From Deltaproteobacteria bacterium (GTDB lineage: Bacteria; UBA10199; JADGCS01): a stretch of DNA of 34,595 nucleotides. A program made the position numbers and the translations under genes. Shown one piece after another: positions 1-34,595 of this stretch. The stretch lies in contig JADGCS010000044.1 of NCBI GenBank assembly GCA_015228875.1, positions 1 to 34,595 of the forward strand. Direction: 5' to 3'. The notes under the pieces are model-generated. The model searched no databases. It was not told the origin of the DNA and worked only from the letters and a program-made list of their open reading frames with translations. How positions within the stretch are numbered: position 1 is the first letter of the stretch; each line of letters begins with the position of its first letter.

Positions 1-155
1 TTTATGGCCTTTTCTACGTTGGTCCACGAGGTGTTTTGGGTCAATATGGCGCCCAGGCAGACCTCGAATGCCGAATCTCCCGGCCACCAGCTCTGCGGCC
101 CAAAATGAGAGAACAGGAGCTTGTAGATTTCGTTGAGATGATTTTGGGTTGACAT
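1..155 (-). CDS. Endonuclease III-type DNA glycosylase, N-terminal 51 codons (cut by window edge)
   Basis: Reading from the ATG at 155 leftward gives an open frame that runs off the window. The visible protein contains FGPQSWWPGDSAFEV followed by LGAILTQNTSWTNVEKAI. This is the start of the HhH-GPD fold as found in endonuclease III-related and MagIII-like base-excision glycosylases. The helix-hairpin-helix, catalytic Lys/Asp and any iron-sulfur cysteines would lie beyond the edge, so the exact substrate class cannot be judged. Its ATG follows the stop of the upstream small gene by only two bases, so the two are probably co-transcribed and translationally coupled. The short length reflects the window edge and not a broken gene. 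Confidence 0.85.
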   Translation of the reverse strand, partial: MSTQNHLNEIYKLLFSHFGPQSWWPGDSAFEVCLGAILTQNTSWTNVEKAI

Positions 156-157
156 GT

Positions 158-529
158 TTATTTGAGCGGTTTTTGTTCTTCTTTGAGTGTCTCGACATCA
201 TCCGGGTTGTAATCAGCAAGCCCTGCCCCAGCCGCTGTCACCTTGATCTTGCCTGTTTTGATGTCGCTCATGGAATCCTCCAGAGCAAGAAACTCCGGCA
301 ACGACTGGGTACTGGAGTGAAAGTAATTCATCATGCCGTCAAGATTGTCCGGGTTGATCTCGATATCAAAATTTTTTAAAAAATCAGTGACGACATCAAA
401 ATCGTCAGGATGATGGACCCCCAACTTGACCTTTAAAAAACAAATGCTGATCGCCTCGCGATCCTTTGGACTTAAGGATTTAAAATGCTGTTTAAGATCC
501 TTTAGTTGATCAATTTGGGGTTTTTTCAT
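158..529 (-). CDS. Hypothetical protein of 123 aa, coupled to the glycosylase gene
   Basis: I do not recognise the family. The product is a soluble, charged, mostly helical protein beginning MKKPQIDQLKDLKQHF. It has no signal peptide, membrane segment or Cys/His cluster. I chose the ATG at 529; a GTG four codons upstream (541) keeps the same frame, but neither has a good Shine-Dalgarno. A TATAAT-like hexamer sits immediately upstream on the minus strand (about 542-547), so a very short or absent leader is possible. The stop lies two bases before the ATG of the DNA-glycosylase gene, so the pair forms an operon. A repair-related role is only guilt by association. Confidence 0.7.
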   Translation of the reverse strand: MKKPQIDQLKDLKQHFKSLSPKDREAISICFLKVKLGVHHPDDFDVVTDFLKNFDIEINPDNLDGMMNYFHSSTQSLPEFLALEDSMSDIKTGKIKVTAAGAGLADYNPDDVETLKEEQKPLK

Positions 530-596
530 AGAATGGCCCACATTATATATTTGGTGGCAGTTTTCAAGAGAATACGAACCTTACCAGAAAGATTTT

Positions 597-2027
597 GTGA
601 ATCACAAAACCAAAATCCCGCCTTCAATCAAAACCATCTACCTGATGGCCGTCTGCGGCACAGGTATGGGGTCTTTGGCCGGGCTGCTCAAGCAGAGGGG
701 TTACCATGTTTGTGGTTCGGACAGCAACATCTACCCGCCCATGTCCACAGAACTGGGCAAACAGGGCATTGAAATATTCTCCCCCTACGCGGCTCTGAAC
801 ATCAAACGGGTCAACCCCGATCTGGTGATCGTTGGCAATGCGATTTCAAAAACAAACCCCGAGGCCGATTTTCTTATTCACTCAAGTATCCCGTATTGTT
901 CCATGCCAGAGGCCCTTAATCATTTTTTTCTGTCCGATAAAGAGGTCATTGTGATCACCGGCACCCACGGCAAAACCACAACCAGCGCACTCATGGCGCA
1001 TATGCTTTGTGAACTTGGCCTTGATCCGTCTTTTATGGTGGGAGGGGTTCTCAATAATTTCAGTAGCAATTTTAAAACAGGTACGGGCGAATATTTTGTG
1101 ATCGAAGGGGACGAGTACGACACCGCCTTTTTTGACAAGGGCCCCAAATTTCTGCACTACAACCCCAGGCACGTCATCATGACCTCACTTGAGTTTGATC
1201 ACGCCGATATTTACAAAGACTTAAACCAGATCACGCAGAACTTTATCAAACTCGCCCGCATAATCCCGCCCCAGGGGTCTTTGCATTTTTGCGACGAATC
1301 TTCCGAACTTAAAAAAGTTGTCAAAGAGGCAGCCACATCAAACATCGTCATGTACGGGGATGATTCCAGCGAGTGGCGAGTCCAAAATTACACCCCCCTG
1401 GCCACAGGCTCCGAGTTTGACATTCAGGTCTGTGGCAGACAGCGGGCACACATCACATCCCCCCAGACTGGCCGCTACAATGCGCACAACGTGGCCGCCT
1501 GTCTGTCCGTGATCAACACACTTAAACTCAATGTAGCCCTGGCCGCGGCATCCCTTAAAACATTTCGCGGTATCAAAAGAAGACAGGAAATACTCTATCA
1601 GGACGATCAGACCATCATCATCGATGACTTTGCCCATCATCCCACAGCCGTTGATAAAACCATTACCGCTGTCAAAGAGATGTTTCCCACACATCACCTC
1701 GTTGCGATCTTTGAACCCCGTTCAAACACAAGTCGCAGGGCCGTGTTTCAAAAAGAATACACCGCGAGCTTTGCAAAAGCCCACGAGGTCATCATGGCAC
1801 CGGTTAACCAGCCCGAAAAGGTTGCTGACGGCAGGATTCTCGATGTCCCGGCAATGGTGGCCTGTTTAAAACAGCAGGGCATCACTGCCCATGCTGTCGG
1901 GGGCACGCAGGACATCATCGATGTCATCAGGGCCATCAAAAAAAGGCCACGTGTTCTTTTGGTCATGAGCAATGGCGGGTTTGACGGCATTCATCAAAAA
2001 TTGATCAGAGAGATAAAGCAACAATGA
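597..2027 (+). CDS. mpl: UDP-N-acetylmuramate:L-alanyl-gamma-D-glutamyl-meso-diaminopimelate ligase
   Basis: Mpl is a Mur-ligase family enzyme that attaches the recycled murein tripeptide to UDP-MurNAc in the cytoplasm, using ATP. The 476-residue product has the expected order: an N-terminal nucleotide-binding segment with CGTGMG at 20-25 and the Mpl-typical YPPMST at 46-51, the ATP loop GTHGKTTT at 122-129, then EGDEYDTAFFDKGPKF, which distinguishes Mpl from MurC, and a C-terminal domain with DDFAHHPTA. Length is close to normal for the family (about 450-460). The GTG start at 597 is needed to include the Rossmann-like first strand; its ribosome binding site is weak (AGAAAG). The next gene on the same strand is tamB-like, separated by a structured repeat. 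Mpl implies a Gram-negative DAP-type peptidoglycan with recycling. Confidence 0.95.
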   Translation: MNHKTKIPPSIKTIYLMAVCGTGMGSLAGLLKQRGYHVCGSDSNIYPPMSTELGKQGIEIFSPYAALNIKRVNPDLVIVGNAISKTNPEADFLIHSSIPYCSMPEALNHFFLSDKEVIVITGTHGKTTTSALMAHMLCELGLDPSFMVGGVLNNFSSNFKTGTGEYFVIEGDEYDTAFFDKGPKFLHYNPRHVIMTSLEFDHADIYKDLNQITQNFIKLARIIPPQGSLHFCDESSELKKVVKEAATSNIVMYGDDSSEWRVQNYTPLATGSEFDIQVCGRQRAHITSPQTGRYNAHNVAACLSVINTLKLNVALAAASLKTFRGIKRRQEILYQDDQTIIIDDFAHHPTAVDKTITAVKEMFPTHHLVAIFEPRSNTSRRAVFQKEYTASFAKAHEVIMAPVNQPEKVADGRILDVPAMVACLKQQGITAHAVGGTQDIIDVIRAIKKRPRVLLVMSNGGFDGIHQKLIREIKQQ

Positions 2028-2080
2028 CAGAAACGCCAGAAAACAAAACCCTGCCTCCAGGACGTTTAAAATCTGCACCT

Positions 2081-2217
2081 CATAACCCGCATAAAGCGGA
2101 GTGCATTGCGATCAAACATGAAGGGTTTCATGTTTGGCGCTATGCGCCAGACACTACGCGGGCGGACACCATGCAAAAATTGATGCCGAAACGCGTAGAA
2201 AAAACCTTCCAAGGTTC
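2081..2217 (+). repeat. Dispersed structured repeat, copy 1 (with 52-bp hairpin insert)
   Basis: It starts with CATAACCCGCATAAAGCG (2081-2098) and ends with a 67-bp core (2151-2217) that is identical to 23663-23729. The core holds CTACGCG...CGCGTAG as inverted arms and closes with AACCTT-CC-AAGGTT (2203-2216). This copy alone has 52 extra bases between the two parts. They form two adjacent hairpins: CAAACATGAA/TTCATGTTTG (2113-2136) and GGCGC-TAT-GCGCC (2136-2148). It fills the gap between mpl and the tamB-like gene. Confidence 0.9.
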
Positions 2218-2228
2218 CAAAGGAGCAG

Positions 2229-5200
2229 GTGACATTCTATAAACTCAAAATATTCTGGATCGTGATTTTTATGATAATGGTGACCGGGGCCATCGGGGCC
2301 GCCAACTGGTTTCTTAACGACCAGCACTACCAGATCAAGGCCGCCGCACTCGTTTACAAACTCACCAAAACCAGGCTGGCCTTTAACAACATTCACTTTA
2401 AACTTTTTTTGGGAGAGGTATCGGGAAAGGATCTCTCCATCACCGCAGAAAAAACAAATTTATCGCTGACTCTTAAAGAATTTAAACTCAACTACAACCC
2501 CCTTTATCTTTGGCTCGCCAAATTTAAAATTACAAAGGTCTACGCCAGTCAGTTTGTGCTTGATACATCCGGTCTCATCAAATCGGAAAATAAGACGCCC
2601 AAAAGACCCGTCCCTGATTTTCTTAAACGCATCAAACTCAAAGAGGCAAAGATTGATCAGTTTATCTGGAAACTCCCCGACAACGGCATACTCACTGTCG
2701 ATAAAATAAGACTCACTTCAAAATTTGGTTCTGTCCTGTATAAAAGCCCTCTCAGGATGATGACCACAGGGATTGCCTACCAGAGCAAAAAACTGCATGC
2801 CTTTATCGACAGTGTAGAGCTCAACGGTTTTTTTATTTTTGATTTTTCACAACCAAGAATCTTTGACGAATCCAAGCTCTCTGCCAAAGCAGAGATCCAA
2901 CGCGCCCTGCTGGCTGTTTACCGCACACCCAAGCCATGGCTCTCCGAACGCGGCTGGGATCAGGATCTCGAACCCCTGCTTAAAAGTTATTATCCGCAAC
3001 AAATACCAGCAGACAGATCCTATGTCTTCATCAATGGTCTTACTATTGACGCGCAGAAGACAAAAACAAGCCTTAAACTCAACGATGTCAAAATCAATTT
3101 TCATCAGGCCTACCTTGCCGGCAAGGGAAATATCGACTTTAGCCGAAAAAAATTAAGTTTCAATTTAAAAACACTCTCTGATATGGATCTGTCAAAGCTC
3201 CCTTTGGGGCAGTCCAAATTCAGGCAGAGTTTTGAAAAATTCAGCTTTGATCTTAATCTTGATGGTAAATACATCAGTCTGGACAAACACGACCTTAAAA
3301 CCACACTTAAAGCCAGACTTATCGGCAACATGATTGATCCTGAGGCCGGAGATATCACTGCAGAGCTTGTGGGAAGGACCATCGGCGGCCATCTTGTCTC
3401 GGACAACCTCACCATCGAACTTAAGGACGGCGTGATCAATGCCTCAACAAAACTTCACATCAAAGAATTCACAACGAACACAAAGCTCAACGCAAAAAAC
3501 ATCGATGCGCTGATCATGGTCCGCCTTTTCTCAAGCGTCAACATCCCTTCAACAGTTGATGCCACCGGCTCCATCACGGGCAAACTCAACAACCCGCGGA
3601 TCAGCCTTGACATGACCACACCCAACGCCACTTACGAATTTTTAAACTTTGGCCGGGCAAACGGCAAACTGCTCATCGACAATAAAAATCTCAAACTCGA
3701 TGTTAAAACGTCCGGCAGTGATATCAGCGACAGTGAACTCAACATGACCGTCAAGGATGTCTTTGCCTCTTTTGACAGTGTCATGGACCTTAAATCCAGA
3801 CACGCCCATACCGACATCGCAAAGATGATCAACGCAAAGTCCCTCAAAGGCACCATTGACGGGACTTTTAAACTTTCCAGGGCCGAGGCAAAGGTAAGGG
3901 CAAAGGGAGAATTTAAAACATCTGATTTCCACTTTTTTGACCACCCTGTCGGGGATCTGTCTTTTAAACTCGATCTGGATAACAAACACCTTGAGGTCAA
4001 ACCAGTGATCATTGATCTCCTCGATCCCCCAAAAACACTCACAAGTGGCAGAGGTTTTGCATTTGATTTTACACCCGCGGGTTATACCTTTAAGGGCTAC
4101 CTGACCGACCAACTTGCCATAACGGGCACCTTTGAAAAAGCGGCAAGGGAATTTCTACAGCTCGGTTTTACACCCCAAAAAATGCCTCTCGATATTTTTA
4201 CGTCACTGCTCCCCTTTAAGCCCGAGACATCAAGCGTGAGCGGCAAGATCGATCTCAAATACAACATATACAATCCAAAGGCCTCACAGATGAAATCCAA
4301 TCTGACCGCCCTGCTCATCAAAACGCTCGACGGCACCCTGCAACTCAACAGACCGGGCGGCATTGATTATATCAACCGCGCCTTTAATTTTCATAATTTT
4401 GACATCACACTGGGTCAGGGCAAGATGGTCCTTAACGGGCCTTTGGGCATGGAGTCCAATACGGCCCTTAAAATCAAGGGAACCGTTGATTTTGCGCCCC
4501 TTGCCGACTTTAATCCCTACATCTCCGAATCCGAATTACCCATCGGTATCGATCTCACACTGCGTGACGACATCTTTAAACCAAAGGTTTACGGTACTGT
4601 CTCGTTCAACAAAGACACAATCAGGTTTAGAAAGATGCATACCGATCTCGAAAACTTAAGCGGGGTTGTTAAATTTGACGGGAACCGGATTATTCTTGAC
4701 CGCCTCTCGCTCGAATATGACGAGGCCCCGGTAAAGCTCACCGGCTCCGTCACAACGGACTACGAAAAGATCACGGGAGCCGAGCTTTCGATCACAGGGA
4801 AAGAGGTCCCCCTCCACCCGCATGACGGACTCTCCCTGCTTGCCGACGTCGATCTCCAGCTCTCAGGACACGACACCATGACACTCAAGGGCGACATGAA
4901 CATCGTAGAGGGACAGTACAACCGTGATTTTGTGATCACCAATTTTATCATCAAACCCAAATCATCCGATCTCGATGAACAGGGAGAAACCTTTGCCGGA
5001 CTGCCGCTGAATACACATTATAAACTCACAATAAAAAACACCGGCGACCTTCTCATTAGAAACAACCTCGCCGATCTGGAACTTAACGCCAATCTTAGTC
5101 TGCTCGGCACAATAGAAAATCCGGACCTCTCCGGGCAGATCGATTTTCTCGGAGGCCAGATCAACGCCTTTGGCCTCGATTTTGACAATGCCACGGGTTT

Positions 5201-5735
5201 TGCGCATTTTAAAAAAGATGGTGGCATCAATCCCGATATTCTGGTCAATGCCAAAAAAGAGATTCAAGGCTACAATATCACGGCAAGGATTGAGGGGCTT
5301 GCAAGCAACTTGAGACTCAGGCTTGACTCGTCACCCGCGCTTAACCACCGTGAAATCCTCTCCGTTATTTTTTACGGCCAGACGCCGGATCAACTGAGCC
5401 CGGACAGCAGGAGAAACTTCACGCAGACAGCGGCGATCAGCCAGCTCGCCAGCATCCTTGCCAATCCCCTCAATAAAATTTCGGGACTCGATGTGCTTAA
5501 AGTCAGTGCCCGGCAGGAACGCTCGAGCGATCGTATTCAGAGGCTCACCGTTGGCAAGCACCTCACAAACCGTTTTGATCTCACCTTTACAACGGACCTT
5601 GGCATCAGCGATCCAGAAAGGGCCTTTGAACTCAGGTTTCATCTGTTTGATAATTTTTATCTCATCGCTGCCAAGGATGTGGTGGGCTCCGACCGCTACC
5701 GCTTTGATATCAACTACCGGTTTTTATCTTATTGA
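2229..5735 (+). CDS. tamB: TamB/AsmA-like translocation and assembly module protein (DUF490 family)
   Basis: This long envelope protein of 1168 aa begins with a hydrophobic anchor (IFWIVIFMIMVTGAIGAA, about residues 8-25). A very long run of amphipathic beta-rich sequence follows, full of short 'L..G.I.....' repeats typical of the AsmA/TamB beta-taco fold. The C-terminal third (about 830-1168) matches the TamB/DUF490 domain: repeated GQI/GGQI turns, FDLTFTTDLG, and an aromatic end NYRFLSY. TamB-family proteins span the periplasm and help move phospholipid or assemble outer-membrane proteins. No TamA/BamA-like partner is visible nearby. The start is uncertain: GTG at 2229 has AGGAG only three bases upstream, and ATG 2271 is an in-frame alternative that would cut into the anchor. 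It follows mpl on the same strand. Confidence 0.88.
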   Translation: MTFYKLKIFWIVIFMIMVTGAIGAANWFLNDQHYQIKAAALVYKLTKTRLAFNNIHFKLFLGEVSGKDLSITAEKTNLSLTLKEFKLNYNPLYLWLAKFKITKVYASQFVLDTSGLIKSENKTPKRPVPDFLKRIKLKEAKIDQFIWKLPDNGILTVDKIRLTSKFGSVLYKSPLRMMTTGIAYQSKKLHAFIDSVELNGFFIFDFSQPRIFDESKLSAKAEIQRALLAVYRTPKPWLSERGWDQDLEPLLKSYYPQQIPADRSYVFINGLTIDAQKTKTSLKLNDVKINFHQAYLAGKGNIDFSRKKLSFNLKTLSDMDLSKLPLGQSKFRQSFEKFSFDLNLDGKYISLDKHDLKTTLKARLIGNMIDPEAGDITAELVGRTIGGHLVSDNLTIELKDGVINASTKLHIKEFTTNTKLNAKNIDALIMVRLFSSVNIPSTVDATGSITGKLNNPRISLDMTTPNATYEFLNFGRANGKLLIDNKNLKLDVKTSGSDISDSELNMTVKDVFASFDSVMDLKSRHAHTDIAKMINAKSLKGTIDGTFKLSRAEAKVRAKGEFKTSDFHFFDHPVGDLSFKLDLDNKHLEVKPVIIDLLDPPKTLTSGRGFAFDFTPAGYTFKGYLTDQLAITGTFEKAAREFLQLGFTPQKMPLDIFTSLLPFKPETSSVSGKIDLKYNIYNPKASQMKSNLTALLIKTLDGTLQLNRPGGIDYINRAFNFHNFDITLGQGKMVLNGPLGMESNTALKIKGTVDFAPLADFNPYISESELPIGIDLTLRDDIFKPKVYGTVSFNKDTIRFRKMHTDLENLSGVVKFDGNRIILDRLSLEYDEAPVKLTGSVTTDYEKITGAELSITGKEVPLHPHDGLSLLADVDLQLSGHDTMTLKGDMNIVEGQYNRDFVITNFIIKPKSSDLDEQGETFAGLPLNTHYKLTIKNTGDLLIRNNLADLELNANLSLLGTIENPDLSGQIDFLGGQINAFGLDFDNATGFAHFKKDGGINPDILVNAKKEIQGYNITARIEGLASNLRLRLDSSPALNHREILSVIFYGQTPDQLSPDSRRNFTQTAAISQLASILANPLNKISGLDVLKVSARQERSSDRIQRLTVGKHLTNRFDLTFTTDLGISDPERAFELRFHLFDNFYLIAAKDVVGSDRYRFDINYRFLSY

Positions 5736-5840
5736 TCAGTCCCTCGTCTCATGTTAGCTGCCTCGGAGTCTAGGAATTTCAAAGTTGACAGAGCGCGGGT
5801 ACATTCCTCGCATGACGAAAGGATGCAACCGCGTCAAAGT

Positions 5841-5855
5841 CAAGTTAGTAACTTG
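5841..5855 (+). promoter_or_regulatory. Palindrome directly in front of the ogt start codon
   Basis: CAAGTTAGTAACTTG is a perfect inverted repeat (arms CAAGTTA/TAACTTG around a single G). It ends two bases before the ogt ATG, where a ribosome binding site would be expected; none is visible. It could be an operator or a translation-blocking hairpin. Just upstream, TTGAC...CGCGG (about 5789-5801) can pair with CCGCGTCAA (5829-5837), so the whole leader looks structured. Function is inference. Confidence 0.5.
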
Positions 5856-5857
5856 TC

Positions 5858-6331
5858 ATGAATCACTACTCGGCCTGTTATTCCTCGCCCATAGGGATGA
5901 TCAAAATTACCGCTGACGATACAAAAATTACAGAACTGACTTTTGTAGACAACGACAGCGGCTTATGCGAATACCAAACCCCCGTGATCAAAGAATGCAT
6001 CAAACAGCTCGACGAATATTTTGCGGGCAAACGAAAAGTTTTCACGCTGCCCCTCCTCATCGAAGGCACTGCGTTTCAAAAAAACGTGTGGTCAAAATTA
6101 TCCAAAATCCCCTACGGCAAGACACTCTCCTATGCAGACATCGCCAGCAAAATTAATCAGCCCAAGGCCTGCAGGGCTGTCGGCATGGCCAATAACAAAA
6201 ACAAGATTGCCATTATCCTGCCCTGTCACCGTGTGATAGGCCGTGACCATTCCCTGACCGGTTATGCTGGTGGTCTCTGGCGCAAAGAGTGGCTGCTGCA
6301 ACACGAACAACAGGGCAGCAACAAGGCTTAA
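5858..6331 (+). CDS. ogt: Methylated-DNA--protein-cysteine S-methyltransferase
   Basis: This is a suicide repair protein that moves alkyl groups from O6-alkylguanine (and O4-alkylthymine) in DNA to its own cysteine. The 157-aa product has a small N-terminal Ada/Ogt ribonuclease-like domain (about 1-70). The helix-turn-helix catalytic domain follows, with FQKNVWSKLSKIPYGKTLSYADIA, the helix containing the base-flipping Arg (RAVGMANNKN, about 106-115), and the active-site PCHRV with Cys123. The C-terminal GYAGGLWRKEWLL completes the family signature, and length is typical. The gene is probably a single transcription unit or a tail of the mpl-tamB unit, 122 bases after tamB. The palindrome at its start codon may control it. 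Confidence 0.96.
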   Translation: MNHYSACYSSPIGMIKITADDTKITELTFVDNDSGLCEYQTPVIKECIKQLDEYFAGKRKVFTLPLLIEGTAFQKNVWSKLSKIPYGKTLSYADIASKINQPKACRAVGMANNKNKIAIILPCHRVIGRDHSLTGYAGGLWRKEWLLQHEQQGSNKA

Positions 6332-6462
6332 CCCTCTCAAATCACAGCACTTAACGCATTGCGGTTAATCACAGGAATTTTTGGTTTACTATTTGCGTGA
6401 TCCTCCGCACAATCTTAATCGTACCCTGAAAACTTGGAAATGGCGGCATCAATGAACAAACA

Positions 6463-6569
6463 GACAGGTGATACGGGATTTAATTGAGTTCGGAGAGTCA
6501 AAGTTGCGCAACAAGTAGGTGAAGCACGGGAAGTCGCGTAGAACTCAATTAAATCCCGTATTACCTGTC
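6463..6569. repeat. Long inverted repeat (29-bp arms) with a palindromic loop
   Basis: Arm 6463-6491 is the reverse complement of 6541-6569 in 28 of 29 positions, and the one difference would be a G-U pair in RNA. The 49-base loop contains the perfect palindrome GTTGCGCAAC (6503-6512), so the element could fold as a cruciform or a branched RNA. There is no T-run after it, so it is not a classical terminator. No clear target duplication is seen. It occupies the 300-base gap between ogt and the hydrolase gene (6332-6631), in which I see no gene. Confidence 0.9.
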
Positions 6570-6631
6570 ACCCAGTGCGATTCAACTGCCGAATGTTGGT
6601 TGAAAATCAATGTCTTTAAAGGACACCTCAC

Positions 6632-7879
6632 ATGTTGCTGTTGACCGGTATCACACCGCACAACGCCGTCCAGATCGGGCAGGATTTTAGAGGCAAACTT
6701 GCACCCTCTTCTGTTGCCGCCTTCGATAACACTGCCCCGTTTATCGTGGACTCCGTAAACCCACAGGCCCCGGCCTTACACGAGCCCTGTAAACTCCCGC
6801 GCATCATCACGCTGCCTATCGATACTTATGTCCACAGGCGCGACAGGTCGGAACTGATAAGCCCCAGTATCCCCGCGGTCGATCCGGTCCAAAGGAGGGC
6901 CTTGCGTGCCTTTGGTGTGATGACTGTCCCCGGGTGGGGAAATTTTACCTTTGGGGCCAGACAGCTCAACTTTATCCAGGAAACAACAGGGCATGATGTG
7001 ACGCATGTCAGCGTCTCAAAGGACGGCGCCTTTACAAAGCGCAGTCATTTTAACATGATCGGCAGGGCAGAGGCTGCCTTGAGCCCCGAATGGATCAGCG
7101 AACTTCCCACAGTGATTTACCGTATCTGGTATGCCAAAAGGCTTCAAAGACATGATCACGAAATCGACAAACAAGTTCCTATTCATAATAATATTCCCGA
7201 AAGACACATCATCATGGGTCATTCCAAGGGAGGTAACCTGGTCTACGTCCTTGCCTGTCTAAGACAAAGCTATCGTGACGGCACATTAAATAATTTTGTG
7301 GCGCGTTTAAAAAATGAGGCCGGCAGACAAATACTCAAGGATATCCCTTTTGAGGTGATCGAAGAAACAGCCAAAGGACTTTGTGACGATATCCTTGGCG
7401 CCCTGGGCGCGCCTTTGTATGGTATTCAGGGCGAGTTCTTCCGCTTTGCAGAGCGTCATGTCCTGTCTGTGGGTTTTAATCGCATGACCGGAAATTCGGC
7501 CCATTTTTATACCGAAGACACCATGCGCAGACTGCATCAAATGACAGGCTACAAACCAAACGAGGTCCTTGACTTTGTAGAGACAACCGAGGTCATGAAT
7601 TTCAACGGCATTCAGGATATGGTATGCAGCGGGGCAAAATACATGATCCAGCTTGCGCGCAGTCCCTTGATCGATGGTGCCAACGTCATGTTCAGGGGCC
7701 TTGGCAAGGTCATCGCCAGCAAAACGAGACACGATGGTGTGTCCCCGGCTACCTATCCAGACCCATTCGAACATCACATCCACATCCCCGGGATCACACA
7801 TCTTGACCAGGTCGAAAAAATCGAGGTCATGCACAGGCTCTTTGATGAGTTGATTAAACGCGGTGTTTTGGCTAGATAA
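6632..7879 (+). CDS. Alpha/beta-hydrolase-fold protein (lipase/esterase-like), 415 aa
   Basis: The product contains VMTVPGWGNF (about 97-105), which resembles the oxyanion-hole loop of lipases. The nucleophile elbow GHSKGG follows at 196-201 after the strand RHIIM, giving Ser198 as probable nucleophile. Later DGVSPATY (368-375) and GITHLDQVE (387-395) sit where lipases place the acid and the catalytic His (probably His390). There is no signal peptide, so it acts in the cytoplasm or at the inner membrane face. The start is supported by AAAGGA seven to nine bases upstream of ATG 6632. The gene opens an operon with an acyltransferase (36 bases downstream) and a flavoprotein. An acyl-chain or ester substrate is therefore a reasonable inference; the actual substrate is unknown. 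Confidence 0.8.
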   Translation: MLLLTGITPHNAVQIGQDFRGKLAPSSVAAFDNTAPFIVDSVNPQAPALHEPCKLPRIITLPIDTYVHRRDRSELISPSIPAVDPVQRRALRAFGVMTVPGWGNFTFGARQLNFIQETTGHDVTHVSVSKDGAFTKRSHFNMIGRAEAALSPEWISELPTVIYRIWYAKRLQRHDHEIDKQVPIHNNIPERHIIMGHSKGGNLVYVLACLRQSYRDGTLNNFVARLKNEAGRQILKDIPFEVIEETAKGLCDDILGALGAPLYGIQGEFFRFAERHVLSVGFNRMTGNSAHFYTEDTMRRLHQMTGYKPNEVLDFVETTEVMNFNGIQDMVCSGAKYMIQLARSPLIDGANVMFRGLGKVIASKTRHDGVSPATYPDPFEHHIHIPGITHLDQVEKIEVMHRLFDELIKRGVLAR

Positions 7880-7915
7880 GATCCATCAGAAATCATCCAA
7901 AATCAGGGAGGTCAC

Positions 7916-9097
7916 ATGAATCTAGAAATGAAACTGGCCCAAACCGATCAGGAAAAAAACAAAATATACAATTTGAGATACAGCATTTATGTAGAAGAGC
8001 TTGGTCTGGTCCCCGAGTTTGCCAATCACGCCGAAAAAACACTTAAAGAACCCGCCGACAAATACGCCCACAACATTTACGCCGAGATAGACGGCCATAT
8101 GGTGGGGGCCATGAGGCTGAACTCTAAAAAAGAGGGGCCGCTGGAACACGAAAAACTCTACGATCTTTACAAGTTCAAGCCCTATTTTCCTGATGGGGTG
8201 GGCATGGCCACCAAATGTGTTATCGCAAAACAAAATCGCGGCAGTTTTGTAACAAAAGAACTTTTTAGATTCGCCTACGACTACATCCGAAAAAACAACC
8301 TCTGCAATTTTATCTTTATTGATTGCTGGCCTCATCTCATCAATCTTTATGAACACCTGGGATTCAGACAGTACAAGACCTGTATCAATCACCCCGAGGC
8401 GGGGTACATGACGCCCATGGTCCTTGTTGTAGAGGACATCACGCACCTTGAGCGCGTGGGTGCGCCGATGTACGACATTGCAAAAAAATATGAGAACCCC
8501 GAACCTTTAAGACAGTTTTTTTACAGACATTTCGAAGAATACGCCAAGCGCCCCGCCCGTATTCTGCTCTCCAACGAAGAACTCTTCGATATTTTAACAA
8601 CAAAACTCTCCGGTGCGCTGGACTCCCTCAACCTTTTTAAGACGCTGACCAAAGAAGAAATTCAGCAGGTGACCGCCATGGGCAACATCCTCACCTGCAA
8701 AGAGGGGGACAGGATCATCGCCTTTGGCGAAGTGAGAAACGAGATTTACACACTGCTTTCGGGGATGGTAAAAGTTGTCCTCAACAACGACGGCGCACAA
8801 AAGGTGCTGACCACCTTTGGCAGGGGCGAGACGTTCGGCGAACTTGCCTTTCTGGCAAAGACAGCAAGAACAGCCGATGTGATTGCCGTCGAAGACTGCG
8901 AGGTGCTGGTCTTTGATTCAAACACCCTCAACAAACTTCTTTCAAGTATTCCGGCCGTGGCAGCAAAGATCTACCGCAACATGGCAGAGATTGTGGCCTT
9001 AAGGATGGTGGCCATGCAGCAACAGACGGATTCTCTGCGGGCGGGTTACGAGAGAAAAATACCGGTTTTGTCCAGAAGAGGCCCGCATGAATCTTAA
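7916..9097 (+). CDS. GNAT acyltransferase (FeeM/LuxI-like) fused to a C-terminal cyclic-nucleotide-binding domain
   Basis: Residues 1-180 resemble the N-acyl amino acid synthase/autoinducer-synthase branch of the GNAT fold: YNLRYSIYVEELGL (18-31), YAEIDGHMVGAMRLN (55-69), and FIDCWPHLINLYEHLGFRQY (134-153). Residues about 235-360 form a CRP-type cyclic-nucleotide-binding (CNB) domain. Its phosphate cassette is intact in outline (FGELAF at 307-312, Arg318-Thr-Ala320), consistent with real ligand binding. There is no DNA-binding helix-turn-helix, so this is not a transcription factor. Mycobacterial protein acetyltransferases join the same two modules in the opposite order. The gene lies 36 bases after the hydrolase, has AGGGAGG before its ATG, and its end overlaps the flavoprotein gene by 11 bases. 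I infer an acyltransferase gated by cAMP or a related nucleotide; acceptor and donor are unknown. Confidence 0.85.
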   Translation: MNLEMKLAQTDQEKNKIYNLRYSIYVEELGLVPEFANHAEKTLKEPADKYAHNIYAEIDGHMVGAMRLNSKKEGPLEHEKLYDLYKFKPYFPDGVGMATKCVIAKQNRGSFVTKELFRFAYDYIRKNNLCNFIFIDCWPHLINLYEHLGFRQYKTCINHPEAGYMTPMVLVVEDITHLERVGAPMYDIAKKYENPEPLRQFFYRHFEEYAKRPARILLSNEELFDILTTKLSGALDSLNLFKTLTKEEIQQVTAMGNILTCKEGDRIIAFGEVRNEIYTLLSGMVKVVLNNDGAQKVLTTFGRGETFGELAFLAKTARTADVIAVEDCEVLVFDSNTLNKLLSSIPAVAAKIYRNMAEIVALRMVAMQQQTDSLRAGYERKIPVLSRRGPHES

Positions 9098-10685
9098 AGC
9101 AGCCCTTACAGAATGGACGGGGCTTTTAGGCACCGGCGGTGTGGCATCTGATACACAAACGCTTGATCACTATGCGCGCAGCACCATGCCCAAAGGGACA
9201 CGCCCTGCGGCTGTCCTTTACCCCCAGACCACACAGGACTGCGCTGCCCTTGTACGCATTGCTGCAGGGCACCACTGCCCTCTGTATCCCTTAAGCCGCG
9301 GCAAAAACTGGGGATACGGGGATGCCTGTGCCGTGAGTGACGGGCAGGTGATTGTTGACCTTAAAAAGATGAACCGCATCATCGAGGTCAACGAAGAGCT
9401 CGCCTACGCAGTCATCGAAGCCGGTGTGACGCAGGGGCAGTTATCTGATTATCTTTTAAATAACCATCCTGGACTCATTCTCGATGTGACGGGTGCAGGA
9501 CCAGACGCCAGCATTGTCGGCAACACACTTGAGCGCGGTTTTGGACACACGCCCTACGGTGACCATTTTACAATGTCTGCAGGCTACGAGGTCGTTCTGC
9601 CCGACGGAAATGTCATCACCACGGGCTTTGGCCATCATGATCACGCAAAAACAACGTACTGCTACAAGGCGGGGATCGGGCCTTCCCTGGACGGGCTTTT
9701 TACACAATCCAATTTTGGCATCATCACCAAAATGGGGGTCTTTCTGCTGTCAAGACCTGCCCATGTGCTTGCCTTTGCGATTATACTCAAGGACAACAAC
9801 ACACTCTCACGCTGTGTGGACGCCTTAAGACCCTTAAGACATGCGGGTCTGCTGCAGAGTGCCATTCACATAGGTAACGACTTAAGGGCCATGTCTGCAC
9901 GCGGGCACTACCCGTGGGATCAACTTCAAGGTCAAACCCCGCTGCCAAAAAATTTAAGAGAGACCCTGATAAAAAAGATGTCGCTGGGGGCGTGGAATGT
10001 CGTCGGCGCCATTTACGGGACAAAAGGGACCAACAGGGGCGTTAAGCGGGAGCTTAAAAAAGCGATGCGGGGTATTGCGAGGGTCAAATTTTTCGACGAG
10101 GCCCTTTTAAAGACAGGCATCAAGATCCTCGGTGTCACCAGACGCCTTGGTTTTGGAGCGAAACTTCTGGAGATGGCCAATGCCGTGAGTCCCGTCTTTG
10201 ATCTTCTGATGGGGAGACCCTCTCCCAAACACTTGTCTGGTGCAGGCTGGCGGTCAAGGCGTGAAACGCTTAAAGACAACCCCGACCCGTTGGACAACAA
10301 CTGGGGATTTTTGTGGGTCTCACCGGTGGTGCCGATGACAGGCGATCACGCCCTTCGTATTTTAAAAATTGTCGAACCTGTCTTTGAAAAATACAGGTTT
10401 GAACCACTCATCACCATGACAGCCATCACAGCACGCGCGCTCGACTGCGTGATGACAGTCGCCTACGACCGGGAAAACCCCGCAGAATCTCAATCAGCGC
10501 TGACCTGTTATGATGAGCTTTTTGCAGCCATTTTGCGGGAGGGTTACCCCCCGTACCGCTGCGGGATCAGATCGATGTCCAAAATATTTGCGGACAAATC
10601 CCCCTATGCCGTTTTTTTACAAACCATCAAAACCAGCATCGACCCGCAGGGTATCATCTCTCCGGGGAGATATGTGCCGTTGTGA
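9087..10685 (+). CDS. FAD-linked oxidoreductase, VAO/4-cresol dehydrogenase-type flavoprotein
   Basis: This 532-aa enzyme belongs to the vanillyl-alcohol oxidase family. The PCMH-type FAD domain (about 35-230) shows YPLSRGKNWGYG (67-78), VIVDLKKMNRIIEV, and GHTPYGDH (153-160). The C-terminal substrate domain has WGFLWVSPVVPMTGDHALR, YDRENPAESQSALTCYDEL and the family ending GYPPYRCGIRSMSKIF...GIISPGRYVP. These match the p-cresol methylhydroxylase flavoprotein closely. Such enzymes oxidise para-substituted phenols or other alcohols and pass electrons to oxygen or a cytochrome; no cytochrome partner gene is present here. The ATG overlaps the end of the acyltransferase gene in another frame, so the two are coupled. 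The natural substrate is unknown. Confidence 0.88.
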   Translation: MNLKAALTEWTGLLGTGGVASDTQTLDHYARSTMPKGTRPAAVLYPQTTQDCAALVRIAAGHHCPLYPLSRGKNWGYGDACAVSDGQVIVDLKKMNRIIEVNEELAYAVIEAGVTQGQLSDYLLNNHPGLILDVTGAGPDASIVGNTLERGFGHTPYGDHFTMSAGYEVVLPDGNVITTGFGHHDHAKTTYCYKAGIGPSLDGLFTQSNFGIITKMGVFLLSRPAHVLAFAIILKDNNTLSRCVDALRPLRHAGLLQSAIHIGNDLRAMSARGHYPWDQLQGQTPLPKNLRETLIKKMSLGAWNVVGAIYGTKGTNRGVKRELKKAMRGIARVKFFDEALLKTGIKILGVTRRLGFGAKLLEMANAVSPVFDLLMGRPSPKHLSGAGWRSRRETLKDNPDPLDNNWGFLWVSPVVPMTGDHALRILKIVEPVFEKYRFEPLITMTAITARALDCVMTVAYDRENPAESQSALTCYDELFAAILREGYPPYRCGIRSMSKIFADKSPYAVFLQTIKTSIDPQGIISPGRYVPL

Positions 10686-10814
10686 ATGTTTAAGCATCAT
10701 CTTCTGTCTGATTACTGCGTGGACCGACCCACACGATGAAACAACCCTTAACAACGGTCTGCATCTCCCACGCAAACTATCTTTAATAACAGTGCGCACC
10801 TTAAATTTTGGCTT

Positions 10815-10842
10815 TTCCATTCCCATCGATTAAGACTATAAT
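10815..10842 (+). promoter_or_regulatory. Candidate sigma70-type promoter for the 978-aa orphan gene
   Basis: A perfect -10 hexamer TATAAT lies at 10837-10842, preceded after 16 bases by a poor -35 (TTCCAT, 10815-10820). Initiation near 10850 would give a leader of about 100 bases before the ATG at 10953. The 267-base gap from the flavoprotein gene holds no gene that I can support. The -35 is weak, so confidence is modest. Confidence 0.35.
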
Positions 10843-10952
10843 GAAAGCATTATGTGCTGCAGTCATGGGGCGTCTTAGACTGCACATGGCTCAGGAAGAA
10901 AACTCGGTCTACAAAGGAACATCATTTTTTTAATGGCAGGAAAGGCTCCCCT

Positions 10953-13889
10953 ATGACCGGCATAAAACAAGTGATCGATGTCGAAGGTGTGTTAAAGTCG
11001 TGGGGAGACGCAGAGGTCAGCCTCGCGCAATGGGATGAACTCTTTCGGGCAATTGTTAAAGACGGTGAGATCGATACACAATGGGAATACACCCCGCTGG
11101 TCAATGACCCGCGATTTAACGGGCGCGTTGAAAAAGACATTTTGGGTCAGATCAGTGTGGCGCAGTTGTTTATCGACACGGTCCTCGTAAGCGGGGCAAG
11201 GCTTCCCCTTGATGCCAAAGGGCTCGATCAATTCATCAGGGTATACAAGACAGAGAGGGAGAGCACGCGCGTTGCCGGTTCACAACAATTTGTAACACTC
11301 GAATCACGACTTGCTGAGCTGCAAAGAAAAAACTCACCACGACTTGGCCCGTTGTCCCAATCGACTCCTGCGCAAAGACACAATTCTGATCAGACTGATG
11401 ATTCATACACAGACACGGGGCTCAAGGGCGGAAGGCTTTTCGCAGATCCTTTTAAAGAGTTTTGGGTTGACCCCTCAGACCTGCAAAAGAAATACCTGTT
11501 AAAACAAACCCCTCCCGTTGATGTTTTTAAACAGGGTATCAGCTGGATCGATACCAAGTTTGACAGGCAAAAAAAGCAGGCAACAAACCAGGAAAACAGC
11601 AACACCCCCGTCTTTAAAAATGGTGAAGTGGTGCAGGCATTGTTTTCCGTCGGCCGTGTGTTGACAAAGGACGGAGAGATCGACAAAACAAAGGTGCGTC
11701 TCACCATCAGCGAACACGTCGTCGAGGACATCAGGCATGCCGACTCGTTTGAAATTAACATTGACCCCAAAGACTACGACACCTTTGTAGAGACCCATCT
11801 GGGCCTTGTGGTTCAGGCCGTTATCAAAATTACGGACGATGGCGCCTACCACGTTTCAAACATGTTCAAGTACAGCGGCGCCCTCATCGCCGCCGAAACA
11901 AAAGTGATCATCAATCCACCTGATATCTCCAAACTCAACGTTGGCGATACCGCCTATTATGAAGGAACCGTTTTGACCTACGCAGCCGGCAATTATGACA
12001 ATGACACGACTGGCGGACTCACCCTCATCCTTGATGACCACAGGTCTGTCGCAGTCTCCCTCGATCAGCGGTATATAGAGATCGAAGACGGCCTTGAAAT
12101 CGAAAACGTAAACGGACTGGTCCCGGAGACGGGGGACAGACTGAGGGTTCAAGGAACGGTGATCCAGAATGATAAAGGTGAAAAGACCTTTGCTGCCTCG
12201 TGGTGCCGGTCCTCCTATCTGATCAGTCCTTCGTCCGAGAGAAGACAACGGGACAACGCGCAGAGAGAATCCATCGCCTCTGATCTTGATGAGCTTAAGA
12301 ACATGATCTCATCCCCAAAAAATCCTGATTACGCAGGGGCAAGAAAGATCTCCGCACGAGTAATCAAACAGGCAACAACATACGCTGAAAGACAAGCCTT
12401 AAAAGAACAGTCTGCCGCCATGCCCGAGACCGAGAGGCCGCTTTTGCTTTTGGAAAGGTTAAGCGCCGATGGACTTAATAAAACCTTTGGCGTTGATATC
12501 GACTCCATGACCATGGACATGTATATTGATTTTATGAAAAGCGTCGCGCGCGGGGAATACAGAACACCGGGGCAGGAACGAAAAGGTGATGAGGCGTATA
12601 TTTACCGTGCCGCCGAAGAAATGAACCTGCCAAGCGGTATGATCGAAGAGATTGCCTCTCTGGCTGTTGGCACATTCATCCGCCTGCGCGGCGAGGCCCT
12701 TAAATCCGGCAGACAAATGGATTTTGATGACCTACTTTTCCTCGAACAATCTTTGACACGACTCGCATTGTGCGGCACACCCAGCGCCATAGACAGTCTC
12801 ATGCGGGCCGCAGAAAAAATGGTTTTTGAACAACCGCTCATGATGGGTCATCAGCCAAGCGACAGCGTTGTCTACTACGTGACACAGGCTATCGGCATAG
12901 GACTGTCCACAGATCAGGACAATGCCATCAAGGATACGTATTTAGGGCATCTGCCGTTGATGAACAGAATATCCAGACACCTTTCTATTGAGGGGATGAA
13001 TTATTCACCAAGGGCCCAGCACCGTATCGAGGTCATCAACATCAACAAGATCTTTGGCAACACTGCCAACACAACCAGGATACAAGATTACAACCATTTC
13101 GACACCGAGGTGGGTGCTCTTGAACAGGTGATTCACGAATTAACAGGTTACTGGCCGGATATGGATGCAGACAATTTCCACGAAACCCTTAAGAAACAAA
13201 CCCTCGCATCATCAAATGAAAATAAAATCATGGAGGAAACGTGGCAGACCATTGACAGCAACGGTTACCGTGTTGTGCTGTACAACCCCGACAACTCCAG
13301 TAATGCCCCCCACCTCGTTTACTCGATGGCCAACCACGCAAGGGCCGCAATCGACAAGGACGCAAAGATCATCTACATGAACAAAGAAAACCTGGTCGAA
13401 GATTCAATGGACTACATGTCCTTTGACCTGCTGGTTGAAAAAACCCTTGTCCACGAGGCCAAACACCTCGCAGGTAATATGGGTAACGGCCTGACACTCT
13501 CTGCCGATGAGATCACACAGGAGATGGCCGCCCTTGGCAGAACCCCACAGGACTCGCAGACAGTCCTGACAGGAGAACAAAAGATCAGAGACCTGATCAT
13601 TGAAGAGGTCGTTTGTCAGGTCACAGAGGACATGTATGTCGACCAACTGCGAGCACCACGCACCGAGCTTGACATCGAGGAGATCACACAAGGTGTTTAC
13701 GCCAGGGGAAAACTTCAGGTACTCAAATTGATCCTTGTCAGACAGGCTGTGCAAAGTCTGTGTTTCATGAGCCTTGACGACATCACCCGCCGCTACGGTC
13801 CCGCACTGCAAGACAGGCTCATAGCCTTCACCCAATCGGGGGCCATCGAAGAGGCGCTCAGAGAAAGATTGGAATTTCAAGCTCGTTGA
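10953..13889 (+). CDS. Large orphan protein (978 aa) with an HExxH motif
   Basis: I do not recognise this family. I chose ATG 10953 because AGGAAAGG lies seven bases upstream; an in-frame ATG at 10854 adds 33 residues with no plausible ribosome binding site. There is no signal peptide or membrane segment. The middle (about 280-440) is beta-rich, with two similar segments built around 'NVGDTAYYEGTVL' and 'ETGDRLRVQGTVI', reminiscent of OB-like or small barrel repeats. The region from about 450 to 650 is helical. Near the end VHEAKH (HEAKH at 834-838) fits the zincin HExxH zinc site, followed by many acidic residues that could give the third ligand (for example the EE in LIIEEV). A cytoplasmic metallopeptidase-like protein is possible. 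The gene stands alone and faces ribD convergently with a 73-base gap. Confidence 0.8.
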   Translation: MTGIKQVIDVEGVLKSWGDAEVSLAQWDELFRAIVKDGEIDTQWEYTPLVNDPRFNGRVEKDILGQISVAQLFIDTVLVSGARLPLDAKGLDQFIRVYKTERESTRVAGSQQFVTLESRLAELQRKNSPRLGPLSQSTPAQRHNSDQTDDSYTDTGLKGGRLFADPFKEFWVDPSDLQKKYLLKQTPPVDVFKQGISWIDTKFDRQKKQATNQENSNTPVFKNGEVVQALFSVGRVLTKDGEIDKTKVRLTISEHVVEDIRHADSFEINIDPKDYDTFVETHLGLVVQAVIKITDDGAYHVSNMFKYSGALIAAETKVIINPPDISKLNVGDTAYYEGTVLTYAAGNYDNDTTGGLTLILDDHRSVAVSLDQRYIEIEDGLEIENVNGLVPETGDRLRVQGTVIQNDKGEKTFAASWCRSSYLISPSSERRQRDNAQRESIASDLDELKNMISSPKNPDYAGARKISARVIKQATTYAERQALKEQSAAMPETERPLLLLERLSADGLNKTFGVDIDSMTMDMYIDFMKSVARGEYRTPGQERKGDEAYIYRAAEEMNLPSGMIEEIASLAVGTFIRLRGEALKSGRQMDFDDLLFLEQSLTRLALCGTPSAIDSLMRAAEKMVFEQPLMMGHQPSDSVVYYVTQAIGIGLSTDQDNAIKDTYLGHLPLMNRISRHLSIEGMNYSPRAQHRIEVININKIFGNTANTTRIQDYNHFDTEVGALEQVIHELTGYWPDMDADNFHETLKKQTLASSNENKIMEETWQTIDSNGYRVVLYNPDNSSNAPHLVYSMANHARAAIDKDAKIIYMNKENLVEDSMDYMSFDLLVEKTLVHEAKHLAGNMGNGLTLSADEITQEMAALGRTPQDSQTVLTGEQKIRDLIIEEVVCQVTEDMYVDQLRAPRTELDIEEITQGVYARGKLQVLKLILVRQAVQSLCFMSLDDITRRYGPALQDRLIAFTQSGAIEEALRERLEFQAR

Positions 13890-13962
13890 TCAAGCAGAGA
13901 GCATGCGGGCGTCAATGCATGACCTCCGACATTTGAAGATGGATTAAGTGTGCCGCTAAGAA

Positions 13963-15048
13963 TCAGCGAGAAGATGCACAGATCAAAATATCGTCGCCAA
14001 GTCTCCCGGTCCCGAGAACCTTAAACCCGACCGGCCCCGCACCCTCAAAGGCACCAAGCCCCTGAGAACCCACAACACGCGGCGCCACAATAAATTGCCA
14101 CTCATCAACAAGGTTGGATCGTGCAAAAGAAGAAAAAACCTTTGCCCCGCCTTCCACAAGGACCGAGTTGATTCCGTTTTTATAAAGACAGAGAAGCGCG
14201 TCATCGAGGTCAAGCCCGCCACGCTGATTTTTTTTGACGCACAAAACAACCACGCCGTGTTTTTTAAAACTCAAAACCCTGCGGTGTTCTGTGCTTAACC
14301 CGCAGACCAGCACCACATCCCCACCAGGGACCTTAAACAAAAGGCTCTCAAGACTGACAGTGAGTTGGGGATCAAGGATCACCCTCTTTGGCTGCGGCCG
14401 TCTTGCATCGCGAACATTAAGCATGGGGTTGTCAATCTTTACAGTCCCTCTGCCTACCATCACGGCGTCGACCTTGGACCTTAAGTCTTGAACATACCCC
14501 TTGGCCCGCTCTCCTGTGATCCAACCCTGCTTTCCTTTGTGTGTGGATATCTTGCCATCAAGACTCTGCGCCACCTTGACAATCACATACGGTCTTTTTT
14601 TGGTGATGGCCTTTATAAAAAAACGATTGAGTTGTTTTGCCTGATCCCCGCAAATCCCCACAGAAACTTTAATTCCCGCCGCCTCGAGTTTTTTTATAGA
14701 TCTGCCGTTCGTGAGTGGGTTGGGGTCTTGCATCGCGATCACCACCCGCTTGATCCCCGATCGGATCACGGCATCAACACAGGGCGGTGTCTTGCCAAAA
14801 TGACAGCAAGGTTCGAGTGTCACATACATTGTGGTGCCCACTGCATGATATTTGATTTTTTTAAGCGCGTTGATCTCGGCGTGATCGGAACCAGATTTTT
14901 GATGATAACCCGATGCGATAACCTTAGAATTTTTGACAACCACACACCCCACCATGGGATTGGGCGAACAGCGCCCCGCCCCCTTTGCAGCAAGTGTGAG
15001 GGCATGCAACATGTGTTTATGGTCGTCTGCTGTTTTGTCCAAACCCAT
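13963..15048 (-). CDS. ribD: Bifunctional riboflavin biosynthesis deaminase/reductase
   Basis: RibD catalyses two successive steps of riboflavin synthesis: zinc-dependent deamination of the pyrimidine and NADPH-dependent reduction of the ribosyl side chain. The 361-aa product has the N-terminal cytidine-deaminase fold (1-145) with the zinc site HAE (His56, Glu58) and PCCHFGKTPPC (Cys81 and Cys90). The C-terminal reductase domain starts at about 150 (RPYVIVKVAQSLDGKIS) and includes GWITGERAKGYVQDLRSKVDAVMVGRGT. Length is normal. The ATG at 15048 follows the nrdR stop by a single base, so translation is coupled. The usual next gene (ribE, riboflavin synthase) is not downstream; an unrelated gene converges on it instead. 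Confidence 0.96.
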   Translation of the reverse strand: MGLDKTADDHKHMLHALTLAAKGAGRCSPNPMVGCVVVKNSKVIASGYHQKSGSDHAEINALKKIKYHAVGTTMYVTLEPCCHFGKTPPCVDAVIRSGIKRVVIAMQDPNPLTNGRSIKKLEAAGIKVSVGICGDQAKQLNRFFIKAITKKRPYVIVKVAQSLDGKISTHKGKQGWITGERAKGYVQDLRSKVDAVMVGRGTVKIDNPMLNVRDARRPQPKRVILDPQLTVSLESLLFKVPGGDVVLVCGLSTEHRRVLSFKKHGVVVLCVKKNQRGGLDLDDALLCLYKNGINSVLVEGGAKVFSSFARSNLVDEWQFIVAPRVVGSQGLGAFEGAGPVGFKVLGTGRLGDDILICASSR

Positions 15049-15049
15049 T

Positions 15050-15502
15050 TTATTTTTTTAAAAGCCCCTTGAGCTCGTTCATGAACTCGTTGATGTCGCG
15101 AAAGGAACGGTAGACAGAGGCAAAACGCACATAGGCGACATCGTCCAGATCTTTTAGACCCCTCATGACAAGCTCGCCGATCTCGTTTGACTGAATCTCC
15201 TTGTAGCCCTTTTCCTGCAGGCTTTCCTCGACCTGGCGCACCAGGGCGTTAAGCGACTCAATGCCCACCGGTCTTTTTTCACAGGACTTTTTAATCCCGT
15301 TTGAGAGTTTGATTCTGTCGAAGGCCTCCCGCGTGCCGTCTTTTTTGATGACCATGGGCAGGATTTCTTCGATACGTTCGTAAGTGTTAAATCGCCTGTG
15401 ACAACTCTCGCACTCGCGCCGCCTTTTGATGTGGTCCGCCTCGGCAGAGAGCCGCGAGTCGATAACCTTGTCATCGAGACTTTGACAGAAGGGACATTTC
15501 AT
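15050..15502 (-). CDS. nrdR: Transcriptional repressor NrdR
   Basis: NrdR represses ribonucleotide reductase operons in response to ATP/dATP. The 150-aa product has the zinc ribbon (Cys3, Cys6, Cys31, Cys34) with the invariant DSR and [17 protein letters not shown], then an ATP-cone domain (about 49-139) with [16 protein letters not shown] and [14 protein letters not shown]. Length and order are standard. It sits between the MITE and ribD. Because the MITE separates it from glyA by 192 bases, its expression may depend on read-through past a strong hairpin or on a promoter in the element. A ribonucleotide reductase-like pseudoenzyme lies about 7 kb away, but I see no NrdR box pair near it. Confidence 0.97.
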
Positions 15503-15516
15503 AGGCGACCTACCAA

Positions 15517-15695
15517 GGGTCTGCCCGAAAATAACTGTTCATTTTGGCATCTCATCTTGTGGTCATCTTTGACCGATCTTCAATCGCAAAAGCCTCAAAA
15601 TAGCCCTGCTATTCCTCCGGTTTTGCTTATTCAGATCGGCCAAATCTAACCCCAATCTGAGCGCCAAAAAAGAACAGTTATTTCCGGGCAGACCC
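15517..15695. mobile_element. MITE-like palindromic element between glyA and nrdR
   Basis: The terminal inverted repeats are 15517-15548 and 15663-15695, starting GGGTCTGCCCG and differing by about two substitutions and one indel. The inside is also palindromic about the same centre: TTTGACCGATCT (15568-15579) pairs with 15633-15644, and AATAGC-CCT-GCTATT (15599-15613) forms the tip exactly at the midpoint. At 179 bp with no coding capacity this fits a non-autonomous miniature transposon. I see no convincing target duplication. Its right edge touches the stop codon of glyA. Confidence 0.88.
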
Positions 15696-16933
15696 TAATA
15701 AAGCACAAACCGCTGACACAGCTCTTTGACGTTTATTAAAATCTCATTGCTGATCGTTTCACTTGTGTGATTGTTGAGGACAGTGACCATCCATTCGCCG
15801 ATCGTGGTCATTTCTGATTCTTTCATACCGCGTGTTGTCAGGGCCGCAGTCCCCACCCTGATGCCGCTTGTCACAAAGGGAGAACGCTGTTCTCCGGGAA
15901 CCGTGTTTTTATTGACCGTGATACCGGCGCGTTCAAGGCTTTCTTCGGCCTCCTTGCCGGTGATGTTTTTGTCTGTCAGATCCACCAGAATCAGATGATT
16001 GTCCGTCCCGCCCGTCACCAGTTTAAATCCCCTGTTGATAAAAACATCGGCGAGCGTTTGTGTGTTGGCGATAATCTGTTCACAGTATTTTTTGTATTCG
16101 GGCTGAAGGTTTTCTAAAAAACCGACGGCCTTTGCAGCAATCACATGCATCAGCGGCCCGCCCTGTATGCCCGGAAAATTGCGGGAAGAGATTTTTTTGG
16201 CGTGTTCTTTTTTGCACATCACCATACCCCCACGCGGGCCGCGCAGGGTCTTGTGCGTGGTCGTTGTGACAAAATCGCAGTAGGGAACAGGATCGGGGTG
16301 CAGACCGGTAGCAACAAGCCCCGCGGGATGAGCAATATCGGCCATAAGCCGCGCATCGACCTCGTCGGCAATTTCTTTGAATATTTTAAAGTCAATTTTA
16401 CGGGGATAGGCGGAGGCCCCGCAGACAATCATTTTGGGACGGTGTGCCCTTGCAAGATCGCGCACGAGGTCGTAATCGAGCATGCCGGTTTGCTGATTGA
16501 GCCCGTAGGGCACAGCCTTGTAGAGTCTACCCGAAAAATTAACCGGAGAACCGTGTGTGAGGTGCCCCCCCTCTGAGAGATTCATTCCCATAAAGGTATC
16601 ACCGGGTTCAAGGGCGGCCATGTACACGGCCATGTTGGCCTGCGATCCGCTGTGGGACTGCACGCACACGTGATCGGCCCCAAAGAGTTTCTTTGCCCTT
16701 TCGATGGCCAGATCCTCGATGATGTCTACATAATCGCAACCGCCGTAGTATCTCTTGTAGGGGTACCCTTCGGCGTACTTGTTTGTGAGCGGCGAACCCA
16801 GCGCCTCTAACACCGCCCTTGATACAAAGTTTTCGCTCGCGATCATTTCGAGTTTGGATCGCTGCCTGTCAACCTCTTTGAGCACGGCATGCGCCACATC
16901 AGGATCTTGTTTTTTTAAAATGTCGAACTGCAT
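15695..16933 (-). CDS. glyA: Serine hydroxymethyltransferase
   Basis: GlyA is a cytoplasmic PLP enzyme that interconverts serine and glycine and charges tetrahydrofolate with a one-carbon unit. The 412-aa sequence contains IASENFVS (31-38), [15 protein letters not shown] (51-65), [12 protein letters not shown] (124-135), [10 protein letters not shown] (197-206), and the PLP lysine in [14 protein letters not shown] (Lys228). The C-terminus ends in LCQRFVLY, like the usual FPLY region, but the family normally has a few more residues. The TAG stop (15697-15695) includes the outer base of the adjacent MITE, so insertion probably trimmed the tail. It lies 15 bases after rpiB in the same operon. 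Confidence 0.97.
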
Positions 16934-16948
16934 GTTTACCCCACATTG

Positions 16949-17407
16949 TTATGGTGTTGCTGACTGCCCCTGTTCGAAAGCCATGACCTTGTTGACCCTC
17001 CGCGCGTGTCTCTCGCCTTGAAACAGGGTGTCGAGAAAGACATCGACGATGGGCAGGGCTTGATCTGCCTTTAAAACCCTTGCACCCAGACAGAGGGCGT
17101 TGAGATTGTTGTGCCTGCGGCCCATCTCGGCTTGAAAACAATCGGTGATGTTGGCGGCCCTGATCCCCTTAAACTTGTTTGCCGCGATGGCCATCCCAAT
17201 ACCCGTCCCGCAGATGAGGATAGCCCCGTCGGAGGTACCCTCCTGCACTGCCCTTGCCGCCAATGCCGCAAAATCTGGATAATCAACGCTCTCTACCGAA
17301 AAACAACCATGGTCCTGTACCTGCATTTTTCTTCTTTGTAAATGGCCGATGATTTCATTTTTTAAAAGATAGCCCGCATGATCACTGGCAACGGATATTT
17401 TTTTCAT
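16949..17407 (-). CDS. rpiB: Ribose-5-phosphate isomerase B
   Basis: RpiB interconverts ribose 5-phosphate and ribulose 5-phosphate in the cytoplasm. The 152-aa product carries SDHAGYLLKNEI (8-19), the active-site loop ICGTGIGMAIAANKFKGIRAA (Cys66), and GRRHNNLNALCLGARV (96-111), the anion-binding/His motif of the RpiB/LacAB family. Length is typical. It starts the minus-strand unit rpiB-glyA-nrdR-ribD and is divergent from the DUF177 gene across a 95-base gap. I see no strong promoter or ribosome binding site before its ATG. Confidence 0.94.
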   Translation of the reverse strand: MKKISVASDHAGYLLKNEIIGHLQRRKMQVQDHGCFSVESVDYPDFAALAARAVQEGTSDGAILICGTGIGMAIAANKFKGIRAANITDCFQAEMGRRHNNLNALCLGARVLKADQALPIVDVFLDTLFQGERHARRVNKVMAFEQGQSATP

Positions 17408-17502
17408 GGGTCGGCAATAGAAAAGAACACCTTAAAAATCCAGAATAATCCTGACCCACCCCCATTGATTTTTTTATTCGAGATTGTTAGCTGTCGGCTC
17501 TC

Positions 17503-18048
17503 ATGAAAACAATCCCCCTCAAACATATCCTGGCAACACAGGGACTCACGATCACCTTGGACCCCAACGAAGACTGGCTGGGCAATATATTAGATACCAT
17601 TTTCGCGGGACTTAACCTGGACAAAAAAAACTTCAGGGGCAAAATCAAGCTCAGAAAAACAAACCAAGTTGTTGATATCACAGGAGACCTTAACATCACC
17701 ACCCACCCACCCTGTGCACACTGCGGCAACGAAACAAAATGGACAGGTCATCTTCACTTTCAGACACACCAGATCCCCTTTCCCACAGACAAACCGGACA
17801 ATACCAAGCATGACGATGCAGAGGATGCTGACACCGAGGACGACGAGGCTATTTATTATAAAAACGAAGAAATACAACTAGATACCATCATCAATGACGA
17901 GCTTGCCTTGCAGCTCCCCTACAACTATTACTGCACGGACCCCTCTCGGTGTAAACTCGAACTGCCAGAGGATCCTCACATCAGCCTTAATGACAACACA
18001 GACCCGCGCTGGGCACCATTAAAAGACTTGAAAATTACTAAAGGCTAG
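17503..18048 (+). CDS. DUF177/YceD family protein
   Basis: The 181-aa product fits the YceD/DUF177 family, which lies upstream of rpmF in most bacteria and has been linked to ribosomal large-subunit assembly. Visible marks are the N-terminal PLKHI, a CxxC pair (CAHCGNE, about 66-72), the pattern YYKNEEIQLDTIINDELALQLPYNYYC and the later Cys pair CTDPSRC. An acidic spacer (DDAEDADTEDDEA, about 108-120) interrupts the domain and is longer than usual. The location immediately before rpmF supports the call. No specific catalytic role can be read. Confidence 0.85.
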   Translation: MKTIPLKHILATQGLTITLDPNEDWLGNILDTIFAGLNLDKKNFRGKIKLRKTNQVVDITGDLNITTHPPCAHCGNETKWTGHLHFQTHQIPFPTDKPDNTKHDDAEDADTEDDEAIYYKNEEIQLDTIINDELALQLPYNYYCTDPSRCKLELPEDPHISLNDNTDPRWAPLKDLKITKG

Positions 18049-18150
18049 GACTATAGTCCCCCTTCAAAAAATTTTTGACTTAAGAGCAACCAACTCAAAC
18101 GTCGGTTTTGCGCTCAACCAAAAGAACCAACAACAGACTCGGAGTACAAA

Positions 18151-18333
18151 ATGCCAGTTCCAAAACGAAAAGTATCCAACTCACGCCGCAAACAGCGCAG
18201 GTCGCATCATGGCCTTAAAAATAAAAGCCTTTCTGTGTGTCCCAATTGCGATGGGGTTAAAGAGCCCCACTGCGTCTGCACTCAATGTGGTTATTACAAG
18301 GGGATCGAAATCATAGACACAGCCAAGGAGTGA
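18151..18333 (+). CDS. rpmF: 50S ribosomal protein L32
   Basis: This 60-aa basic protein begins [23 protein letters not shown], the invariant L32 N-terminus. It has four cysteines (CPNC...CTQC, 30-47) that form the zinc-binding version of the protein. CGGAG lies five to six bases before the ATG. Its last codons carry the ribosome binding site of acpP: AAGGAG overlaps the Glu codon just before the TGA stop, so translation of the two is coupled. The 102-base gap upstream contains a perfect palindrome GGACTATAGTCC straddling the end of the DUF177 gene, with unknown role. Confidence 0.97.
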
Positions 18334-18335
18334 TT

Positions 18336-18584
18336 GTGGCAACAGACTCGCTCGAACCAAAGGTCATCGAAATCATCGCAACGCAGTTGTCCTTAAGGGA
18401 TGAAGACATCAAACCCACAAGCCGTTTTGTCGACGACCTTGGGGCCGACAGCCTCGACATCGTAGAACTCATCATGGAGATGGAAGAAGAATTCGACATC
18501 GAAATCCCCGACGAAGACGTCGAAAAAATGCTGACCGTAAAGGATGTCACCGATTACATAGCAAGAGTCGTCTCTGTAGAATAG
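18336..18584 (+). CDS. acpP: Acyl carrier protein
   Basis: AcpP carries growing acyl chains on a 4'-phosphopantetheine arm. The 82-aa acidic protein has the attachment motif GADSLD with Ser39 and the standard [19 protein letters not shown] end. The start is the GTG at 18336, two bases after the rpmF stop, with AAGGAG as ribosome binding site; a longer in-frame ORF from 18285 would read rpmF sequence out of frame. In related bacteria plsX, fabH, fabD and fabG commonly lie between rpmF and acpP; here they are absent. A strong terminator follows. Confidence 0.97.
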
Positions 18585-18610
18585 CCCGCAAACCAGCACC
18601 CAAACAATAC

Positions 18611-18637
18611 CACGGCCCATTGTGGTCGTGTTTTTTT
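18611..18637 (+). terminator. Intrinsic terminator after acpP
   Basis: CACGGCC-CATTGT-GGTCGTG forms a 7-bp stem with one G-U pair and a 6-base loop, followed at once by seven Ts (18631-18637). It starts 27 bases after the acpP stop. It lies in the gap between acpP and the convergent OmpA-like gene; in the opposite direction it lacks a clean T-run, so it should serve mainly acpP. Confidence 0.88.
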
Positions 18638-18676
18638 ATTGAGCTTATGGAGCCGGATTTTCCTTGAGCAAAGTTA

Positions 18677-19924
18677 TTATCGAGAGGGAATTTCGATGGT
18701 GATATCCACGCGCCTGTTTTGTTGCCGGTCACCCTTTGAAAGGCCCGGAACCTCACCCACCACATCCACAGCGACCTTGTCGTAAGGAATTTGGTGTTCG
18801 ATCACCAAAACATCCTTGACGGCCTGCGCGCGTTTTTGGGCTAGTTGCTGGTTGTAGGCCTTGTCACCTGTTTCATCAGTATAACCCTGGCTGATGATCA
18901 AGCGGGCCTTGCGTTGTGATTTAAAGACCGAGGCCACCGTGCTGATGACAGCGCTCGAATCTGATGAAAGGAGACTGCTGTCGACATCGAAGAAGATCGA
19001 ATGTTTTAACGACAACGGCTTTGCCTTTTTAAGGGGCGTGTGAAAACTCAGCGCCAGATTACCACTGGCTGTTGGTCGGCCCGCACCCTTGGTGAGAAAA
19101 GAACCGCCGCTTGCCTTGAGCACAAAACCCGATTGACCAAAGGCGTACTGCACGGCCCCCATAATATCTACCGGTGAAGTTACATGATCAAGATAGGGTC
19201 TGTTTGCCGTGGTGGACGAGGTGACATCAACCGATGAACTTAAGTTTTTACACCATTGAATTTTTGCGGCAAGCCCGCTTGTAATCAGGGTCTTTGTGTT
19301 GTAATCGAGAATGGAGACGTTTTCGCGAATGACAGTCCCCAGATTAAGGGCCATGCCAAACACCTTGCCAAACTGCCTCTCTATGGCCACGGTCACGCCG
19401 CCCTTGACTTTGTTGTCGGCCATAAATTCGTTTTCGTTGCCAATGGGTGCTGTAATAAAGGGGATAATACTCAAACCAAATGTGTGTTTTGTTTTATCGG
19501 AAAGACGCAGACGAGTTCTAAAGAAAAGATCGCCCAAAGTGGTCTCGTTGGTAAATCCGGGGGCCGGGGTGTTGGGGGTCTGAAAACGATTGTACGGTGC
19601 AAAGCTCCCCATCGCCTCAATATCCATAAATTTAAAAAGACCGTAGGACAATCCCAGATGACTGACAAAGAGGTGATCGATCACACCCTGATTGCGATTG
19701 CCTGCCACAGTCACCTCGAGCGGGCGATACATATAATCGTTTTGTAAAAAAATACCCAGCACCGTTTTGCCCGATGTGGCGGAACCCAGCACCGTTGCGT
19801 AATCTGACGGGAGTGTTGCAGGCGCGCTCGTTATGTTAAATCTGTTTGTCGCAGCCTCTGCCCTTGAGATAACGACAAAAATACCAATGAGAAACAAACC
19901 TAAAAAAATAAAATTTCTTTTCAC
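18677..19924 (-). CDS. Outer-membrane beta-barrel protein with C-terminal OmpA-like domain
   Basis: I chose the GTG at 19924, which has AAAGGGG five bases upstream and gives a clean signal peptide (MKRNFIFLGLFLIGIFVVISRAEA, cleavage after AEA). The upstream in-frame extension to 20035 lacks a ribosome binding site. After the signal comes about 270 residues of alternating beta-strand sequence that resembles an 8- to 12-strand barrel. The last about 110 residues are an OmpA/MotB-type peptidoglycan-binding domain: FFDVDSSLL, SQGYTDETGDKAYNQQLAQKRAQAVKDVL split over two helices, and QQNRRVDITIE. The protein should anchor the outer membrane to the wall. It is divergent from the secreted protein gene, with a 152-base gap between them. 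Confidence 0.88.
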   Translation of the reverse strand: MKRNFIFLGLFLIGIFVVISRAEAATNRFNITSAPATLPSDYATVLGSATSGKTVLGIFLQNDYMYRPLEVTVAGNRNQGVIDHLFVSHLGLSYGLFKFMDIEAMGSFAPYNRFQTPNTPAPGFTNETTLGDLFFRTRLRLSDKTKHTFGLSIIPFITAPIGNENEFMADNKVKGGVTVAIERQFGKVFGMALNLGTVIRENVSILDYNTKTLITSGLAAKIQWCKNLSSSVDVTSSTTANRPYLDHVTSPVDIMGAVQYAFGQSGFVLKASGGSFLTKGAGRPTASGNLALSFHTPLKKAKPLSLKHSIFFDVDSSLLSSDSSAVISTVASVFKSQRKARLIISQGYTDETGDKAYNQQLAQKRAQAVKDVLVIEHQIPYDKVAVDVVGEVPGLSKGDRQQNRRVDITIEIPSR

Positions 19925-20076
19925 ATTGACCCCTTTGAAGAAGTTGACCCACATCCCAAAAAAAAGTATGAGCCACGCGAAGGCAAAAACGAAAAAAATT
20001 ATTTGTAGTCGGCCGTATACACTCACAAACGACAAAAATTCAAGCGATTAAATCTTTTGTAAAACAAGGAAGGCAA

Positions 20077-21798
20077 ATGAAAAAAACAATATTTTATTTT
20101 TTACTGGCCCTTGTATTCACATCTGCAACAGCCCACGCACTTGTCGGGGCTCATTCATACAAAAATGACACGACAGGCGATGTTTTTCTTGGCGGGGATT
20201 ATATAGAAGTCGGTATCAGCAAGTACGGTTCGTTCGGCACAACAACAGGACAGGCAAAGCCAGCAGGGTTCTACGGGACAGCAACCTATAACTACATAGG
20301 CATGAGCACCAACGCCGCAGGCTTTGGGGTCGCACCCGATTACCGCATCGATTATTTTATCCCAGGCTCACCCGAAGAGCGTTGGGTTGTCGGTTACAAG
20401 ATCTCCGGCACCCCCACCACCGCAAGCAACGCCTTTTTGATGAACACCACCGGTATCACCGACAACACCGTCACCAACGATTCTACAGGTACAACATTAA
20501 AGGCAACCAGTATCGGCACACTCAACAGCAAACTTAAAATCACTCAGGTCATTCAGTTTGAGGCGTCTTACAAATTTTTTTACGTCACAGTGACCCTGCA
20601 AAATATCGGCACAACAGACTCACTCGATAACGTCCGCTACATGCGCTCGTTTGACCCCGACAATACAGTCCTTCAAAGTGGCTCTTATACCACACACAAC
20701 GAAATCCTCTACACCCACGCGGCTGGTGACGGCAAAGCGGTTGTGAGCGCCAACACGGCCAACAACGCCAGCGACCCCATTTATCTCGCTACGGCATCCC
20801 GTTCACCCATCGTGTTTTACAGCTCCGACACGCGGGCCAAGGTCTCAACATTCGGTTTTGCAAACACCGACCCCTACACCACCTTGGCCTACGATACAGC
20901 AAAGGCCAAGGGAACCGTCGAAGATGGGGACCAAGCCATTACCCTCACAGTTGATGTGGGGACCCTTGCCCCGGGTGAATCAGATTCATTTGTGTATTTT
21001 TCAAGCCTCGATAACCGCGACTTTAACGACATACTGGCAGAAATCCAGGCCGCTGAGGAAGAAGCTGAAGAAGAAGCTGAAGAAGACACAGATGACGGTG
21101 ACAACATCACCATCGCCATCGAAGACGCCGCACCAAACAGCGGCGATGCCAATGGTGACGGCACCATCGACAGCCTGCAGTCCAATGTCACGTCTTTTCC
21201 CAACGAGGTTGTCGGTAATGGGGCCTACACAACACTTGCAACAACAGGGTGTGAATCCATCACCGCTGTCGCGCAAAACGCGGTTTCAACGTACGGCACA
21301 GACACAGACTACGAATACCCTGTGGGTCTCACCGCCTTTACGATAGACTGCGCCAATGCAGGAGACACCGCCACGATCGTCCTTTATTATCACGTATCGT
21401 CAGACGATTACGACAGCACAGACTGGGAGGCCCGCAAATATATAGATAGCGTGTTCGAAGAAATACCCAATGCCACCTTTTCAACAACAACCGTCGGGGC
21501 CGAAACCATAGCCACCCTCACCTATCAGGTAACCGACGGTGGAGATTTAGACAGCGACGGCACCGCTGATGGTGTGATCATCGATCCAGCAGGCCCTGCC
21601 ATTGCCACAGCAACAACAACAGCCGCCGCCCCTGCTGCGCCTTACACTGGCCCTCTCACCACTGGCTCGCTTGCACATCCCGGTTGTGCGCTGAACATAC
21701 CAAAAAGCCCCCAAACTGGCAGATGTCATGTCTTGTTATGGGGACTCGGTATCTTGATTCTGGGACTGACACGTGTGCACGAAAAGTCCACGCAATAA
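20077..21798 (+). CDS. Secreted cell-surface protein with choice-of-anchor-U-like domain and C-terminal hydrophobic tail
   Basis: The 573-aa product starts with a signal peptide (MKKTIFYFLLALVFTSATAHA). Residues about 22-315 form a beta-rich domain beginning VGAHSYKNDTTGDVFLGG. An acidic linker of Glu/Ala repeats (about 326-345) leads to a second domain: NGDGTIDSLQSNVTSFPN, TDYEYPVGLTAFTI, and DGGDLDSDGTADGVIIDPAGPA. These features resemble choice-of-anchor U-type modules, which precede a C-terminal sorting tail. A low-complexity Ala/Thr/Pro stretch, a Cys-containing segment and a hydrophobic helix (LLWGLGILILGLTRV) followed by basic residues close the protein, as expected for a sorting signal. 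AAGGAAGG precedes the ATG. The ligand or role at the surface is unknown. Confidence 0.78.
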   Translation: MKKTIFYFLLALVFTSATAHALVGAHSYKNDTTGDVFLGGDYIEVGISKYGSFGTTTGQAKPAGFYGTATYNYIGMSTNAAGFGVAPDYRIDYFIPGSPEERWVVGYKISGTPTTASNAFLMNTTGITDNTVTNDSTGTTLKATSIGTLNSKLKITQVIQFEASYKFFYVTVTLQNIGTTDSLDNVRYMRSFDPDNTVLQSGSYTTHNEILYTHAAGDGKAVVSANTANNASDPIYLATASRSPIVFYSSDTRAKVSTFGFANTDPYTTLAYDTAKAKGTVEDGDQAITLTVDVGTLAPGESDSFVYFSSLDNRDFNDILAEIQAAEEEAEEEAEEDTDDGDNITIAIEDAAPNSGDANGDGTIDSLQSNVTSFPNEVVGNGAYTTLATTGCESITAVAQNAVSTYGTDTDYEYPVGLTAFTIDCANAGDTATIVLYYHVSSDDYDSTDWEARKYIDSVFEEIPNATFSTTTVGAETIATLTYQVTDGGDLDSDGTADGVIIDPAGPAIATATTTAAAPAAPYTGPLTTGSLAHPGCALNIPKSPQTGRCHVLLWGLGILILGLTRVHEKSTQ

Positions 21799-21801
21799 AT
21801 A

Positions 21802-21831
21802 TTGGATTTGTATAAAAAAGTGTCCTATACT
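21802..21831 (+). promoter_or_regulatory. Candidate sigma70-type promoter for the 94-aa membrane protein
   Basis: TTGGAT (21802-21807) and TATACT (21826-21831) are separated by 18 bases. This would place transcription start about 30 bases before the ATG at 21868, which has AAGGGGG as ribosome binding site. It begins four bases after the stop of the surface-protein gene. Confidence 0.5.
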
Positions 21832-21867
21832 CGCCCCCGTCTGTGATCTTTTTTTTAAGGGGGCCAA

Positions 21868-22152
21868 ATGACCGACTTACCAATCAACGAAGAAATAAAA
21901 AAATTAAAAAAAGAAACGCGGGTCTATTATTTCATCTGCATGTTTTTGATTATGGTGACGATCTTTCTGATTGCCACAAACACCAACAACATGAGCAAGG
22001 TCGACAATAAAATAATCGAATCCCAAAACGCACTCTCCCAACAACAGAGCGAACTCACCGAGAGCCTCATGGAGGCTACAAGCAGTAACGCAAAAACTAT
22101 CCTCGAAATCAAAAACAAGCTCGACACTGTCATTGGAGACAAGACGCCGTGA
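21868..22152 (+). CDS. Small membrane protein, one TM helix plus coiled coil (94 aa)
   Basis: I do not recognise a named family. The protein has a short charged N-terminus with Lys-rich residues, one hydrophobic helix (YYFICMFLIMVTIFLIA, about 20-36) and a polar tail with heptad-like spacing (about 45-90, rich in Gln, Ser, Asn, Glu, Leu) that suggests a periplasmic coiled coil. AAGGGGG before the ATG gives a good start. Its stop is four bases from the end of the convergent RNR-like gene. It might be a structural or scaffold protein; no function is claimed. Confidence 0.75.
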   Translation: MTDLPINEEIKKLKKETRVYYFICMFLIMVTIFLIATNTNNMSKVDNKIIESQNALSQQQSELTESLMEATSSNAKTILEIKNKLDTVIGDKTP

Positions 22153-22156
22153 CATC

Positions 22157-23617
22157 TTAGGCAATCCTTACAACCGCCTCTCTTGCGCTTTCTGCCTTAA
22201 TCTGCGGTTCGAGGCTTAAACAATGGTTGCTGTGTGCCCTGATCAGGGCATCCTTAAGCGGTCCGTACCCCATATGTGTCATCACCATTTTATAAGAGGC
22301 AATGTTGTGAGAGTCGTTCTGCCATAACGAGTGTCTGGCGCCATTTTTGTCTGAAGCATCACCAGACAAATTGTCCGACAAAAAATAGAGGGGGGTTTTG
22401 CTCACCCGCGCCCACTCAGCCTGGTGAATCTGGGTGATCAACTGGCTGTGACGTGCAGGATGCCACCTGCCGTTGTACCAGATCTTCTGCATGATCCCCC
22501 GCTGTTCTCCAAGCTCGTACGATGCCTTGATGGCCTGCGTGTTGATAAAATCAATAATGTACTTAAGACAGCGCTGTTCCTTTTTTTCTCCGCCCTCCGG
22601 GTTGATGGCCTCTAAAGCAGCTGACAATCCCAACACAGACAGGCCCACGCGCCTCGTTCTCCTGCTTTTTTCTGATGTGATCTGGTCGGGATAGGGTCTG
22701 ATCTCGATACAGTTATCCAGAAAATGAACGGCTGTGCGGATTGTCTGCGAGAGGGCCTCTTCATCAAGATGATTGTCGCGAGCAAAAGAAAGAAGATTAA
22801 GACAGCCGCTGGCTGTTATTTCGTGGGAATCCACAAGCTGTCCCTGAAGATTCACAACAGGTCGGATGGAAAACCTGTGGTTGTAAACAAAGGCATCGAT
22901 CCAGTCCTCAAAGAAAAAACTGATTTCCTTGCCCAGACAAAGCAGATCCACAATCTTGTTAAAGACGTCATCTGCCCGAATAAACTGGCTTGGCTCCTGC
23001 TGCCTTTTGTGTCTCAGGCCGTATTGTGCCCCATTGCAAAGGGCCCAGACAAACTCCCTGCTGACACCAATCATCAAACGGTTCTGGTTTGGACTCTCTC
23101 TGATAAAGGCAAGGCAGCGACTGATATCCAGATGATCGATGTTAAGGTAAAAGCATATCACCGAGGACTGATCGTCATGCCGCGGGGCTTTTTCGTATAA
23201 CTCCATCAATTTCTCGGGACCCAGGCTCTGGCGGTCACCTGTTCCAACCCTGGCGCGGCTCGCCCGGAGGTCAGAAAAATCAACAGCCACATCGATGTTG
23301 TTCTGCAGATAAATAGAAACCTGCTTGAGTGTGAGAAAAAGATTATCGAAGTCATCGGTGGGCCTTAACGCCACATGCCCCCCCATGAGAGCGTCTGATT
23401 GAAAGTTGTGGCAGAGAATGGCGGCCTCGGGCAAAAAGAAATTATGGAGCATGAGATGATAGAACCCATCGCGCAAAGCCTGCAAATCGTGAGAGGGCCC
23501 ATACCTCCTGTCAGCACGGGCAACATGATCCGCAAGCTGCCTTAAATGCTCAAGAGGGTCCCTGTGATCAATAAGTGATTTGAGGGAGACTTTGTCAATC
23601 ATGCCGTCATTATCCAT
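22157..23617 (-). CDS. Ribonucleotide-reductase-fold protein lacking the catalytic motif (probable pseudoenzyme), 486 aa
   Basis: The order of motifs follows the RNR large subunit. FYHLMLHNFFLPEAAIL (52-68) corresponds to 'RFLPNSPTL'. GGHVALRPTDDFDNLFLTLKQ (79-99) lies at the first redox-Cys strand. DVAVDFSDLRASRARVGTG (109-127) corresponds to 'GTGFDFSRLRP..S.V'. SGCLNLLSFARDN (270-282) corresponds to the 'SCNLGSINL' strand, and LDNCIEI...RRTRRVGLSVLGLSAAL (300-334) to the barrel end. The essential NPCGE (class II; NLCLE in E. coli NrdA) is NLQGQ at 256-260, so radical Cys and Glu are both Gln. The first redox Cys is also absent (GGHVAL), and there is no C-terminal Cys pair. It cannot reduce ribonucleotides by the known mechanism. 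The frame is intact over 486 codons, so it is conserved, not decaying. Start ATG 23617 has GAGGG upstream. Confidence 0.85.
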   Translation of the reverse strand: MDNDGMIDKVSLKSLIDHRDPLEHLRQLADHVARADRRYGPSHDLQALRDGFYHLMLHNFFLPEAAILCHNFQSDALMGGHVALRPTDDFDNLFLTLKQVSIYLQNNIDVAVDFSDLRASRARVGTGDRQSLGPEKLMELYEKAPRHDDQSSVICFYLNIDHLDISRCLAFIRESPNQNRLMIGVSREFVWALCNGAQYGLRHKRQQEPSQFIRADDVFNKIVDLLCLGKEISFFFEDWIDAFVYNHRFSIRPVVNLQGQLVDSHEITASGCLNLLSFARDNHLDEEALSQTIRTAVHFLDNCIEIRPYPDQITSEKSRRTRRVGLSVLGLSAALEAINPEGGEKKEQRCLKYIIDFINTQAIKASYELGEQRGIMQKIWYNGRWHPARHSQLITQIHQAEWARVSKTPLYFLSDNLSGDASDKNGARHSLWQNDSHNIASYKMVMTHMGYGPLKDALIRAHSNHCLSLEPQIKAESAREAVVRIA

Positions 23618-23640
23618 ATGAATAGCCCTCAGCCCAGCGA

Positions 23641-23729
23641 CATAACTCGCATAAAGCGTAAAACACTACGCGGGCGGACACCATGCAAAAATTGATGCCG
23701 AAACGCGTAGAAAAAACCTTCCAAGGTTC
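23641..23729 (+). repeat. Dispersed structured repeat, copy 2
   Basis: It comprises CATAACTCGCATAAAGCG (23641-23658), four spacer bases, then the 67-bp core 23663-23729, identical to 2151-2217. The core has inverted arms CTACGCG/CGCGTAG and the terminal hairpin AACCTT-CC-AAGGTT (23715-23728). It lies in the divergent gap between the RNR-like gene and smc. Confidence 0.92.
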
Positions 23730-23843
23730 TAACGTCATATAAAATTTGATAAATATTTTTTTTTAAGTTAGTGTCTTTACAATTGTTGCTGTTTGGTTCT
23801 AGGGTGATTAATCTAAATTATACGCTTCATCGAAGGTGTCAAC

Positions 23844-26800
23844 GTGAAACTAAAAAGTATTGAGATTCAAGGCTTTAAGTCTTTTGATGATAAAACAATG
23901 ATCGGCTTCGACGACGATATCACCTGTATCGTCGGTCCTAATGGCTGTGGCAAGTCCAATATTGTCGATGCCATCCGCTGGGTCATGGGCGAGCAATCCG
24001 CCAAACACCTGCGCGGGCGCGGGATGGAGGACGTCATCTTTGCGGGGACCATCGAGCGCCCCCCAAACAGTCTCGCCTCGGTCGAACTCACCTTTGACAC
24101 CACAGGGACCAACACACCTCCGCAATACTCGCAGCTCAGTGCAGTTTCCATTGGAAGAAAACTTTTCAGGTCCGGGGAAAGTGAATACTACATCAACAAA
24201 CAACCCGTGCGTCTTAAAGACGTCACCGATTTCTTTCTGGGAACAGGGGTTGGCACAAAGGCCTACTCCATCATAGAGCAGGGCCGCGTCGGGATGGTTG
24301 TCGAATCAAAACCAGAAGACAGACGATCTATCATCGAAGAAGCTGCTGGGATTTCAAAATTCAAGGCACGCAAAGAAGCCGCACTGAGAAAAATAGAATC
24401 CACAAGACAAAACTTGAGCCGCTTAAACGATATCCTTACCGAAATCGACCGCCAAAAAAACACCCTGGCCCGACAGGCAAAAAAGGCAGAAAAATTTCAA
24501 GTCATCAGGGACGAATTAAAAGATCTCGATCTCAAGCTGGCCTCCCTCTCGTACGAAACCCTCGATACCGAACAAAAAAACGCCCTCTCCACCATCAGGG
24601 AACTGAGCACACAGGAACAAACCCTCCAAAATAAAATTCAAGAAGACGAAAACTGGATCGAAGATAAAAAGCTGCATCTGGTTTCTGTCGAGACCGAGCT
24701 TAATGATCTGCAACAGGATGTCTTTGAGTGGGACAATACTCTCAAACTTACCGAGACAAAAATACAAACCAGAAAAGACGACATCTCAAGATCTGGGGCC
24801 TCCATCACGCAAATGGAGAACGAACTTGCCGAACGCCGCAAGGAATGTGAGGGCTCTCAAAACGGACTCTCCCAGGTCAATGAAAAACTCGCTCTGGCAG
24901 AGCTTGACTGCGCCGCAACAGATGACAACGTCAAGGATCAGACCGCTTACCTCACTGTACTCGAAGCATCAAGCGGATCGCTCTTCTCCGTCCTCGAAGA
25001 AACCCGCGAAAGCTTTAACAACGCGGGTCGTGAGCTCTCCCAGACAAAAACACGCAAAGAAAACATCACGGCGCGCCTGAACGAACTCATCGAAAAGGAA
25101 AACACCGATCAGGCCGAACTGGGCGAACTCTCACAAAAGCACAAAAAAATGAGCCGCCTCCTCGACGAAATAAAAAAAGATTTAAACTCCATCAAACAGC
25201 TTAAACTCACCCTCACCCAACAAACCGACAGTCTTCACGAAAAACTTTCGGCAGAAGATACAGTCCTTAAAAGGGAACAAAACGAATTATCAACAATCAA
25301 AAATGAACTTTTATCCCGTGAGTCACGACTCAAATCTCTCGAAGAACTCGAGCGCAACTTTGAAGGCTATCACGAAGGTCCCCGACAGATTCTCAAAAGC
25401 AGAAAAAAAGGAGACATCACCGGCGTGATGAGTTCCGTCGCCGAAATCATCGAGACAGAACCCCTCTACGAAACCCCCGTCTCGGCAGTCCTCGGCGAAC
25501 GCATGCAGTACCTCATCGTAAAAAATCAATCCGAAGGGGTCCAGTGTGCAGAGTTTCTCAAGGCCTCAAGCGTCGGCCGCAGTTCGTTTATCCCGATCTC
25601 GCTGTCACAGAACACCGCCGAAAAAACAGAAAACGCAAACCCCGTTGTCTCCTTTCTCAGAGATTGTAAGGGGTACAATGTCTATACCGAAAACTACCTC
25701 AACGGGACAGGGCCCGAACCGCAGGAGGGGCTTGATGAGATTCTCTCCGCTCATAACGACAACCACAAACCACGGGCACTACCAGACGGCCTCAAACTCA
25801 AGGGGGTCATGGGCCGGCTGACCGATTATATAAAACTCAAAGAAGGGTATCAGGATCTGGGCCGCCTTCTCTTTGGCGATGTGGTTCTTGCCGATCGCAT
25901 CTCCAATGCCCTCGAAATCTGGTCCAGCACAAGTTTCCCCGTGGTCACTATGGACGGTGAGACCATCTCAAAGGACGGCATCATCACAGGAGGTTCCACC
26001 GAAGACACCTCAAAGGCCCTCCTCGAAAAAAAGCGGGAGATCAAAGAACTCCATCTGGTTATTGCCGGGCTTGTCCAGCAGGTGAAGTCCAAAGAAGACG
26101 TCTGCACCGAGCTCCTCGCCAAAATAAACAGCACAAAATCAGAGATAGAAAATATCCGCTCCTCCTGTCATGTCGAGGATGTCAGGTTCGCCGAGCAGGA
26201 AAAAGACATCCTGCATTACACAAACGATCTTAAAAACCTAAACGACAGAAGGAGCCGCCTCACACAGCAGATCTTCGAAACAAAAACGGCGATCGATGAC
26301 CTTGGTGACCAACTCAAACAGCAGGAACAAAACGAAAAAGACCTCGAACAGATTTTAAATCAGTCGGCAGAAATTCTTAAAAACAAAAAATCAGAGGAAG
26401 AATCCTGCCGCAAGGAACTCGCGCAAAAACAAGAAGACCTCACCAAAGAAAAAATAAAACTGGCACAGCTCAAAGAACAGAGATCTTTTCTGGCTCAGGA
26501 AGTCGACCGCCTGATTGCCGAGCAGATCAGACTCAAACAAGAAATCATCAGAACACATGGGCTCAAGCAGTTTACATCACGAAAAGAAAAATTTCTTCAG
26601 GACCGCCTTGCTTATCTCGAAAAATTTATACGCAAAACTCTCGAGAACAAGGATGCCGTTGATCAAAAATACAGGGCCAAGAAAAACGAATTTGAAATTC
26701 TTCACAACGAGATCACAGAAAAAGAAGTTACCTTAAAAAAAGACAGGCAGGAACACAGCCGGATCAAGGACGATTTAAACAAAACCACGCTTAATTTATC

Positions 26801-27557
26801 CGAAACAAGAAACACTCTTTCCCGTCTCAACGAACAACTCATTGAGCGATATCAACTTGTCCTGTCCGAAATTTATCAAGATCACAAACCAGACCCCTCC
26901 CTGTTTGAGGAAGGGGCAGCACAAGAAAGGGCAGCGGAGCTCCGTGCCAAAATCGCCAACCTTGGCAACGTCAACATCGCGGCCATTGACGAGCTTAACG
27001 AAATCACACAGCGCTTCGAGTTTTTATCCGGTCAGCGTCAGGACCTCGAAAAATCGCTCCTTTCCCTTGAGCGCGCCATACAAAAAATCAACAGGACATC
27101 AGCAGAACGATTTAAAAACACGTTTGAACAGATCAACGAAAAATTCACAAAGCTCTTTCCAAGGCTTTTTCAGGGCGGACATGCGTATCTTCAATTAACT
27201 GATCCAGAAAATATTTTAGAAACAGGCGTCGAAATTATTGCACAGCCACCGGGCAAAAAATTGCAGTCCATGTCACTCCTGTCCGGGGGAGAAAAGGCCC
27301 TGACCGCGGTAAGCCTTTTGTTTGCAATCTTTCTTATCAAACCATCACCGTTCTGTCTGCTCGATGAGGTCGATGCCCCACTCGACGACAGCAACGTGGA
27401 CCGCTACAACGACATCGTTAAAGAAATGTCACAGCGCACACAGTTTGTGGTCATCACCCACAACAAGCGCACCATGCAGGTCAGCGACTGCCTCTTTGGT
27501 GTCACCATGCAAGAACGCGGCATCTCAAAAATTGTTTCGGTGAATCTGAATGCGTGA
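23844..27557 (+). CDS. smc: Chromosome segregation ATPase SMC
   Basis: SMC dimers organise and condense the chromosome with ScpA/ScpB. The 1237-aa product has the N-terminal ATPase half with Walker A GPNGCGKSN (31-39) and the conserved GAGIS-like EEAAGISKFKARK. A long coiled coil follows (about 165-500), then the hinge (about 500-680, with PLYETPVSAVLGERMQYLIV), MDGETISKDGIITGGS just beyond, and a second coiled coil to about 1030. The C-terminal half has the signature LSGGEKALTA (about 1146-1155) and Walker B FCLLDEVDAPLDD (about 1169-1181). It ends SKIVSVNLNA, normal for the family. The start is GTG 23844 with a weak ribosome binding site (GAAGG). Scp genes are not adjacent. The last 27 bases of the gene recur at 29484. 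Confidence 0.98.
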   Translation: MKLKSIEIQGFKSFDDKTMIGFDDDITCIVGPNGCGKSNIVDAIRWVMGEQSAKHLRGRGMEDVIFAGTIERPPNSLASVELTFDTTGTNTPPQYSQLSAVSIGRKLFRSGESEYYINKQPVRLKDVTDFFLGTGVGTKAYSIIEQGRVGMVVESKPEDRRSIIEEAAGISKFKARKEAALRKIESTRQNLSRLNDILTEIDRQKNTLARQAKKAEKFQVIRDELKDLDLKLASLSYETLDTEQKNALSTIRELSTQEQTLQNKIQEDENWIEDKKLHLVSVETELNDLQQDVFEWDNTLKLTETKIQTRKDDISRSGASITQMENELAERRKECEGSQNGLSQVNEKLALAELDCAATDDNVKDQTAYLTVLEASSGSLFSVLEETRESFNNAGRELSQTKTRKENITARLNELIEKENTDQAELGELSQKHKKMSRLLDEIKKDLNSIKQLKLTLTQQTDSLHEKLSAEDTVLKREQNELSTIKNELLSRESRLKSLEELERNFEGYHEGPRQILKSRKKGDITGVMSSVAEIIETEPLYETPVSAVLGERMQYLIVKNQSEGVQCAEFLKASSVGRSSFIPISLSQNTAEKTENANPVVSFLRDCKGYNVYTENYLNGTGPEPQEGLDEILSAHNDNHKPRALPDGLKLKGVMGRLTDYIKLKEGYQDLGRLLFGDVVLADRISNALEIWSSTSFPVVTMDGETISKDGIITGGSTEDTSKALLEKKREIKELHLVIAGLVQQVKSKEDVCTELLAKINSTKSEIENIRSSCHVEDVRFAEQEKDILHYTNDLKNLNDRRSRLTQQIFETKTAIDDLGDQLKQQEQNEKDLEQILNQSAEILKNKKSEEESCRKELAQKQEDLTKEKIKLAQLKEQRSFLAQEVDRLIAEQIRLKQEIIRTHGLKQFTSRKEKFLQDRLAYLEKFIRKTLENKDAVDQKYRAKKNEFEILHNEITEKEVTLKKDRQEHSRIKDDLNKTTLNLSETRNTLSRLNEQLIERYQLVLSEIYQDHKPDPSLFEEGAAQERAAELRAKIANLGNVNIAAIDELNEITQRFEFLSGQRQDLEKSLLSLERAIQKINRTSAERFKNTFEQINEKFTKLFPRLFQGGHAYLQLTDPENILETGVEIIAQPPGKKLQSMSLLSGGEKALTAVSLLFAIFLIKPSPFCLLDEVDAPLDDSNVDRYNDIVKEMSQRTQFVVITHNKRTMQVSDCLFGVTMQERGISKIVSVNLNA

Positions 27558-27578
27558 ACCTCATGCGATAGATGAAGG
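27531..27578 (+). repeat. Direct repeat, smc-side copy (smc 3' end plus 21 bp)
   Basis: These 48 bases match 29484-29531 in 42 positions, in the same orientation. They cover the last eight codons and stop of smc and 21 bases beyond. Inside the coding part two of the three differences are silent third-position changes, which suggests that both copies once served as an smc end. A 20-base identical run spans the stop codon. Confidence 0.85.
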
Positions 27579-28066
27579 TGTGTTCGTTTTTAATATCGCT
27601 TTTAGGATGTAACTACTCAATAACCTCTGGCAGTCAATGCATCGTCGTCGCGAGCGGAGCGTGGCGATCTCCTAAAACCAGTGGTTTTAAGAGAGATTGC
27701 TTCGTCGGTTCCCTCCTCGCAACGACGTCCCACCACCACTTTTTGAGGAGTTACGATTATATCTCCGACAGGTGTGATAACACTTACAATTTTCCTATCG
27801 TCATACGTGGTTATTCACATTCATCTGACGACTATATCGATTTTGAAACAAACACCGGCAATCTCGCGTGGGTGGCGCAGGTCTTTCCTGACAACACGTT
27901 TGATTTTTCGATCCAGTTTTTAAACACGTTTGGAAACCCGTCCATACAGCTTGATTGCACATGTCAGATCGAAGAGGGCTATCTTTATTATTACACAGAC
28001 AGCGTCGATTGTACCTGTGGTGGGGATGATAAGTGCACGCTCTCTTATGAAAAATTGACATCATGA
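27572..28066 (+). CDS. Cys-rich secreted-protein-like ORF interrupted by a MITE (doubtful gene)
   Basis: The 164-codon frame starts MKVCSFLISLLGC, which looks like a short lipoprotein signal with lipobox LLGC. The element at 27609-27754 then supplies codons about 13-61. After it comes about 100 residues of ordinary-looking, beta-rich sequence with four late cysteines in two pairs (LDCTCQIEEG and DCTCGGDDKC), ending CTLSYEKLTS. I do not recognise a family. There is no ribosome binding site, and without the element the two halves would not be in the same frame (146 bp plus 2-3 bp of duplication is not a multiple of three). The likely reading is a partial or chimeric gene whose 3' half derives from a secreted protein. 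Confidence 0.4.
   Translation: MKVCSFLISLLGCNYSITSGSQCIVVASGAWRSPKTSGFKRDCFVGSLLATTSHHHFLRSYDYISDRCDNTYNFPIVIRGYSHSSDDYIDFETNTGNLAWVAQVFPDNTFDFSIQFLNTFGNPSIQLDCTCQIEEGYLYYYTDSVDCTCGGDDKCTLSYEKLTS
27609..27754. mobile_element. MITE/REP-type palindromic element, 146 bp
   Basis: Outer arms GTAACTACTCAA (27609-27620) and TTGAGGAGTTAC (27743-27754) match in 11 of 12 positions. Inside is a near-palindrome whose arms include CGTCGCGAGCGGAGC...GCGATCTC and GAGATTGCTTCGTCGG...CTCGCAACGACG. This is the kind of 'GCGAGGAGCGAAGCGACGAAGCAATCTC' repeat widespread in several bacterial phyla. The tip TAAAACCA-G-TGGTTTTA (27673-27689) sits at the exact centre. GAT on both sides may be a short target duplication. 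Confidence 0.85.
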
Positions 28067-28141
28067 TCTTAAAAAAAATTGCGCGCAGGACTTTTACATT
28101 GCGTCGATAGCGGTAGATTTCATGATAGTTGACGCCTTTTT

Positions 28142-29020
28142 TTACATACAACATTTTTTATATTTTTTTCCACTGCCACATGGACAGAGATCGTTTCTGC
28201 CAATTTCAGGCATATGAAGTTGTTTTGTGACATCAAGTTGTTTTGTGCCATCAACAAAATGCCTGCTCTTACTGTGGGCATAAATACTTTTTAATTTTAT
28301 ATGTCTATTAAGCAGTTGCGTGTAGATATTAGCAATCTGTTTTTCTATAGCCGACACAACAGTTTTTTTATCAATAGATATTCTCTTGTTTTCGAGCTGT
28401 CCCCATTTTTTTTTCCTGTAATTCAGTTGTACTGTGCATATCTCCTTACCTGGGTTATTGTATTCGTTTGAATAAATATTCAATACTGTGTCTGTACATG
28501 GACACTTAGGTAATAGACAGTAATAGTCATAAATTATACATTTGTTGCCGTCTATATCAACCAAGAGCAGATCTCCGTACGGCAGAACATTGTTATATGC
28601 AGACATGATTCCGTTTTGTTCTACCTCATCATAGTCAAAGTGAGCATCAATTGAATCAACAGCCGCCTCTTCGGTTTTTTTGTTTTTGCGTGAGAAATAA
28701 AACTTCCACAAGAGTACAAAATCAGATTCATCCATTAAAGATAAAAAGAAATTTGCAAACTCCAAATCTTCATTGGAAATTTTTTCTTCATTTTTGTAAT
28801 TTAGTTTTTTCTGAACAATGTCAATATCGATTTTATAGGATGAATTAATTTTATTATTGTTGTCTCTTGGTCCCAAAAGTTGAAGAGTCAAAAAAACAGT
28901 CGCGCAAGTACAAACAGGGTTGTCGCAAGAGAGAAGAGAACATTCATAGCGTCCCGCATTTTTACCACTTTGAATTGTAGCAATGATTTTTTTTGTTTCA
29001 TTTTCAACTAATAACACCAT
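28142..29020 (-). CDS. SEC-C motif protein, AT-rich, 292 aa
   Basis: The C-terminus is a canonical SEC-C zinc-binding motif, [19 protein letters not shown], as found at the end of SecA and in many accessory proteins. The rest is not a SecA domain. It has an N-terminal beta-rich segment with CDNPVCTC (near residue 32-39) and a second Cys cluster LLPKCPC near 169-175, so up to three metal sites are possible. I chose ATG 29020 because GGAG lies eight bases upstream; the in-frame extension to 29077 reads transposase sequence out of frame. The gene is visibly richer in A and T, and in codons such as AAA, AAT and ATA, than its neighbours, and sits beside an IS relic. I infer recent transfer. Function is unknown. 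Confidence 0.78.
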
Positions 29021-29040
29021 TTGCTTCGCTCCGTCTTTGT

Positions 29041-29545
29041 TATCCCCTGATCCGCCAGACTGGCCACTATCTTCCAAGGGGAAGTATCCTGATATTCACA
29101 TGATGTGGCAATCTCAATTATTCTTCCCTTTTCTTCAAGGCTCAGCTTGTTTGCTGGCGCATCCAAGGGACCCCGTCTCTGGTCATCAGGAGATTCCTTC
29201 CAGCGATTGAGCGTCTTTAAATCTACGCCAAGATCCTCACACGCCACCTTAAGACGACACCCATTCATGTTTGCCTCCTCAATCAAATCCATGCATTGCT
29301 TTTTGTCTTCTCTGCTTATTCGTCGTCCTCGGGTTCCCCCCACAACAATTGACTTTTTTTAACAGAACTATTCTGGCGCTGACCTCCGCCAAGGCCCTGT
29401 CTTTTTTATGAAGATCCCTTGTCAAATCCTTCACCTCTTTTCTTAACTCGACAACTTCAGGATCCAGTCTGGGCCGTCCCTTGACTGTCTCGGTGAATCT
29501 TAATGCGTGAACCTCATGCGACAGTTGAAGCACACCGAGCGACAT
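29041..29545 (-). pseudogene. IS3-type transposase remnant, truncated at both ends
   Basis: Two overlapping frames give the middle of a transposase. The first, from about 29480, reads DPEVVELRKEVKDLTRDLHKKDRALAEVSARIVLLKK. A -1 shift at a run of seven A (about 29357) leads into the second: GRRISREDKKQCMDLIEEANM, LGVDLKTLNRWK, RRGP, PANKLSLEEKGRII, and [11 protein letters not shown]. This pattern matches the HTH/leader part of IS3-family transposases that continue with 'ASESTFYR' and an integrase core. Here the match stops at about 29041, and the catalytic DDE region is missing. The shift could be the programmed one of the family or decay. The N-terminal part (29484-29545) overlaps the smc-end repeat and may not be transposase. 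Confidence 0.75.
29484..29531 (+). repeat. Direct repeat, distal copy of the smc 3' end
   Basis: This diverged copy of 27531-27578 has 42 of 48 bases identical. Read on the plus strand it encodes TVSVNLNA and a TGA stop, as the smc end does (IVSVNLNA). It closes the AT-rich island on the side away from smc. Confidence 0.8.
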
Positions 29546-29601
29546 GAAATACAGGGTAAAGGACGATCAGTTTAACATCGATGAATAATACTTGATTTCT
29601 G

Positions 29602-32601
29602 TCAGGTTTGTCTTACCACAACAGCCCTGCCTTTTCTCCCATCGAGGTGTGCCGAGATCGGGTTGTGAAGCCTTACATGCCTGATAAATTCGCCTTCCCA
29701 CTGCACGGGCTGTGCGTTAATCCACGCGGTGTCCAGAAAGGAACTGCCGATTGCAGTTGATTCTCCCTTGTTCGAAAGTGTGAGATACCCCACGCCCTTT
29801 GAAACAATGTTCTGAAAAAAATGTGTCCCCTGTGAAGGCTCCACCATGTGCCCAAAGAGTGGCGTCTCGGCGATCAGACACGCGCCCGTGATATCGCACC
29901 ACTTGATGGGAATCCCCAGACTCGGATCTGATGAACCCCACCTGCCCGGACCAACAAGAAAATAAGGGCGTTTTTCTTTTTGCAAACCCTCGTTAATCAT
30001 GCCAACCTGTCCGGCAATCTCGGAGGTCTTTCTAAAATCAAGTGTATCATTCTTGATAAAGACAATATCTCTGATATTCTGGAAGGTGCCGTGGCCCAGT
30101 GCCATTGCCGTGCGACAGATAATATCTTTGTCATCATAACCTTCGAGATCAACAACGGCAGATAAAACCTGCGACGCAAGCGGCCTCATCTGAAGAATGT
30201 ACAACACAGGGTCACCACTCCCCTTTTGATCCAGCGCAAATTCGATTTCAATGGGAAAACCCACCTCGTTTTTTATTGCCGGCAAAAGCTCTGCCAGTGC
30301 CCCTGCCAGGGGAATTTGATTGTATTTGAGGACGTGATTAAAGGTCAGGATGCGGGGACCCGACAGGTTAAAGTTTTCGCGGATGGCATCGTCGTCCGCA
30401 CAGTAGACACTTGCCACATGTTTCAGGGACCCGTCCGCTTCTGCCTGTTCGATGTCGACAAAATCCAGAGACTCATCATCGGAACTCGAAGTAAAATCAA
30501 TCGTCGCTCTCGCAAGATTAAGGGCATAAAATTTTTTCTGGGTGTATTTTAGATAATCGGCAGGTTTTGAAAACTGCGGCAGGACTTCGGGGGTGTTGGG
30601 TGAAAATCTTAAAACAGCCGCCCCTTGGACCACCGCGTGACCCAGACCGAGGACAATCTGGGCAATACCATCCTCAGCCTTCTGGTGACCAATGGGATAA
30701 AAATTGTAGGACTGTGCCACCCCTGAAATCAGCGGATAGTAACGATTGCCGTACTGCTGCCCGATGACCTGCTGGATCACAATCGCCATGCTCTCTTCCT
30801 CGCGCGAATGGGCGGTCCCAGCCCTGTAACTCTGGGCGTTCTTAAAATAAAGGGATGCGTAGACCGCCTTGATGGCACGGCAGAGTTCCAGAAATCTCAC
30901 ATTGGGATCGGGGTGGTTGTTGGGCAGCATGTAGGTGGAGTAAATCCCCGCAAACGGCTGGAACTGAGAGTCCTCGAGAATACTCGACGACCTCACCGCA
31001 ATAGGTCCCGTCATGTTGTTGAGCACAAATTTCAAATGATCCCAGTGCTCTTCCGAAAGTTTGCCCACAATAAACCTCTGGACGATCTCCTGATCGGTCT
31101 TAAGCCTGTCGATTTCTTCATACAGGTTGTTAACGAGCATAAATTTTTCAAACTCGTCCGTCCCCAGTGCCACTGTTTGCGGTATGGTGATTTCGAGATT
31201 TGAAATGCGTTCGTGAAGACCATACCGCGCAAACAGCGAATTGATGAAGGCAATCCCCCGCCCCTTGCCGCCGATGGAGCCTGTCCCCATCCTGATAAAG
31301 GGATTTTCGGGACCAACCTGCCCGGTTGAAAAATCCGCGATCACGCCCTGCTGTTCCTGCTTTCTTGCCAGTCTGAAGGACTTGATAAAATACTCCCTCA
31401 TTTCTTCGATATCCTTAAAGTCGGCAACAGAGAGCTTCTTGAGTTTATCGGCAAGGCTGAACATGCTGCGTGCATAAAACCACGTGGAAAAGTGATTGTG
31501 TTTTGAGTGGTACTCTATGGATTCGGCGGGGATGGTCTTGATGAGTTTTTCCATCTCCTTGACATCCTTCGCCCTCGCAATCTCAAGCCCGTTGGGATAT
31601 TTGAAGGCAAAACTCCCCAGACCAAGTGAATCAAAAACAAAATGCCTTATTTTTTTTAGAAGATGGGGCGAATTTTTGTCTACATAGTTGATCCCGAGAC
31701 TTTTCGCCTGTTCGAGATTTTCTGATTTTGATGACTGCAGCATGAGGGAGAGCATGGGGTCTTCCCCGGCAAGCGTTTTCACAAGATCAAATCCCGCATT
31801 GTTCTCTGTCGCCCCGCTGCCCCTGGGAAGACTGACGTCGCTGATCACGGCCATGACCTGATCTTTATAGGTATGATAGAGATCCAAGGCATCTTCGTAA
31901 CTCGTCGCAAGAAAAATCTTGGGCCTTGCCCTCATGCGAAAAAGTTTGTGCAGGTCGTTGAGTCCCTCGGAGATCAGGGACTGGGACTGCGCCATCACAA
32001 CCGTGTACAACACCGTGAGAAAGGAAGAGTAATACCGCACCGAATCCTCGACAACAAGAATAGCCTTGATGCCAGCAACCTTTACATCGTGCGGGGCATT
32101 AAAACTGTCTTCAATGATTTTAATGATGGTCAATAATATTCTTGCGTCACCGCGCCACAGAAAGGAGTGATCAACAGCCTTTTTATTAATGCCTCCCGGG
32201 ATCGTTGCAAGGTCGTTCTCATTAAACACGAGCAGCACCACCGGCATCTGGGGATCAATCTCCTTGACCTTGCGCCCAAAATCATTGACATTGCTGTCCT
32301 CAAAACGCGCCATCGTCATCACGAGGTCAAAGTGTCTGGAACTGAGAAGTTTAAGGGCCTCTTCGCCGGTCGAAACATAGGTGATTCTCGGTGCCGAACT
32401 TAAATTAAGACCGGAATACTCGACAAACAGCCGCTCTGCAAGCCGCCCATCCTCACCAAGAATGAACGCGTCGTATTTTGTTGCGAGTAGAAGTATCTCC
32501 CTCACCCTAAAATGCATGAGATCATGAAATCTTAAAAGCCACGACCCACTGGTCTGATAACCGCGAAGATACGAGGATAAAAATTCTTCTTTTTGGTTCA
32601 T
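29602..32601 (-). CDS. Receiver-domain protein with PEP-synthase/PPDK-type ATP-grasp domain, 999 aa
   Basis: Residues about 35-165 look like a degenerate receiver domain, with no phospho-Asp at VMTMARF. Residues about 178-315 form a second receiver domain with the full set: Glu185/Asp186, Asp255 in VISDVSLPRG, and Lys309. The remainder is an N-terminal pyruvate-phosphate-dikinase/PEP-synthase ATP-binding domain: GTGSIGGKGRGIAF (about 435-448), TGPIAVRSSSILEDSQFQPFAGIY (about 530-553), IEIEFALDQKG and LYILQMRPL, then VGPGRWGSSDPSLGIPI (about 880). No phosphohistidine swivel domain or PEP-binding domain follows, so it is not a PEP synthase. It is probably an ATP-using enzyme or signalling protein controlled by phosphorylation. 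It lies 17 bases after the SDR gene. No ribosome binding site is obvious at ATG 32601. Confidence 0.85.
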   Translation of the reverse strand: MNQKEEFLSSYLRGYQTSGSWLLRFHDLMHFRVREILLLATKYDAFILGEDGRLAERLFVEYSGLNLSSAPRITYVSTGEEALKLLSSRHFDLVMTMARFEDSNVNDFGRKVKEIDPQMPVVLLVFNENDLATIPGGINKKAVDHSFLWRGDARILLTIIKIIEDSFNAPHDVKVAGIKAILVVEDSVRYYSSFLTVLYTVVMAQSQSLISEGLNDLHKLFRMRARPKIFLATSYEDALDLYHTYKDQVMAVISDVSLPRGSGATENNAGFDLVKTLAGEDPMLSLMLQSSKSENLEQAKSLGINYVDKNSPHLLKKIRHFVFDSLGLGSFAFKYPNGLEIARAKDVKEMEKLIKTIPAESIEYHSKHNHFSTWFYARSMFSLADKLKKLSVADFKDIEEMREYFIKSFRLARKQEQQGVIADFSTGQVGPENPFIRMGTGSIGGKGRGIAFINSLFARYGLHERISNLEITIPQTVALGTDEFEKFMLVNNLYEEIDRLKTDQEIVQRFIVGKLSEEHWDHLKFVLNNMTGPIAVRSSSILEDSQFQPFAGIYSTYMLPNNHPDPNVRFLELCRAIKAVYASLYFKNAQSYRAGTAHSREEESMAIVIQQVIGQQYGNRYYPLISGVAQSYNFYPIGHQKAEDGIAQIVLGLGHAVVQGAAVLRFSPNTPEVLPQFSKPADYLKYTQKKFYALNLARATIDFTSSSDDESLDFVDIEQAEADGSLKHVASVYCADDDAIRENFNLSGPRILTFNHVLKYNQIPLAGALAELLPAIKNEVGFPIEIEFALDQKGSGDPVLYILQMRPLASQVLSAVVDLEGYDDKDIICRTAMALGHGTFQNIRDIVFIKNDTLDFRKTSEIAGQVGMINEGLQKEKRPYFLVGPGRWGSSDPSLGIPIKWCDITGACLIAETPLFGHMVEPSQGTHFFQNIVSKGVGYLTLSNKGESTAIGSSFLDTAWINAQPVQWEGEFIRHVRLHNPISAHLDGRKGRAVVVRQT

Positions 32602-32618
32602 GTTTTTTAAAGAGTGTT

Positions 32619-33425
32619 TTAGACTCTGTTCTTCTTAAAGGCCCTGACTCGCTTTCGTGTGAGTTTCATCGCAAGATCAAAAATAAAATCAGGCGTTAAA
32701 GAACATAATTTTGCAAAAATCATCATCTGCCACGGAAAAAAATAGCGGGTCTTCTTTTTTTTGATGGCCCTGTAGATTTTATCTGCGGCCTTCTCTGCCG
32801 ACATCAGCCAGGGCATGGAACCGTTTTTTTCGGTCATGGGTGTCTTGATAAAACCCGGGTGTATGGACGTTACGGCAATGTGATTTGCACACACATCTGT
32901 GCGCAGGGACTCCATAAAGACCGAAAATGCGGCCTTAGAGGCGCAGTAAGCCGATGTCTGCGGCAGACCGCGTATCGACGCAATACTGGAAATCCCCACA
33001 ATGTGGCCAAAACCCTGCCTGAGCATGATGTCCTTACCCGCCTCGATTGTAGCAACAGCGCCGAGAAGATTGGTTTGAAACGTGTGAAGACTGTGCACCC
33101 ATGTATTTTCCCACTCGTTGGTTTTATAACCAATCCCTGCATTGGCAATGAGAAGATCAAGGGTCGCAAAATGACTGCACGCCTCTTTTATTTGCAACAT
33201 GTGCCTTTCATGATCAGTGACATCGGAAGGAACAACGTGAATTTTTTGAGCGGGGTGCCGTGCCTGAAGGATTGCTTTTAATTCTTCGAGCCGGGAGTTG
33301 CTGCGTGCCATCAGGATAAGATTGTACCCACGCAAAGCAAGCAGAACAGCAAGGGCTCTGCCAATACCAGTGCCAGCCCCTGTAATCAAGGCTGTCTGTG
33401 ATGCTGTCAGCGTCTCTGTGTTCAT
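32619..33425 (-). CDS. Short-chain dehydrogenase/reductase family protein
   Basis: This 268-aa classical SDR has the cofactor motif GAGTGIG (16-22), NAGIG (95-99), catalytic Ser147 and YCASK (Tyr160, Lys164), then IHPGFIKTPM. LMARSN after the second strand suggests NADP(H) over NAD(H). A basic C-terminal tail (KLTRKRVRAFKKNR) is like that of membrane- or lipid-associated SDRs. AGGA precedes ATG 33425 by four bases. The gene is followed after 17 bases by the receiver/ATP-grasp gene, so they are probably co-transcribed. The substrate is unknown; the lipid kinase gene upstream hints at lipid metabolism. Confidence 0.92.
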   Translation of the reverse strand: MNTETLTASQTALITGAGTGIGRALAVLLALRGYNLILMARSNSRLEELKAILQARHPAQKIHVVPSDVTDHERHMLQIKEACSHFATLDLLIANAGIGYKTNEWENTWVHSLHTFQTNLLGAVATIEAGKDIMLRQGFGHIVGISSIASIRGLPQTSAYCASKAAFSVFMESLRTDVCANHIAVTSIHPGFIKTPMTEKNGSMPWLMSAEKAADKIYRAIKKKKTRYFFPWQMMIFAKLCSLTPDFIFDLAMKLTRKRVRAFKKNRV

Positions 33426-33435
33426 AGGATCCTGT

Positions 33436-33525
33436 CATAACCCGCACAAGGCTGGAAATACTACGCGGGCTGGCACCTCGTAAAATACTGTTGCCGAAAC
33501 GCGTAGCAAAAACCTACCTAGGTTC
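33436..33525 (+). repeat. Dispersed structured repeat, copy 3 (diverged)
   Basis: CATAACCCGCACAAGGC starts the unit. The inverted arms CTACGCG (33461-33467) and CGCGTAG (33500-33506) are unchanged. The terminal hairpin is AACCTA-CC-TAGGTT (33511-33524): both sides of one base pair differ from copies 1 and 2. The loop between the arms has diverged but keeps GGCA/TGCC-type pairing. It lies between the SDR and lipid-kinase genes. Confidence 0.85.
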
Positions 33526-33528
33526 ATA

Positions 33529-34458
33529 TTACACCAACACCGTAATCTCGGGGCCCACGGATAGTTTGAATTCTTTGACACCGCGGTCGATCATATCCCC
33601 ATCGATGGTAAAGGGCATGGGCTCGGCGCAGATAATCTCCATCGTCTGTGCCGGTCCTTCCACCAATCCAGGATCACCAGACGGTGTGCCATCATGAAGT
33701 TTCTTTAACAGCATGAGTGTCTGGTGCGGCGTCAGGCTCATCCCAATCGCGTGAAAGAGTTCGTTCTGGGTCAGCATCGAATTGAAAACATTAAAATCAA
33801 GACCCAGTTGACGGATCGAACCCGAAAAAACTGCCGTGTAATTTGCAAACGGCCACTTTTGTCCGTTAACATAGACATCGGCGTCAAAGCGTTTGAACAT
33901 CTTCTGGATAAGTTTACCATTGCAGGCCGCGGAGAGAATAGAGCGCACAAGCGCCTTTGCGGCTATATAAGGGTTGAGTTGTGGATAGCTGTAGTAAAAA
34001 TCCATGAAGTTGAAAATAACACCCATGCCAAAGATACAGCCGTACTCGTTGTTGATTTTTGTAAGCCTGAGTTTTCTGTGATCAAACGGTCTGTCCTCGT
34101 GATACCTGATGAGCAGGTCTGACATGAGTTTCTCGGTGTTGCCTTTAATCCCCATGGTCGCCGCGATGGTGTTGAGTGTGCCGCCCCTTAAAAAATATAT
34201 TTTGGGCAGGGGTTTTTCTCCGTAGACATTAATGAAGGTGGTCAACGTGCAGTGAATGGTCCCGTCTCCGCCGGATATCGCTAATACGTCGATGTTGCGT
34301 GTTTTAAACTCCTCGGCCACCCGGTAGAGATCGTCAAGGTCATCCGTTGGCTTGCAGCTTGCCTTGTCCCCGATAATAAAGGCCATGTGATTAAGCTTGT
34401 CGGGATTTTTTTTGTATTTCTTTGAAAAGGGATTAAGCACAACACCAATACCGGACAT
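33529..34458 (-). CDS. Diacylglycerol/sphingosine kinase-type lipid kinase
   Basis: The 309-aa product is a DAGK-catalytic-domain protein of the YegS/DgkB kind, which phosphorylates lipid hydroxyls with ATP at the inner membrane. Visible marks are GVVLNPFSKK at the start, the nucleotide motif ISGGDGTIH (GGDGT at 63-67), RGGTLNTIAATMGI (about 91-104), and a C-terminal beta-sandwich with EPMPFTIDGDMID. I chose ATG 34458, which has GGGG eight bases upstream; a GTG at 34491 has AAGGG only two bases away. It is followed by repeat copy 3 and then the SDR gene. The 137 bases to the right edge contain no gene that I can see. Confidence 0.9.
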   Translation of the reverse strand: MSGIGVVLNPFSKKYKKNPDKLNHMAFIIGDKASCKPTDDLDDLYRVAEEFKTRNIDVLAISGGDGTIHCTLTTFINVYGEKPLPKIYFLRGGTLNTIAATMGIKGNTEKLMSDLLIRYHEDRPFDHRKLRLTKINNEYGCIFGMGVIFNFMDFYYSYPQLNPYIAAKALVRSILSAACNGKLIQKMFKRFDADVYVNGQKWPFANYTAVFSGSIRQLGLDFNVFNSMLTQNELFHAIGMSLTPHQTLMLLKKLHDGTPSGDPGLVEGPAQTMEIICAEPMPFTIDGDMIDRGVKEFKLSVGPEITVLV

Positions 34459-34595
34459 GATAGTAACCCCGAATTTAACATGAACCGTCACAACCCTTTT
34501 AACCGTCCCATGTTAAACTCAAGACCTTGAATCAAACACACCAGCGTGATCAGCCCGCAAAGCTGATCCCCACCACCAATTACGAACTACGAACC

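Follow-up and report, generated by a model that had tools for sequence, protein, structure and literature searches.

The window (the whole stretch of 34,595 nucleotides that was analysed) carries on its minus strand a gene for a 486-residue homologue of the large subunit of ribonucleotide reductase (RNR), divergent from a gene that we take, from its sequence, to be smc. All DNA-based life depends on RNR, which makes the building blocks of DNA, and the catalytic residues of the enzyme are regarded as universal. The locus and its parts are the following:

22157–23617, minus strand: dead class II RNR (NrdJ-like) gene, 486 aa, ATG at 23617, stop at 22157–22159; identified by profile, PDB-sequence and structure matches
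22442–22789, minus strand: best conserved part of the barrel, residues 277–392 (HFLDN...YP...RRVGLSVLG)
22790–22852, minus strand: former finger loop, residues 256–276 (NLQGQLVDSHEITASGCLNLL); radical Cys now Gln258, catalytic Glu lost by deletion (or now Gln260), Thr268 at the second redox position
23150–23191, minus strand: shortened loop 2, residues 143–156; KQGGxRRGANM lost, 4–5 residues deleted
23264–23356, minus strand: helix alphaA and specificity-site anchors, residues 88–118, by alignment to T. maritima
23366–23383, minus strand: former first redox site, residues 79–84, GGHVAL; Cys is His81 by alignment
23618–23843, no strand: intergenic region of 226 bp common to the two divergent genes
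23844–27557, plus strand: smc, divergent neighbour; the same divergent pair is found in a sister genus (G001)
15050–15502, minus strand: nrdR, the RNR repressor gene (zinc ribbon and ATP cone domains), which does not adjoin the dead copy

The NrdJ-like gene looks like any other gene of the window. Its period-3 composition and synonymous codon use are normal, its codon-position GC (0.55/0.37/0.58) matches that of the other window genes, and a Shine-Dalgarno-like GAGGG sits ahead of the ATG. An open frame of 486 codons would arise by chance in random sequence of the same composition with a probability of about 4e-11. The product matches Pfam PF02867 above the curated cut-off (E 1.9e-20) and the NCBIfam models PRK08665 (E 3.5e-37) and NrdJ_Z (E 3e-27), but falls well below the equivalog cut-offs of the latter two (128 of 961 and 95 of 400 bits, respectively), and a PDB sequence search returns T. 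maritima NrdJ (E 3e-13). Judged by these matches, it is a divergent but intact member of the RNR large-subunit family, closest to class II NrdJ; an earlier reading of this DNA made from the sequence alone had likewise called an undamaged frame of RNR type. Similarity to NCBIfam PRK06948, a ‘ribonucleotide reductase-like protein’, is weak (E 2e-8); the score of 33 bits is far below the cut-off of 906, and the protein is not a member.

An AlphaFold2 model built with an alignment (pLDDT 78.7, pTM 0.83) has complexes of T. maritima NrdJ as its best structural matches in the PDB (E 4.6e-24, TM 0.71), and also matches viral RNRs, betaherpesvirus R1 proteins among them. It should be noted that the fold of this model is partly imposed, since the input alignment consists of live NrdJ sequences; prediction from the single sequence, without an alignment, gave no useful model. 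The RNR barrel which the sequence-only reading expected is thus the predicted fold of the protein.

We compared the protein residue by residue with 28 canonical class II sequences, taking ligand contacts of the T. maritima enzyme from PMC4728125. It retains 60 of the 172 near-invariant positions, the count being 16 of 28 in residues 277–376 but 2 of 15 near the phosphate loop and 1 of 7 within loop 2. NLQGQ (256–260) stands where canonical NrdJ has NPCGE, in a finger loop that is one residue short. Asn256 aligns with T. maritima Asn320, and the radical Cys322 has become Gln258. The sequence-only reading saw the motif and the retained Asn correctly and held that the radical Cys and the catalytic Glu were both Gln; for the Cys this stands, but in alignment A2 the Glu (Glu324) is opposite a gap and Gln260 pairs with the conserved Gln at the end of NPCGEQ, which makes deletion of the Glu more likely than its replacement. 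A radical Cys shifted within the finger loop is ruled out, there being no Cys between residues 228 and 271. The first redox Cys (Cys134) is His81, its loss having been noticed before, and the second (Cys333) is Thr268; Cys272, formerly assigned to the latter position, aligns with the Ser of GSINL. The cysteine numbers are those of T. maritima NrdJ and agree with the alignment. Ser91 of the same enzyme is Ala65.

The losses extend beyond the active site. None of the nine cysteines forms the C-terminal pair, as already reported, and about 60 C-terminal residues of canonical NrdJ are missing; Arg207 is absent along with loop 2, and so is the phosphate-binding TIAPTGT motif (PTG). The family motifs therefore do not run over the whole length, as had been supposed. 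Compared with class II NrdJ (T. maritima, PDB 1xje; PRK08665/NrdJ_Z), the protein is homologous over most of its length, with the same predicted barrel but 486 residues against 644. It keeps the dimer helices alphaA and alphaB, the effector anchors Asp141 (Asp88) and Arg171 (Arg118) and Asn320, while Lys158 is Gln105 and the radical Cys, catalytic Glu, redox and C-terminal Cys pairs, loop 2 Arg and phosphate loop are absent. With this set of residues it cannot, as far as alignment tells, be a reductase by the known RNR mechanism.

The gene is not alone in this state. A PF02867 profile search across all 46 genomes of the phylum that were examined revealed a second, RNR-like gene of the same dead clade in 13 genomes from eight families, and each of these genomes also has a separate RNR. 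In the tree, the 13 dead members are split off by one branch (support 100/99); the canonical short NrdJ of G006 and G007 stands next to them (100/99), although long branches weaken the tree. The gene next to mutY is the dead one in G003, G004 and G005 and the live short NrdJ in G006 and G007. These sister genes retain NPCGE, the P-x-G phosphate loop and the redox cysteines, whereas the dead genes do not. Most dead members and the short NrdJ of G006 share an ATP-cone-like N-terminal domain; the window protein, beginning downstream of it, lacks this domain. PF03477 is matched in seven of eight of these N-termini (best E 8e-5), and the assignment rests on such Pfam matches, all under the curated cut-off, since alignment with the ATP cone of the window NrdR gave a probability of only 8%. 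The short NrdJ lineage with this N-terminus contains a clade in which the catalytic set is missing from every member, and a PF02867 match in this phylum does not always mean an RNR.

The finger loop differs from lineage to lineage: NLQGQ in the window, NPRNQ in G001, DPCSG in G002, HPCHA in G003, GVEGD in G004, SPRQA in G005, GSSEK in G010 and HPGGT or RPGGA in G021, G026, G043 and G017, with outright deletion in G011b and G031b. In G002 and G003 the radical Cys persists while Asn and Glu are lost. The Gln pair of the window protein thus has no special meaning, and it is not conserved even in the nearest ortholog. The same variation bears on whether the protein might be an enzyme with a new reaction in the old barrel, run by the Gln pair or other residues, as the sequence-only reading also considered. 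Such a reaction would fit the intact barrel of the predicted structure and Asn256, which is kept in both members of the window family; but a loop unlike even between two orthologs and deleted in two genomes, together with the lost loop 2 and phosphate loop, makes it highly improbable.

A separate case is found in G011, where contig C33 (L075, 1659–3332) carries a second, independently inactivated short NrdJ, G011a, with SPYGE and without both redox cysteines; it adjoins a DsbA/VKOR-like neighbour family that also lies beside live copies of family f14. Among the 30 best PF02867 loci of the phylum, mostly main NrdJ, 28 have NPC[SG]E, and the remaining two lack a contiguous motif and seem to be split by an insert. 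Frames of 1435–1686 aa or without a contiguous NPCxE were seen in L063, L065 and the main nrdJ of G001, G005, G011, G019, G020, G025 and G027, and these are probably canonical RNRs with inteins.

The dead copies appear to be constrained. The closest ortholog of the window gene comes from the sister genus G001. It too lies divergently to smc, has the same start and lacks the same parts of loop 2 and the C-terminus. The two proteins are about 30% identical (122 of 411 aligned residues), and of the shared residues 56 are canonical consensus, whereas 41 are seldom seen (<5%) in canonical enzymes; the derived ones include Thr268, where the redox Cys would stand, and NNI.VA.DFS, which replaces GGGTGFSFS. 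Just one pair of dead genes is close, G021b and G043b. Its dN/dS is 0.21, compared with 0.04 for the live paralogues in those two genomes, so selection on this pair is relaxed yet purifying. The smc-linked ortholog, the 41 derived residues and this ratio together speak for constraint over plain decay, which bears out the preference of the sequence-only reading for a non-reductase role. A functionless pseudogene in the making, that is, a slowly decaying former enzyme, could explain why the active site is different in every lineage, why dN/dS is higher than in the live paralogues and why the G001 copy, as assembled, has one frameshift (a recent lesion, or an artefact of assembly). It is nevertheless improbable given a frame of such length with gene-like codon use, truncations, a neighbour and derived residues common to two genes so far diverged, and a dead copy kept across eight families.

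The genome has a complete RNR gene of its own elsewhere, as the check proposed in the sequence-only reading (a search for a complete nrdA or nrdJ) shows. Contig C147 encodes a 1182-aa NrdJ with NPCSE and class II N-terminal and TSCPD domains, preceded by two NrdR boxes 32 bp apart (L003, 753–800; 0 of 200 shuffles), and neither a class I small subunit nor NrdD was found in the same genome. No NrdR box was found near the dead copy, including its 226-bp intergenic region, and hence there is no sign of its co-regulation by NrdR with the 1182-aa NrdJ.

We regard the protein as probably a catalytically dead class II RNR paralogue that has been retained for its ability to bind. That catalysis was lost and that the gene is retained under selection is firm, while ligand and partner are guesses. 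RNR alpha subunits dimerise via alphaA and alphaB, and an effector nucleotide at loop 1 is relayed to the substrate by loop 2 (PMC9531940). Binding instead of reacting suits a protein in which the helices and two anchors stay while relay, substrate site and chemistry are gone. It would fold as an RNR barrel, dimerise through the two helices, bind a dNTP at the old specificity site via Asp88 and Arg118 and act by contact with another protein, be it itself, NrdJ or another partner, as a sensor or modulator rather than an enzyme. By the alignment, the protein could plausibly bind dNTPs or partner with NrdJ, because the dimer helices and two of three effector anchors remain, and the regulation or nucleotide sensing suggested before is possible given Asp88, Arg118 and the same helices. 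Effector binding is not clade-wide, as Lys158 is replaced by Gln, loop 2 is eroded and the Asp/Arg anchors are missing from several other dead members; a nucleotide-effector role may therefore be restricted to the window family. A more specific proposal, that a second class II RNR was turned into a dNTP-sensing regulator which controls NrdJ or reports the dNTP state to chromosome maintenance (smc is adjacent), is tentative; if true, cellular life would have its first example of an RNR pseudoenzyme with a regulatory role.

A binding function needs no nucleotide. The barrel might be re-used as a protein-interaction surface, with the effector residues as structural relics, and here a described precedent exists, contrary to the earlier statement that such a protein has none. 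Betaherpesvirus R1 proteins (MCMV M45/vIRA, HCMV UL45) are RNR large-subunit homologues without catalysis and with another role (PMC12282084, PMC5469499), the inactive protein having been repurposed for protein interactions (PMC12282084). A scaffold of this kind also agrees with the freely varying active site and loop 2, with the loss of effector anchors in many clade members and with the lack of an NrdR box at the dead gene. On the other hand, the ATP-cone-like domain is kept in most of the clade and the window family retains its Asp/Arg anchors, so we consider a scaffold without any nucleotide link rather unlikely. As to the viral parallel, the window protein too is a large-subunit homologue without catalytic residues, and by analogy it might work like betaherpesvirus R1. 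However, those are animal-virus genes acting on host proteins of cell death and inflammation, while the window gene is of class II origin and belongs to a bacterial phylum. Returning to the dead paralogue kept for binding, an inherited clade of such genes lets one see, as in a natural experiment, which parts of the RNR fold still count once catalysis is gone.

In the literature searched, whose coverage is incomplete, no inactive RNR was found outside herpesviruses, bacteria included. No dead RNR was seen among the 80 best matches in viral contigs: 68 have NPC[GS]E, and the other 12 share an EQDL...EAC loop, with NLCGE in the four whose motif was read. For other phyla, NPCGE is present in 19 of the 20 listed loci, the remaining one (L190) being read in another frame. 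A search of genome contigs for named relatives gave one match, a NrdJ-like gene of Woesearchaeota (L002, DUKZ01000003.1, 7866–9641). It has GSCGQ for NPCGE, with Gly for Asn and Gln for Glu, and Asp at the first redox Cys, with the remaining catalytic and effector sites mostly kept, and from its sequence is possibly another non-canonical RNR.

Elsewhere in the window, broken transposase-like ORFs in different frames (29008–29545) are probably an insertion-sequence remnant. A cyclic-nucleotide-binding domain is fused to a FeeM-like N-acyl amino acid synthase at 7916–9097, and 29602–32601 encodes a protein of 999 aa that combines response-regulator-like, DUF5752 and PPDK ATP-binding domains.
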